Part shown: piece by piece, positions 1 through 53,812 of the stretch
How the letters are laid out: every line of letters starts with the position of its first letter
How positions within the stretch are numbered: the stretch's first letter is position 1
Source: Minisyncoccota bacterium
Lineage (GTDB): Bacteria > Patescibacteriota > Microgenomatia > UBA1400 > PJMF01
Assembly (NCBI GenBank): GCA_018646985.1
Contig: JABGTR010000028.1
Coordinates: 1-53,812, forward strand
Length of the DNA stretch: 53,812 bases
Direction of reading: 5' to 3'
Notes under the pieces: model-generated
The model's database searches: none
Told to the model about the DNA's origin: nothing
What the model saw: only the letters and a program-made list of their open reading frames with translations
Translations under genes and position numbers: made by a program

Positions 1-2
1 AC

Positions 3-95
3 TCACAATTACAAGAAAAACTAAGATCTCACCGAGGTCTAAAGTTACCTAAAAGAAGAGTTTTAATTGCTCACTTCCTAAGCTCCAAACAGTGA
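3..95 (+). CDS. Possible 3' end of a gene entering from the left
   Basis: An open frame runs from the window edge to a TGA at 93-95 and would encode a basic 30-residue C-terminus containing RSHRGLKLPKRR. The composition fits a protein tail, but the stretch is too short to identify and could be chance. No start codon is in the window. Confidence 0.2.
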   Translation, partial: SQLQEKLRSHRGLKLPKRRVLIAHFLSSKQ

Positions 96-185
96 GTCTT
101 TTGAATCAAAAAACCAACGCAAATTTTCCCTTAACCCGGATATCTCTACTTGAGAAAACAAAGTCTTAAACTTGAGTAAATAGAT

Positions 186-234
186 GCTGAGTGGAGACTC
201 GGCAGCCTGCCCAACGGCCGAACCTCCACTCAGC
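186..234. repeat. GC-rich interrupted hairpin
   Basis: GCTGAGTGGAG (186-196) is perfectly complementary to CTCCACTCAGC (224-234). Inside, TCGGC (199-203) pairs with GCCGA (217-221), with symmetric AC bulges at 197-198 and 222-223. The 16 paired positions are much more GC-rich than the surroundings. No T-run follows on either strand, so it is not a typical terminator. It may be a structured RNA or a REP-like element. Confidence 0.6.
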
Positions 235-360
235 AACCATTTGATTGATTTCTTTATATTTTACTATAAAAAGATCCAATTTACAGCCATCTTTAAAGCT
301 GTTAGTGTAATCAACATCGAGATACAGATAGTTTTTTAAATGACTATCTTCTCTAACAGA

Positions 361-409
361 AAAAGCATTATTATACGTGGCTCTGCTCAGCGGTAATAAT
401 GCTTTTTTT
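361..409. terminator. Bidirectional intrinsic terminator-like hairpin
   Basis: The 13-nt arms AAAAGCATTATTA (361-373) and TAATAATGCTTTT (394-406) are exact inverted repeats around a 20-nt loop. T-runs follow on the plus strand (403-409), and the matching A-run gives T's on the minus strand. The shape suits the end of transcription from either side, though no confident gene ends here. Confidence 0.6.
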
Positions 410-711
410 ATTTCGAACCCTATTTTTTCGAGTAAAACGAAGAAAAAGTAGCAGGTGCGAAAAATGCTGCGCATATTTTAAAGACTATATCAAGTATAAC
501 TATTTCCTAGCCACTGTCAAGACCTATAGTTATTTACTAAATAGGCCTATATCGCCACTTTCAAACAAATACTCGACTACAGTTAACTACTTGTTAACAT
601 CAATAATCAAGTAATTAATATTGTTAAAAACTTATACTGGATCTATTCGGGTAACGTTCGCCCTCCACTCTATCGAGCATATCTTCTATAAAAATTAGAC
701 AAATAAACCGC

Positions 712-717
712 TATAAT
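712..717 (+). promoter_or_regulatory. -10 box of the VirD4-like gene (leaderless layout)
   Basis: A perfect TATAAT ends 6 nt before the ATG at 724. Transcription starting about 7 nt downstream of the hexamer would begin at the start codon. No Shine-Dalgarno sequence is present. Confidence 0.6.
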
Positions 718-723
718 AATATT

Positions 724-2928
724 ATGCCTGTTCCACACGTTCTTCTAGAAATTAGAACTAGTCAAGATAATCAAAAAACAGCTGAGGCAGCAGCTCAGCT
801 TTTCTCTACTATCCCCAAGTTAAGAGATGAGTGGTGGTGGAAATTAATTCGTAAAAATGAGCACTTGAGTTTTGAAATTGTGGTTAATAATCAGACTGTT
901 TATTTCCAAGCCTATGTTCCTTACCGTCTCAGTGAATACCTGAAAGGTGCTATTAGTGCCAACTATCCAGAAGCTTTAATAGATGAACTTGAGGTTGACC
1001 CACTAGATAGCTTATTTTCAAGAGATTCGGAGTCATCCCCAGTCTCACACCTCAGCTTAGGTAGTCTCAAACTCAAAAATAAAGAATATTTGCCACTTAA
1101 GACCTATCAAGATTTTTCAGATGTTGATCCGCTAGCTCCTCTTCTCTCTACCCTATCTAAAACAAAACTAGATGAAGAAATGGTAATCCAATTTGTTATT
1201 GGTGATGATGGCGACGGCTGGAAAAGGACTGGCTTTTCTCAAATACATGGTAAAAGCACTCAGTTAGAAGAATTAGCTGATTTAGCTAAAAAATCTGGGT
1301 CTCATCCACAAAAAGCTTTGATTGATAAAAAACTAAGTACCAGAGGTTTGAAAACATCGATTAGAGTCGCAGTCAAAACACTGGATAAAAAAAGAAGCAT
1401 TCTACTACTAGAAACGATTGCTAGTAGTCTTCGAGCTATCTCCCAAAGTGAGGGGAACGAACTAATACTTAGAAGAGTATATATATTGAAAAACTATTTT
1501 GCCCAGACAATGCTCAAGCGTCTTTTTAATTTACTCCCTAAGCAGCACCTTTCAATAGAAGAACTAGCTACTCTTTACCATTTACCAAATGAATCTCTTA
1601 AGGGTGTACAAAACGTGGCTTGGGGTAAAAATTTACTCGGGGAGCCACCTGAAAACTTACCAATTGTTACCACCCAGATGGATCCCGAACTAAAGAGTGA
1701 GATCAATCCCTTTGCCCGTACTGACTACAGAAATGAAGCTCATGTCTACGGCATTAAAAGAGATGATCGCCGCCGCCACATGTATGTGATTGGTAAAACT
1801 GGGACTGGTAAGTCTACTCTCTTGGCTAATATGGTCATTAATGATCTTAAAAAGAATGAAGGAATGTGTGTTATTGATCCTCATGGTGATCTGGTTGAAA
1901 CTATTCTTAATTACATTCCCTCACACAGAATCAACGATGTGGTTTATTTTAACCCCGCTGACCCAACTCGCACTGTCCAGATCAATCTCTTTGAAGGTGA
2001 AAATGTTGAGCATCGAGAGTTAATCGCCTCTGGTATTATCTCTGTCTTCAAAAAACTATATGGTTACTCTTGGGGTCCAAGACTTGAGTACATTTTGCGT
2101 AATTCTCTATTAACCCTACTAAAGATACCTGAGTCTAAGTTGTCTGATATCTTGAAACTACTTACTGATGAAAAATTCCGAGCTAAAACTATTGAACATT
2201 TGGATGATGAAATATTAAAAAGCTTCTGGGTGGATGAGTTTAACAAACTCCACGAAAGAGAGCGAACTCAGCAGATTGCCTCTATTCTTAATAAGGTCGG
2301 TCAGTTTGTTTCCTCTCCCCTAGTCAGAAACGTAGTCAACAACTCAACTAGTTCTTTTAGCATTGATGACGTGATGAATGATGGCAAAATTTTATTGGCT
2401 AACTTATCTCAAGGTAAGCTGGGTGAAGATAATGCTACTCTGTTGGGAGCGATGCTAATTACTAAGATTCAGTTGGCTGCTATGGGCCGAGTCAATGTCA
2501 CTGAAGAAGAGCGTCGTGATTTTTATCTTTATGTAGATGAGTTCCAAAATTTCGCCACCGACTCGTTTATTAAGATTCTTTCTGAGGCTCGAAAATACAA
2601 GTTAGATCTGGTTTTAGCCAATCAATATATTGCCCAAATACCAGAGGAAGTCCAGAAGGCTATCTTTGGTAACTGCGGTAATATTGTTAGTTTTGTAATG
2701 GGAGCTGAAGATGCAAGTCTATTTGAAAAAGAGTATGGAAACAAGTTTACTGTTGAAGATTTAGTTTCGTTGGGACGATATCAAATTGTGAATAAGATTA
2801 CAGTTGATGGAATATTATCACAACCTTTCCCTGCTAGAACACTATCTTTAGCCAAGAGTAGCAATAAAAATAAAGACAAAGTCATTCAGGTCAGCCGCGA
2901 GCGATACGCCAAGAAAAAGCAGAAGTAA
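724..2928 (+). CDS. VirD4/TraG-like P-loop ATPase (T4SS coupling type)
   Basis: This 734-aa protein is a conjugation-type ATPase. Walker A GKTGTGKS is at residues 357-364, followed by a VIDPHGDLVE segment typical of VirD4/TraG/DUF87 proteins. A Walker B-like YVDEFQNF has its acidic pair at D605-E606. The N-terminal ~330 residues are a family-specific domain without clear membrane helices. Homologues usually feed substrates to a type IV secretion channel or move DNA at the membrane. It stands alone, more than 20 kb from the VirB4-like gene, and is convergent with radA with only one base between the genes. The family call is firm; the substrate is unknown. The start is supported by the TATAAT 6 nt upstream. 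Confidence 0.85.
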   Translation: MPVPHVLLEIRTSQDNQKTAEAAAQLFSTIPKLRDEWWWKLIRKNEHLSFEIVVNNQTVYFQAYVPYRLSEYLKGAISANYPEALIDELEVDPLDSLFSRDSESSPVSHLSLGSLKLKNKEYLPLKTYQDFSDVDPLAPLLSTLSKTKLDEEMVIQFVIGDDGDGWKRTGFSQIHGKSTQLEELADLAKKSGSHPQKALIDKKLSTRGLKTSIRVAVKTLDKKRSILLLETIASSLRAISQSEGNELILRRVYILKNYFAQTMLKRLFNLLPKQHLSIEELATLYHLPNESLKGVQNVAWGKNLLGEPPENLPIVTTQMDPELKSEINPFARTDYRNEAHVYGIKRDDRRRHMYVIGKTGTGKSTLLANMVINDLKKNEGMCVIDPHGDLVETILNYIPSHRINDVVYFNPADPTRTVQINLFEGENVEHRELIASGIISVFKKLYGYSWGPRLEYILRNSLLTLLKIPESKLSDILKLLTDEKFRAKTIEHLDDEILKSFWVDEFNKLHERERTQQIASILNKVGQFVSSPLVRNVVNNSTSSFSIDDVMNDGKILLANLSQGKLGEDNATLLGAMLITKIQLAAMGRVNVTEEERRDFYLYVDEFQNFATDSFIKILSEARKYKLDLVLANQYIAQIPEEVQKAIFGNCGNIVSFVMGAEDASLFEKEYGNKFTVEDLVSLGRYQIVNKITVDGILSQPFPARTLSLAKSSNKNKDKVIQVSRERYAKKKQK

Positions 2929-2929
2929 G

Positions 2930-4306
2930 CTAAAACCCAATTTGTTTGAGTAGCTCGCGAACACTGCCGTGGGTTTCTTTTGAGTAAATTTTTTTAAAAC
3001 CAAGTCTTTTAGCTTCTTTAATTCTGCGCTCGAGGTAATTAACCTTCCGAATCTCTCCCAGTAAGCCCACCTCACCAATAAAAACCGAGTTTTGAGGTAA
3101 GGGCTTGTTCTTTAATGAGCTCACTAAAGCCATTGATAAAGCCAAATCAATTCCTGTCTCCGTCACCTTATATCCTCCGGCTGCACTCAAGAAAACATCA
3201 TGATAATCCACCGGCTGATGGCAATGTTTTTGTAAAACGGCTGATAAAACTTGAATTCTAGATAGATCAATTCCCCTCCCCACTCTTCTTGGCATCGCCA
3301 GCTGAGACTTCACCACCAAAGCTTGAACTTCTATTAGTAAAGGACGAGTGCCCTCCATCACACAAGCTGTGGCAGAACCTGGTTCTGTGGTTTTAGCATT
3401 CTCTAATAGAAACTCACTGGGGTTACTCACCTCAGCCAAACCAACTTCATCGACTTTGAAAACACCCACTTCATCAGTCGCCCCGAAACGATTTTTAAGA
3501 GTTCTCAACAATCTTAATTCACCTGTTCTTTCACCACTTAATTCAAGAACTGCATCCACAATGTGTTCAAGGGTTTTGGGTCCAGCAATCGTTCCATCCT
3601 TAGTTACATGACCGACTAAAAACATTGGAATGCTTAATCTTTTAGCCACATCAGCCAGCCTATCGGTAGATTCTCTAATCTGACCCACACTACCTGGAGC
3701 ACCAGAAAGCTCACTAGTTGTCATCGCTTGGATACTATCCACCACAACCAACGATGGTTGTTTTATTTTGATGATTTCTACTAGCTCATCCACGTCAATT
3801 GTAGTCACAAATTCTAAATTATTCTTTGAAATCTTTTTGTGTTCTTTTGTTAGAATTCGATTGATTCGTAGATCTATTTGCTGTGGGCTTTCTTCTCCAC
3901 AAACATAGAAAATTGGAGCACTTAGCTTTTGACTAGCTATCTTCAATACTACTTGGGTTAAAAGCGTACTCTTGCCAATTCCTGGTTCGCCACCCAACAG
4001 CATGACTGCTCCCGGAACTATTCCCTTCGTTTTTCCTTCGCCCCCCAGCACCCGGTCAAATTCTTCAATCTGAGTAGTGATCCTCTGATCATTACTTTTT
4101 TTCGATTTTACCTGACTCCAACTCACTAGCTTATTATCAACCTCAGTTTTGGAAAAAGTTTTTCTAGCTCCCAATCCCTTCATCTCCTTTATCACTACCT
4201 CCTCAACCAAAGTATTCCACTCTCCGCACTGACTACACTGACCCTGCCACTTAGGATGGCTGGCTCCACAATTCTGACAATTATAAATAGTTTTGTTTTT
4301 AGCCAT
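2930..4306 (-). CDS. radA: DNA repair protein RadA (Sms)
   Basis: RadA is a RecA-like ATPase that drives branch migration in recombinational repair. All family parts are present in 458 aa: a four-cysteine zinc finger (C10, C13, C24, C27), Walker A GEPGIGKST (K112), the RadA-specific KNRFG motif at 271-275 and a Lon-like C-terminal domain ending near LLKQIGF. Length is normal for the family. It starts 7 nt after the stop of the small lipoprotein gene, so the two are probably cotranscribed with the nucleotidyltransferase upstream. Confidence 0.96.
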   Translation of the reverse strand: MAKNKTIYNCQNCGASHPKWQGQCSQCGEWNTLVEEVVIKEMKGLGARKTFSKTEVDNKLVSWSQVKSKKSNDQRITTQIEEFDRVLGGEGKTKGIVPGAVMLLGGEPGIGKSTLLTQVVLKIASQKLSAPIFYVCGEESPQQIDLRINRILTKEHKKISKNNLEFVTTIDVDELVEIIKIKQPSLVVVDSIQAMTTSELSGAPGSVGQIRESTDRLADVAKRLSIPMFLVGHVTKDGTIAGPKTLEHIVDAVLELSGERTGELRLLRTLKNRFGATDEVGVFKVDEVGLAEVSNPSEFLLENAKTTEPGSATACVMEGTRPLLIEVQALVVKSQLAMPRRVGRGIDLSRIQVLSAVLQKHCHQPVDYHDVFLSAAGGYKVTETGIDLALSMALVSSLKNKPLPQNSVFIGEVGLLGEIRKVNYLERRIKEAKRLGFKKIYSKETHGSVRELLKQIGF

Positions 4307-4313
4307 AGATTAT

Positions 4314-4613
4314 TTAATCCACACTCCCTACAAAAAGAGTATCTCCACTATACTGACCAGTAACGGTAATTGTCTGCCCCACATAATCAGCTAACTCCAT
4401 CGAATAACTTTCGATTATCTCTGGCTCTTGACCCATGACATTGATAAAAAATACTGATCCTGACTGAGAAATCATGCCAGTTTTACTAGTGTCCCCTACC
4501 TTTTGGTCTGCAGCAGGAACTTGACCACTATTTTGATTAACTGGCGTAGTTGCAGTTTGTGTGCATGCCGAAAAAATATAACCAGCAAATAAAATTATTA
4601 GTAAACTTCTCAT
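4314..4613 (-). CDS. Small lipoprotein with an OB-like domain, unknown role
   Basis: This is a 99-aa exported protein. A hydrophobic signal ends in a lipobox, FSAC, predicting lipidation at C17. A Thr/Gln/Asn-rich linker follows, then a small beta-rich domain with VGQTITVTGQYSGDTLF, which resembles an OB-type strand pattern. A clear Shine-Dalgarno GAGGAG lies just upstream of the ATG, unlike many genes in this window. It sits between the double nucleotidyltransferase and radA on one strand. The lipoprotein call is fairly safe; the function is unknown. Confidence 0.65.
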   Translation of the reverse strand: MRSLLIILFAGYIFSACTQTATTPVNQNSGQVPAADQKVGDTSKTGMISQSGSVFFINVMGQEPEIIESYSMELADYVGQTITVTGQYSGDTLFVGSVD

Positions 4614-4655
4614 AAACTCTCCTCTTTATTTACTTTTAATATACACCAAAACCAC

Positions 4656-5981
4656 TCAGGTTAATTTTGTTAACCTTGTAGTAGAAATATCTGGGTTTTG
4701 TCGATAGACAACCCTTGCCTCACCACCCACCTTTTTCATCAACCGCTGCTTTTCCTCCAAATATGGAGTGTGAGAGGAGACTGCTAAAACCTGAGGTTTA
4801 ATTAATTTCAATAAAGCTAGGTGCTCCTGTGCGGTATCAAATTTTTCTGGCAAAATGAAGGCTAAATCCACCACTGGAAAAAGCTGTAGTTGCTGAAGTC
4901 GTTTCTGCTGATCATCAATTGGCCTACTAAGACCCTTATTTTTTTTAACTCGATCATCTGTTTCTATTCCCACTACTAACAGATCTCCTTCAAGTTTGGC
5001 TTTTCTCAAAAAATTCTGATGTTCTTGGTGGAATAGATCAAAAACGCCAGTTACTAAAACTACTCGTCGATCTTGACTCTGAATCTGTTTTAAAGAACTA
5101 AACCATTTTTCATAAATTTGACCCTTAGTACTCCGAGGGTGGAAGTAAGCATTGCTTAGACTCACCTTCTCCCGACTCATATGAGAGTACATATAAAAAT
5201 ATTGAATGCTAAAAGTTAAAAAGTCTAAAATACTCAAAATTTTTCGGCCAATGAAACGCAAAATGGGAGCTGACTCGTACCCACTCTTTTCTGCTTCTAT
5301 AATCTTAGAAGCGCCTATGAGCTTACTATTAAAATAATTTGGCAATAAGTTTTTTACCCAATAGTTGTTTTGATAAAACTTTTTTTCTATACCAGCTTTA
5401 TCTAGCATCCACTTAGTCTGACAAACCTCATAAGCAGAGTATAAATTCCTTTTATTCTTAGGAAGGCCTAAATGTTTGTCATCTAGCCAGAGATTAAAAC
5501 ACCAACTGTTCTCCTCATTTCCCTGCCAAGTTCGACGCTTACCAACCCATAAAGATGATAAAGATACTAAGACTCTTGATAGCCATAGTCTCTGTGGAGC
5601 TACTACTAGCATTAGGTCAATATCATCATTAACAGTTACGTTATCAACAGCCAGCGAACCAGTAACTGCCACACCTCTTATCCATGGAATCCAACCAATA
5701 ACACTCAATAACTTATCAACCTCCAACCATTTTTGTTGAGAGTAATTAGCTCTTCTCAACCTATTTTTAACCTGATCGGTGCCCTTACTCAATTTCCAAA
5801 ACCCACCCTTATTCTCAATTAAATTTAGCTTGCTTAAATTAATTAATGTTTCTCCCAACTTATTTTCAGTCACGGATATCTTAATTAAACGTTGAGCTAT
5901 CTCTTTTTTAGTCAAAGGAAATTTAAACTGATCTGAATAGGTAATGGTAAGTAAAACTGCCGCCTCACTAGAAATTAACAT
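4656..5981 (-). CDS. Fused Pol-beta-type and cytidylyltransferase-type nucleotidyltransferase
   Basis: The 441-aa protein joins three parts. Residues ~1-65 look like a winged helix. Residues ~85-280 carry a Pol-beta-type nucleotidyltransferase core with G108-S109 and an acidic D120-x-D122 pair (MNT/KNT-like). Residues ~305-441 are a cytidylyltransferase/RfaE-type domain with VTGVFDLFHQEH and a closing ISTTRL. The usual HxGH motif reads H318-Q-E-H321. Such domains transfer nucleotides to sugars, alcohols or proteins; which substrate applies here is not visible. It lies 4 nt after the solute-binding protein gene and is probably cotranscribed with it. Confidence 0.7.
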   Translation of the reverse strand: MLISSEAAVLLTITYSDQFKFPLTKKEIAQRLIKISVTENKLGETLINLSKLNLIENKGGFWKLSKGTDQVKNRLRRANYSQQKWLEVDKLLSVIGWIPWIRGVAVTGSLAVDNVTVNDDIDLMLVVAPQRLWLSRVLVSLSSLWVGKRRTWQGNEENSWCFNLWLDDKHLGLPKNKRNLYSAYEVCQTKWMLDKAGIEKKFYQNNYWVKNLLPNYFNSKLIGASKIIEAEKSGYESAPILRFIGRKILSILDFLTFSIQYFYMYSHMSREKVSLSNAYFHPRSTKGQIYEKWFSSLKQIQSQDRRVVLVTGVFDLFHQEHQNFLRKAKLEGDLLVVGIETDDRVKKNKGLSRPIDDQQKRLQQLQLFPVVDLAFILPEKFDTAQEHLALLKLIKPQVLAVSSHTPYLEEKQRLMKKVGGEARVVYRQNPDISTTRLTKLT

Positions 5982-5985
5982 GAGC

Positions 5986-7740
5986 TTATTTTAAACCATA
6001 TTGACGCAAAGTCTGATTAGTGCCCTGAGTCACAGTTTCAAGAGCCTTATCAACTGCCTCTCCGGACAAAACTGCAGTGATGGCATCTTCATAATATTTA
6101 ATTAAAAGATCATTAATCCCGTTATCATGTGTGTATGAGCTCATGTGCCAACCAATAGCTGTGGGAGCATCTTCTAAAAAGGGAGATACTAGTTCATCTC
6201 CTGCCAACTCATTTGCCAGATCAACTCTAGAGTAAATTTCTCCAAAAGTCCTAACTTGACTCTGATCACTATAAAGCTTCTTTTGGACTTCACTCGAGCT
6301 TAAAAATTTCAACAATGCCCAAGAGTCATCTTGATTCTTTGATCCAGTACTTACTCCTTCTGCCCAAAAACTTGCCCAAGAAAGGCGTTCTTCGCCCAAG
6401 CGAGGTACAGGAACTATTCCAAAATCTAAATCTGGGTTCATCGCCTTAACCTCATGAGCTCTCCAACTAGGTGCCATCATCATGGCTGCATCGCCCCTGG
6501 CAAAAGCAACTGTAGAACTTGGCAATTTATCGTCCCAAACACCATCTTCTTTAACAAAATTTGTATAAAAAGATAAAGCATCCTGAGACTCCTTAGAAGA
6601 AGGATCTGCTGGATCAGCTCCATTCTGGAGCATTAGCAATCCCAGGATATCGGCAAAATGTTCAACGTTACTAGAATTTCCAATTGCCATTCCTCCCCTC
6701 TTGAGACTACCACCCTCTTTTACCGTTAATTTATTAGCTAAAATTTTAACTTCAGCCCAAGTGCTGGGTGGTTCTGAATTAGCAGCTATCAACATTTCTT
6801 TGTTGTAATACAAACCTAAGCCGTCATACATTAACGGAATACCAACTATTTGGCCATTAATGTTCAGCATTTTAGACGCTGATGGATAAAAAATAGATTG
6901 ATACTCAGTCGCGGTCATAACTGATTGTGGCATAGGAGATAACTCTTCTGTGAGCATTGGGGTCCAACTAGCGTGAAATCTAAAAACATCTGGTCCATTT
7001 TTAGAAGCAATCGCAGTCTGCAATCTTTCGCGATAGTCTTTATGAGATTGTTTTACATAATTTACTTTTAGCCCAACGTGCTCTTCTTCAAAATCATCCA
7101 AAACATCTCTGACAGCGCCATCTGGTTCCCACAAACCCCAATAAATCAATGCTGGCTTTTCCGCAGGAACTGTCTTTCTAACTTGCTCGACATCACTTAC
7201 TGCACTCGGCGCAATTGGTTGAGATTTACTACCAGTAAACTTGCTAATTACAAACCAAATAATGCCAACTAAAACTAACCCACCAATTATAAAAGGCAAG
7301 TACTTAAACGGAGAATTCTTTACATTAGCAAAGGATGGCTTCTTTTTAGTCTGAGGAGGTTGAGTTGGAGACTTAGTGGCAGACGAGTTATTGGGAGTTG
7401 CAGCAGCTGGTTTAGATCCTGTCACTGGGAGCTTAGATCCTGTCACTGGAGGCTGATCAGTTGGCTTTCCTGAAAATATAGGAGGTTTAGGCATGCCGGC
7501 CGGTGGCTTCATGGTGGGTGGTTTCATTGAAGGGGGAGGAGTTGCTCCCGATGGTTTAACAGACGGAGGAGTCACTTGAGGCTTTGCTGGATTTGCTGAA
7601 AAAACTGGATTTTTTTTCTGAGTCAGTGGCGACTGCACTCGAGCTGATGGAGGCATTTGCGGCTTATCACCTTTTTTATCACCATCATCTGGGAGTGGAT
7701 CTCTGGGTAATACTGGCTTAGGCAAGGACTTATCTGACAT
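5986..7740 (-). CDS. Membrane-anchored extracellular solute-binding protein (family 1) with proline-rich N-terminus
   Basis: Residues ~200-589 (counted from an upstream in-frame ATG at 7755) resemble a family 1 ABC sugar-binding protein, with segments such as NGPDVFRFHASW, GIPLMYDGLGLYYN and FARGDAAMMMAPSW. There is no normal signal peptide or lipobox. Instead about 145 residues of Pro/Lys/Thr-rich sequence, including a VTGSKLPVTGSK repeat, precede one helix at ~153-170, so the N-terminus should be cytoplasmic. I prefer the ATG at 7740, because a TATACT sits immediately before the upstream ATG and 15 nt before this one. No ABC permease or ATPase is nearby. Confidence 0.8.
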   Translation of the reverse strand: MSDKSLPKPVLPRDPLPDDGDKKGDKPQMPPSARVQSPLTQKKNPVFSANPAKPQVTPPSVKPSGATPPPSMKPPTMKPPAGMPKPPIFSGKPTDQPPVTGSKLPVTGSKPAAATPNNSSATKSPTQPPQTKKKPSFANVKNSPFKYLPFIIGGLVLVGIIWFVISKFTGSKSQPIAPSAVSDVEQVRKTVPAEKPALIYWGLWEPDGAVRDVLDDFEEEHVGLKVNYVKQSHKDYRERLQTAIASKNGPDVFRFHASWTPMLTEELSPMPQSVMTATEYQSIFYPSASKMLNINGQIVGIPLMYDGLGLYYNKEMLIAANSEPPSTWAEVKILANKLTVKEGGSLKRGGMAIGNSSNVEHFADILGLLMLQNGADPADPSSKESQDALSFYTNFVKEDGVWDDKLPSSTVAFARGDAAMMMAPSWRAHEVKAMNPDLDFGIVPVPRLGEERLSWASFWAEGVSTGSKNQDDSWALLKFLSSSEVQKKLYSDQSQVRTFGEIYSRVDLANELAGDELVSPFLEDAPTAIGWHMSSYTHDNGINDLLIKYYEDAITAVLSGEAVDKALETVTQGTNQTLRQYGLK

Positions 7741-7775
7741 AATAAAGCTAAACATAGTATATAGTAGTCCTGATT

Positions 7776-9560
7776 ATGATCACAAGTGAAAAGATGATGC
7801 CATGGCTAACTGGCTTTTTGGCTGGGATCTTTATCTTAGCCATTAGCGGTAGCATACTCTTCTTCTTTATTTTCCAAGATAGAATCTATCCTGGAGTTAT
7901 AATAGATAGTATTAATGTTGGTGGATTAACCAAAAACCAAACCCTACAGCTCTTAGAGCACAAATTAAAACTTCCTGCAGAATACCTTACTTCAATCGAA
8001 TTAGAGGGAATTGCGGTGGCTTCTTCCTCGTCACAACTCGGAATTAGCAGAGAATATCAAGCAGCCATTGATCAGGCTTACAACTTCGGGCGAGTTGGCT
8101 CCCCTTTCAAAAATTTCTGGGAAATTACCAAGGCTTCACTCATTCCTCTAAAGTTTGAAACTCGCTTGGTTTATAGCGAAGAAAAGACTGGACTCTTCAT
8201 AGAAGAACTAAAAAAACGAGTTGATTTAGTTGGCCATAATTCCAAAGCTATTTTAGGATACAGTGGCTCACCTTATAGCCTAAATATCGATGAAGGAGAG
8301 CCTGGGAGAGAGATACTGATTGATGAGACTACTCAGTTAGTGCTTCTAAACATTGGTCATGAGCAAGCCGTAGAAGCTAAGATTGCCTCCACCAGCACTA
8401 TTCTTAATAAAAAAGAAATTGTAGCTGCTAAAGAAAAAGCTACAAAATTGATTAATAAAAGACTTATCTTAAGTGCTGAAAACGTGAGGTTGGATCTAAA
8501 TGACCAAAAACTAATCTCTCTTCTTGCTTTTCCAACAGGATTTAATCAAAAAGAGCTCAACTTACTTTTAGAATCTTGGCAAGAAATAGTCTCTAGACCA
8601 GCTCAAAATGCTGAATTTGAATTTGATGAGAAAAGTCTAATAGTAGATAAGTTTGTCCCCCAGCGCGAAGGCCTAGAGCTAAATAAAGAGCAAACTCAAG
8701 AACTATTAATAAGCACTATGGAGAGTTTTATTACAGACGAAGCCAATGAAATCAAAGTTGGGATCCATAATCAAACAAACACTGAGTTGGGGCTGCCGGT
8801 TAAAACTACCCAGCCAGAAATTACTTTAGCTAGTACCAATGATTTAGGAATTAACGAAAGAATTGGTTTTGGTGATAGTGAGTATGATCACTCGATTGTT
8901 AATCGAATTCACAACGTAGCCCTGACTACTAGTAGGATCACTGACACTGTCGTTGCTCCGGGAGAACAGTTTTCTTTTAATAAAGCTTTAGGAGAAGTCT
9001 CTGCTCAGACTGGCTTCCGCAGTGCTTACGTGATTAAAGATGGAAAAACTGAACTAGGTGATGGCGGAGGTGTCTGCCAAGTTAGCACTACTACTTTTAG
9101 AGCTGTGCTTGATGCTGGCTTAGACGTAACTCGTCGTCTCCCCCATTCTTATCGGGTCAGCTATTATGAACTCAACTCTAAGCCTGGAATTGATGCCACT
9201 GTTTACTCTGGAGAAACTGATTTTAGATTTGTGAATGACACTGATCATCATATTTTAATCCACGGAGAAACTGATAGTGAAAATCTATATATGAAGATGG
9301 AAATTTATGGAACTAGTGACGGTCGCACCACTGAGATTAAAGATCACGAGGTTTGGGGATATGTGAATCCACTTCCTACTGAGTATTTTCCAAATCCATC
9401 GCTGCCTACGGGAACAAAAAAACAAATTGACTGGGCTGTAGCTGGAGTCAAAGCTAAGTTCACCCACGTGATTAGAAATGCCGCCGGTGAAGTAACTAAT
9501 GAAGAAACCTATAAATCTAGTTACCGACCTTGGGCAGCGAAGTACTTGGTTGGGGAATGA
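7776..9560 (+). CDS. VanW-family cell-wall protein (YoaR-like)
   Basis: This 594-aa protein begins with a transmembrane anchor at ~10-35. One or two peptidoglycan-binding-like repeats follow (INVGGLTKNQTLQLLEHKL). A VanW domain near residues 370-510 carries FSFNKALGEVSAQTGFRSAY and GDGGGVCQVSTTTFRA. A G5-like beta tail follows. The protein is expected outside the membrane at the cell wall; VanW biochemistry is unresolved. It is divergent from the solute-binding protein gene across about 35 nt of overlapping promoters, and its end is one base from the slipin gene. Confidence 0.88.
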   Translation: MITSEKMMPWLTGFLAGIFILAISGSILFFFIFQDRIYPGVIIDSINVGGLTKNQTLQLLEHKLKLPAEYLTSIELEGIAVASSSSQLGISREYQAAIDQAYNFGRVGSPFKNFWEITKASLIPLKFETRLVYSEEKTGLFIEELKKRVDLVGHNSKAILGYSGSPYSLNIDEGEPGREILIDETTQLVLLNIGHEQAVEAKIASTSTILNKKEIVAAKEKATKLINKRLILSAENVRLDLNDQKLISLLAFPTGFNQKELNLLLESWQEIVSRPAQNAEFEFDEKSLIVDKFVPQREGLELNKEQTQELLISTMESFITDEANEIKVGIHNQTNTELGLPVKTTQPEITLASTNDLGINERIGFGDSEYDHSIVNRIHNVALTTSRITDTVVAPGEQFSFNKALGEVSAQTGFRSAYVIKDGKTELGDGGGVCQVSTTTFRAVLDAGLDVTRRLPHSYRVSYYELNSKPGIDATVYSGETDFRFVNDTDHHILIHGETDSENLYMKMEIYGTSDGRTTEIKDHEVWGYVNPLPTEYFPNPSLPTGTKKQIDWAVAGVKAKFTHVIRNAAGEVTNEETYKSSYRPWAAKYLVGE

Positions 9561-9561
9561 A

Positions 9562-10314
9562 CTACTTTTTCTTTTTCCTGCCAGCCAGACCCTCCAGGGC
9601 TCTCAACACCTCTAAAGGTAGGGCAAAGACAACCGTGTTGGATTGATCTGAAGAAATATCATTAATTGCGCTGAGAGTTCTTAGGTGCAGAGCTCCATCT
9701 GAATTAGCCATCAAATCAGCCGCTTTAGCTAAATTCTTAGCCGCCACCACCTCACCCTCAGAGTTAATAATAGTAGCTCTTCTCTCTCGCTCTGCTTCAG
9801 CTTGCTTAGCCATGGTTCGCACCATGTTTCCAGGCAACTCAATATCTTTTAGCTCTACTCTATCCACATCTATTCCCCACTTGTCAGTCACGGGGTCAAT
9901 TGATTTCAGAATATCAGCTGCGACCTGCTCGCGGTGAATCAACAACTCATCTAAGTCCACCTGACCTGTAATTCTTCTCATTGTGGTCTGAGCTAATTGT
10001 GAAACAGCCCAGAATACATCCTCCACCTCATTAATGGCTTTGCTAGAATCGACTACTTTGTAATAAATAACCGCATCCATCTTACAAGACACGTTATCTT
10101 TAGTGATGGTCTCTTGCTTAGGTACATCAACTGCCTTAGTACGAATATCCACTTTTCTGAAATTTTGGAAAACTGGCCACACCCATCTCCAGCCTGGATC
10201 CACCATCCCCTGATAACGACCCATGGTGTAAATTACTCCACGCTCATATTCATTTATTTGCTTCAAAGAAGCTAAAACTAAAACTATTAATAGTGGGAGC
10301 AAAGGTAGAAACAT
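9562..10314 (-). CDS. SPFH/stomatin-like protein (slipin)
   Basis: At 250 aa the protein has one N-terminal membrane hairpin or helix (residues 1-16) and an SPFH domain: YERGVIYTMGRYQGMVDPGW, then DVPKQETITKDNV and a GQVDLDELL segment. It ends in the coiled-coil AEAERERRATIINSEGE typical of stomatins and a basic KKKK tail. Slipins organise membrane microdomains and often pair with an NfeD protease; no nfeD is visible here. A Shine-Dalgarno AAAGGA precedes the ATG. Confidence 0.9.
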   Translation of the reverse strand: MFLPLLPLLIVLVLASLKQINEYERGVIYTMGRYQGMVDPGWRWVWPVFQNFRKVDIRTKAVDVPKQETITKDNVSCKMDAVIYYKVVDSSKAINEVEDVFWAVSQLAQTTMRRITGQVDLDELLIHREQVAADILKSIDPVTDKWGIDVDRVELKDIELPGNMVRTMAKQAEAERERRATIINSEGEVVAAKNLAKAADLMANSDGALHLRTLSAINDISSDQSNTVVFALPLEVLRALEGLAGRKKKK

Positions 10315-10369
10315 TTTTTCCTTTGTTAAAAATTATTAAATAAATTATATCATTGATTATGTTCTCATC

Positions 10370-10381
10370 ATGTTATAACAT
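10370..10381. promoter_or_regulatory. Palindrome upstream of the toxin-antitoxin pair
   Basis: ATGTTATAACAT is a perfect 12-bp palindrome about 30 nt before the antitoxin ATG. AbrB-type antitoxins usually bind such operators to repress their own operon. It may equally contain part of the promoter. Confidence 0.4.
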
Positions 10382-10411
10382 AGCGTTAGTACAAAATAGA
10401 CAAAGACATTT

Positions 10412-10735
10412 ATGAGAGATTTCACTAAAACTCAAAAAGTTATTAAAGTCGGTAACAGCTATGCCGTCACTCTAGATAGTAAATTCGTTGAGGAAAACGA
10501 GCTCCAAGCTGGAGATCAAATTGTCGGTAGCTACTCAGCTTCTCACGTCGCTTACGCAGCTCCAGCCACACACCTCACTCTTAAAGACGGTTCTGATCTT
10601 AAGCATGGTAAAAAACTGACCAAAACAGAACAAAGAGCAGTCATGCATTCTAAGGTGACTCCAGAATTCATGGATTGGGTAGATAAAAACATAGAAGAAG
10701 ATAAAGAAGTATTGGAAAAATTGGCAAACCTATGA
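10412..10735 (+). CDS. AbrB/SpoVT-type antitoxin
   Basis: This 107-aa protein has an N-terminal SpoVT/AbrB swapped-hairpin DNA-binding segment (VIKVGNSYAVTLDSKFVEEN, then LQAGDQIVG) and a helical C-terminal part that would bind the toxin. It overlaps the following Doc gene through an ATGA junction, the usual antitoxin-first arrangement. Its product should neutralise Doc and repress the operon through the upstream palindrome. Confidence 0.82.
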   Translation: MRDFTKTQKVIKVGNSYAVTLDSKFVEENELQAGDQIVGSYSASHVAYAAPATHLTLKDGSDLKHGKKLTKTEQRAVMHSKVTPEFMDWVDKNIEEDKEVLEKLANL

Positions 10736-11118
10736 CAGATTTCTCTTCTCTAGATATTGAACAAGTTTTATATCTTCATGAAAAAATTATTGAGCGCTCT
10801 GGAGGAGCACAGGGAGTTAGAGATTTTGCTCTCCTCCATTCTGGGCTAGAAAGGTGTAAAGCTACTTATGCTGGTGATGATTTATATCCAACTATTTACA
10901 AAAAAGCAGGAGCATTACTACATTCACTTGTCATGAATCATGCTTTTCTAGATGGTAATAAGAGAACTGCTTATGAAACCATGAAGCGTTTTCTATATGT
11001 TAATAATTATTATATTGATGCTAATACAGAAAAAATAATAAGCTTGTGTCTAGCAGTCGACAACGAAGGGATGAGTGTCGGGCAAATTAGTCAGTGGCTG
11101 CAAAAGAACACAAGATAA
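10732..11118 (+). CDS. doc: Death-on-curing (Doc/Fic) toxin
   Basis: The 128-aa protein has the length of Doc. The Fic/Doc motif HAFLDGNKRTA starts at H70, with D74, N76 and R78 in the expected places, so the active site looks intact. Doc proteins phosphorylate EF-Tu and stop translation, in contrast to AMPylating Fic enzymes. The start codon overlaps the antitoxin stop (ATGA). A Doc toxin with an AbrB-type rather than a Phd-type partner is a less common pairing. Confidence 0.88.
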   Translation: MTDFSSLDIEQVLYLHEKIIERSGGAQGVRDFALLHSGLERCKATYAGDDLYPTIYKKAGALLHSLVMNHAFLDGNKRTAYETMKRFLYVNNYYIDANTEKIISLCLAVDNEGMSVGQISQWLQKNTR

Positions 11119-11220
11119 ATCAATAAATCTCACCTTCTCAAATGTAGAAGTCGACCTGTTTTGAGGATCATACAATTTTTATATAACTTCCAAGGATCAT
11201 CGGTTTTTAGATCACCCTCT

Positions 11221-11247
11221 AAAATGGTACCAAAATGGTACCATTTT
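11221..11247. promoter_or_regulatory. Tandem KpnI-type palindrome upstream of valS
   Basis: AAAATGGTACC (11221-11231) is repeated directly as the left part of a perfect 16-bp palindrome, AAAATGGTACCATTTT (11232-11247). It lies 46 nt upstream of the valS -10 box and 100 nt after doc. It could be an operator or an RNA hairpin; no T-run supports a terminator. Confidence 0.45.
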
Positions 11248-11292
11248 CAATAAAGAATAAATCTTACAAAAAAACTCAGACCTCCTCTAGTG

Positions 11293-11298
11293 TATAAT
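11293..11298 (+). promoter_or_regulatory. -10 box of valS (leaderless layout)
   Basis: TATAAT, extended by TG one base upstream, ends 7 nt before the valS ATG. No Shine-Dalgarno lies in between (TCCCTTT), so the mRNA probably starts at or next to the start codon. Confidence 0.65.
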
Positions 11299-11305
11299 TC
11301 CCTTT

Positions 11306-13540
11306 ATGGACAAGCGCTATCAACACCAAGATCACGAGCAAGAAATTTACGACTTGTGGGAGAAGAGCAACTCCTTCAATCCAGATAGTGATAATCAGCC
11401 AGCTAAGCAAAATAAAAATGACTCTAAGCCATTTTGTATTCTAATGCCCCCTCCCAACGCCAACGACCCACTTCATATCGGTCACGCCATGTTTGCCACC
11501 CTGGAAGACATCTTAGTTCGTTATCACCGCATGCTTGGCGACGACACTCTTTGGCTACCTGGTACAGACCATGCTGGTATAGAAACTCAGTTTGTTTTTG
11601 AAAAGAAATTAAAGAAAAAAGGCCAAAGTCGCTTTGATTTTGATCGTGAAACTCTCTACCAAATGATCTGGGACTATGTTCAAGAAAACTCAGACGTGGC
11701 GGTCAATCAGCTTAAAAAACTGGGCGCGAGTGCAGACTGGTCTAGATTCAAATTCATGCTTGATAAAGATATTGTTAAAATTGTCACTCAAACCTTCCAA
11801 GAGCTCGCTGATCAAAAATTAGTCTACCGCGATGTCAAACTCGTTAACTACTGCACTCACTGTGGAACTGGCTTTAGTGAGCTAGAGATCAATCACAAAG
11901 AGCAGAAATCTCCTCTCTACTACATGAAATACGGGCCTTTTACTCTTGCCACTACTAGACCAGAGACTAAATTTGGCGACACCGCTATTGCAGTTCATCC
12001 TGATGATAAGCGCTATCAAGAATACATCGGCCAAGAAGTTGAAGTAGAAGGTTTGAATGGCCTTTTCAAACTCAAAGTCATTGCCGATGAGTACGTCGAT
12101 CCAGAGTTTGGGACAGGAGTAGTTAAAATTACCCCAGCCCATGACTTCAATGACTTTGAAGTCTGGCAACGACATCAAGATGAAATTCCTGGCCCCAAGC
12201 AAATCATTGATTATCGTGGACATATGACAGCAGAAGCTGGTCCTTATGCGGGTATGTATCTTAAAAAGGCTCGTCAAGAGATTGTTAAAGACATGCAAGA
12301 AAAAGGACTGATGGTAAAAATAGATGAAGATTATAAACACAGCATCGGCACCTGCTATCGTTGTGGAACAGTCATCGAGCCTCTTCCTCTCCCCCAATTC
12401 TTTATTGAGGTTAAACCCTTAACAGAAAAAGCCCTCCAGGCTCTAGATGAGGGGAAAGTAAAAGTTCACGGAGCTGGCCATGACAAAATTCTCAAGCATT
12501 GGCTGGAGAATCTTCATGATTGGAATATCAGTCGTCAAATAGTCTGGGGCATCCGCATGCCAGTTTGGTACTCCACCGATAATTCAAATATCCACGTAGT
12601 GTTTATAAAAAATAACGAACGGATTGAAGGAACACTGAAAGAGCTTTTAAACCTATATGAGGGCAAATATTCGCTAGATGAAATTGAGAAAGGTCTCCAA
12701 GAACTCCGGGCTCCAGTTAATATTAAATATATCATCTCCCCCACCTCACCTGGAGAAAATTATCTCCAAGAGACAGATACTTTTGACACTTGGTTTAGCT
12801 CAGCTCAATGGCCGTATACCACTCTTCAGACTGGACAACTCAATGATTTTAGCCGCTTCTACCCTACCAATGTCATGGAGACCGGCTATGACATTCTTCC
12901 CTTCTGGGTAATGAGAATGTTGATGATGGGACTCAACAAAACTAATGACGTACCCTTCAAAAATGTTTATCTCCATGGATTAATCCGCGATGCTAAAGGC
13001 CAAAAAATGAGTAAGAGTAAGGGCAATACCATTAATCCTCTCGAAAAAATAGAACAGTACGGCGCTGATGCACTCCGCATGGCACTAGTCATCCGCTCTA
13101 GTGCTGGGCTGGACAAATCAGTTGGTGATGGTGACTTCAAAGCCACTCGCAACTTCACCAATAAACTTTGGAACGCAACTCGTTTTATCCTTATGAGTGA
13201 AAAAAGTGAGACAAAAGGTACAGGAGATACTGAGTATTTGGAAAAACTAAGCACCATTACTCAAGAAATAACTCGACAACTAAACGACTTCAAAATTGGA
13301 CTCGCAGCAGAAACTCTTTACAACGAATTTTGGCACTGGTTCTGTGATGAGTGCATCGAGAAATCAAAAGCTGGAGAAATATCTCAATCAACCTTGATTA
13401 AGGGCCTAATTACTTTTCTCAAACTCCTCCACCCCTTCATTCCCTTTGTAACTGAGTCCATCTGGCAGACACTTCAAAAAGAAGGTTTTGTCGATAAAAA
13501 AGACAGTGGACTGTTAATTGTTTCAAACTGGCCTCACTAG
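11306..13540 (+). CDS. valS: Valyl-tRNA synthetase
   Basis: This is a class I synthetase charging tRNA-Val. The signature HIGH is at 57-60 within PPPNANDPLHIGHA. The CP1 editing domain has TTRPETKFGDTAIAVHP. KMSKS is at 567-571, followed by the tRNA-binding helical domain. At 744 aa it is shorter than usual bacterial ValRS (roughly 880-950 aa) and stops before the C-terminal coiled-coil arm. The promoter TATAAT lies 7 nt before the ATG. Its stop overlaps the stop of the convergent gene by a shared CTAG. Confidence 0.95.
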   Translation: MDKRYQHQDHEQEIYDLWEKSNSFNPDSDNQPAKQNKNDSKPFCILMPPPNANDPLHIGHAMFATLEDILVRYHRMLGDDTLWLPGTDHAGIETQFVFEKKLKKKGQSRFDFDRETLYQMIWDYVQENSDVAVNQLKKLGASADWSRFKFMLDKDIVKIVTQTFQELADQKLVYRDVKLVNYCTHCGTGFSELEINHKEQKSPLYYMKYGPFTLATTRPETKFGDTAIAVHPDDKRYQEYIGQEVEVEGLNGLFKLKVIADEYVDPEFGTGVVKITPAHDFNDFEVWQRHQDEIPGPKQIIDYRGHMTAEAGPYAGMYLKKARQEIVKDMQEKGLMVKIDEDYKHSIGTCYRCGTVIEPLPLPQFFIEVKPLTEKALQALDEGKVKVHGAGHDKILKHWLENLHDWNISRQIVWGIRMPVWYSTDNSNIHVVFIKNNERIEGTLKELLNLYEGKYSLDEIEKGLQELRAPVNIKYIISPTSPGENYLQETDTFDTWFSSAQWPYTTLQTGQLNDFSRFYPTNVMETGYDILPFWVMRMLMMGLNKTNDVPFKNVYLHGLIRDAKGQKMSKSKGNTINPLEKIEQYGADALRMALVIRSSAGLDKSVGDGDFKATRNFTNKLWNATRFILMSEKSETKGTGDTEYLEKLSTITQEITRQLNDFKIGLAAETLYNEFWHWFCDECIEKSKAGEISQSTLIKGLITFLKLLHPFIPFVTESIWQTLQKEGFVDKKDSGLLIVSNWPH

Positions 13541-14517
13541 ACTTCGCTAATAACCTCAAAGCCTTTCATGCTACCAACAATTGCATAACCAAAAACTTTC
13601 TCCACTCCTCTATTTTTAATTTTTTGAGCTGATTCATTTAGAGTTGCTCCAGAGCCAACGGCATCATCAATTAATAAAACTTTTTTAAAATCAATCTTAC
13701 TATTTTTAACTAGAATTGTTTCTCTAGCATTCTGAATTCTTTCATCTAGTTTTGACAAACTTTTTTGAGCCACAGGTAGTTCCCCGCTATAAGCTTTAAC
13801 TAAATCAATTTTCGGCAAACCTAAGTTTAACTGCTCTTTGAATATCTTTAAAAAGGGTATTTTTCGAGGTATTGAATGTGGAATAAATGCTACAGCCTGA
13901 ATTTTTTTTTCAGAAATGATTTTCTCTATATCTGGCTTAACCCGACTAACTATTTCTTTAATTAAAGGTTCATATTGTGACTGTTTAGCATGAAGAACCA
14001 TCGTCCCTAATTTTGTTTTACCAAACTTTGGCAAACTATAAAAATCAGAATAATATACCTCTTTAAGAAAGCAATCTTTGAAAGTGTTTTTAAATTTATT
14101 AGTTGCCTTCAATAAGTCTCCATCCAAAGAAAACTTGTTTTTTAATTGAATATACTCTTGAGCCAAACTTACAATATCTTGATTTTGGCGAGTATTATTA
14201 AACCAAGAAATAAAACCATCCACACCGTATTTAAGCTGCCCAGTTGCAGTTACATATAGATAATTATCTTTAATAAGATCTAACGCACTATCTGGTAAAT
14301 TAAGTTTTGCTTTTTGAAAGACATTTTCCCCAGGTAAACTATAAAAAACTAAGGGTGGTTTTCCCTGTTTAACTAGCTTTCCTTGAGATACTAGCTTTTT
14401 AAGCTGTTTATGCACAGCTACTTGACTAATGCCTAGATTTTTTACTAAATCATGTGGTCTTACCTGGCCATTATCTTTAATAATAGAAATAATTTTAAAA
14501 CTAGTATTTGTCTTCAT
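13537..14517 (-). CDS. HTH regulator fused to a ComF/PurR-like phosphoribosyltransferase
   Basis: Residues ~1-60 form a winged helix (VRPHDLVKNLGISQVAVHKQ). Residues ~170-326 are a type I phosphoribosyltransferase domain whose PRPP loop reads VLLIDDAVGSGATL with the acidic pair D284-D285. The layout recalls PurR-type regulators that sense PRPP, and ComF proteins. A consensus -35 TTGACA lies 17 bp before TAAACT upstream, and three TATAGTT copies sit between that promoter and the divergent gene, suggesting autoregulation. The ligand and targets are unknown. Confidence 0.72.
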   Translation of the reverse strand: MKTNTSFKIISIIKDNGQVRPHDLVKNLGISQVAVHKQLKKLVSQGKLVKQGKPPLVFYSLPGENVFQKAKLNLPDSALDLIKDNYLYVTATGQLKYGVDGFISWFNNTRQNQDIVSLAQEYIQLKNKFSLDGDLLKATNKFKNTFKDCFLKEVYYSDFYSLPKFGKTKLGTMVLHAKQSQYEPLIKEIVSRVKPDIEKIISEKKIQAVAFIPHSIPRKIPFLKIFKEQLNLGLPKIDLVKAYSGELPVAQKSLSKLDERIQNARETILVKNSKIDFKKVLLIDDAVGSGATLNESAQKIKNRGVEKVFGYAIVGSMKGFEVISEV

Positions 14518-14546
14518 AGTTTATAGTTTATAGTTAACTGCAAACT
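14518..14546. promoter_or_regulatory. TATAGTT repeat cluster in the divergent promoter
   Basis: Near-identical TATAGTT units occur three times in a row just upstream of the HTH-PRTase ATG, and an inverted copy, AACTATG, follows. ATAGTT and AAACTAT form an inverted repeat around AACTGC. The spacing of about 8 nt fits a regulator-binding site, most simply for the HTH protein encoded alongside. Confidence 0.45.
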
Positions 14547-14594
14547 ATGTCAAGTCTGTTTGATGCAGATGAATATTCACCCCGTCCACCCACT

Positions 14595-14613
14595 TTATAC
14601 TTACAAAGTATAA
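14595..14613. promoter_or_regulatory. 19-bp palindrome before the TPR-like membrane protein
   Basis: TTATACTTACAAAGTATAA has perfect 8-bp arms around ACA. It lies 16 bp upstream of a TAAAAT -10 box, where an operator for a repressor would be. It lies inside the longer alternative frame of the same gene. Confidence 0.5.
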
Positions 14614-14629
14614 CCACACCTACTCATGC

Positions 14630-14635
14630 TAAAAT
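14630..14635 (+). promoter_or_regulatory. Extended -10 box for the start at 14643
   Basis: TGCTAAAAT (extended -10) ends 7 nt before the ATG at 14643, the leaderless layout seen at other genes here. It favours the internal start over the ATG at 14547. Confidence 0.45.
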
Positions 14636-14642
14636 ATTTATC

Positions 14643-15014
14643 ATGCACATTTTATTTCTCCCTTTTTTCACAGTCATTCTTTTATTAAGAATCACTCCCT
14701 TTATTCTTAGACTGGCCATAAATAGATTACTTTCCTATAAATCTTTAATAATTTTCGTCTTCATCTTCAGTGTCGCGGGAATTATTTTCTCAACCCACCT
14801 CTCAGCAGTTGCAAAAAAAGAGCATCGCCTTGATGTGAAAGAAAAATTAATTCAACAAAAAAATAGCTTAGAAAGCTTACTAGAAAAACAACCTACTCAT
14901 AAAGATATTCTGCTGAACCTAGCTAATATCAATAAAGCCTTGGGGGATGAACAACAAAGTACTTACTTAAGAAACAAAGCATTAAGCCTTGATCCAAACA
15001 ATAATTCTTTTTAG
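14643..15014 (+). CDS. Small membrane protein with a TPR-like tail
   Basis: The 124-aa product starts with two hydrophobic helices (residues ~1-25 and ~33-50). A charged helical part follows, ending LRNKALSLDPNN, which matches the second helix of a tetratricopeptide repeat. A longer frame starts at 14547 and would add a 32-residue non-hydrophobic leader. I prefer 14643 because of the extended -10 box, and because the upstream start falls within the promoter of the divergent gene. Its role is unknown; TPR tails normally bind proteins. It is convergent with the L25 gene. Confidence 0.6.
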   Translation: MHILFLPFFTVILLLRITPFILRLAINRLLSYKSLIIFVFIFSVAGIIFSTHLSAVAKKEHRLDVKEKLIQQKNSLESLLEKQPTHKDILLNLANINKALGDEQQSTYLRNKALSLDPNNNSF

Positions 15015-15025
15015 TAAAATGAGTT

Positions 15026-15724
15026 TTATTCTTTTTTAGCAGAGTCGTCTTCAGTTTTCTCAGCGTCACTCTTTTCCTCAGTAGCTTGGTCAGTTTTCTC
15101 AACACCCTCTTCTTCATCAATATCAACTTCCTCGACAGCCTCAATAACTTCTTCCTGTCGCTGTTCTTGAACCAGAATAACTGGCTTCTCCCAATCTTCT
15201 TCATTCTCAACTTCCACTAGAGAAACCTTAGACTTATTAAAGTCTAAATCAGCGAGAGTAATTGATTGTCCAATCTCGGTCAACTCACTCAGCTTAACCT
15301 CAAATTTCTCTGGCAAATCACTTGGCAAGGCCTCAACAACTATACTATTTCTGACCTGCACCATCACCGCCTCTTTAATATCTAACTCCCCAATAATTTC
15401 AACTGGTACCTCTACTTCAATTTTCTCTTTAAGATCAACTTCTTTGAATGAAATGTGAATAACATCTCCAGATACAGGGTCAACCTGAACCTCATCAATT
15501 AAAGTTGGCTTACTTTTCTTAGAATCACCAATCTCTAAATAAACTAATCCAGTATCACCTGCTTCTTCGTAAAGTTTAATGAATTTTTTGCCAGAGAACT
15601 GAATAGCGATAGACTCTCCCCCAGACACATAAACATTCCCCGGGACGATATTTTGAGCCCTCAGTCTTCTAACTTTTTTCCCTTTAAGCTCTCGAGTGGT
15701 AGCTGGAAATGTAATTTTTGTCAT
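15026..15724 (-). CDS. rplY: 50S ribosomal protein L25 (Ctc/TL5 type)
   Basis: The 232-aa protein has an N-terminal 5S-rRNA-binding L25 domain (ATTRELKGKKVRRLRAQNIV, LIDEVQVDPVSGDVIHISF) and the beta-rich C-terminal domain of the long Ctc/TL5 form (VEVPVEIIGE, LPEKFEVKLSEL). An acidic Glu/Asp/Lys-rich tail of about 45 residues ends the chain. It binds 5S rRNA in the large subunit. The upstream region holds a parS-like palindrome. Confidence 0.93.
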   Translation of the reverse strand: MTKITFPATTRELKGKKVRRLRAQNIVPGNVYVSGGESIAIQFSGKKFIKLYEEAGDTGLVYLEIGDSKKSKPTLIDEVQVDPVSGDVIHISFKEVDLKEKIEVEVPVEIIGELDIKEAVMVQVRNSIVVEALPSDLPEKFEVKLSELTEIGQSITLADLDFNKSKVSLVEVENEEDWEKPVILVQEQRQEEVIEAVEEVDIDEEEGVEKTDQATEEKSDAEKTEDDSAKKE

Positions 15725-15797
15725 GTTTTTTTTAAATAAAATATTATCTAGTGAGAAGAGTATTATACCAGGTTATTATAAATCTAGAAATGATGTC

Positions 15798-15821
15798 ATT
15801 TGTTTTCACGTGAAAACAAAT
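15798..15821. promoter_or_regulatory. 24-bp perfect palindrome with a parS-like core
   Basis: Twelve-base arms run from 15798 to 15821 with centre CACGTG and the core GTTTTCACGTGAAAAC. The well-known ParB site is TGTTTCACGTGAAACA, so the central 12 bp match exactly and the next two positions on each side differ. A weaker CACGTG site follows at 15846-15851. It lies between the L25 gene and the end of the DUF4012 gene, about 6.5 kb from the putative origin. It could also be an operator. Confidence 0.5.
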
Positions 15822-15856
15822 ATTAAGTTTCCATTAAGTCTAGTTCACGTGGAAAT

Positions 15857-18781
15857 TTATTCGAAAGATACACCTACAAAAACATGTCCAGTATCTCTAG
15901 ATGGATTAAACACAATTACTTCTCCCTGAACTTCAGCTTGTGGGGCAATTAAAACGGGGGAGAGGTCTGGATCATGGTTTAAAAATACTCGAGGCGAGAC
16001 ATCCCTAGCTCCGGATTGCTTTTGATCAAAAAACGCATATGTAAAGGGAGTTTGCTGGTCATGATCCAACGAATATTCTAGCTGGAGCTTGAGCTCTGAT
16101 TTGACAACTACCTCTATTAACACCCCGACCATTTTTCTGCCAAACTCTTTTTTAATAGTAAGATTATCTAAACCTATATTCTGTCCATTAATCTCGATAC
16201 TTTTAAATTCTGATTCTTCCGGCAGATAAAATCTTAAATATGATTTGTAGGGGCCCTTTGGCCAAGCATTGGTCTGAGCTTTATTTTTAAAAGTAATCAC
16301 CCGCTTGTGAGATATCTGCTGTGAATTGATAGATATACTATGATCAACTTGTCTTTCTAAATAATAGTTAGCTTTATTAACTCCGATATTAGCTTCGACT
16401 TGCATTAGAGTGTCAATTAAACATTCGTCATCATCGAAAACAGTTGGGCAAGCAGGATCTACAATTGAACCATCCCAGCCCAATGATTCAAAAGTTGCTA
16501 CACTATCTTCATTAAAGATTGAAATCAATAGTTCTTTGGAGTCAGCCATTCTCGATAGAGAAGAGAGCAGTGGAGATACTTGTTCGGCAAGTAGATGCTG
16601 AATTTTATTTAAGATCTTAAGGAAGATTAATTCGGAATAATCTCTCTTTTCAGTGGTTTCTACTAGCTGCACTTCCGAGTGAAACTCCATTCTTTCGCTG
16701 AGATTTCTTTTTGTCAAAACCTCATTGTACTCGTCTATCTCAACCTGATCTAAAACAGCTACTATCTCTTCCAGAACCTTGAGATTAAGCCCGATTACCC
16801 CGTCAACCTTGACGGCAATACTTTTTTCCAAAAACCACTTTATTTGTTTGGCTGTATCTGGAAAGCTAGGATTCCAGTTGCTATCTCTCAAGTACCATCT
16901 TTCCTCACCCAAATATTTAGCAACTTCATCAGGTGGACTTATAATAGCTTTTAATTGTTGATCTAATGTGTAGACATCCTCAACCTGAATATTGACTAAA
17001 GACCCATCCTTAAAACTCAATAAGGCTACTGCCTGAATAAAGCCACCTGTTGGCCGAAGCTCTTGATTGTTCTGTAATACTAACGCGTAAGTTTTCGCTC
17101 CATCCTGGGCAATTATCCCTGGTAAAAGAGGGGAGAGCTGCTGAAACTGATTTATCTTCCTTTCTTGTTCAGAAATTGAGTTTTGGTAGGTAGTAATTAG
17201 TTGAGACTGCTCTGGGGAGAGCTCATCTAGTGGATAGTTTTTCAACTCCGCGCTCAAGAGAGAGAGGTTTCTGAAAACATCAATACTCTCTTTATTAACT
17301 AATTCTAAAGAACCAGCTCCATCTTGAAGCATGACTTGCTGAAAGAAAGAAGCTGTGACTTGATTAAAATTGTCAATCTGGTCATCTAAACCAACTATGA
17401 GACGACTAATTTCAATTAGCTGAAAAGCTTCGGAGAAGAAAGGTGTTGAAAACCACTTATTAACTAAAGCCAACCTTCCCTCAAGCTTATCAACATTTTC
17501 ACTCAGCTCAACAAGTTTTTTTTGCTGCGCGGTAAACGGCATCGACCTTGAGCCTAGATAGGACAGAACACCTTCTTGTACTTGAGATATGTTGATAATA
17601 AATACTATCGTTGAAATCAAAATACTCAAAGCAGTTAGAGTTATCAATATCCCACCTCCAAACAAGAATTTCTGGTTTTTCAGTTTGCGAAAACCGACCT
17701 GAGTACTTTTAGCTATTTTTTGAAGATGTTGTTGTTTTTCTTTATCTCGATAACTCTTGAAAAAACTATCTAAGACCACAGGTTGTTTGTCTTCAGGCAA
17801 CTCAGAATTAACTTCTACTTTTATCTTCAACTCTTCAACTTTCTCAACCTTTTCGACTGAATCATTAAGATCGTGCTCTAAATCAAGTCTAATATTCTGA
17901 CGAACCGCGTCTGTTTTATTCCATTCTTTAACCAATGTTTTTTTAGTCGGTGGCTTAAGCAGATCTTCATTGTCACTTGAATCTTTTTTATCTTCACCAA
18001 CATCAGACATGAAAGACATTATTTGTTTGATGATAGAACTTATTTTCTGATTATTTTCGATAGTTTTTTCTCGATTCATTTTGCTTAGTAATTCGCTTAC
18101 TGGATGTTCTGCTATTTCTAACTGAACTCTTTTGATTAGCAATCCAGCTGAGTGCTGACTCAGATATAGTTTCTTAATTCCCTCTAGGAAAACACCACTT
18201 TTTCTAAATCCGCCCTTAATAATGTTTATTTTTTTCTTGGGCTTAAGAATAGTTGTTGCCAATATCGAAGCTAACTCATCTATAGTTTGTAAATTCAATT
18301 CGATATTTGGATCAATCAATAAACCCCTACTGAGTTGATTATTGAAAAAATCTAGTATTACAGAATCTTTTTTTATTAAATCTGAATAAAGTATAAATGA
18401 CGATATATCGCCCCTTTCACTCAAAGATTTAAAAAAATTATATTCATTCTCAACTTGTTTAATCCACCCATCAGTCTCTGATTTACCAGGTTTAACAGCA
18501 GTTGTTATTGGAGCTATTATAGTAATCCCACTAAATAAAAGATTAGACTCAATAATTTCAGGCAAATCCTCGTCTAGTAAGCCCTCTAGTAATAAGACAA
18601 CCTTGTACCAATCTTCATTTCTTTCTTCTCCTGAAATAAAGTCAGCAGGAGAGATAAGAACAACCCCCAACTGAGCCTGTTCTTCTATTTTTTCTATTAA
18701 AAGACGTGAAAATTTAGTTGATTTAGCAACCAATAGAACTTCTAATTTTCCCTCTAGTGTATGAGTTATTAAGGCAGACAT
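15857..18781 (-). CDS. DUF4012 membrane protein
   Basis: This 974-aa protein has a cytoplasmic-looking N-terminal ~370 residues, one transmembrane helix at ~372-398 and a large outer part. The outer part carries the DUF4012 block: NNQELRPTGGFIQAVALLSF, then RWYLRDSNWNPSFPDTA and VDGVIGLNLKVLEEI. DUF4012 resembles LytR-CpsA-Psr enzymes that attach glycans to the wall, and is common in CPR and Gram-positive genomes. The N-terminal part contains a RecA-like or receiver-like alternating pattern I cannot assign. Its -10 box, TATAAT, overlaps the stop of the RNase H gene. Confidence 0.85.
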   Translation of the reverse strand: MSALITHTLEGKLEVLLVAKSTKFSRLLIEKIEEQAQLGVVLISPADFISGEERNEDWYKVVLLLEGLLDEDLPEIIESNLLFSGITIIAPITTAVKPGKSETDGWIKQVENEYNFFKSLSERGDISSFILYSDLIKKDSVILDFFNNQLSRGLLIDPNIELNLQTIDELASILATTILKPKKKINIIKGGFRKSGVFLEGIKKLYLSQHSAGLLIKRVQLEIAEHPVSELLSKMNREKTIENNQKISSIIKQIMSFMSDVGEDKKDSSDNEDLLKPPTKKTLVKEWNKTDAVRQNIRLDLEHDLNDSVEKVEKVEELKIKVEVNSELPEDKQPVVLDSFFKSYRDKEKQQHLQKIAKSTQVGFRKLKNQKFLFGGGILITLTALSILISTIVFIINISQVQEGVLSYLGSRSMPFTAQQKKLVELSENVDKLEGRLALVNKWFSTPFFSEAFQLIEISRLIVGLDDQIDNFNQVTASFFQQVMLQDGAGSLELVNKESIDVFRNLSLLSAELKNYPLDELSPEQSQLITTYQNSISEQERKINQFQQLSPLLPGIIAQDGAKTYALVLQNNQELRPTGGFIQAVALLSFKDGSLVNIQVEDVYTLDQQLKAIISPPDEVAKYLGEERWYLRDSNWNPSFPDTAKQIKWFLEKSIAVKVDGVIGLNLKVLEEIVAVLDQVEIDEYNEVLTKRNLSERMEFHSEVQLVETTEKRDYSELIFLKILNKIQHLLAEQVSPLLSSLSRMADSKELLISIFNEDSVATFESLGWDGSIVDPACPTVFDDDECLIDTLMQVEANIGVNKANYYLERQVDHSISINSQQISHKRVITFKNKAQTNAWPKGPYKSYLRFYLPEESEFKSIEINGQNIGLDNLTIKKEFGRKMVGVLIEVVVKSELKLQLEYSLDHDQQTPFTYAFFDQKQSGARDVSPRVFLNHDPDLSPVLIAPQAEVQGEVIVFNPSRDTGHVFVGVSFE

Positions 18782-18788
18782 CAGCCTT

Positions 18789-18794
18789 ATTATA
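18789..18794 (-). promoter_or_regulatory. -10 box of the DUF4012 gene (leaderless layout)
   Basis: TATAAT on the minus strand ends 7 nt before the ATG at 18781. It overlaps the stop codon of the RNase H gene. An AAGG lies inside the gap and could also act as a weak ribosome site. Confidence 0.5.
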
Positions 18795-19206
18795 TGGCAT
18801 CCAATGCTTTATTGACTAACGCATCAGCCTCTTTATTTAATTCACGCTTTACATGAGATATTTCATACCTGCAGTTAAGAGGGGAGAGTAGACTCCATGC
18901 TTGTTCAGCAAACTCTGCCATTCTTGGCTCTTTAACTTTCCAGTTTCGCTTTATTTGTTCAACAACTAGCTTCGAATCTAGAAACCACTCAACACTGTCG
19001 ATTGAATTAGATTTTATATACGTTACTAGCCACTCTAGTGAGGCTAAAAAGGCTTTATACTCTGCTTCGTTATTAGTTGCCCGTCCGATGTATTTTGACT
19101 CTGAATAAATGAGCTCTTGCTGCTGATTAATTACAAAAACACCAATCCCAGCTGGGCCAGGGTTGCCTCTAGCGCCACCATCAGTGTAAATTTTTAAACT
19201 ATTCAT
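18790..19206 (-). CDS. rnhA: Ribonuclease HI family protein
   Basis: At 138 aa this matches the short RNase HI family, which cuts RNA in RNA-DNA hybrids. The first motif is YTDGGARGNPGPAGIG with D9. E49 lies in NNEAEY, D77 in LDSKLVVEQ and D128 in NKEADALVN, so all four acidic catalytic residues are present. It overlaps the jag stop by 4 bases (ATGA), placing it at the end of the yidC-jag operon. Confidence 0.92.
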   Translation of the reverse strand: MNSLKIYTDGGARGNPGPAGIGVFVINQQQELIYSESKYIGRATNNEAEYKAFLASLEWLVTYIKSNSIDSVEWFLDSKLVVEQIKRNWKVKEPRMAEFAEQAWSLLSPLNCRYEISHVKRELNKEADALVNKALDAI

Positions 19207-19664
19207 CCTTTTTTTAATTGGATAGATAAATATCGATCTCTGCCCTCACCCTCAGATTTGCTTTCTAGGTCTGCAAAGCGCTCATCTTCAGCTAGGATAG
19301 TATGAGTTAAGAAACGATCATGAGCTGAAAGATATGAAAAAGTATAGCTTTCACCAGTCTCTAAAACTCGCTGAGCAATGTTAACAATTCTTTCTTTCAA
19401 CTGATCTTGGCGTTGCTCTCGATAGTCATTCACATTCAATTTAAATCTTTTTTCACCCAGTTCCTCATAAAAAGAAATTCTAATCATTCTTTGGATAGCT
19501 TGTAATGTCTCTCCGTGATAGCCAATAAATAAACCACTTTCTTCTTCTGGAAGAACGATTTTAGCGTTAATAGCTTCATCAGTTTTCTCCATCTCGACTT
19601 TAAACTGGTCATCAACCAAGCCTAAGTGTTGACAGATGCTAATTAAATATTCCTCTATTTTCAT
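19203..19664 (-). CDS. jag: Jag/KhpB RNA-binding protein (KH-R3H)
   Basis: The protein has a KH domain (GLFIGYHGETLQAIQ, from residue 44) and a C-terminal R3H domain (AHDRFLTHTIL, SEGEGRDRYLSI). It has 153 aa and lacks the N-terminal Jag domain of longer relatives. KhpB binds RNA and affects cell division and envelope synthesis. It follows yidC, as in many bacteria, and has an AGGAG Shine-Dalgarno. Confidence 0.92.
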   Translation of the reverse strand: MKIEEYLISICQHLGLVDDQFKVEMEKTDEAINAKIVLPEEESGLFIGYHGETLQAIQRMIRISFYEELGEKRFKLNVNDYREQRQDQLKERIVNIAQRVLETGESYTFSYLSAHDRFLTHTILAEDERFADLESKSEGEGRDRYLSIQLKKG

Positions 19665-19678
19665 AGTTTTCTCCTAAA

Positions 19679-20437
19679 TTATTTTCTATTTAACAGAGCT
19701 TGCGCTCTGACTAGGTAGGTTTTCAAACCACCCAAGCCACTAATAAAATATTGTTGACCAATGCTAAAGACAGTTGTCATAACCCAATAAACAGCTAATC
19801 CTGATGGGAACTTAGCCGCAATGAAGACGGTCATAATTGGCATCATGTACAACATTTGCTGTTGCATACTAGCCGCCATCCCAGCGGTATCTTCTTCTTT
19901 TTTATTTTCTTTTCTAATTTTCTTACTCTTAGATTTATTAGGAACAATGTCTCTCACTTCTCCTCCCGGAGAAATCATTAAAGATAAAATAAACTGAGAC
20001 ACTCCAGCTACTACTGGTAAAATGTATCTAGAATCTGGCTGAGTTAAGTCCAACCATAAAAAAGCCGAATTTATCCCATTCCCATCAATTACATCATGTC
20101 CTAAGAAGCTAATTAAAGCTCTGTAAAGAAAAATCAAAACAGCTAATTGAACCAACTGAGGAATACATCCAGAAAGAGGATTAACATTATATTTTTGATA
20201 AAGCTCCATTTGAGCTTTTTGCAAAGCTTTTTTATCTTTGCCATGTTTTTTCTTGAGCTTATTTACCTCTGGTTGGATATCAGTTATTTTTTTTCTAGCT
20301 TTTAAAGAGGGGAGTGTTAGCGGAACTAAAATTGACCTAATGATTAGAGTCATCACAATAATTGCTAAACCTAAGCTACCAGTAAATTGATATAAGAATA
20401 ATAAAATTTCAAAAAAGGAATCAGTGAAAAACTGCAT
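19679..20437 (-). CDS. yidC: Membrane protein insertase YidC (Oxa1 type)
   Basis: This 252-aa multi-pass protein lacks the large periplasmic domain of proteobacterial YidC, like the Gram-positive SpoIIIJ form. Family segments include QPEVNKLKKKHGKDKKALQK, YQKYNVNPLSGCIPQLVQ and AVYWVMTTVFSIGQQYF. It inserts proteins into the cytoplasmic membrane, with or without SecYEG. No lipobox is evident at the N-terminus. It lies between yidD and jag. Confidence 0.95.
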   Translation of the reverse strand: MQFFTDSFFEILLFLYQFTGSLGLAIIVMTLIIRSILVPLTLPSLKARKKITDIQPEVNKLKKKHGKDKKALQKAQMELYQKYNVNPLSGCIPQLVQLAVLIFLYRALISFLGHDVIDGNGINSAFLWLDLTQPDSRYILPVVAGVSQFILSLMISPGGEVRDIVPNKSKSKKIRKENKKEEDTAGMAASMQQQMLYMMPIMTVFIAAKFPSGLAVYWVMTTVFSIGQQYFISGLGGLKTYLVRAQALLNRK

Positions 20438-20446
20438 AAGTGATGT

Positions 20447-20638
20447 TTACCAACAAGTTAATAATCTTTTAAAACCCTTCCAAAGTCCTCTGATTGTACC
20501 ATCTTTTTGCACGCACTGAAGTGTATATTCACTGCATTTAGGCGAGTGATGGCAGTATGAGCTATAACCAAATACACTTACCAATAAAGTATGTTTGAAA
20601 ACTGTTAGTGAACGATAAAATAAGTAGAGTAACTTCAT
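20447..20638 (-). CDS. yidD: Membrane protein insertion efficiency factor YidD
   Basis: A 63-aa protein with the YidD core: HHSPKCSEYTLQCVQKDGTI and GLWKGFKRLLTCW. It has the conserved C-x-EY and the late cysteine. YidD assists YidC-dependent insertion. The gene lies 7 nt after rnpA and 9 nt before yidC. Confidence 0.93.
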   Translation of the reverse strand: MKLLYLFYRSLTVFKHTLLVSVFGYSSYCHHSPKCSEYTLQCVQKDGTIRGLWKGFKRLLTCW

Positions 20639-20645
20639 TTCAAGA

Positions 20646-20975
20646 CTATTTATCTAGTTTAGAGAAAATATTATTAATATTTTCAAATATTTCTTCTCTA
20701 GAAGCAGTTGTTATGCTCTTGTTAATCACAAAAACTAATTCTAGTCCCTTTGATTTTCTCAGAAGAGGTAAACATAGGCTATAAATCTGACGCTTCATTT
20801 GAGTTCTATTCACCCTCAACTTAATTATCTTCTTTGGTACCACCACCACTACCTTAGTGTTATTACCATCATGGCGGCGATAAAAAACTAGGAAATATTT
20901 AGAGAAATAGCGCTTGCAGCTACTGAAATAGCCGCTTATTTTTCTCAGTCTAAGTTTATAAATTTTAGGAATCAT
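20646..20975 (-). CDS. rnpA: Ribonuclease P protein component
   Basis: This 109-aa basic protein assists RNase P RNA in trimming tRNA 5' ends. The family RNR-type motif appears as KLRVNRTQMKRQIY, preceded by VVVVVPKKIIK. Position between rpmH and yidD is the standard order. A TATAAT ends 7 nt before the ATG. The RNase P RNA gene itself was not found in this window. Confidence 0.92.
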   Translation of the reverse strand: MIPKIYKLRLRKISGYFSSCKRYFSKYFLVFYRRHDGNNTKVVVVVPKKIIKLRVNRTQMKRQIYSLCLPLLRKSKGLELVFVINKSITTASREEIFENINNIFSKLDK

Positions 20976-20982
20976 TAAGGAT

Positions 20983-20988
20983 ATTATA
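20983..20988 (-). promoter_or_regulatory. -10 box of rnpA (leaderless layout)
   Basis: TATAAT on the minus strand ends 7 nt before the rnpA ATG at 20975, giving rnpA-yidD-yidC their own promoter after rpmH. Confidence 0.55.
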
Positions 20989-21000
20989 AGAAATCAAACC

Positions 21001-21138
21001 CTAGACAGATAGGCTCGACCGACCTTTAGCTCGACGACGCTTGATAGTGTTTTGACCATCATGAGTGCTCATCTTTGCTAAAAAACCATGTTTTCTGGCT
21101 CGTTTTTTCTTTTTAGGTTGATTAGTTCTCTTCGACAT
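21001..21138 (-). CDS. rpmH: 50S ribosomal protein L34
   Basis: The 45-codon frame encodes the highly conserved L34: [19 protein letters not shown], then [20 protein letters not shown] and the ending RSSLSV. L34 is a core large-subunit protein. It lies between dnaN and rnpA, the typical oriC-proximal order. TATAAT lies 9 nt before its ATG. Confidence 0.97.
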
Positions 21139-21158
21139 AGGTGCAGAATTATAACATA

Positions 21159-22268
21159 CTACTCATTAACCCTAAAAGGCATCACCACATATTGATAATT
21201 TTCTTGATTATCAGGCCTCATCATGGCTGGGGTTAAACTCTCATTCATGAGAAATTTTATTTTTTCTGGCTTTAGAGTAGACATAAAGTCCAATAAATAT
21301 TTAGAGTTAAAAGCAATCTCGCCTTCTTCACCATCATTCACCTCAATATTCATTTTTCCCTCATGCTTTCCATAGGAAGAAGAGACTGCGGTAATAAGCA
21401 ACTCATTTTTAGAAAACTTTAAGCGAATAATGTTAGATGATTCTCGAGCGAAAATCTGAGCTCTTTTAAGCTGATTCTCAAACTCAGCTCCATCTAATTC
21501 AGCCTCAAACAAATACTGAGTGGGGATAATCTTGTTAAATGGAGGATATTCTCCTTCTATCAACCTTACAAAAAGTTGAGTTGAACCTATTTCCATCACT
21601 AATTGTTTTAATTCCTCAGATATTTTTAAAGAAACAACTTCTACATCTTGAGTAGAAGTTATCTTAGTAACTTCATTAATCGCCTTTGCCGGAACTAGAA
21701 ATTGGACATTCGAGTCCATTTTTTCGGCAGGCAATTTCAAAGTAGACAACCTAAACCCGTCTGTACCAACAACTAATAATCCATCTTGATCAAATTGGAA
21801 TAATAAAGATGTTAAAACTGGTCTAGTCGGGTCAATTGAAGTACTAAAGCCCACCATTTTTTGAATATTTTCCAAACTAACTGTGCTAAGTGAGTGAGTC
21901 TCACCATTCATAACTGGAAAATCAGGGAAATCAGTAGCATCTAAGCATTGAATGGTAGTTTTATTGTTCTGCGAATTAATAGTTAAAGTATTTTCTTTTA
22001 ATGACAGAGTTAACTTGCCAGGATTAAGTGAATTAATACTGCTGTAAAAAATCTTACCTGGAATAGCTAACTTACCAGTTTCGATTATTTTTCCAGATAT
22101 TGTAGTTTTAATTCCTACATATAAATCTGTTGCTGAGAGAGTGATATTGCTTTTAGAAACGTCTATTAAAATTGAAGAGAGAATAGGTAATTGAGGCTTA
22201 TTAGGAATAATCCGATGAAGCTGAGTTAGAGCAGTGTTTAAATTTTCTTGTAAGATTTCTAGTTTCAT
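21159..22268 (-). CDS. dnaN: DNA polymerase III beta subunit (sliding clamp)
   Basis: The 369-aa length and three-domain beta-clamp pattern fit. Signature segments include [36 protein letters not shown] and the C-terminal [10 protein letters not shown]. The clamp tethers polymerase to DNA. It lies 274 nt after dnaA, with DnaA-box-like repeats between, and has its own TATAAT 6 nt before the ATG. Confidence 0.96.
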
Positions 22269-22542
22269 GTTTATATTATATCTAATTAGTTTTAGTAGTA
22301 ATAGGGAGTGTTGGTAAGTAGTAAAAGTGGAGTCTGTAAATCGAGTATTTTAATAAATTTAGGCTGTGGAAAAAGTTGGTTGGAAGTGTTGAAATATGCG
22401 GTGGAAAATAAATGAATAATTTGGTGAAAAGTCAGTTTTAGATGCTTGTTAACAAAGTTTTCCATTTTTATTAAGTACTTATTAACGTAGTTTTCAACAG
22501 ACTTATTAACAATTGTTGAAAACATTATCATCTCAATTGTGT
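22269..22542. other. Candidate oriC between dnaA and dnaN
   Basis: An AT-rich 274-bp gap holds a DnaA box on the minus strand (TGTGGAAAA at 22365-22373, complement of TTTTCCACA). Clustered one-mismatch copies are TTTTCAACA (22491-22499), TTATTAACA (22503-22511) and TGTTGAAAA (22514-22522). A TTATTAAC plus TTTTCAACA unit is repeated. The position and repeats fit an origin. A 79-aa minus ORF here is an artefact of the AT-rich repeats. Confidence 0.6.
22275..22280 (-). promoter_or_regulatory. -10 box of dnaN (leaderless layout)
   Basis: TATAAT on the minus strand ends 6 nt before the dnaN ATG. No Shine-Dalgarno intervenes (ATAAAC). Confidence 0.6.
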
Positions 22543-24015
22543 TTACCTCGAGCCCGCGAGAGACATTCTAATGGCTGATACCTCTTGTTGAATGTAATCA
22601 TCCTCTTGAATTAATCCTTGAATTTTATGATAAGCATGGAGAACTGTAGAGTGATCTCTTCCAGAGAACCATCTTCCTATTTCAGCATAAGATTCACCGA
22701 GATCTTCTTTGCAAATATACATGGCCACATGTCTAGAGAGGGCAATCTTTTTCTTGCGACTTTTACCTTTTACTGCTTGTTGCTTGAGGTGGTAGTGGTC
22801 AGAGACAGTTTTGATAACATCATTTATTTTGACGTTAAGTTTGGGTCTTTTTTGATCGGCTTCAGTGATTAGAGTTCTCTCAATTAGCTCAAGACTAAGC
22901 TCTTTTCCTCTGAGTTCAATTGCAGATTTAAGAGTATTGAGAATACCACCTATTTTTCTAGCACTGTCGACACGAGCGGCAATCATTTTCGCCATCTCAA
23001 TTGAGACAGGAATGTTTAGTGACTTGGATTTAATTAGCAAAATAGCTGTTCTCAGCTCAAATGAGGGTTGTTGAATATCGATCATTAGTCCCGCTTCAAG
23101 GCGTGACCTAAGTCGACTCTCTAAAAGTAAAATCTCATGAGGAGGTCTATCTGAAGTTAAGACGATTTGCTTGTGGTTTTTAGCCAAGGCGTTGAAAGTA
23201 TGGAAAAATTCTTCTTGGACACTATTTTTTCCAGCTATGAACTGTACATCATCTAGAAGTAAAACATCTGCATTGCGATAACGACTCTTAAAATTAATTG
23301 TTTTTTTTGTCTGAATAGCATTGATGATTTGATTGGTAAACTCTTCTCCAGTTGAATAGACTATTTTGGAGCTAGGATTAGCTAATAGAATATTGTGGCC
23401 GATAGCTTGCATAAGGTGGGTTTTACCTACTCCCACGCCTCCATAGAGGAAGAGAGGATTGTATGATTCACCTGGATTTTGGGAAACAGCCGTTGCTGCC
23501 GCATGGGCCATTTCATTACTGGAAGAAACAGCAAAATTTTCAAACACATAATCTTTTTGTAGACCGACTGTTTTAGCTCGAACTTGAGCTTGGTTTTTCT
23601 CTACCGATTGAGCATTGGCCTCCGAAAATAGATCTTCAACTCGAGGTGATTGCGTTGATGGTTGAGCCTGGTTTGATTTAATTGGTTGCTGGGAATTGTG
23701 AGTAGATGTCTTATTTTCATTTCTTCTTAGCATGGGATTTCCAACTTGGTAATCAATCTGAACTGATTTTCCAGTCACTCCTGATAAGACTTTGGTGAGA
23801 TGAGCCCCAAACTTACCTTTGAGGTTGGTGGCGTGAAATCCAGTGGGACTAACAATAGTGGCAGTTATTTTTTGACCAGTAGCTGAAATTTGAATTAGAG
23901 GATTGGGGAGGATCCAAGTATTGAAAACTCCTTGGCTTAGCTCTAACTCAAGTTGAGCACAAGCTGTTTGCCAAACTTCTTTAACTTTTTCATTCGACCA
24001 CTCTTGAGTAGACAC
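22543..24015 (-). CDS. dnaA: Chromosomal replication initiator DnaA
   Basis: At 490 aa all four domains are present. Domain I lies at the N-terminus, then a Gln/Ser-rich linker at ~95-150. The AAA+ domain has Walker A GGVGVGKTH (K198) and Walker B LLLDDVQFI (D255-D256). The DNA-binding helix-turn-helix has GRDHSTVLHAYHKI (R453-H455). DnaA melts oriC and loads the helicase. The frame opens with GTG at 24013-24015; there is no clear ribosome site. Confidence 0.97.
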   Translation of the reverse strand: MSTQEWSNEKVKEVWQTACAQLELELSQGVFNTWILPNPLIQISATGQKITATIVSPTGFHATNLKGKFGAHLTKVLSGVTGKSVQIDYQVGNPMLRRNENKTSTHNSQQPIKSNQAQPSTQSPRVEDLFSEANAQSVEKNQAQVRAKTVGLQKDYVFENFAVSSSNEMAHAAATAVSQNPGESYNPLFLYGGVGVGKTHLMQAIGHNILLANPSSKIVYSTGEEFTNQIINAIQTKKTINFKSRYRNADVLLLDDVQFIAGKNSVQEEFFHTFNALAKNHKQIVLTSDRPPHEILLLESRLRSRLEAGLMIDIQQPSFELRTAILLIKSKSLNIPVSIEMAKMIAARVDSARKIGGILNTLKSAIELRGKELSLELIERTLITEADQKRPKLNVKINDVIKTVSDHYHLKQQAVKGKSRKKKIALSRHVAMYICKEDLGESYAEIGRWFSGRDHSTVLHAYHKIQGLIQEDDYIQQEVSAIRMSLAGSR

Positions 24016-24126
24016 AGCTGCTTCTTTCTATATTAGTTAATTATGCGGACAGGCGTTGGGAGGTGATGTAGTTATACACAGAGTTTTCCACAATTGGCAA
24101 GAGCAAATTTAAGGTTATGGCTAAAA
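24016..24126. other. Second DnaA-box cluster upstream of dnaA
   Basis: TTATACACA (24072-24080) and TTTTCCACA (24084-24092) both fit the consensus TTWTNCACA. They are in direct orientation 3 bp apart, between dnaA and the VirB4-like gene. They may autoregulate dnaA and make the origin bipartite, with the dnaA-dnaN gap as the second half. Confidence 0.6.
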
Positions 24127-26247
24127 TTATTTATTGTCTTTAAACACTTCAGGGGGAGTGTACTGATCAACCGTATAGCGAACCCGATTTGTTTTTTTAG
24201 GAGCATTATTGGGCTTGGTGATTTTCTGCTCACTTCTATTAACATCTTCAACCTTATCTTGTTTCTGGACATTTTCCCTGGGACTATCAATTGTCTTTTT
24301 CTTACCATCATCTTCTCTTTGATAGTAATCCTTGGGGGCCTCTTTCTTCTTTTCTGGTGGTTTAGGCTTAGGTTTGTTTGTTTTAAGGAGTGATTTTTCC
24401 CTAGGAAATTTAATTTTTTTAACCCCAGTCGAAGTTTTTGCAATTTCTTTCTTGACTATTTCTTCTGGATTGGTGGTGATAATTGCATCTTCATCTTCAC
24501 TAGCAACAACTCGGAGCGCGACATGATTCTGACCAGCAAAAAATATTCCCTCACCCACATCTGCGGCCATTACCAATTGTCTCTCTCCCTCAGAGAGATA
24601 GAAAGTCTCAGTGAGTGTTTGCATGGAGGCAGTGGATTGCTTCATCAAAAACTGGATTGAAGAGTTACTCACAATGGCTTTCCCATATTCATTTTGTAAA
24701 AAGTCTTCTACATCTTGAGTAATTGTAGTGATACCCAAATAGTACTTTCGAGCTCTCTTGGCCATGCTATGAATAAAGCTGGCTGAGTCTTTATGCTTCA
24801 TGAAGTACCAGGCTTCATCAATAATTAAAATTCTCTTTTTAAGTTCTTTTTTGACTCTAGTCCAGATGAAGTCAAGAATAATGTACATCGCAATCGGTCT
24901 CAGTTCTTCCTCCATCTCTTTTACAGAAAAAACAGTAAACTGATTGGTGATGTCTATGTTTGAGGCATGATCGAAAATACCTCTGAATGAACCAGTGATA
25001 AATTTTTCTAGGCGCATCGATAGATCATCAGCCGCATCGTCTTCAAAACCAATTAAGGCTTTATAGAGGTCTTCCATTAATGGCGGTTGGTTAGTCTGCG
25101 TAGCTGGATCAGGGGTAATTCCCTTAGCTTTGTAGGCAGCAACCAAGGCTCTATCTAAAATTGCTTCCTGTCTAGAGGTCATATCTCCCAACATTATTTT
25201 TAGTAATCCATGTAGAGAAATTATTTTTTGACCCAGTTCGTTTTCTCCTTCTCTGTAGACAGCAGAAAGATCAAAGGGGTTTATTTTTGCATCAGATCCG
25301 AAAGTGAAATTAATGTACTCGCCGCCAACTGCATTGGAGAGATCCTCGTACTCATGTTCTGGATCGAGTACGATTACTTCAGTTCCAAACATGACTTGGC
25401 GTAAAATTTCTAGTTTAACAGTATATGACTTACCTGCACCAGATTTGGCGAAAATAACCATGTTGGCATTTTCCATCTTAAAACGATCAAAAATGACTAG
25501 TGATTCATTGTGTTCATTGATTCCATAGACAATTCCGGACTCCATCGTTAACTCAGATGAAGTGAATGGGAAAGTTGTTGCTAGGGAAGTGGTATCCATA
25601 TTCCTAGTGACCCCCAGCTTATCTATTCCCATTGGTAGAGTGGTCTTAAAACCCTCGCCCATTTGCAAGGTTGCTTTTTTAGAAACAATTAGTAATGAAC
25701 CCAGGGTTGACTGGACAGATGAAGTAACTTTATTTAACTCCTTGAGTGAGCTAGCCTTGATAGTTACATAAAGACCAAATTGGAAAAATCTCTCAGCTCC
25801 TTTAGCGAGTTGTTCACGAATAACCCTAGCATCCTCTAGCTTAACCTCAGTATTAATGTTGCTGATTTTACCGGCTCTTAGATCAGATTGAATCTCAGCT
25901 TCCATTTCAGTTATTTTCCTTTTCAGGTTGTCTAAAATTTCTTTAGAATCAACTGGGAAAACAAACATCGAGGTATTGATCTGATGAGGGAAGTTAATCA
26001 ATGGTGATAACCAGTTAGCCGGTACAACTCGAGGATATCCAGCTACAAATAGAGTTCTGGTGTAAGTGGAGTTGATTTTTTGATAAGTAAAATCAACCTC
26101 GATCGCTTCTGGAGCGATGATATCTTGGATAGTAACTAAGCCACGACTAAACTCCTCTATTCTTTCTAGATTTTGTTTGTCTTTATTTGCGACTTGTTCT
26201 TCTTCATCGCCTTTTTTCTTAAATAGTGAGGGCAGCTTGAAGGACAT
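24127..26247 (-). CDS. VirB4-like T4SS ATPase
   Basis: This 706-aa ATPase has an N-terminal VirB4/TraC domain, Walker A AKSGAGKSYTVK (K273) and LDPEHEYEDL. Walker B RILIIDEAWYF has D477-E478, followed by GITTITQDVEDFL. VirB4 powers pilus assembly and substrate passage in type IV secretion. About 120 residues of Lys/Pro-rich tail end the chain. Its ATG abuts the stop of the upstream gene, so it is cotranscribed with that gene and PrgI, the order of Gram-positive conjugation clusters. Confidence 0.9.
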   Translation of the reverse strand: MSFKLPSLFKKKGDEEEQVANKDKQNLERIEEFSRGLVTIQDIIAPEAIEVDFTYQKINSTYTRTLFVAGYPRVVPANWLSPLINFPHQINTSMFVFPVDSKEILDNLKRKITEMEAEIQSDLRAGKISNINTEVKLEDARVIREQLAKGAERFFQFGLYVTIKASSLKELNKVTSSVQSTLGSLLIVSKKATLQMGEGFKTTLPMGIDKLGVTRNMDTTSLATTFPFTSSELTMESGIVYGINEHNESLVIFDRFKMENANMVIFAKSGAGKSYTVKLEILRQVMFGTEVIVLDPEHEYEDLSNAVGGEYINFTFGSDAKINPFDLSAVYREGENELGQKIISLHGLLKIMLGDMTSRQEAILDRALVAAYKAKGITPDPATQTNQPPLMEDLYKALIGFEDDAADDLSMRLEKFITGSFRGIFDHASNIDITNQFTVFSVKEMEEELRPIAMYIILDFIWTRVKKELKKRILIIDEAWYFMKHKDSASFIHSMAKRARKYYLGITTITQDVEDFLQNEYGKAIVSNSSIQFLMKQSTASMQTLTETFYLSEGERQLVMAADVGEGIFFAGQNHVALRVVASEDEDAIITTNPEEIVKKEIAKTSTGVKKIKFPREKSLLKTNKPKPKPPEKKKEAPKDYYQREDDGKKKTIDSPRENVQKQDKVEDVNRSEQKITKPNNAPKKTNRVRYTVDQYTPPEVFKDNK

Positions 26248-27462
26248 TTATTGAGTTGGTTTTTCCGTCATTTGATTTATGGTTTCATTAATGTTTTCTT
26301 GAGTGCTATCAACACTGGGAACTGCCCCATCTGCGGAGGCGTTCTCAACCGGAGTAGAGACAGCTGGAGCCGCTGGAGTTGGTGTTGGCATAGTTGGTGT
26401 TGGCATTGGATTAGCAGCTGGTGCAGGCATGGCTGGAGCCACTGGATCAATAGTTGGCGCAGTCGGAGTAGGCATAGCCGGAGCTACTGGAGCAACTGGG
26501 TCAATTGAAGGAGCAACCGGGGTTGTTGCTGGTGATACATTTGCTACAGCTGGCTTTTGTAAAACTGGTGACTCACTAATATTTACTCCTACTGGAGCGG
26601 AGTTATTCTCTGCTACCTCAGCTACTGGTTGAACAGGAGTAGCTGGAGCTACAGGATCAATAGTTGGTGCAACTGGATCTGCTGCCGGAGTAGTAGCAGG
26701 AGTAGGTTCTGGTTGAGTGGTTGAACTCATATCAGTGGGCTGCACTGAGTCTTGGACTTGATCATTCATATAATTTCCTCTTATCTGAGCTTGCACCAAG
26801 GCTGTGGTGTAATTCTCACTATTTGTTATTTGTTGACCCTCGCTGGCCTCAGGGTTGTAATTAGTATAAAACAATCTAATAATTTCTTCTGTTGATAACT
26901 GTTTTGCATAAAGACCAATCCGATTGAATTGAGCAATCATATGATCTCTTTTAGGATCAAGCAGGTTTTTTGCTTTTTCTAAGATAACACTTTTTTCAAC
27001 ACCATCGATGGATTGCTCCTTAAAACCAGAGATAAGATCTTGAGTTGGAGTGAGACCCATTTCTAAAGAACTTGCTGGAATGATGACAAAGAATTTTTTA
27101 TCTAGGACATTTCTTTCTCTGATTAAATCACTCACAAACTTACTGTAGCGTCTAATCCATGACTGTTTCAGCTTATCCTTGGTTTTTTTAACTCTTTCAT
27201 CCAATAGGTTTAGATAAGAAGAGGCATCTTTAGTTTGAGATTGAATTAAAATTTGAATGGGGTAGTTGATGGAGTTTAATAATCCCGCATAAGCATAAAT
27301 AACAGCATCTTGCTCTTGTTCTGCCAGTAGCCCGAAGTTCATGGCATTAACGGTTAAAATAACTGATGCAGAACCATTTTTAAGAATAACGATGTCATTA
27401 ATTATGTCGTAAATATCTAAGAAGTTTTGGCTGGTGGAGGAGATGGTCTTTGGATCAGGCAT
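26248..27462 (-). CDS. VirB4-associated N-terminal-half protein with Pro/Ala/Thr repeats
   Basis: Residues ~1-210 of 404 resemble the PrgI-linked TraC/VirB4 N-terminal module (ASVILTVNAMNFGLLAEQEQ, YPIQILIQSQTKDASSYLN), without an ATPase domain. After ~220 the chain is low-complexity Pro/Ala/Thr with three near-copies of PT/SIDPVAP, then a short acidic end. In CPR this partner precedes VirB4. The repeat tail may be extended or interact with the envelope. The gene joins VirB4 end-to-start. Confidence 0.65.
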   Translation of the reverse strand: MPDPKTISSTSQNFLDIYDIINDIVILKNGSASVILTVNAMNFGLLAEQEQDAVIYAYAGLLNSINYPIQILIQSQTKDASSYLNLLDERVKKTKDKLKQSWIRRYSKFVSDLIRERNVLDKKFFVIIPASSLEMGLTPTQDLISGFKEQSIDGVEKSVILEKAKNLLDPKRDHMIAQFNRIGLYAKQLSTEEIIRLFYTNYNPEASEGQQITNSENYTTALVQAQIRGNYMNDQVQDSVQPTDMSSTTQPEPTPATTPAADPVAPTIDPVAPATPVQPVAEVAENNSAPVGVNISESPVLQKPAVANVSPATTPVAPSIDPVAPVAPAMPTPTAPTIDPVAPAMPAPAANPMPTPTMPTPTPAAPAVSTPVENASADGAVPSVDSTQENINETINQMTEKPTQ

Positions 27463-27494
27463 AGGCAGGAATCATATTTAATATTAGCAGATTT

Positions 27495-28592
27495 TTATCT
27501 TAAACCTCTAACTTCTATCGGTTCAACCAAATCATTATTTAGGATAACCTCTTGTGAGTTAAATTGATATCTGGGATGTGTAATTTTAATATTATAGCTG
27601 CCATTTTTAAGTGGGGTACTGATGAAAAATTGACCTAGGGCATTGCTTTTAACTGCTCTCACCACTCTGTTTTGTTCATCTTTTATTGCTACGACTGCCT
27701 CTGGAATCAGCTCATTATTAGCAGTCAAAACCATCCCCACTAATTTATTGGGTACAGTTGGTTTGCTGGGAAATGGTAGTGAAGCATTGAAAACAGCTGC
27801 ATCTTGGTCTGAACTATCTTGATTACTAGTATCTGAGTTAGTGGCATAGGCTCCTTGCTGAAGGTTAGAACTATCTTTGCTCTCTTGATCTAAAAGACTA
27901 TGTACCTCAGCATTGGTGGTCTCAGTAACCGGAACACCTATTTTTTGGGCAACTTGATTGGTTTTTAAGATTGTTTTTGATTCTGGTTCAGTATTCTGGT
28001 CGTAAACCAACACTTCTTTTTCAAGAGATGTCTTTTCTAGACTTCTAGTTCTTACTTTTAAATTTGGTTTTTCTATTTGTTTGACCACTTCCACTTCATC
28101 GGGAACTACTTCATCAAAAGCTTGCATGATCTCTTTTATCCTGCTCTGTCTGTTTCGATCATAGCTATCTGGATAGTTGGAGATGGACTTTGTTGAAGCC
28201 AAATACTCTTTAATCCTTTTTCTTCTAATTGGGGTTAAATCTACGTCGTCTTTTTTTTCCATAACTCCCTGACCAACCTCAAAAAGAAATAAATCTGGAA
28301 TCTTAGAGGATTTCTCCCAGAAAAATTTTGTTGGTCGGTAGAGAGTTTTGAAAAAAGTGGTAATCCAGTGATTAAGTGGTCTTTCCTCAATTGGTAGAAA
28401 TGCTGCTGCTGCACCCAGTAACCCAGCAATGAAAATTAATGGCCACTTGATAGCCGGAGGTAGATTGGTCGCATAGATAATTAATCCCAGAATTGCTCCT
28501 AAAGCTAGCTCTGTAAATTGCTTGAGCGTCATGCTACCAACAATATGAAAACGATAGCCAACAATATCCTGTGGAATAGGATGTTCTCTCAT
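27495..28592 (-). CDS. PrgI-family membrane protein with a C-terminal carboxypeptidase-regulatory-like domain
   Basis: Residues ~1-110 match PrgI: a conserved start (HPIPQDIVGYRFHIVGSM) and two helices at ~28-45 and ~50-66, then ERPLNHWITTFFKTLYRP. A 160-residue charged linker follows. Residues ~285-363 form a carboxypeptidase-regulatory/Ig-like beta domain (GQFFISTPLKNGSYNIKI). PrgI pairs with VirB4 in Gram-positive T4SS. The extra domain is usually found at cell surfaces, which is odd for a linker predicted on the cytoplasmic side. Confidence 0.8.
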   Translation of the reverse strand: MREHPIPQDIVGYRFHIVGSMTLKQFTELALGAILGLIIYATNLPPAIKWPLIFIAGLLGAAAAFLPIEERPLNHWITTFFKTLYRPTKFFWEKSSKIPDLFLFEVGQGVMEKKDDVDLTPIRRKRIKEYLASTKSISNYPDSYDRNRQSRIKEIMQAFDEVVPDEVEVVKQIEKPNLKVRTRSLEKTSLEKEVLVYDQNTEPESKTILKTNQVAQKIGVPVTETTNAEVHSLLDQESKDSSNLQQGAYATNSDTSNQDSSDQDAAVFNASLPFPSKPTVPNKLVGMVLTANNELIPEAVVAIKDEQNRVVRAVKSNALGQFFISTPLKNGSYNIKITHPRYQFNSQEVILNNDLVEPIEVRGLR

Positions 28593-28650
28593 AAATATAT
28601 GGTAGCAGGTTTAAGTTGGGGAGTGGAGTGGTGGGTGGCTGGGGAACAAG

Positions 28651-29622
28651 TTACTCTGTGGGAGTAGTTTCTATTGCTGGGGTAATGATTTCCAGCTGAA
28701 TTGTCTGTCCAGATAAGTCTTCAGCTTTTCCAGAGAAGCGATAAAAGGGATAGGCGAAGCCAATTTCTTCATCATACCTATACTCTATATTTATGCTGCT
28801 GAGATTTGCGGATTTAATAACGGATAAGTCCGCACTAGTTCCTTGCTCCATACCAAAGTTGATAATTGACCCTTGGTTATTGTTAATATTGGCGACCGCT
28901 TGATCAATGGGAATTCTAAAATTCTTTGATATTGTCTGTGTAGATATAAAAAATGGAGAGAAGTCAATTCTAACAACTTGACCCTCATTGTTAAGCATGA
29001 CCATGAAGGGATCAACACTCTCTTTTTGGTATCTGAGTGGATAGGAATCAATGGTGTATGAAAACGGAATATTAATAATATCGGCATCTTCAAAAGTTGA
29101 TTTTTTATAAAATTCGATGCTATTTTTGAGGAAAATGATTTGATTCTCCAGCGGAGAAAAAGACAGAGTGGGAAATATTTTTTTTATTTCACTGGTGGCC
29201 ACATCTAATGCTTGTTCGGTAGTCAGTTTTGATAGTTTCTGAGCACTTTCAGTATTCAATGATAACTGATATTTTTTACTATATATATCTTGATGAAGGT
29301 ATATTCCTTGAGAACTTGTCCAATATCTTTCTGATTGAGAATTTGGTTTTAGATTATAGGTAAGGAGTATTTTGGAGATAATTTCGTCTTCATCTTCAAT
29401 TTTTGTAACCCCATCTACGGAGAGTTTCTCTGGAAACTGAGGTTTCTGTCCCACGAAAACAACATTTGAAAAGTCACTGGTGGTTTTATTAATATTAGTA
29501 TTGTTGAATTCAGTGGCCGGTATCTCTTGTTGTTGTGGTGTTAAAACACTAAGGATTGCTGATAATACTAAAAGCGTGACTGAGAATATTCCTAAGTAGA
29601 TAAATATTTTTTTATTTTTCAT
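28651..29622 (-). CDS. Membrane-anchored protein, not recognised
   Basis: This 323-aa protein has a single N-terminal helix (residues ~6-27) and a soluble outer part of mixed alpha/beta pattern. Repeated units include the segment TTEQALDVATSEIKKIF, which hints at a PepSY-like or regulatory fold. It starts as the upstream M23-like gene ends and lies within the secretion-like run. I cannot assign a family. Confidence 0.6.
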   Translation of the reverse strand: MKNKKIFIYLGIFSVTLLVLSAILSVLTPQQQEIPATEFNNTNINKTTSDFSNVVFVGQKPQFPEKLSVDGVTKIEDEDEIISKILLTYNLKPNSQSERYWTSSQGIYLHQDIYSKKYQLSLNTESAQKLSKLTTEQALDVATSEIKKIFPTLSFSPLENQIIFLKNSIEFYKKSTFEDADIINIPFSYTIDSYPLRYQKESVDPFMVMLNNEGQVVRIDFSPFFISTQTISKNFRIPIDQAVANINNNQGSIINFGMEQGTSADLSVIKSANLSSINIEYRYDEEIGFAYPFYRFSGKAEDLSGQTIQLEIITPAIETTPTE

Positions 29623-29628
29623 TTTATA

Positions 29629-32600
29629 TTAGTTTGGGCAAATTTCTGTAATTTCATGAATTTCCATTGGTCCTGGTACGTAATCGTTGAAATTTAATGA
29701 GCTAGGCCTTAATTCATAGTGTAGATGAATCCCGACAGTAGGGCCATAGTTTAGTAAGCCGCTATTGCCCATAGTGCCTATTAAAGTTCCGGCAGATATA
29801 TCTTGACATTCTCCGGGGTTTAGCTCGCTGGAAAATGCATCCATATGAGCAAATCCAACAGTAAAAGTACCGGCGTTTAAAACAACATGGTTGCCATAGC
29901 AGTACTGTGTCCCAAAAGCACTGATGGCACTTGGGGCACATAACCAACCGCTATCTTGGGGGTAGGCACAGGCCTCACCATCAAAGGGAGTAAAAATGGG
30001 TGTGCCTCGATCACTATGAATATCTATTGCCTGAATAACACTATGCGAATTGCCGAATTTATTTGGAACACCATGTGGCCCCTGTGTAAACTCACCAGTG
30101 GTTGGCCAGCATCCATCTCCGATGGGGTAGTCACCAATACCAACACTATAGCTAGTTGATGCGGTATCACTACCAGACTCACTACTGTTTTGGTAATCAA
30201 AGTCGATTGAGAAACTATTTGTAATGCGACTATCCATATATTCTGACCCGTATTCCTGGGTATATTCAATAGTGATAGATTCTCCATCAGCTATTGTAGT
30301 TCCATTTAACTCACTAATATCCTTTTCCCTTTTTTCAGAATCTTTCCCTTCTTCAGAAAACGATATTGCAGTTACATCCTTTGCACTATTAATAGTAATT
30401 GAGTATCCTTTGTCGGCAGAGATAGTTATTTCATAAGTTATTTCATCTGGGGGAGTCTCAATTTCTCTACCTACATCTGCTGTTTTAGCCAGAGTCACGT
30501 ATTTAGATTGCTCTCCGGTTTGGTTCGTTGTAATTACAGTTGGGTGGAGTTGTGTCCCTCCAGCCACTGCAACAGCCAGCATAGTTCCGCCGGCAGTAGC
30601 TGCGCCAGCAATTTTAAAAGTCGTTGGTGCTGTGGCGAGTGTTTTACCTCCAATCCCTCCCAGTCCAGATTGAGAAATTGGTCCCAGCCCAGCACCGCCA
30701 CCAGATATCCCGCGCTCTTTAAACCAATCACCGATTGTTTTAGCACCACCACCTCCTAGCCAGCCACCCAATCCTGCTCCAACCACTGCTCCACCTGGTC
30801 CTCCAAGGGCAAAGCCAATTAATCCACCTCCGACTGCTCCGAGCAGAGCCCTGGCTCCACCCTTTAATAGTGCAGCTACAGCCCCAGCGCCGGCACCAAG
30901 AGTTACTAGAAGTAGATTCCCAGTTTTTTCTTCTATCTCTTCGGCTAGATCTTTCAAGAAAGGGAGTTGTTCTAGAGCAGCTAAAATTGGCGCTAATTCT
31001 GGAGCGATTACTCCCAGAGCTGCTTTACCAAGTTTTTGCTTGCCTGATGAGAATAGTTTCTTAGCGGCACTGGCTCTATCAGTTTGACCAGCTGGGCCAG
31101 TTAAGTTGGCTTGCGCAGCTGCATCAGAAAAAGTAGTAAATCCTGGAGGGGGAGCGCTGTAGTCAATCTCAACAGCACTCACTCCATACTGGATGTAGAT
31201 GTCAAACAACTCAGTTTCTGTTTTCCCAGCTACACTAGCTAGCCATAAATCCTTGTAGAGCTGCTTGATGGTAGCTTTACGATGTTCACTAATTGTCTGT
31301 GATCTGTCAATTTGATCTGGAGTGAGATTGAGAGCTGCCACTCCATCTTCTTCATACTCACTAACGAAAGTCCTCACCCCACCTAGTGCCTGTGGGATCT
31401 TTTTCTTTTCGTCATCTTCGTCAAACCAAGGAGCAATGTTTGCTCCAGCTGCATACCTGCGGATGGAAATTAGTCCTCTGAGCAGTTTCTTAAACTCTGC
31501 AGTATTTATCCCACTATCTTGGAGCCCAAAATGTTCTAATAAATCAGTATCAGTTAACCCAGCAAAATACTTAGCGGGATCTTGAGAGAGGACAATAATT
31601 GAGTCAATGGTGGCATAGATACGAGCTTCACTAACTAAGCTTCCTTGGGAAATTTCCCGCAATCTTTTTTGATAGTGCTCCTTTGATAATCTGAAAACTT
31701 CTTCGTTAAGCTGAAGTTTGTTGAAGATCTCACCCCTGCGCCTGTTAATCTCTGCTTTTAATTCTTTATTTGAGAGACCTGCTGGAAATTCTTTGAGAAT
31801 TAAAATATTAATTGCGTTTCTAATTTCTTGACTTACCTCTTCTTTTCCAAACTGTGAGAATAATAAGGTGGTGGCTAAATTAGCCAGCTGTTTTTCTCGA
31901 CCAATATCAAGGCCTTTAGTTATTTCAGCTTCTACATCTTCAGTTTTTCCATCTACGGTGGGAACGACAGTTTCGACATCTGGAGTCTCAGTCTCAACTG
32001 GTGCGGACTCTTTTTTTGACTCTTCTACTAAAGGAATATCCTGTATTAATCGTAAAAATACATCCCGATGTTTATTAAAAAACCACTCTGCTAAAAATAT
32101 GTCTAGTTGCTTGGCCTGATCATCACTAATTCGGTAGTTGTCACCTTCTGCTACTTCTGGAGTAAGATGGTCAATGATCCAGTTTTCAGCTGCAGTTTCT
32201 GTTTCTCCCTCATTTATTAAATCTATAATTTTTCCTGAAAGTTCTTTTATCAACCAATCTTGCTGTTCTTGAACATAGCTATCTTTTTCAATTGAAAAAT
32301 ATTCAAAAAATATGCCACTAGACCTTACTTTCAGGTTTCTGATCGCATCTTTAATTATTTTTTCTTGGTTTGTAAACTCAACCTCAGTTGGAGTTGGTTC
32401 TTGGGCCTCACCACCACCATCATCACCAGGATCCTCGCTAACTCCAGCCGCTGCTGTCTCTGGTTCTTTTTCCAGTTCATCTAGGAGATCTGTTATGTCC
32501 TTAAGGAAAGTTCTAGCCTTATTAGTATCATCTGAAATAACAATTGAATTATTGACTTCATTTGTATTAAAAACGTATTCTTTTGTTCTGTAATCAAATT

Positions 32601-33450
32601 TCTCTCTAGTATCCGAGGTGACTCTATCCCATGGGGATTCAATCTTATCTTTTTTATATTGTTCAGCTATTTGTTCATAATAGGTATTGATGATTGTTCT
32701 GGCATCGCTAACGCTAAACTTATGGTTAGGAGTGATGATGACTTTTTCATTAAGAGGACTGTCTCCTAAGGATTTTGCAGCTTCGTAGCCAAATTTTTCC
32801 CAGATGCTTCGATATTGACCATGTTTGGTGGCTGTTCTAAATACGTTCTCAATTTCGGCAATAATTGGCTGTATATTATCTAGATCTAACTGAGCTTCAT
32901 CAGCAATTTCCTTATGAATTCCTTCTATGATCTCCAGAGTTACTTCGGCAGCTTTTTTTAAGTCTGTCTGGGCAACTATTTGGAGCGACTTAATATCTGC
33001 AGCTGAACTAATCTCAGCAATAATGCTATCTATCTCATATCCCCAAGAGAATGTTTTGTTCTTTTTTGTTCCATATTCTTCAATGACAAAACCTTTGATT
33101 GATTTTAGAATTTGAGCAATGTCATCAGGGAAAAATTGTCCCAAAACAATCGGCCCCGCATTACCCAATATTCCACCACTAGCCTCTTCACCTTTAAAGT
33201 GAGTGAGAGTCAGTGGAAAAGAAGCTCCTCGAGCATTGATTTCTTGGCTATCACCATCTAGAAGTAAGAGGCTATAAGTGTTGGGGAACTCAACTTTTTT
33301 ATTACTTCTAAAAGCATCAACTATTGATTGAGTTAATCCAAATAGATGGCCCAGAGTTAGGTCTGGTTCGTTTCTTCTCTCTTCATGAGAGATGCTAATA
33401 ACTAGTCTCTTAGCTCTAGCTGCTCGTGAATTAATAGTGTCGTCCGCCAT
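29629..33450 (-). CDS. 1273-aa T4SS-linked protein with a degenerate M23 domain
   Basis: The first ~900 residues are mostly helical and unrecognised. A Gly/Ala-rich membrane segment (GGGLIGFALGGPGGAVVGAG) follows, then an Ig-like stretch, and a C-terminal M23 peptidase domain starts near residue 1113. The domain keeps D1143 (IDIHSDRG), H1202 (GFAHMD) and the HxH at H1242/H1244 (GIHLHYEL). The first zinc histidine of HxGxD is replaced (VIQAID), unless H1136 serves instead. M23 proteins are wall-cutting partners of T4SS. A TATAAT lies 10 nt before the ATG. Confidence 0.75.
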   Translation of the reverse strand: MADDTINSRAARAKRLVISISHEERRNEPDLTLGHLFGLTQSIVDAFRSNKKVEFPNTYSLLLLDGDSQEINARGASFPLTLTHFKGEEASGGILGNAGPIVLGQFFPDDIAQILKSIKGFVIEEYGTKKNKTFSWGYEIDSIIAEISSAADIKSLQIVAQTDLKKAAEVTLEIIEGIHKEIADEAQLDLDNIQPIIAEIENVFRTATKHGQYRSIWEKFGYEAAKSLGDSPLNEKVIITPNHKFSVSDARTIINTYYEQIAEQYKKDKIESPWDRVTSDTREKFDYRTKEYVFNTNEVNNSIVISDDTNKARTFLKDITDLLDELEKEPETAAAGVSEDPGDDGGGEAQEPTPTEVEFTNQEKIIKDAIRNLKVRSSGIFFEYFSIEKDSYVQEQQDWLIKELSGKIIDLINEGETETAAENWIIDHLTPEVAEGDNYRISDDQAKQLDIFLAEWFFNKHRDVFLRLIQDIPLVEESKKESAPVETETPDVETVVPTVDGKTEDVEAEITKGLDIGREKQLANLATTLLFSQFGKEEVSQEIRNAINILILKEFPAGLSNKELKAEINRRRGEIFNKLQLNEEVFRLSKEHYQKRLREISQGSLVSEARIYATIDSIIVLSQDPAKYFAGLTDTDLLEHFGLQDSGINTAEFKKLLRGLISIRRYAAGANIAPWFDEDDEKKKIPQALGGVRTFVSEYEEDGVAALNLTPDQIDRSQTISEHRKATIKQLYKDLWLASVAGKTETELFDIYIQYGVSAVEIDYSAPPPGFTTFSDAAAQANLTGPAGQTDRASAAKKLFSSGKQKLGKAALGVIAPELAPILAALEQLPFLKDLAEEIEEKTGNLLLVTLGAGAGAVAALLKGGARALLGAVGGGLIGFALGGPGGAVVGAGLGGWLGGGGAKTIGDWFKERGISGGGAGLGPISQSGLGGIGGKTLATAPTTFKIAGAATAGGTMLAVAVAGGTQLHPTVITTNQTGEQSKYVTLAKTADVGREIETPPDEITYEITISADKGYSITINSAKDVTAISFSEEGKDSEKREKDISELNGTTIADGESITIEYTQEYGSEYMDSRITNSFSIDFDYQNSSESGSDTASTSYSVGIGDYPIGDGCWPTTGEFTQGPHGVPNKFGNSHSVIQAIDIHSDRGTPIFTPFDGEACAYPQDSGWLCAPSAISAFGTQYCYGNHVVLNAGTFTVGFAHMDAFSSELNPGECQDISAGTLIGTMGNSGLLNYGPTVGIHLHYELRPSSLNFNDYVPGPMEIHEITEICPN

Positions 33451-33482
33451 AATTAATTTTATTATAGCGGGTTAGTTGGCTC

Positions 33483-34142
33483 TTAAGCCATGACTAGCTG
33501 TGTCTTGTCGAACTGTTTAACGCCACTGAAACTAGCTATTAAATTACTTACCATGGCTCTCATGGATTCAATTGAGCTTTTAATCTGTATTTTTTGAACA
33601 GAGATAATTCTTAAGCGCTCTTCTTTTTGATCAATAGCTTCATCCTTTTGAGCAGCTAGCTCATCCTCATTCAGCAAAGCTGTATTAGTCTCTTGGAGAA
33701 GAGTTGTGCCTGCCAAGTGTTGCTTTTCTTCTCTATGAAGTTCTTCTAGCTCTTCCTCTTTTTCGATTGTTAGTTGATGGATTAACAGGGCCTTAACTTG
33801 TTCAATGGTTTGTTCAAGTTGAGCTTGAGCTTGTTCGGTAGCTTCTTTGGCATTTGTTAGATATTCACTCAGCATCACCCAAACTTTTTCTGCACCCGGT
33901 AAATAGGGCAGGCCAAATCTACGGAGGAGAGTCCTAGCAAAGGCTTGTTCTTCAGCTGCTTCTTCAATAAATAAAGTTTCTCGCTGGATAGACTCAAACA
34001 AGTCTTCAGCTGTATCAATTTTTGGGGTAACAGCTTCATTTTGGATTAAGTCTAAAACGAAAGTGAGTTCAGTGGGCATCTCTGCTGTTTCTTGATCGTA
34101 CATAGTCATGTACATAGTTCTAGCTTCTTGAGGGACTGCCAT
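33483..34142 (-). CDS. 219-aa helical protein below the cobalamin riboswitch, unknown
   Basis: An all-helical protein with no signal or membrane segment. Residues ~100-190 are a Glu/Gln-rich coiled coil. No family is recognised. It is the first gene after the riboswitch and the terminator at 34184-34213, so its expression should depend on cobalamin binding. The 1273-aa protein gene follows, with its own TATAAT. Its ATG is preceded by AAAGG. Confidence 0.6.
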   Translation of the reverse strand: MAVPQEARTMYMTMYDQETAEMPTELTFVLDLIQNEAVTPKIDTAEDLFESIQRETLFIEEAAEEQAFARTLLRRFGLPYLPGAEKVWVMLSEYLTNAKEATEQAQAQLEQTIEQVKALLIHQLTIEKEEELEELHREEKQHLAGTTLLQETNTALLNEDELAAQKDEAIDQKEERLRIISVQKIQIKSSIESMRAMVSNLIASFSGVKQFDKTQLVMA

Positions 34143-34183
34143 AGGTAGCCTTTCTTTGTTATTTTGAGGAAGTTTTGCCGTAG

Positions 34184-34213
34184 AAAATAAAAACTCCTCG
34201 TTATATAGAGGAG
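34184..34213 (-). terminator. Intrinsic terminator of the cobalamin riboswitch
   Basis: On the minus strand, CTCCTC (plus 34208-34213) and GAGGAG (plus 34194-34199) flank TATATAAC and are followed by TTTTTATTTT. A competing antiterminator, GAGCATC (plus 34244-34250) with GATGCTC (plus 34211-34217), uses the same three bases, giving two exclusive folds. Confidence 0.75.
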
Positions 34214-34375
34214 CATCTGGGTCTAAAAGATTAGATCTAATCCGATGCTCGTCGATTCCCTAGTTTTAATTAGGGAGTATTCTTAAGCTCGGACTGATCT
34301 ATTTAGAATAGAAACACCGTTGCGGCACAGCGATGGATTTACACCATCTTCCAAAGAACACATTTTTTAATCTGA
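34214..34375 (-). promoter_or_regulatory. Cobalamin riboswitch
   Basis: The minus strand reads GGAAGATGGTGTAAATCC at the start of the core and then GCTGTGCCGCAACGGT. Position by position this matches the conserved cobalamin core (for example btuB). The later AGTCCGA fits AGYCMGR. Flanking GTGTTCTT and AAGAATAC (plus 34354-34361 and 34277-34284) pair over 8 bp with one G-U and close the aptamer. A CCCTA/TAGGG hairpin follows (34258-34275). The terminator gives the expression platform. It lies between two minus-strand genes. Confidence 0.82.
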
Positions 34376-34419
34376 AATAAGTTGTAGCATGAAAAAAAGA
34401 GAGGAGTCAAATGAGGTTG

Positions 34420-35412
34420 CTATGGCTTGCCGAAGTAATGAGTGACTTCTTCTCGGCCAGATCCCATGTCCTGTATCAGATCTTTAATGTTTAGTGAAAG
34501 CATTGTTTTTTCTTCTCCAAAGGTTTTAGCTAAAATAGGACTAACTTCCCCCCAGAAAGCATTATGGTCAACTTTGTTGTTGAGGTGTTCAGCTAGACTG
34601 GTGATGTTGTCTTGTCCCTCTCCCACTAGAACTGCCTGTAATGCCCTAACTCCATCTTTATCATTATCTTTTCCCTTTTTAAGTAGCTCGATGCCGGCTG
34701 GACTAATATCCCAACCAACTTTTTTTAGATCAGTGGCGTTGTCTATTATTCCCTCAATAACATCTCTGGGTTTTTCTTTAATTTTATCAAAGAAGGGGCC
34801 GGTACCAACCACCTCAGCTGAATTATTGGTTTCATGAGTGCGCATGGCGCTAGATGAGTTGTGCCCAGCGCCTCTAATCAGAGCATCTATTAACCGTCCA
34901 AATCCACCTTTAAAGAAGTCTTGAGTGGATGAGCCATCAAGCTTGAGTTGTTCGACTACAAAACTAGTAATAGCACCAAAAGCTTGAGCTGCATCAGAGA
35001 TTTCTTCAGCACTAAAAAGGGCTTCTATTATTGCCGTTTCTTTCTTTTCATCATCTAGATCATCGTTATTCAGAATATCAGTAATACCTAGCATGCCACA
35101 CTGCTCGGCAAACTCCTCAAGTGACTCTTTGTGTTCTGCGGGGTCAATTCCAATTGCCTCGAGCATCTGGAGAAAATCTCCAAATTCCATTTCAGCAACA
35201 TCAACAACTCCCTCATGAGTGGCATCTGCATTAGCTTCGGGTTCATCAGCCACTTCAGTCACGGTGGCAGTATCACTATTTTCGCCTGCATTAGTCAAAG
35301 TCTCATTGTAATTATGGTCAGGAGTAGCATTAACTTCTCCAGTTGTTTCTACTGAAGATTCATCTGCAGCGACTTTTGCTTCTTCTGCTACTGGGGTTTC
35401 TAACATAGGCAC
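34420..35412 (-). CDS. 330-aa acidic protein, unknown
   Basis: The first ~75 residues are disordered and acidic (Ala/Glu/Thr rich). The rest is helical, with DFLQMLEAIGIDPAEHKE and DFFKGGFGRLIDAL. There is no signal peptide or helix for membrane insertion, and no family was recognised. The gene lies directly upstream of the riboswitch on the same strand and divergent from the 454-aa gene. It may belong to the secretion-like locus. Confidence 0.55.
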   Translation of the reverse strand: MPMLETPVAEEAKVAADESSVETTGEVNATPDHNYNETLTNAGENSDTATVTEVADEPEANADATHEGVVDVAEMEFGDFLQMLEAIGIDPAEHKESLEEFAEQCGMLGITDILNNDDLDDEKKETAIIEALFSAEEISDAAQAFGAITSFVVEQLKLDGSSTQDFFKGGFGRLIDALIRGAGHNSSSAMRTHETNNSAEVVGTGPFFDKIKEKPRDVIEGIIDNATDLKKVGWDISPAGIELLKKGKDNDKDGVRALQAVLVGEGQDNITSLAEHLNNKVDHNAFWGEVSPILAKTFGEEKTMLSLNIKDLIQDMGSGREEVTHYFGKP

Positions 35413-35585
35413 ACTATTTCATAGTTTCTGAAGTGGGTCAAGATTGGGGAGAAGGTGTGATGAAAAGATATGATTAAGCTACTTCTTTTTGAGGCACATA
35501 TTGTTGTAAACTGAATAAAGATAGTAGATGTAGTTCAAATACGTAGTAATTTCTGTGTAAAACAGAGAGTATTAAAAGGAGAGAC

Positions 35586-36950
35586 ATGCCAGAGAAGCCA
35601 GGAATAGCAGAGCAAATAAAAAATTATAAGGAGAAGGTATCTTCTCCTCCAGAAAATTTAGATGAGGTAGAAGCAATAATTGCTACCGATGGTGAACTGG
35701 ATGATAAGCAAGTTGCGGTTTTAGAAGAAAACTTAGAATCATATAAACAGTATCTTGCAGATCTTGATGAGGGACTAGCTCTTATCAATGGTGAAGACAT
35801 CTTTGATTTAATTTCAGAAAGCGGTAAACCAAGGGAGTTATTCAAAATAGTCATGGAGTTAACTAGTGGAGCTGGAGAATCGGTAGGTAAGTTTAAAGCA
35901 CTGGTATCTCAAATGGAAAGTTTGATCCCTGAGCCACCAGGAAAGACAGTTGAAGAACTTGGTAAAGAATTTGCTGAATTGTTGAATGCTCATAATGAAG
36001 CAGAGGCCGGTCCTGAAAAGGATGAGGCCTTAGCTGCTTTTATGGCTTTGTTGGCAAGTGAGTTTCTCGTACTTAAAGCAGAGTCTGAATCTGGCCCTAA
36101 AAAGAAAAAAGCTAAAGAAGAGGAAAAATTAGAAGAAAAGACTTTAACAGCTGCTGAAAAAAAGAAAAAAGTATCTGAAAGAAAATATAAAAAGGAATCA
36201 TTTGAAGATATAAATGAAAGACTAGTAGCTGCTGCTCAGATAGCTCAAGGTGGTAGAAAAGGAATAAAAGGCTGGAGAAAATGGGCCAGAGTCAGAAGGA
36301 AAGTAGAGTCATTTGCAAATGCCGATGTTTCAAGAGAGATGGCTAGGGAGCGAAAGATAAGCAATGTTCTAAGTAAATCTATGAGCTCTATTAAGACAGA
36401 GCTTGCATTAAGAAATACTTTTGATGATCTAGCTACTAGTAAAGATGGACTACAAAGTCTTAAATCCGAAGGTCATGAAAAAGATATCCTAGCTTTTGCC
36501 AAGTTTTTAGTTGAGGTTGGTTTGATGGATAAATATGATGGGAAGGGACTAAAAGAAGATAGAACGGCTCGTTTGAAGAGTGATGGAAAAGAAGTTGATT
36601 TAATTAAGGATAAGCTAGTGGAAAGATATGAACTAGCATTGGAAGAAGAAAAGGTTAGAGAGGCTGCAAAGGCTGCTGGGGAAACATTACCAGCTTTATC
36701 TGACGAGGGAGTGTTTATGAAACACATCATTTATGATGCTCCATTCTTCGCTGAAATCTTAGGTGGAAAGGCGATTGATCCTAGTACCATCAAAGTTGAG
36801 AAGCCAGAGACTGATGAAGGAGATGAAGAAACAAAAGATGAAGAAGAGAGAAAGAGGAAAGAAGCTGAAGAGGCAAAAGCTGAGGAGGAAAGAAAGAGGA
36901 TGAAAGCTGAGAAAGAAAAAGAAACTAAAAAAGATGACATATTAAGCTAA
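35586..36950 (+). CDS. 454-aa charged helical protein, unknown
   Basis: A soluble protein rich in Lys/Glu. A helical N-terminal part (~1-155) leads into a charged segment (KKKKAKEEEKLEEKTL). A middle domain follows (~180-390), then a long Glu/Lys coiled-coil tail (KDEEERKRKEAEEAKAEEER). A GGAGAG ribosome site lies 5-6 nt before the ATG. It overlaps no other gene and is followed after 4 nt by the 1219-aa gene, so the two form an operon. No family is recognised. Confidence 0.6.
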   Translation: MPEKPGIAEQIKNYKEKVSSPPENLDEVEAIIATDGELDDKQVAVLEENLESYKQYLADLDEGLALINGEDIFDLISESGKPRELFKIVMELTSGAGESVGKFKALVSQMESLIPEPPGKTVEELGKEFAELLNAHNEAEAGPEKDEALAAFMALLASEFLVLKAESESGPKKKKAKEEEKLEEKTLTAAEKKKKVSERKYKKESFEDINERLVAAAQIAQGGRKGIKGWRKWARVRRKVESFANADVSREMARERKISNVLSKSMSSIKTELALRNTFDDLATSKDGLQSLKSEGHEKDILAFAKFLVEVGLMDKYDGKGLKEDRTARLKSDGKEVDLIKDKLVERYELALEEEKVREAAKAAGETLPALSDEGVFMKHIIYDAPFFAEILGGKAIDPSTIKVEKPETDEGDEETKDEEERKRKEAEEAKAEEERKRMKAEKEKETKKDDILS

Positions 36951-36954
36951 AAAT

Positions 36955-39900
36955 ATGCCCACAGAAAAAGAAGGACTAGTCGAAGAAAAATTTGCTGAGT
37001 TAAAAACTAATGTTTTAACTAGGCGGGTTTTTACTGAGTCAGACTTTTCAGAACTTCTAGCGGAGATGAGAGAGCGAATTAAAGATGGTAATCATCCGAC
37101 TGAGAAAGGCGTAGTAATTGAAGGAGATAAGACTCACTATGGTCTGGCAGTTAATCGCCTTGAAAGGGAGCTAACTCCTCACTTTAAAGATGCTGAAAAA
37201 TTCTATAGAAGTTGGGGTAGAGTAGTTAACTCTCGAGAAACCCTAATCGCTAAGGCTGCTGATGTTAGTAAAAAACTGGGTGAGATGAAAGCAGATAAGG
37301 ATGATTATGAAGAATTTTCAGTAATTGCTTCTATCGTGGCTCGTCGCTACGAAACTGAGTTTTTAGCTGCAGAAGTAGTAGAAACCCAAGAGGAGAAGAG
37401 ATGGTTCTTAGAGTTGTGGCCAACACATTATAGAGATTATCGAGCTAAGCGTGATGCGGCTGATGATGTTGCCTTTGATGAAGCAGCTTTTTTTGATGAA
37501 AGAACTAAGAAATTGGGTGAAAATGGAAAAGGTTGGAGAAATTTAACCCAAGAAGACAACCCTGTTTCACTCAGAAAAATATTTGAGAGTACCTACGATG
37601 TCGAATCATCAATCATCAACGCTGAAGTTTCCTATAAGGCTGATAGAGATTTAGACCCCAATACACTGAAAGATATAAAAACAAAACTAGATGAGTTAAA
37701 GGATGTGGTGGCTGATACTGGTGTTGCTGAGACAAAAGTTCTACACAACCGACTTGCGGTTAGGTATGACAACTTAGAGAGAGAGTGGTCCTCAAACATT
37801 GGTCCTGGTTATGAAGAAAGAGCAAAGGGGAGATTGGTGGCGGAGGAACGAACTAAGTTTGGTGCCTACACGGGGTCATTGAAGCAGTTGCAGTATAAAC
37901 TGAGTCAGTTGTCAGGTGGTAAGGTCAGGGTTGAGTCTCCAGCCAACATTAATTCTACTCAGAAAAAAGAATTGGATGTAGCTTATAAAGCAGTCAAGAC
38001 CAATAAAGAAGCTGCGGGGTCAGCATTAGCTACAATTTTACCCGAAGATGAAAAAACACTTGATGCTTTGCACCAGCGTCTCATTAACGAAGCAGAAGTT
38101 TTGTTAGGGATTGAGACTGAAGAGCTAAAATCAGTTTTTAACGATGACGTCGACTGGTGGATGTTTGCCTATCATGGTGAGCAGTGGAGAGTAACACAGC
38201 GGCTATGGGAGCAACACATGGCTGACAATAGCACTCACACCCTCATGTCTTATGACAAGAAAACAATTAAAGAGCTGATTAAATATTTTTCAAAGGAGAT
38301 TAAGGATTTAGATCTAGATAAAGATGATGTGGCTTACCACCAACGTTTTATTGCGCTAGATATACAGTTAAACAGATTGGAAAAAATAAGTTTAGCTATT
38401 GAGAAAGATGAAAAAGTGCAGGTCGTAGATAAAAATGAAGTTTTTTCAGAGCATCGCTTACCAGACTGGTTTGAGGTGCCAGAAAATACAGACACCGCTT
38501 GGCAACAAGCTTATGAAAAAGCTGCTAAAGAACATGGTCCAAATTTTTTACGCAGTCAGGTTAAGTATTTAACCAACCTCTCTGAGGGTCGAGAAATTCA
38601 AGATAAGTCTTGGGCGAATACTTTTCATAGTATCGCCCAATATCATGGGTTACAGCATGCTATGGAGCACTACCATGGTGAAGATGAAAAAGAAATTAAT
38701 GAGCTGGCCATTTTTCTTGAGATGAGGGAAAAATTATTTGAGGCCCAAGCCGGACCTGGACATGGTCTGTCAATGACTTGCGATATGGACGTACTTCATG
38801 GTTGGGAAGCTAATGGAATCTTAAATGAGTTTTTTGATTATTGGACTATGGATGATAATGAGGTCGAGACCATGGAAGATCATGAGAAAAAGTATAGGTA
38901 TTCTCATCAGCTTAAAAAAATGGTGCAAGTATTAAAAGGAATTCTTCTTGAAAATCCTGATCCTGGTTCAGATATGGAGGATAGATCTCCTTTCAATAAA
39001 GATGGCTCTCCTAAAAAAGGAAGATTCGGGTTCTATTACTGGAAAGATACTCCTGCTAATGCCGCTGATCTTAAGGCAAGAATGCAGTATGAATTACAAA
39101 AAAACATAGACTCAAGTCTGTCTGATGAAGATGCGGAGGAAGTGGTGTTTTTTGCTCATCGAGTTGCTACTTTGTGTGGAATTAGACTCGATTGCTTTGC
39201 CCCATACATGGCTGCTGGAGCAACTCCAGTAGAAACATTAGGTAAACTATCCAAATACATTGGAGAAGTGAATATATTTGCACCCGAACTTTATAGTGCT
39301 TATAAGAAAAGGATTTATCTGCAGTTAGCTGAGGCTATGGCCATTCCTGAGGATTGGTGGCAAATGATGAAGAGTCATAAGAAAGCCAATACAAAGCGCA
39401 TGGCCTCTATCAGGAGGGCATATAAGGCTTCCAAACTAGTGTGTGAGTCTATATCTATGCCACGTGAGCCATTCATGATGCCCATAGCGGCTGATGGAGT
39501 TAATATAAAAAATACTTATTTCTCTTTGCTTGATATATATTTTGATGATGAGGTTAGGAAAGGAAGAAGAAAGAAAGGTGTAACGCTGAAAGCCTGGCAG
39601 GCGGGTAAAGAGGAATTTGTATCATTCAGGAAGATGTGTTTTGACATTCCTGGTCTTATTGACATTGATAACATTGGTAGTCTAACTGAAGAAAAGGTGA
39701 TTGAAAAACTAGTTGGCCACGTAGATCTCCTCATAAACACAGGATTGTCCTACATGAAGAAAAATTTCGATATGGCTCAATGGAGAGAGATGGCTCTCTT
39801 GACTCGCTGGGGAATTGATCGGTGTTTTAGGGTGTATGCCCTTAAGAATGATAGTGATAAGGGGCAAAAAAGACTCCTCAGAGAAGTTCGTGCTCTATTA

Positions 39901-40614
39901 GACCAAGCTAATACAATTCTTGGTGCTGGTAAAAAATACCCTAGTGAAGTTGAAAAAATTGATAGCTCTTTGAGAGGAAGCAATATGGATGCTGATGGGA
40001 CGTTATCTCAACCCCTCGATCCTATTACAGGTGAAAAAATTAAAGAAATAAGACGACTAAATAATAAAAGAGAGTATCTTAATGATAAAGGAGAAAAACC
40101 TTTCACTGATAAGCAAATTAGTAAACTAGAAGCTGGTGCGCGCTCATTCTCTTTTTCTGAGAATCAATCTAGGATCTTAAAAGAGATTGAAATAGAATTA
40201 GTTCCTCTGCCATATAATCCAGCGGCAGTTAAAAAACTAGAAGATGCTGGGGCGATGCTGTCATATTTTGCAAAAGAAAATAAAATTATGAAAGTGGTAG
40301 ATGCAAGGGATTTCTTATTAGATTCTTATCCAAATTGGAAAGTGATTGGTTACAGTGATGGAGAAGGTAACATTAATCTTTCGCTTAATAAACCTGTGAA
40401 AGATGAGCTGACTATGGATATAATAGGCCCTGATGTCGATGAGCTTATGTCTTGGGTGATGCATTTTGGTAGTAAATTTAATTTGGAAAAAATGACAAGT
40501 AATCTACTAACTGAAGATGAGTTTAAACTCTTTAAAAGAGCTATTAAGCTGGGCATATTTGGCATCAAGGGAGCAGACCAACAAGCAGATCCTGATGATA
40601 AAAAAGATGAATAA
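36955..40614 (+). CDS. 1219-aa cytoplasmic protein, unknown
   Basis: A large soluble protein with no signal or membrane segments. It is helical and charged, with several aromatic-rich blocks in the middle (DDVDWWMFAYHGEQW, HGWEANGILNEFFDYW, RFGFYYWKDTPANA). It starts 4 nt after the 454-aa gene. I do not recognise any domain. Placed inside a locus of T4SS-like parts but on the opposite strand, it might be a secreted or structural partner; this is inference. Confidence 0.6.
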   Translation: MPTEKEGLVEEKFAELKTNVLTRRVFTESDFSELLAEMRERIKDGNHPTEKGVVIEGDKTHYGLAVNRLERELTPHFKDAEKFYRSWGRVVNSRETLIAKAADVSKKLGEMKADKDDYEEFSVIASIVARRYETEFLAAEVVETQEEKRWFLELWPTHYRDYRAKRDAADDVAFDEAAFFDERTKKLGENGKGWRNLTQEDNPVSLRKIFESTYDVESSIINAEVSYKADRDLDPNTLKDIKTKLDELKDVVADTGVAETKVLHNRLAVRYDNLEREWSSNIGPGYEERAKGRLVAEERTKFGAYTGSLKQLQYKLSQLSGGKVRVESPANINSTQKKELDVAYKAVKTNKEAAGSALATILPEDEKTLDALHQRLINEAEVLLGIETEELKSVFNDDVDWWMFAYHGEQWRVTQRLWEQHMADNSTHTLMSYDKKTIKELIKYFSKEIKDLDLDKDDVAYHQRFIALDIQLNRLEKISLAIEKDEKVQVVDKNEVFSEHRLPDWFEVPENTDTAWQQAYEKAAKEHGPNFLRSQVKYLTNLSEGREIQDKSWANTFHSIAQYHGLQHAMEHYHGEDEKEINELAIFLEMREKLFEAQAGPGHGLSMTCDMDVLHGWEANGILNEFFDYWTMDDNEVETMEDHEKKYRYSHQLKKMVQVLKGILLENPDPGSDMEDRSPFNKDGSPKKGRFGFYYWKDTPANAADLKARMQYELQKNIDSSLSDEDAEEVVFFAHRVATLCGIRLDCFAPYMAAGATPVETLGKLSKYIGEVNIFAPELYSAYKKRIYLQLAEAMAIPEDWWQMMKSHKKANTKRMASIRRAYKASKLVCESISMPREPFMMPIAADGVNIKNTYFSLLDIYFDDEVRKGRRKKGVTLKAWQAGKEEFVSFRKMCFDIPGLIDIDNIGSLTEEKVIEKLVGHVDLLINTGLSYMKKNFDMAQWREMALLTRWGIDRCFRVYALKNDSDKGQKRLLREVRALLDQANTILGAGKKYPSEVEKIDSSLRGSNMDADGTLSQPLDPITGEKIKEIRRLNNKREYLNDKGEKPFTDKQISKLEAGARSFSFSENQSRILKEIEIELVPLPYNPAAVKKLEDAGAMLSYFAKENKIMKVVDARDFLLDSYPNWKVIGYSDGEGNINLSLNKPVKDELTMDIIGPDVDELMSWVMHFGSKFNLEKMTSNLLTEDEFKLFKRAIKLGIFGIKGADQQADPDDKKDE

Positions 40615-40668
40615 ACTTTAATACTGTATCTTAATGCCTAATGAGTGTTTGACAATTAAAATAATACC

Positions 40669-42243
40669 TTATTTTTTCTTAGGATTTCTCTCGTCTCGTC
40701 CTTCTGTAAACATTTGTTGATCATCTGCTTTATCTGCGATAAATCTTCCTGATCCACGAGCCCACCTAATAGCTGTCTTCTTAGCAAATCCTTTCTTTCC
40801 CTTCCGAGGCCTAATCGCTCCAGCCAAGTAGCCAGTTCCACCGCCAACTATTGTTGAGACAACCACTGCTCCCTTCCTAGTCAAGTTTTCACCACTCAGC
40901 CCACCACCAGCCCACTTGCTGGTATTAGTAAATGCTAATCCAGGCACCATCTCTCCACCTTGCCAACCTTGCTTCAAGGAGCCACCAATATCTCTGGCAA
41001 ATTGAGTGAAGATGCCTTCTTTAGCGCCCATGGCTTTCTTGGCTTCCTTCACAATTTCTGGCATGATCATCAACATTCCTACACCGACAATAAATGGTAA
41101 AGCTCCACCAGTTCCACTTCCAAAAAGATAGGGCGGTTGGAAACCACCTGTCTCAATACTAGTTCCAGAAATATTACCAGTTAGTTCATCAAAAATAATT
41201 AAGACTAGCATCACCGCTGGGAAGGCAGCTAAGTTTCCGACTAAATCCTTCATCCATTGCCCAAAAACATTTTTACCCGGGATAGCGCCTAGAGCTAGTA
41301 AGATTGGAGAGAAGGCAATAGTCAGAATGATAATCACATATGTTTTTAATAATTCGAAAAACAACTCAAAAACTTTGAGTGCAATTGCAATTGAGACTAC
41401 AACTACCAAGCTTAACCCACCTAAAATTTCGAGTGCGCTTTGTCCTATTTCTGCAAAAGTAGTAGTAGCTTCTTCGCTAAAATTTTGAACAGCTTCGAAA
41501 GCAGTTTTACCACCATTGCCAATCATTGATGCTCCCAAGCTTAAAAAGCTTTTATTTAAGAAGTCTTTTGTCTGAGTTTTCCCAAATAGAGCTAAGAGTA
41601 GATACATGACTAAATACATTAAATCTATTAACAATCCGGCAATGGCATAAGAAAATGTCACTAGGATTAAAGTGATAATAATCTGGGGAATAGCTTGCTG
41701 GGCAGTAACTACCGTTTGACCACCCACTTTCTGCCTCATCATGATTAAGAAGCCAATTACCATAAAAATGACTACAAATAGCAAATAGGCCATATTACGG
41801 AAAGTTTTCCAAGTATTGAGAATTGGGTCTAATGAGGCGAAGCCCAATCCTTGAGCATAGGCGGGAGTGACAATCCCAGCTGAATTCATCACATCGGCAA
41901 TATATGTTTCAGTGTTAGCAGCAGGATTATTGAATATCCAGGCAATTGCTTCTGAGCTACCACCCACAATGCCCTTGGAGTAAGTTACTTCTTTGCTTTG
42001 ACCATCTTTGGCAGCTCCCTTGGGCATCGGTCGGCCACCAACTGCCCACCAAACTACTTGAGACCCAACACTTCCACCAAAGTCATTAACCCATGAGTCA
42101 CTATTAGGTTGAAATGATTCTATATTGGCTTCAATACCCACTTTAGCTTTATCTATTTCATAGATTCCTGCCGCAGAGACACTTTGAGACACAAAAGGTA
42201 AAAACACTAGCCCAGCTAGTAATGAGAAGAGCAGCTTTTTCAT
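40669..42243 (-). CDS. VirB6/TrbL-like polytopic membrane protein
   Basis: This 524-aa protein has a signal peptide (residues ~1-24), an extracellular stretch, and a block of six or more transmembrane helices starting near residue 145 (AYLLFVVIFMVIGFLIMM, IIITLILVTFSYAIAGLLID). It ends in a basic tail. A segment QTVVTAQQAIPQIIITL next to the second helix is characteristic of CPR T4SS polytopic proteins. VirB6/TrbL forms the inner-membrane part of the secretion channel. A 63-aa frame at 40656-40847 overlaps its end and is a shadow. Confidence 0.72.
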   Translation of the reverse strand: MKKLLFSLLAGLVFLPFVSQSVSAAGIYEIDKAKVGIEANIESFQPNSDSWVNDFGGSVGSQVVWWAVGGRPMPKGAAKDGQSKEVTYSKGIVGGSSEAIAWIFNNPAANTETYIADVMNSAGIVTPAYAQGLGFASLDPILNTWKTFRNMAYLLFVVIFMVIGFLIMMRQKVGGQTVVTAQQAIPQIIITLILVTFSYAIAGLLIDLMYLVMYLLLALFGKTQTKDFLNKSFLSLGASMIGNGGKTAFEAVQNFSEEATTTFAEIGQSALEILGGLSLVVVVSIAIALKVFELFFELLKTYVIIILTIAFSPILLALGAIPGKNVFGQWMKDLVGNLAAFPAVMLVLIIFDELTGNISGTSIETGGFQPPYLFGSGTGGALPFIVGVGMLMIMPEIVKEAKKAMGAKEGIFTQFARDIGGSLKQGWQGGEMVPGLAFTNTSKWAGGGLSGENLTRKGAVVVSTIVGGGTGYLAGAIRPRKGKKGFAKKTAIRWARGSGRFIADKADDQQMFTEGRDERNPKKK

Positions 42244-42336
42244 TTATATGTAAGTATTGTACTTTATCCTGACTGGGCGTAGAAGTAGTGATTCCATATC
42301 ACTTAAGATATACTATAATATAGTTAGGTAGATAAA

Positions 42337-43206
42337 ATGAGTTCTCAATCACAGCTTATCCAAATCAAAGATTTTTTAGACACAGCTCAAAGCATTTTAG
42401 TCTTAGTTAGTCCTACCGCAGACTTAGATGTTTTAGCGGCCAGCAGTGCTTTATTTTTAAGTTTGGAGAAGTCTGGGAAAGATGTTGTTTTCGCCAGTCC
42501 CGACTTACCCACTAATGTTGATGGAAACTTAGCTGGCTTAGATCGAATTAAAACAGAGGTTAGTAACAAAAATCTCATCATGAGCTTTGCTTATAATGAA
42601 ACTGCAGTTGATAAGGTTAGTTATCATATTGGAGAAGAAACAAATCGCTTTTACTTGACTGTTCAGCCTAAAAAGGGTCATCAGCCATTAAACAAAGATT
42701 CTGTCGAAGTGGGCTATGTAGGTGCCGAAGCCGATTTGATTTTTATGGTCGGAGTTCATGATTATGAATCTTTAGAGCATCTATATGTGGGCAATGAACA
42801 AGTTTTTAGTGATGCCACTGTGGTAGCGATTAATAACTTTGAAGCTTCAGTAGGAGATGTCAGACTAAATACAGCTGAGAACATTAATATGAGCAGTGCA
42901 GTGGCTGAGTTAGTTCGTCAGGCTGGTCTAGAAATTACTGGAGACGCGGCCACCAATTTACTTTTTTCTATTGAAGAAATAACTGATAGTTTTAGATCTT
43001 TATCGATTACTCCAGAGCTGTTAGAAACAGCGGCTTGGCTGATGAGAAAAGGAGCTCGGAGAATTAGGAGAGCTGAAGCTAAGCCACAGCCTAAATCTAC
43101 TCAGGTCAATAAAAAAAAGAAATCCGGCAAAGATAAAAAGAAAATTGTTGTTAAGAAAAAAGGCAAATTAGACCATCAGCCAGGCTTGATGGGGAAGAGT
43201 AGTTAG
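42337..43206 (+). CDS. Degenerate DHH-family phosphoesterase-like protein
   Basis: The 289-aa protein has the NrnA/DHH layout: an N-terminal Rossmann-like start (SPTADLDVLAASSAL) and VAINNFEASVGDV at the position of the IDHH motif, then NMSSAVAELVRQ. The first His/Asp motif lacks its His, and the DHH triplet is replaced by NNFEA, so a nuclease active site is unlikely. A Lys-rich tail of ~50 residues follows and may bind nucleic acid or the envelope. TACTATAAT lies 18 nt upstream. It is divergent from the VirB6-like gene. Confidence 0.65.
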   Translation: MSSQSQLIQIKDFLDTAQSILVLVSPTADLDVLAASSALFLSLEKSGKDVVFASPDLPTNVDGNLAGLDRIKTEVSNKNLIMSFAYNETAVDKVSYHIGEETNRFYLTVQPKKGHQPLNKDSVEVGYVGAEADLIFMVGVHDYESLEHLYVGNEQVFSDATVVAINNFEASVGDVRLNTAENINMSSAVAELVRQAGLEITGDAATNLLFSIEEITDSFRSLSITPELLETAAWLMRKGARRIRRAEAKPQPKSTQVNKKKKSGKDKKKIVVKKKGKLDHQPGLMGKSS

Positions 43207-43218
43207 GTTAGTTGCTTT

Positions 43219-45816
43219 TTATTTAATATTTCCGCAATCTATCTGATATCGAGGATGATTCATTGCACATTCGCAGTAGTTCAATCCATCACAACCACTG
43301 ATTGACTCGCTTATCGGTGGAACAGTACCATCTTCTACTGATTGAGGTAGAGTATTCTCACAGACTTTTTTTGTAAAGATAGTCTCGTAATGTTTTTTTG
43401 ATATTCCTAGGTTTCTACCAGACATCAATAAGTAAGTCTCTTCTAGAGATGGGTAAGAACCATTATATTGGTTGTATAGATCTTGTATCCAGCCAATGGA
43501 GTTTTTCCTTTTTCGAAGGACATAGTCCAACTGTGTTTCAACATCACAAGCAATTTCAGGATTATTTCTAACTTCTTGAATCCACGGATCAGTAGTGTCA
43601 TTAGCAATCTTTACAACTCCTTCAAAATTTGGACAATTAGATGTAGCTTGGTTAGTGTTAATACATTGTGGGACTAATACTCCAGCAATTTCTGAAGCAC
43701 CACAATCATTTACTATGAGTTCACCGCATTTAATAGTTTTTCTTTCAGTACCTAGTGATCCGGTTAAATCAGATTCTAATACCAAGAATCCCCAGAGCAT
43801 TTGAGCGTCATAAGCATCATTTGCAGGATCACTGTCGTTATTTTTGGCTATATCACAAACCATATGTCTTAGCTCATTGCTTGTAGGCAAAACTGTAGTT
43901 CTATCTTTTAATTCTTGGCACATTAATTCTTCACCACTATTACCATCATCATCGTCATCATCTCCACCACCCTCACCTTTTAGAAACCTCTCAATGTTTG
44001 TTTTTTGTTTAGGATTGCTTGGATCTCCCAATGTCTCATTGGCATGTTGCCAAGCAGCACTATCTTTAGACAATAAGGATAATATTGGGCGGCTTGCACT
44101 CCGGTTATTATCAGAAATTTGGGTGCTAAGTTGAGTACCAAAGTCTTTGCCGGTAATACAAAAAGATTTTTCTTTACAGACCTCTTCAATCCAACATATC
44201 TGACGGTATTTTGTGACGCAGACTTCTTCATCGTGACAATCTTCATAGTCTATATAAGACTCACATTTTTCATTGGTGCTACTTCCAACTAAAAAATCTT
44301 TAAATTCAGCATGAGTCTCCCAATCCTCTTGAGCTATAGTTCTAATTTTTTCATAATCTTCTTGTGAAGTAAAAAATGATTCCAAAGATACTTTGCCATC
44401 TTTGTAACTACTGTATGGGGCAAAGATATAGCTTCTTACTATAACTGGTCTATTTTCTAAATCAGCTGTTTTTCTTTTGCCAGTTAAAAACAAATTTTTA
44501 AATTTAGCGGTTATTGTAGAAAAAAGTCCGCCTCTGGTCCAGGTCCCAAAAGCATCATCTTGACTGTCTTTATATATGGGTCCTCCTTCCTCAGCTGTAG
44601 CATCACTACCTGTGGTCGGTGCTTTTTCTGTACGGACACTCTTCTCATCACAAGAGCTAGCGGTTCCATTGATAATGAAGGCTAAGGCTTTTTTGAATTC
44701 AGGTTCATTGTCTTTAAGATTAATTAGCTCATCATTGCTAAAACCTCTTTCTTTTGCTCCGAGAGCAGCATCTTTTCTACCACCTTTGGCGTTGTCAAAC
44801 CTTTCTTCTTCAGCTACTTGCTCTGCCAAAGACATAAAAATCTTCTTTCCTTGGTCGTGAACTTCTAGCGCATATTCTTCTAAATAAGGGTTTTGTTCAG
44901 TTCCGGCTGCAGGGATTTCAATATACTTAATGTAACATCGATCCTTTTTTCCTATGAAGAAAGAACCAAGTATGCTCCAAATAGATGTATCCCAGAAAGC
45001 TCTTGGTTCTACTGGTGTTTCATCAAACCATACTCCTGGTCCAGGTGTTTGACTAAAACAAACCCCAAGCCAAGCAGGTCTAGTATTTTCAGGGATTGCT
45101 GAGACATCTGGGGTGTTAGAGAGAGCATGTAATTCCCAAGGCTCCATCTCTTCTATTCCCTTTGGTTCTCTTAGTTTTTCACAATCTATTTGATCAATGT
45201 CCCTAATTTGTATTCCCGCCATTCTAGGGATATCTCTATTGAGGGCACAGTCTCTTAGGAGAACACCTTCTAACTCATGACAACGAGCATTTACATCGTC
45301 GGCACCAGCTTGTTTATAAATACACTGTTCGTAGAGTGAGCGCTGCCGGTGGACACCATCTGTAATAATGTTGGCATTGATGGTTTCTGGCTCAGTTTTG
45401 CTTCTGTACTGATAATTAACAATACTTTCATTTTTAAAACCGTCTCCAGTGGGATCATTAATCAGTGGATTTTTAATTTTGCCAGGCTCAGTAATCTCAG
45501 TAATAATTTCTTTTTCTTTTTCGGGATTTTTATCAAAATAAAGCTCTAAAAAACGCCTGTATTCTCCAGCTACTTCAGGGCTCATTTCTTGAGTAGGTGC
45601 AGCGCAAAAAACCTGATAATTATCATCAATCAAAGCCTCAATGGCTGTTCTGGCAGTAATACCAAATAATCCACCCTTTAGCCCAGGAACTTGTTGCACA
45701 TAAATTTCATTAGGATCAGTGGCAAGAGCTGTTGGTGGAGTGATTATTATCCAGGCTAGACTTAACACAATAATCAATACTTGAATTGAATTTAAAAAAT
45801 ATTTCAACTTATACAT
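43219..45816 (-). CDS. 865-aa Cys-rich exported protein, possible lytic transglycosylase-like end
   Basis: A signal peptide (~1-32) is followed by a long extracellular chain with many cysteines, including a tight cluster (CESYIDYEDCHDEEVCVTKY). Near the end, LWGFLVLESDLTG and CGASEIAGVLVPQC resemble the ES and GAxGxxQ motifs of lysozyme-like transglycosylases. The closing part has CECAMNHPRYQIDC. A wall-cutting or surface role in the secretion system is my inference. It follows the pilin-like gene series. The identity of the first ~600 residues is unknown. Confidence 0.55.
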   Translation of the reverse strand: MYKLKYFLNSIQVLIIVLSLAWIIITPPTALATDPNEIYVQQVPGLKGGLFGITARTAIEALIDDNYQVFCAAPTQEMSPEVAGEYRRFLELYFDKNPEKEKEIITEITEPGKIKNPLINDPTGDGFKNESIVNYQYRSKTEPETINANIITDGVHRQRSLYEQCIYKQAGADDVNARCHELEGVLLRDCALNRDIPRMAGIQIRDIDQIDCEKLREPKGIEEMEPWELHALSNTPDVSAIPENTRPAWLGVCFSQTPGPGVWFDETPVEPRAFWDTSIWSILGSFFIGKKDRCYIKYIEIPAAGTEQNPYLEEYALEVHDQGKKIFMSLAEQVAEEERFDNAKGGRKDAALGAKERGFSNDELINLKDNEPEFKKALAFIINGTASSCDEKSVRTEKAPTTGSDATAEEGGPIYKDSQDDAFGTWTRGGLFSTITAKFKNLFLTGKRKTADLENRPVIVRSYIFAPYSSYKDGKVSLESFFTSQEDYEKIRTIAQEDWETHAEFKDFLVGSSTNEKCESYIDYEDCHDEEVCVTKYRQICWIEEVCKEKSFCITGKDFGTQLSTQISDNNRSASRPILSLLSKDSAAWQHANETLGDPSNPKQKTNIERFLKGEGGGDDDDDDGNSGEELMCQELKDRTTVLPTSNELRHMVCDIAKNNDSDPANDAYDAQMLWGFLVLESDLTGSLGTERKTIKCGELIVNDCGASEIAGVLVPQCINTNQATSNCPNFEGVVKIANDTTDPWIQEVRNNPEIACDVETQLDYVLRKRKNSIGWIQDLYNQYNGSYPSLEETYLLMSGRNLGISKKHYETIFTKKVCENTLPQSVEDGTVPPISESISGCDGLNYCECAMNHPRYQIDCGNIK

Positions 45817-45867
45817 ACCTATTTTTGATTATAAACCAGTTGGAGTTTAGGGAAACCCATCAAAGAT

Positions 45868-46236
45868 CTATATAGTGCTGCTAGCTTCAGGGATGACGAA
45901 GTCTAGGATAGTTTTAACGCCGGTAAATTCGGCAATTATATTTAAAATAACAAATGATGAGAGAGCTACTACTAAGCCAATCACAGCAAAGGTAATGGTG
46001 TTTTTGGCTGTTTCAGCGCCTTTAGTATTTCCACCAGATGCGAGGTAGCGAAATGAGCCCACAATCAACATGATGAAGCCAGCTAAGCCAATCCCAGTAA
46101 TGGCAACAGAGAGAACGTTGGCAATCATGCATCTCAACCCTTGAATAGTAGCCACATCAAAATTTACTGATTGTCCATCAACTACTTTAGTGACATTCTC
46201 GACACAGTCACCTTTCCATACTGCAGGTCCAACCAT
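45868..46236 (-). CDS. T4SS pilin-like protein (VirB2/TrbC type) 1
   Basis: This 122-aa protein has two hydrophobic helices separated by the family loop, GGNTKGAETAKNTITFAVIG, and a Cys-containing outer N-terminal stretch (CVENVTKVV, LRCMIANV). No signal peptide is evident. It is one of eight such proteins here (PF18895-like). VirB2-type pilins form the pilus of type IV systems. It follows pilin-like 2 by 17 nt. Confidence 0.8.
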   Translation of the reverse strand: MVGPAVWKGDCVENVTKVVDGQSVNFDVATIQGLRCMIANVLSVAITGIGLAGFIMLIVGSFRYLASGGNTKGAETAKNTITFAVIGLVVALSSFVILNIIAEFTGVKTILDFVIPEASSTI

Positions 46237-46253
46237 AAATTACTTTTTTAAGT

Positions 46254-46652
46254 TTATTCTAAACCCTTAACGTTTGAGAACACATCTCCGAGGTTACTGA
46301 AACCGAGGAAGTTAAGGATGATTAATAAGATAGCATAAGAAGCAGCTAAAATAATTAAACCAACTACTGCAGCTGTGATTTTATTACGAGCACCTTCAGT
46401 TTTGCTCTTATCACCGCCTGAGGTAATCCATTCAATTCCACCTAGAATTAAGTATAAAAATACTAAGAGGGCCGCAATTACCATAATGAAACTGAGCGCA
46501 CCATTGATTAAGCTGCCGATATCAGTAGCGAAACCTTTTGGAGCTGTAATTTCTGAGCCAGTGTTGATATCAGCCATGGCTTGCATGGGTAGAGCAGCAC
46601 TAGCAACTAAAGTGCTAGCAGTTAAGCTTAATTGGGTTAGTCGTTTTTTCAT
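46254..46652 (-). CDS. T4SS pilin-like protein 2, with signal peptide
   Basis: The 132-aa protein has a clear signal peptide (ending near PMQAMADI) followed by two helices and the family loop SGGDKSKTEGARNKITAAVV. Its upstream AAGGAG Shine-Dalgarno differs from leaderless neighbours. Of the eight paralogues it is the one most like a canonical secreted VirB2. Confidence 0.85.
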   Translation of the reverse strand: MKKRLTQLSLTASTLVASAALPMQAMADINTGSEITAPKGFATDIGSLINGALSFIMVIAALLVFLYLILGGIEWITSGGDKSKTEGARNKITAAVVGLIILAASYAILLIILNFLGFSNLGDVFSNVKGLE

Positions 46653-46742
46653 TTTAGAAAACTCCTTTTTATACCTATATTATCTACTATCTAGTATAGA
46701 TCTACATTATACCTGGATTTTTTCCTAGCAGTCAAGCAAGTT

Positions 46743-47087
46743 TTAAGGGAAAAGAGGGGTAAATGTTAATTCTATTCCCAAGAAGTCTCTGACTAAAACC
46801 CAGAGTGCAAAACTAGCGGAGAGCATGATTAAGCCGATGACAGTATTAGTTATTCTGCCTCTAGCAGACTCGAGCTTGCTGCTATCTCCACCGCTGCCAA
46901 TCCATTCGATGCCAGCTTGAATTAAATTAATCAGCGCAATCAAAGCACCCAACAGCATCATGAACTGTAAAACCCCACCAATTATTTCAAAAAAAAGTGA
47001 TCCTGATTGTGCACCAGACTCATCATTACCGGCAGTGCCAGATAAAATAGGATTGGTGATGGCGGCTAACTGTTTAATTTTTGTCAT
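46743..47087 (-). CDS. T4SS pilin-like protein 3
   Basis: The 114-aa product has two helices with the loop SGGDSSKLESARGRITNTVI. The upstream ATG at 47192 would extend it 35 residues into the neighbouring gene. I place the start at 47087 (MTKIKQLAAITNP), with AGGA upstream and 7 nt to the preceding stop. Confidence 0.8.
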   Translation of the reverse strand: MTKIKQLAAITNPILSGTAGNDESGAQSGSLFFEIIGGVLQFMMLLGALIALINLIQAGIEWIGSGGDSSKLESARGRITNTVIGLIMLSASFALWVLVRDFLGIELTFTPLFP

Positions 47088-47094
47088 AATATTC

Positions 47095-47532
47095 CTATGG
47101 GTTAATTGGGATAGCAGCTGGTGGTTCTGTAATGACTGGAGCAGAGTTTGGTGATAGATCAAGTAGTAGTGAGCCTGGATTGAGAATATCAATGCCTAGC
47201 ATTGTTCCTACTACACCAATGATGGAGTAGGCAGCTACTAGAATTACTAAACCAATTAAGCCATTAGTCATCGAGTCTCTTGCTTTTTGAACTTTACTAG
47301 CGTCACCACCTGCACTCATCCAACTAAAAGCAGCTGTTAAAAACACAAAGAGAAAGTAAACTACTGCTACTAGTGTAAAACCACCGACTGCCACTGATAA
47401 AATTCCTTCAAAATTTGAAGCTGCTGCCTCACCAGTTCCTTCGCCAATCTCAAGGGTATAAGCATTTGATGGTGCTTTAAAAGAACCTAGGTTCCCATCT
47501 TCGGCTGCAGCGATTAAGGTTTTTGTGTTCAT
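47095..47532 (-). CDS. T4SS pilin-like protein 4
   Basis: This 145-aa protein has two helices and the loop SAGGDASKVQKARDSMTNGL, then a Pro-rich outer end. I place the start at 47532 (MNTKTLIAAAEDG), in an ATGA overlap with the stop of pilin-like 5. A longer frame from 47556 has an unlikely leader. The Ser/Ala-rich N-terminal stretch may be extracellular. Confidence 0.8.
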   Translation of the reverse strand: MNTKTLIAAAEDGNLGSFKAPSNAYTLEIGEGTGEAAASNFEGILSVAVGGFTLVAVVYFLFVFLTAAFSWMSAGGDASKVQKARDSMTNGLIGLVILVAAYSIIGVVGTMLGIDILNPGSLLLDLSPNSAPVITEPPAAIPINP

Positions 47533-47924
47533 GTGGGACATCCTTCTGGGCCACAAATAGTAGGATTAAGAATAAAAGTGGCATCGCCAAAGAAAATTAC
47601 ACCTGCTAAGGCTGCAGCAGTGTAAGAAGCAACAATAATTGCTAAGCCAATGACACTAAAAGTGACATTATTGGCTACTTTTTCATGAGCACTAGCATCC
47701 CCAGATGAGGAGATGTAAGTCCAACCTGCATAGAGGATATTGGCCATTACGAAAATGCCCCCAGCAATGGTTACGACTCTGATGATATTGGAGAGGAATA
47801 AAATTAAACCAATGCTCCCACCAGCTGCTTCTGCAGCACTGTCGTAATCAGCTACTCCAGGGGGAGGAGAAACCTCTCCGAAAACTGAGTTGGTGGCTGC
47901 TATTGCTTGAGGGATAAAAGACAT
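47529..47924 (-). CDS. T4SS pilin-like protein 5
   Basis: 131 aa with two helices and the loop SSSGDASAHEKVANNVTFSV; the outer end contains two cysteines (CGPEGCPT). The gene starts 6 nt after a TACAAT -10 box (47931-47936 plus strand), a leaderless layout. It overlaps the start of pilin-like 4 by 4 bases. Confidence 0.8.
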   Translation of the reverse strand: MSFIPQAIAATNSVFGEVSPPPGVADYDSAAEAAGGSIGLILFLSNIIRVVTIAGGIFVMANILYAGWTYISSSGDASAHEKVANNVTFSVIGLAIIVASYTAAALAGVIFFGDATFILNPTICGPEGCPT

Positions 47925-47930
47925 AAATTT

Positions 47931-47936
47931 ATTGTA
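47931..47936 (-). promoter_or_regulatory. -10 box of pilin-like gene 5 (leaderless layout)
   Basis: TACAAT on the minus strand ends 6 nt before the ATG at 47924 (gap AAATTT), with no Shine-Dalgarno. Confidence 0.5.
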
Positions 47937-47942
47937 TCATCT

Positions 47943-48266
47943 CTAAATAATATTCTCGATTCCAGTCAAAATTTCTAAGATTTGAATGATCCAATAAGCA
48001 CTAAACATAACTAGAAAGCCGATTCCTGCTCCTTGGGCAATGTTTTTTGCATCTTCTTTAGCTTTGGTAGGAGACATGGCAAATTTAAAACCAGCTAAAA
48101 GAATCATTAGAAATAAAATTATTCCACCCAAGACAAATAGATTGCGGACAACTACATTTACTAAAACAGAAGGAGTGCCATAAACCCCTTCAACAGTAGT
48201 TCCCTTATCAGGATTAAGAGTTAAACAACTAAATAAATCGATGCTGCTAGAAGGGTCACAAGCCAT
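47943..48266 (-). CDS. T4SS pilin-like protein 6
   Basis: 107 aa with N-terminal cysteines (MACDPSSSIDLFSCLTL), then two helices with the diverged loop SPTKAKEDAKNIAQGAGIGF. The GGD of the other paralogues is lost. It is the first of the pilin-like run, with a TATAAT 10 nt upstream that overlaps the promoter of the divergent isoprenoid operon. Confidence 0.75.
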   Translation of the reverse strand: MACDPSSSIDLFSCLTLNPDKGTTVEGVYGTPSVLVNVVVRNLFVLGGIILFLMILLAGFKFAMSPTKAKEDAKNIAQGAGIGFLVMFSAYWIIQILEILTGIENII

Positions 48267-48292
48267 AATTAATGTTATTATATGCCATATCT
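48267..48292. promoter_or_regulatory. Divergent promoter between pilin-like gene 6 and idi
   Basis: A minus-strand TATAAT lies at 48277-48282 (10 nt before the pilin-like ATG). Plus-strand TATTAT/TATATG sequences lie before the idi start at 48293. The two promoters overlap in 26 bp. Confidence 0.4.
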
Positions 48293-48868
48293 ATGTTAGA
48301 TAAAACAAGACTTAGCTTAGACCAGGTTATTTTAGTTGATGAGAGTGACTCCCAGATTGGAGTGATGGATAAAGTTGAGGCCCACCGTCACCCAGCTCAG
48401 TTACACCGAGCCAGTTCAATTTTTTTATTTCGTCGAAGAAAAGATAATGTAGAATTACTGATTCAACGCAGGAGTGAGTATAAAATTGTTGGTGCTCGCC
48501 AATGGGCAAACACTGTTTGTGTTAATCTGAGGCCAGGCGAAAGCTACGAGAGTGCTGCTTATCGGAGAGTGGAAGAAGAGTTGGGAATTAAAAAAGTAAA
48601 CTTGTCTGAGATTTACACCTTTAGTTATCAACTAAACTGCAACCAAGACTTTGGTGAAAATGAAATCGATCATGTTTTTGTAGGCTGGTATGAAGGTGAG
48701 ATAAAACCAAATAGTGATGAGGTAGAGTCAGTCCAATGGGTCGAGTTTAATCAGCTAGAAAACAATCAAGATTTAGAACTAGCCCCTTGGTTCAAATTAA
48801 TGATCAACGATGAGGTATTAGTAGATAAATTAAATAAATGGTTAGAAGAAAGTGTTGATGAAAAATAA
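48293..48868 (+). CDS. idi: Isopentenyl-diphosphate delta-isomerase type 1 (Nudix)
   Basis: Idi interconverts IPP and DMAPP. The Nudix-type fold carries ILVDESDSQIGVMDKVEAHR, H and H of the metal site (AHRHPAQLHRASS), the catalytic Cys (ANTVCVN) and the two Glu ligands (GENEIDHVF). In E. coli Idi the Cys is followed two residues later by a metal ligand His (SVCGH); here it is Asn. An ATG at 48272 could extend the protein by 7 residues; I prefer 48293 because the divergent start leaves no room otherwise. It overlaps the kinase gene by 11 bases. Confidence 0.85.
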   Translation: MLDKTRLSLDQVILVDESDSQIGVMDKVEAHRHPAQLHRASSIFLFRRRKDNVELLIQRRSEYKIVGARQWANTVCVNLRPGESYESAAYRRVEEELGIKKVNLSEIYTFSYQLNCNQDFGENEIDHVFVGWYEGEIKPNSDEVESVQWVEFNQLENNQDLELAPWFKLMINDEVLVDKLNKWLEESVDEK

Positions 48869-49838
48869 AAACTCTATCACTGCTTCAGCTCCAGGAAAGC
48901 TGATGCTCACTGGTGGCTATGCGGTAGTACATGGTCAGCCTACTATTGTGACTGCAGTTGATCAGAGTTTATCTGTGACAGTTCAAAAAAATGGTCAGGA
49001 TACTTTCCATCTTTATGCACCAGATTTAGGTATAGATGCCTATTCAAAAACTATTGATGACTTGGGCAAGAAGGAGTTGCCTAAGGCAGTTCGGTTTGTG
49101 GAGATTTTGTATAAGAATTTTTTGGAAAGATTCCCTCAGTCAGAAGGGATAAATGTTACCACCAATAGTGAGTTTTCTAGTTCTTTTGGTTTTGGATCTA
49201 GTAGTGCGGTGACGGTAGCTTTTGCTAAAGCTCTAACTTCCTTGTATGAGCTGGATTTTTCTAATGATCAGCTATTCGATATCTGCTATCAAGCCGTAAT
49301 AGAAGTTCAAGGAGTTGGATCAGGTTTTGATATTGCCGCAGCCATCTGGGGCGGAACTTTATACTATGTGAGTCCCGCTAAAATAGTGAAGCCGATTGTT
49401 TTAGAAAAACTGCCTATAGTAGTTGGTTACACTGGTATTAAAGCAGATACTCCGACTTTAATTAGAATGATTAATTCAGATTTAAATCGAAAACCAGCTG
49501 AAATTAAGCAAGTTTTTTCAGATATTGGTCAGATCAGCAATGATTTAGAGGAAAAATTATTGGCTAGTGATTGGTCTGCGGTTGGAGGTCTACTTAATAG
49601 TCATCAACAACAGATGAGAGAATTAGGTGTCAGCTCGATAGAGCTTGAGAGGCTGATAAATGCCTCTCTAGATGCAGGTGCGCTTGGCGCTACTTTGTCT
49701 GGTGCTGGTGGAGGTGATTGTATGGTGGCTTTGGTTGATGATAAATCTAGAAAAAAAGTAGGGTTAGCAATTGAAGAAGCTGGAGGTAGAGTAATTGAGG
49801 TAAACTTACAGGCACCAGGAGTTAGAATAGAGAATTAA
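48858..49838 (+). CDS. Mevalonate kinase-family GHMP kinase
   Basis: The 326-aa protein has the GHMP motifs: ASAPGKLMLTGGYAVVHGQ at the start, SSSFGFGSSSAVTVAFA (ATP loop) and GATLSGAGGGDCMVAL. By sequence it is closest to mevalonate kinase, but phosphomevalonate kinase cannot be excluded. It phosphorylates an alcohol in the mevalonate pathway. Starts are possible at GTG 48852 or ATG 48858; both are inside idi. It is 1 nt from the mvaD-like gene. Confidence 0.8.
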   Translation: MKNKNSITASAPGKLMLTGGYAVVHGQPTIVTAVDQSLSVTVQKNGQDTFHLYAPDLGIDAYSKTIDDLGKKELPKAVRFVEILYKNFLERFPQSEGINVTTNSEFSSSFGFGSSSAVTVAFAKALTSLYELDFSNDQLFDICYQAVIEVQGVGSGFDIAAAIWGGTLYYVSPAKIVKPIVLEKLPIVVGYTGIKADTPTLIRMINSDLNRKPAEIKQVFSDIGQISNDLEEKLLASDWSAVGGLLNSHQQQMRELGVSSIELERLINASLDAGALGATLSGAGGGDCMVALVDDKSRKKVGLAIEEAGGRVIEVNLQAPGVRIEN

Positions 49839-49839
49839 C

Positions 49840-50820
49840 ATGAGAAAAATAACTTATAAAGCCTCAACAGATATAGCCCTCATAAAATACTGGGGAAAAA
49901 AAGATGAGCAGCTCAGAATTCCTGAGAATGACAGTTTTTCAATAGTGATTGACGGTATATATACTATTACTACAGTTGAGTTTAAGACTGATCTAGATAG
50001 GGATGAGGTAACTATTGATGGTGAGCAACAGCTAAAAGAAGTAAATCGGGTTAGTAAGTATTTGGATCGTTTTAGAGAACTAGCTAATATTAAAACTTTT
50101 GCTAAAGTAGTTTCAGAAAGTAATTTTCCTAGAAGCACAGGCTTATCTAGTACTGGCTCTGCTTTTGCAGCTTTAACTTATGCGGCTACGGCTGCTTTAG
50201 AGTTAGACTTGGATCAAAAAGAGCTGAGTATTCTAGCTAGACAAGCTTCTGGCACAGCTTGCAGATGTGTCTGTGGTGGTTTTGTGCAGTGGCATGGAGG
50301 CAAATCCTCATCAGATTCTTATTCAGAAACAATTTTTCCAGCAGATCATTGGGATCTCAGAGATATTGTGGTGGTAGTAGATGATAAAGCAAAACAAATC
50401 TCTTCCACAGCTGGGCACAAGACAGCTCAAACTAGTCCCTTTTACTTAACCAGGCAAAAAAATTTACCTTCAAAAATGAAGTTATTGCAGGAATATGTTG
50501 AGAACCGAGACTTTACTCAGCTGGGAGAGTTAATAGAAGCTGAAGCTTTGGAATTTCATAGTATTTTATTGACCAGCCAGCCACCTCTATTAATGTGGCA
50601 ACCAGGCACAGTTGAAGTAATGAAGACAGTTCAGGCTCTTCGTCAATCAGGTGTTGAAGCATACTTTTCTCTCAATACTGGATTTAATTTGCATGTATTA
50701 ACACTTCCTGAGCATGAAGAGGTAGTTGCTGCTGAGTTGTCTAAATTAAAATTAGTTAAAAATACTATTAAGTCTAAAATTGGTCAAAAACCAACGGAAA
50801 TTAGCCAACATTTATTTTAA
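49840..50820 (+). CDS. mvaD: Diphosphomevalonate decarboxylase-like protein with Asp-to-Asn change
   Basis: This 326-aa protein has the family blocks DIALIKYWGKKDEQLRIPEN, SNFPRSTGLSSTGSAFAAL and SGTACRCVCGGFVQWHGG (Arg of the substrate site kept). In decarboxylases the late block reads YTMDAGPN-like, with a catalytic Asp. Here it is SLNTGFN, so residue 279 is Asn. The activity may therefore be decarboxylation at low rate or only phosphorylation, as in archaeal mevalonate-3-kinase. Its start is 1 nt after the kinase stop. Confidence 0.8.
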   Translation: MRKITYKASTDIALIKYWGKKDEQLRIPENDSFSIVIDGIYTITTVEFKTDLDRDEVTIDGEQQLKEVNRVSKYLDRFRELANIKTFAKVVSESNFPRSTGLSSTGSAFAALTYAATAALELDLDQKELSILARQASGTACRCVCGGFVQWHGGKSSSDSYSETIFPADHWDLRDIVVVVDDKAKQISSTAGHKTAQTSPFYLTRQKNLPSKMKLLQEYVENRDFTQLGELIEAEALEFHSILLTSQPPLLMWQPGTVEVMKTVQALRQSGVEAYFSLNTGFNLHVLTLPEHEEVVAAELSKLKLVKNTIKSKIGQKPTEISQHLF

Positions 50821-50822
50821 AA

Positions 50823-51515
50823 ATGAATCAAGACAATAACCTACCTCATCATATTGCAATTGTTATGGACGGTAATCGTCGTTGGGCTAAAAAAAGAGGC
50901 TTAGCTATTATCAAAGGTCATCGTCAGGTATCAGAAGAATTAATTGAGGAGTTAGCAGATCACTGCATCCAAAGAGGCATTAAATATTTAACTCTCTGGG
51001 CATTTAGCACTGAAAACTGGAATAGAGACCCAATGGAAGTAAAGTTAGTGATGGATCTTTTCCGAGAGATGTTAGAGAAGAACATCGATCAACTTCATCA
51101 AAAAGGAATTAAGATTAGCACCATTGGTGATTTGAGTAGATTTGATCAAGATATCAGAGAAAAAATTGAGCAAGGAGTTATGAAAACTGTTCAAAACAAA
51201 AACTTAACATTAACTTTTGCTCTTAATTATGGTGGTAAAGATGATCTATTGAGGGCAGTTAACAAGCTCTCTAAGGAGGACAAAGCCGAAATTACTTCAG
51301 AGATGATTGATCAAAGCTTAGACACAGCTGATCTACCAGACCCAGACCTTGTAATTCGTCCTGGTGGAGAGAAGAGACTCTCTGGATTTTTACTTTGGCA
51401 AACTGAGTATAGCGAACTGTATTTTTCTGATGTATTAATGCCAGATTTCAATGCTCAAGAACTGGATAAAGCCATTGAAGATTATCAAAATAGACAGCGT
51501 CGTTTTGGTAAATAA
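50823..51515 (+). CDS. uppS: Undecaprenyl diphosphate synthase
   Basis: UppS chains IPP onto FPP to form the lipid carrier for wall synthesis. The catalytic MDGNRRWAKKRG (D16), GIKYLTLWAFSTENWNRD and the IPP-binding tail RPGGEKRLSGFLLWQTEYSE are present. In that tail, E. coli UppS has RTGGEHRISNF; the Thr-to-Pro and Asn-to-Gly changes are noted. The 230-aa length is normal. It ends the isoprenoid operon, 2 nt after mvaD. Confidence 0.93.
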   Translation: MNQDNNLPHHIAIVMDGNRRWAKKRGLAIIKGHRQVSEELIEELADHCIQRGIKYLTLWAFSTENWNRDPMEVKLVMDLFREMLEKNIDQLHQKGIKISTIGDLSRFDQDIREKIEQGVMKTVQNKNLTLTFALNYGGKDDLLRAVNKLSKEDKAEITSEMIDQSLDTADLPDPDLVIRPGGEKRLSGFLLWQTEYSELYFSDVLMPDFNAQELDKAIEDYQNRQRRFGK

Positions 51516-51519
51516 TTTT

Positions 51520-51870
51520 CTAGAGAATTTTGATTCCAAACATCATTTCTAAAACTCTAGCGATCCAAAAAGAAGCAAAGAGAAGTAAAAACCCCATGAT
51601 GGCAGTGGTAATGCGTTGCTTACCTGCATCGACTGATTTTGAAGTAGCGCTGCCAGCCATCATTTCAATCCCACCCCAGATCAACATCACGAATAGAATT
51701 AAACCAGCAATGGGGAAAGCATAATCTCCCAAAAATCTTGAAATAATACCTCCTGGAGTAGAGAGCTCTTCTGCTAAAGCCGGTGAGCCTTTCTGAATAA
51801 GTGGATTAAGCGAATCAATGACTTCTTTGGTGACTTCTTCACCAGCTGTTTGAGCTATGAGGGTGATCAT
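51520..51870 (-). CDS. T4SS pilin-like protein 7
   Basis: 116 aa with two helices and the loop GSATSKSVDAGKQRITTAIM; an amphipathic N-terminal stretch precedes them. It overlaps the stop of the 401-aa pilin-like gene by ATGA and is convergent with uppS (4-nt gap). Confidence 0.8.
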   Translation of the reverse strand: MITLIAQTAGEEVTKEVIDSLNPLIQKGSPALAEELSTPGGIISRFLGDYAFPIAGLILFVMLIWGGIEMMAGSATSKSVDAGKQRITTAIMGFLLLFASFWIARVLEMMFGIKIL

Positions 51871-53072
51871 ATTTCTCCAAATCCTGGGATATGTAAGATG
51901 TTAACCCCAATAAATTGCAAAATAGTAACTGAGAAAATAATAAAGATTAAGCCAATAATTGCTGACGTGAGTATTTCCTTGGCTTCGCTGGTGCGTTTGG
52001 GCTCACCTTCAGATGTGGCAAACAGGAAAGCTGAGGCTAAGATCATTAATAGAGCAATCCCACCTGCAATACTGATGCCAGTTGTCATGAGTTTGCTCAC
52101 AATACCTTCAGTAGAGCTAGTATCAATGCAGCCGATAGCAGTCCAAATCCCCTCTTGTCCTTTGCACTCTTCACACTTTGCTTGAGCATCTGGATCAGGA
52201 ATTTGTTTACAGAGATCAAAAGGTTGTATATCTGAGCTGCCATTGATTCTTTCATCTTCAGTACAATGGTCTTTAATTTGGTTAGTGGTAACTCTACAAC
52301 TAGGAATTTCATGGCTTGCAGTACTTGAACTCATGCTAGTCGGCTTATCAACATAAACACTATATGTAATTGGACTACCAACGTATTTGGTAGTATTATC
52401 TCCGGTTAAGACAGTATCAGTCCCACTTACGGCTCCAGATGAGTTAGCAGAAAATATTCGCTGCGATCCTATTCCTCCTCCCACCACATTGGTTGCTCTA
52501 ACCATGAGTGTGCCTTGATATGGTTCACCATCAACCTGAATGACTCTAAAATTCCAACTTAAACTATCACCTGGAGCGAAACAACCGTCTGTGCCGTCTA
52601 TGGCTGTGTCACTAGAAACCAGAGATACACTACTTTCAACACAAGCTACTCCCTCATCTTCTTTGGCAACAGCATATGTTTTTGCAATACATGACTGACC
52701 ATGGGTAGTGTTAGTAATTTTAATTTTATAGCCGCCATCTTTTTCCCAACAAGAATTGTTATCTACTGTCCAGTTAGCCCCACCAGTAGCATTAACTGAG
52801 ATAGTTTTTTTACTAGCTTCAACTTCATTATCAAAGATCCCATCCTTAACACAAACTACCTCATAGGAAGTATTTGGCTGCAGACCACTAAAGCTGACTT
52901 GTAATGAGGGGGGGACAACCTCAAATCCTTCCTCAAAAGCACCACCATAAGGAGGCTCGAAACCACTCATCGAGACACTAGAACAAAGGTCGGCTGCATG
53001 AGACTGTTTAGGAAACAAAAAAGACAAGCTCAAGCCCAACAGTAACCCAAGTAATAGATTTTTCTTTTTCAC
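51867..53072 (-). CDS. Pilin-like protein 8 with a large exported N-terminal part
   Basis: The 401-aa product opens at GTG 53070-53072 with a signal peptide (NLLLGLLLGLSLSFLFP). About 290 residues of Ig-like, Cys-containing extracellular sequence follow (SYEVVCVKDG, CVESSVSLVSSD). It ends in the two-helix pilin module with SEGEPKRTSEAKEILTSAII. A TAGAAT lies 6 nt before the GTG. It looks like a pilus subunit carrying a surface domain. Confidence 0.75.
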   Translation of the reverse strand: MKKKNLLLGLLLGLSLSFLFPKQSHAADLCSSVSMSGFEPPYGGAFEEGFEVVPPSLQVSFSGLQPNTSYEVVCVKDGIFDNEVEASKKTISVNATGGANWTVDNNSCWEKDGGYKIKITNTTHGQSCIAKTYAVAKEDEGVACVESSVSLVSSDTAIDGTDGCFAPGDSLSWNFRVIQVDGEPYQGTLMVRATNVVGGGIGSQRIFSANSSGAVSGTDTVLTGDNTTKYVGSPITYSVYVDKPTSMSSSTASHEIPSCRVTTNQIKDHCTEDERINGSSDIQPFDLCKQIPDPDAQAKCEECKGQEGIWTAIGCIDTSSTEGIVSKLMTTGISIAGGIALLMILASAFLFATSEGEPKRTSEAKEILTSAIIGLIFIIFSVTILQFIGVNILHIPGFGEI

Positions 53073-53078
53073 TCTTTC

Positions 53079-53084
53079 ATTCTA
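53079..53084 (-). promoter_or_regulatory. -10 box of pilin-like gene 8 (leaderless layout)
   Basis: TAGAAT on the minus strand ends 6 nt before the GTG start at 53072. Confidence 0.45.
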
Positions 53085-53120
53085 CCGCATCTACCGGAGG
53101 AACTAAAAGATGAGATTTGT

Positions 53121-53126
53121 TACACT
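53121..53126 (+). promoter_or_regulatory. -10 box of the last gene (leaderless layout)
   Basis: TACACT ends 6 nt before the ATG at 53133 (gap AGAGCC). Confidence 0.45.
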
Positions 53127-53132
53127 AGAGCC

Positions 53133-53812
53133 ATGCCCAAAACCATTAGCTGGTTAGTATTTTTATTTAGCTTGGTCTTTATTGGTTTTTCACTAGTTAA
53201 ATCTCCTCATATTCTGGCTGTAGATCCAGTAGAAGATCTTCAGCATCAGATTGATGAGCTGGAGCACCTTAAGCAACTCTCTGTCAATGCAACCAAGCCG
53301 TTGGAAAGCGAACTATCTGGACTTGAATCAAGAATAAATTCTGCTCGTAACGGCATCACCGCAGCTAAGAATAAATCGATAGAGTTAGCAGCAGATATTG
53401 AAGATCGTGAGGAAGAGTTGGCGATCCAGTACTACATTTTATCGAGACGAATTGCAGAACAATACAAGCGCAGTCGCACCTTCTCTCCTTTTATGACTTT
53501 TTTAGCAACTCAGAATGCAGCTAACTTTACTAAAGATATGGCTTATCGCAGCTCTGTCAAAGCTCAGGATAATCGTTTGATTGATGGTATTAGTCAGGAT
53601 ATAGAAAAGCTAGAAGCAGATAGAGCTAAGTTAGAGGCAGATCAAGTGAGACTGGCTTCTTTGGAAAAACAACTAGATGATCAAGCAGATTTCTTTAGAG
53701 TGGAAATAAAAGGGGCTAAAGATTATCAAAATGAATTGGCTGGGAAAATTGCGACCTTAAATGCTCGTCAGCAAGAAATTATTAATGCTAGATCTGGTAC
53801 TTTTACAGCTTC
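53133..53812 (+). CDS. Exported coiled-coil protein, cut by the window end
   Basis: The frame opens at ATG 53133 and is still open at the end, giving 226 codons. A signal or anchor (LVFLFSLVFIGFSLV) is followed by a long coiled coil (LQHQIDELEHLKQLSVNA, IEKLEADRAKLEADQVRL), as in the N-terminal part of EnvC/PcsB-type or SpoIID/LytB-type wall proteins in CPR. The catalytic part would lie beyond the window, so I do not assign it. It is divergent from pilin-like gene 8. Confidence 0.7.
   Translation, partial: MPKTISWLVFLFSLVFIGFSLVKSPHILAVDPVEDLQHQIDELEHLKQLSVNATKPLESELSGLESRINSARNGITAAKNKSIELAADIEDREEELAIQYYILSRRIAEQYKRSRTFSPFMTFLATQNAANFTKDMAYRSSVKAQDNRLIDGISQDIEKLEADRAKLEADQVRLASLEKQLDDQADFFRVEIKGAKDYQNELAGKIATLNARQQEIINARSGTFTA

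Follow-up and report, generated by a model that had tools for sequence, protein, structure and literature searches.

The window analysed here, a stretch of 53,812 nucleotides from a Minisyncoccota bacterium, carries on its minus strand a predicted promoter, an RNA element of the cobalamin riboswitch class, the gene Q219 and a run of T4SS genes that leads to dnaA, with dnaN behind it (Table 1). The initial annotation of this DNA, made from the letters alone, had described a gene of no assigned function with a coiled coil next after the switch, followed in the same direction by an M23 protein, PrgI and VirB4, and this gene order was confirmed. The T4SS is of the monoderm (MPF-FATA) type, with a VirB4 ATPase and a cell-wall hydrolase (PF01551 in M23L) both present. 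Gaps between the genes from Q219 to VirB4 measure 0-58 bp, and terminator prediction on the minus strand of the window returned none between Q219 and M23L and none between VirB4 and dnaA. Judging from the gaps, the genes from Q219 to VirB4 are likely co-transcribed, and it is possible from the sequence that dnaA lies on the same transcript.

Table 1 Features of the switch and the genes behind it, in window coordinates.
Feature	Position	Strand	Remarks
Predicted promoter	34381..34410	-	TTGACT 34410-34405; extended -10 TG-C-TACAAC 34389-34381
Aptamer core	34277..34361	-	RF01482 match and covariation
P3 closing stem	34361-34354/34284-34277	-	part of aptamer core
P5 and P6	34348-34344/34336-34332 (P5); 34330-34327/34320-34317 (P6)	-	junction AGUCCG
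P13 hairpin	34242..34255	-	conserved loop CGAGCA (L13), covarying stem
Antiterminator	34211..34250	-	GAGCAUC 34250-34244 pairs with GAUGCUC 34217-34211; consumes L13 and 3' side of P13
Intrinsic terminator	34193..34214	-	stem GCUCCUC/GAGGAGU, then U-run UUUUAUUUU
Q219	33483..34142	-	219 aa, all-helical, long coiled coil; first gene after switch
M23L	29629..33450	-	1273 aa, C-terminal M23 peptidase (PF01551, 3.8e-9), T4SS-associated; 32-bp gap to Q219
P323	28651..29622	-	T4SS-operon protein; position conserved in L059, L069, L075, L247, L248, L251
PrgI-like	27495..28592	-	PF12666 2.7e-4, 21.9 bits, under cut-off of 27; conserved position
P404	26248..27462	-	T4SS protein; weak similarity to TrsD and N-terminal part of VirB4_plasma
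VirB4 ATPase	24127..26247	-	CD1110 family, monoderm conjugation type; NF045971 389.3 bits, cut-off 325
dnaA	22543..24015	-	111 bp behind VirB4, co-directional; possible read-through target
dnaN	21159-22268		after dnaA

Identity and expression platform of the switch

We used covariance models to evaluate the RNA element. Scanning the whole window with cmscan at the gathering threshold gave no RNA match. With an E-value threshold, RF01482 (AdoCbl riboswitch) matches 34379-34232 on the minus strand end to end (model positions 1-149 of 149) at 42.7 bits, which lies below the gathering score of 50, with E=9.7e-7 for a 361-base stretch and 1.5e-4 when the whole window is searched. RF00174, the model that the initial annotation had named for an Infernal check, has no match in this genome, although it matches 8 of 14 control genomes. 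The conserved core motifs GGUGUAAAUCC, GCUGUGCCGCAACGGU and AGUCCGA are present where they had been placed, and the 8-bp closing stem was found as described.

Related genomes carry the same element. RF01482 matches 48 of 109 relatives, 11 of them above the gathering score, each with a single copy except G015, which has two; orthologous switches ahead of a homologous gene in five of these genomes (G035, G005, G040, G038, G037) reach 53-58 bits. Our own covariance model, built from 24 family sequences, matches 56 relatives including G019, whose switch had first been located solely through the sequence upstream of its Q219 homologue. Loci found through SPX, the other protein encoded behind such switches, carry the switch core as well in G064, G073, G060 and G067, where the Rfam search missed it. 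An apparent hairpin insert near L5 is seen at L071 (G065), L236 (G073), L238 (G060) and L239 (G067), loci with a poor Rfam match or none.

Several lines of evidence argue against a chance resemblance to a cobalamin riboswitch. Across 19 pairs in the 24 family sequences, 96.1% of cells are paired, compared with 30-46% in controls with slid partners, and the covariation score is 0.61 as opposed to 0.03-0.15 when partners are slid. Two-sided changes occupy 107 cells as against 29.9 +/- 5.7 in shuffles and occur in 13 of the 19 pairs; P3, P5 and P13 covary strongly, bearing out the expectation of covariation in relatives, while P6 is invariant and hence uninformative. The core and the P13 loop CGAGCA are nearly invariant. 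With chance ruled out by covariation, shuffles and slides, the element, as judged from its sequence and that of its relatives, is a real and conserved cobalamin-class riboswitch. It shares with RF01482 (clan CL00101) the core motifs, the P3/P5/P6/P13 plan and a terminator-type expression platform, but differs in that the window copy scores below the gathering threshold, in the hairpin inserts around L5 of some relatives, and in its targets: two orphan protein families, joined in some lineages by T4SS genes.

From the predicted promoter, transcription is expected to start near 34374. The promoter pattern TTGN3-N13-17-TGNTA precedes 14 of 17 Q219-type switches, where 0.38 are expected in shuffles. 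Downstream of the aptamer, the terminator pairs 34213-34208 with 34199-34194, plus a G-U pair at 34214/34193, and it shares three Watson-Crick bases (34213-34211) with the antiterminator; the two are thus mutually exclusive, as had been proposed. Computed energies are close (-17.1 kcal/mol for P13 with the terminator, -15.5 kcal/mol for the antiterminator), and the antiterminator is the best computed fold before the 3' arm of the terminator is made. The chain of GAGCAUC, GAUGCUC and terminator is found in 16 family loci, mostly of the Q219 type; G010 and G017 have it at SPX-type loci. It is missing from the remaining SPX loci, which may act at translation. By analogy with the known AdoCbl fold, L13 is predicted to kiss L5. 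Because the antiterminator and terminator, which can be read from the sequence together with the rest of the structure, are alternative pairings, we infer that ligand binding should favour termination, and the recurrence of the P13/antiterminator/terminator chain predicts an OFF switch.

First genes and T4SS genes behind the switch

The gene directly behind the switch belongs to one of two families. Homologues of Q219 lie directly behind a switch in 15 of 15 cases among 71 genomes searched, one of them found only via the protein. SPX, a 350-700-aa protein with a Cys-rich C-terminal motif in many members, has a switch ahead of its gene in 20 of 22 SPX-bearing genomes, with some loci missed by Rfam; in G048 and G058 SPX is present and no switch lies ahead of the gene in the sequence read. 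In G048 the SPX homologue (L250, G048:C4, 1304-3325) stands immediately before dnaA, with no T4SS or switch core there and the T4SS on another contig. No genome has Q219 and SPX together, and the idea that Q219 is a divergent SPX was dropped since profile comparison shows no relation. An AlphaFold model of Q219 (pLDDT 71) gave weak helical-bundle matches only, the best with E 0.05, so that neither fold nor function is recognisable in it, and the structure model of SPX (pLDDT 66) had no structural match.

Q219 or SPX was detected in 24 of 27 switch-bearing and 0 of 15 switch-less family genomes (n=42; Fisher p=8e-9), a count of related and not independent genomes in which a lost contig removes switch and first gene together. 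The three switch genomes lacking both have a diverged protein in the same place (G002), another protein of similar size (G013) and a contig end (G022). On this genomic record, what stays constant next to the switch is the first gene behind it, drawn from two unrelated families.

Linkage to the T4SS is less regular. VirB4 of the monoderm type is found in 49 of 52 relatives and the T4SS operon in nearly all of them, often far from the switch. The operon lies in line behind the switch in 8 family genomes and in 2 genomes of another family, f13. The order switch, first gene, M23L, PrgI, P404 and VirB4 is seen in the window's own genome (G000), G003, G010, G016, G023 and G034 and, in f13, in G053 and G072; the contigs of G001 and G002 stop inside M23L, behind the switch and first gene. 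In these in-line genomes dnaA follows the T4SS run wherever the contig reaches. The switch-Q219 unit is divergent from an adjoining T4SS operon in G008 and G026, and the switch lies away from the T4SS in G005, G006, G011, G012, G013, G015, G017, G019, G021 and others, which leaves switch and operon unlinked or divergent in at least ten relatives. Genomes with the in-line order are dispersed over a tree of VirB4, and this pattern suggests that the order is old and was repeatedly lost. The initial proposal that the switch ties its first gene, and perhaps a secretion machine, to cobalamin is partly supported: the first gene is constant, and the T4SS is often far away, yet its link to the switch recurs in line across several lineages of this family and in a second family.

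T4SS clusters of the monoderm conjugation type (VirB4/PrgI) have been described beside dnaA/dnaN in Patescibacteria including Microgenomatia, and relaxases are absent from most of the patescibacterial clusters (PMC12102498). The window's run is alike in its VirB4/PrgI genes, its monoderm type and its place beside dnaA/dnaN, but it is headed by a B12-class switch whereas PMC12102498 mentions no riboswitch. Two minor points concern the annotation of T4SS proteins. The entry CP011212.1 (L155), titled 'candidate division TM6', encodes a VirB4 79% identical to that of the window's family, and its title is probably a mislabel. A P404 label given by blast to two G043 proteins traced to low-complexity TPTP stretches and was discarded.

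B12 genes and the proposed regulation

The initial annotation had seen no known B12-linked gene, which is true within the window and does not hold for the genome. An RTPR-like RNR of 727 aa lies behind nrdR (C2) and matches TIGR02505 over nearly the whole model with 249 bits (cut-off 340); its class II insertion domain (PF21995) is above cut-off, and for classes I and II it is the only RNR-like match in the genome. A PduO-type adenosyltransferase is encoded on C5. A DUF4430 gene adjoins one for a DUF6580 membrane protein (L246:4918-5794, G000:C34), as also in G005 (L253:5037-5943); we take DUF4430 to resemble the transcobalamin C-terminal domain, and our guess is that the two form a candidate cobalamin uptake pair. 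Profile searches of the genome found the NrdJ_Z, BtuR-type and B12-binding families absent or weak, and the NrdJ operon that the switch heads in other families is absent. A reading of these absences as no B12 use in the organism was rejected once the weak RNR match proved RTPR-like and PduO was found. The NrdJ_Z model does match in the control genomes of E. coli and B. subtilis, which makes an additional RNR of class I unlikely here; by its sequence the genome's RNR appears to be AdoCbl-dependent.

Outside this family, SPX-NrdR-NrdJ operons stand behind the same switch, and the last gene of some of them encodes a BtuR-type adenosyltransferase. The switch also heads DUF4430 genes in relatives, and in G015 the second copy precedes the gene for a class I RNR small subunit. 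Conversely, G004, G007, G009 and G025 are without RTPR, PduO, switch and Q219/SPX; the first three form one clade on the tree, which points mainly to one loss event, and they keep VirB4 despite the loss. RTPR with no detected switch was seen in eleven family genomes, mostly drafts of 30-120 contigs. Cobalamin riboswitches stand ahead of class I nrdAB in other bacteria. The switches described here are similar in tying B12 to deoxynucleotide synthesis, with G015 as an example, but the RTPR-like RNR of this family lies elsewhere, with no switch detected there. The best reading of these associations is that the switch belongs to a B12/RNR-linked regulon of Microgenomates.

We propose that positions 34410-34193 of the minus strand act as a transcriptional OFF switch with its own promoter. 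Ligand binding would hold P13 and its loop against L5, leaving the GAUGCUC strand free and allowing the terminator to form, a step modelled on the known AdoCbl fold. Without ligand, GAGCAUC would pair with GAUGCUC and polymerase would read on into Q219, which (as SPX in relatives) would be the constant target within the B12/ribonucleotide-reductase regulon. When AdoCbl is scarce, M23L, P323, PrgI, P404 and VirB4 would thus probably be expressed on the Q219 transcript, and read-through onward into dnaA would be possible. We hold this overall reading, an AdoCbl OFF switch of the B12/RNR regulon with Q219/SPX as constant target and T4SS genes probably co-transcribed here, with good confidence. 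That the switch drives Q219 is well supported by the comparison of genomes; that it drives the T4SS in this lineage is plausible, the chances being about even.

The main competitor concerns that last step. The switch might regulate its first gene only, with the T4SS a bystander under its own promoters in an inherited gene order at the origin, and we give this a chance only a little short of even. It would readily account for loci at which Q219/SPX and the switch occur with no T4SS nearby (L032-L034, L038, L043, L052, L060), for the divergent orientation in G008 and G026, and for a T4SS that persists in the clade from which switch and B12 genes are lost. It sits less well with the tiny gaps, with the lack of a predicted minus-strand terminator between Q219 and M23L, and with an in-line order kept in scattered family lineages and in f13 whether the first gene is Q219 or SPX.

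Two other explanations touch the RNA itself. The ligand is most likely AdoCbl, as inferred from RF01482 being the best family and from an RNR and adenosyltransferase of AdoCbl type in the genome; since the Rfam assignment within the clan rests on score, a different corrinoid (MeCbl, AqCbl or another cobamide) has some chance of being the ligand, though we consider it unlikely. It is very improbable that the element is what remains of an NrdJ-operon riboswitch, degenerate and no longer able to bind a ligand. The subthreshold score and the missing NrdJ operon would fit such a remnant, yet the core is invariant in 24 of 24 family sequences, every variable helix has compensatory changes, promoter and terminator are conserved, and B12 genes are still in the genome.

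The AdoCbl OFF switch, if it extends to the T4SS, would bear on a question from S. epibionticum, in which growth requires the T4SS, a proposed means of nucleotide acquisition with no known signal (PMC11665869, PMC12102498). A B12-class switch ahead of a T4SS cluster, in an organism whose RNR appears AdoCbl-dependent, offers a specific input signal open to testing in vitro. An AdoCbl shortage might stall B12-dependent RNR and dNTP supply and turn on the T4SS, perhaps with dnaA, for scavenging nucleic acids, nucleotides or cobalamin; we regard this as rather doubtful, and that the T4SS under the switch serves feeding on a host or neighbour is speculation. If true, it would be a vitamin-sensing switch for host feeding. 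The kind of RNA is known and its targets are new: we found no earlier account of cobalamin riboswitches in Patescibacteria, the Candidate Phyla Radiation or Microgenomates in the open-licence literature, and two orphan families, Q219 and SPX, are now tagged as B12/RNR-linked.

Finally, relatives show two arrangements of B12-related genes that we record here. Tandem NrdJ genes, in two to four copies behind nrdR, occur at G045:C29, G053:C3, G061:C5 and G076:C10 (L037, L042), and in several of these frames the profile match is split into halves, 2-282 and 280-606, that lie roughly 1 kb from each other within a single open frame, an intein-like pattern. At L066 (G043), positions 83..2047 behind the switch encode a DUF4430 protein and, after it, a repeat-rich protein, possibly an alpha/alpha barrel; judged by sequence, this pair under a B12 switch resembles a transcobalamin-like B12 binder split in two.
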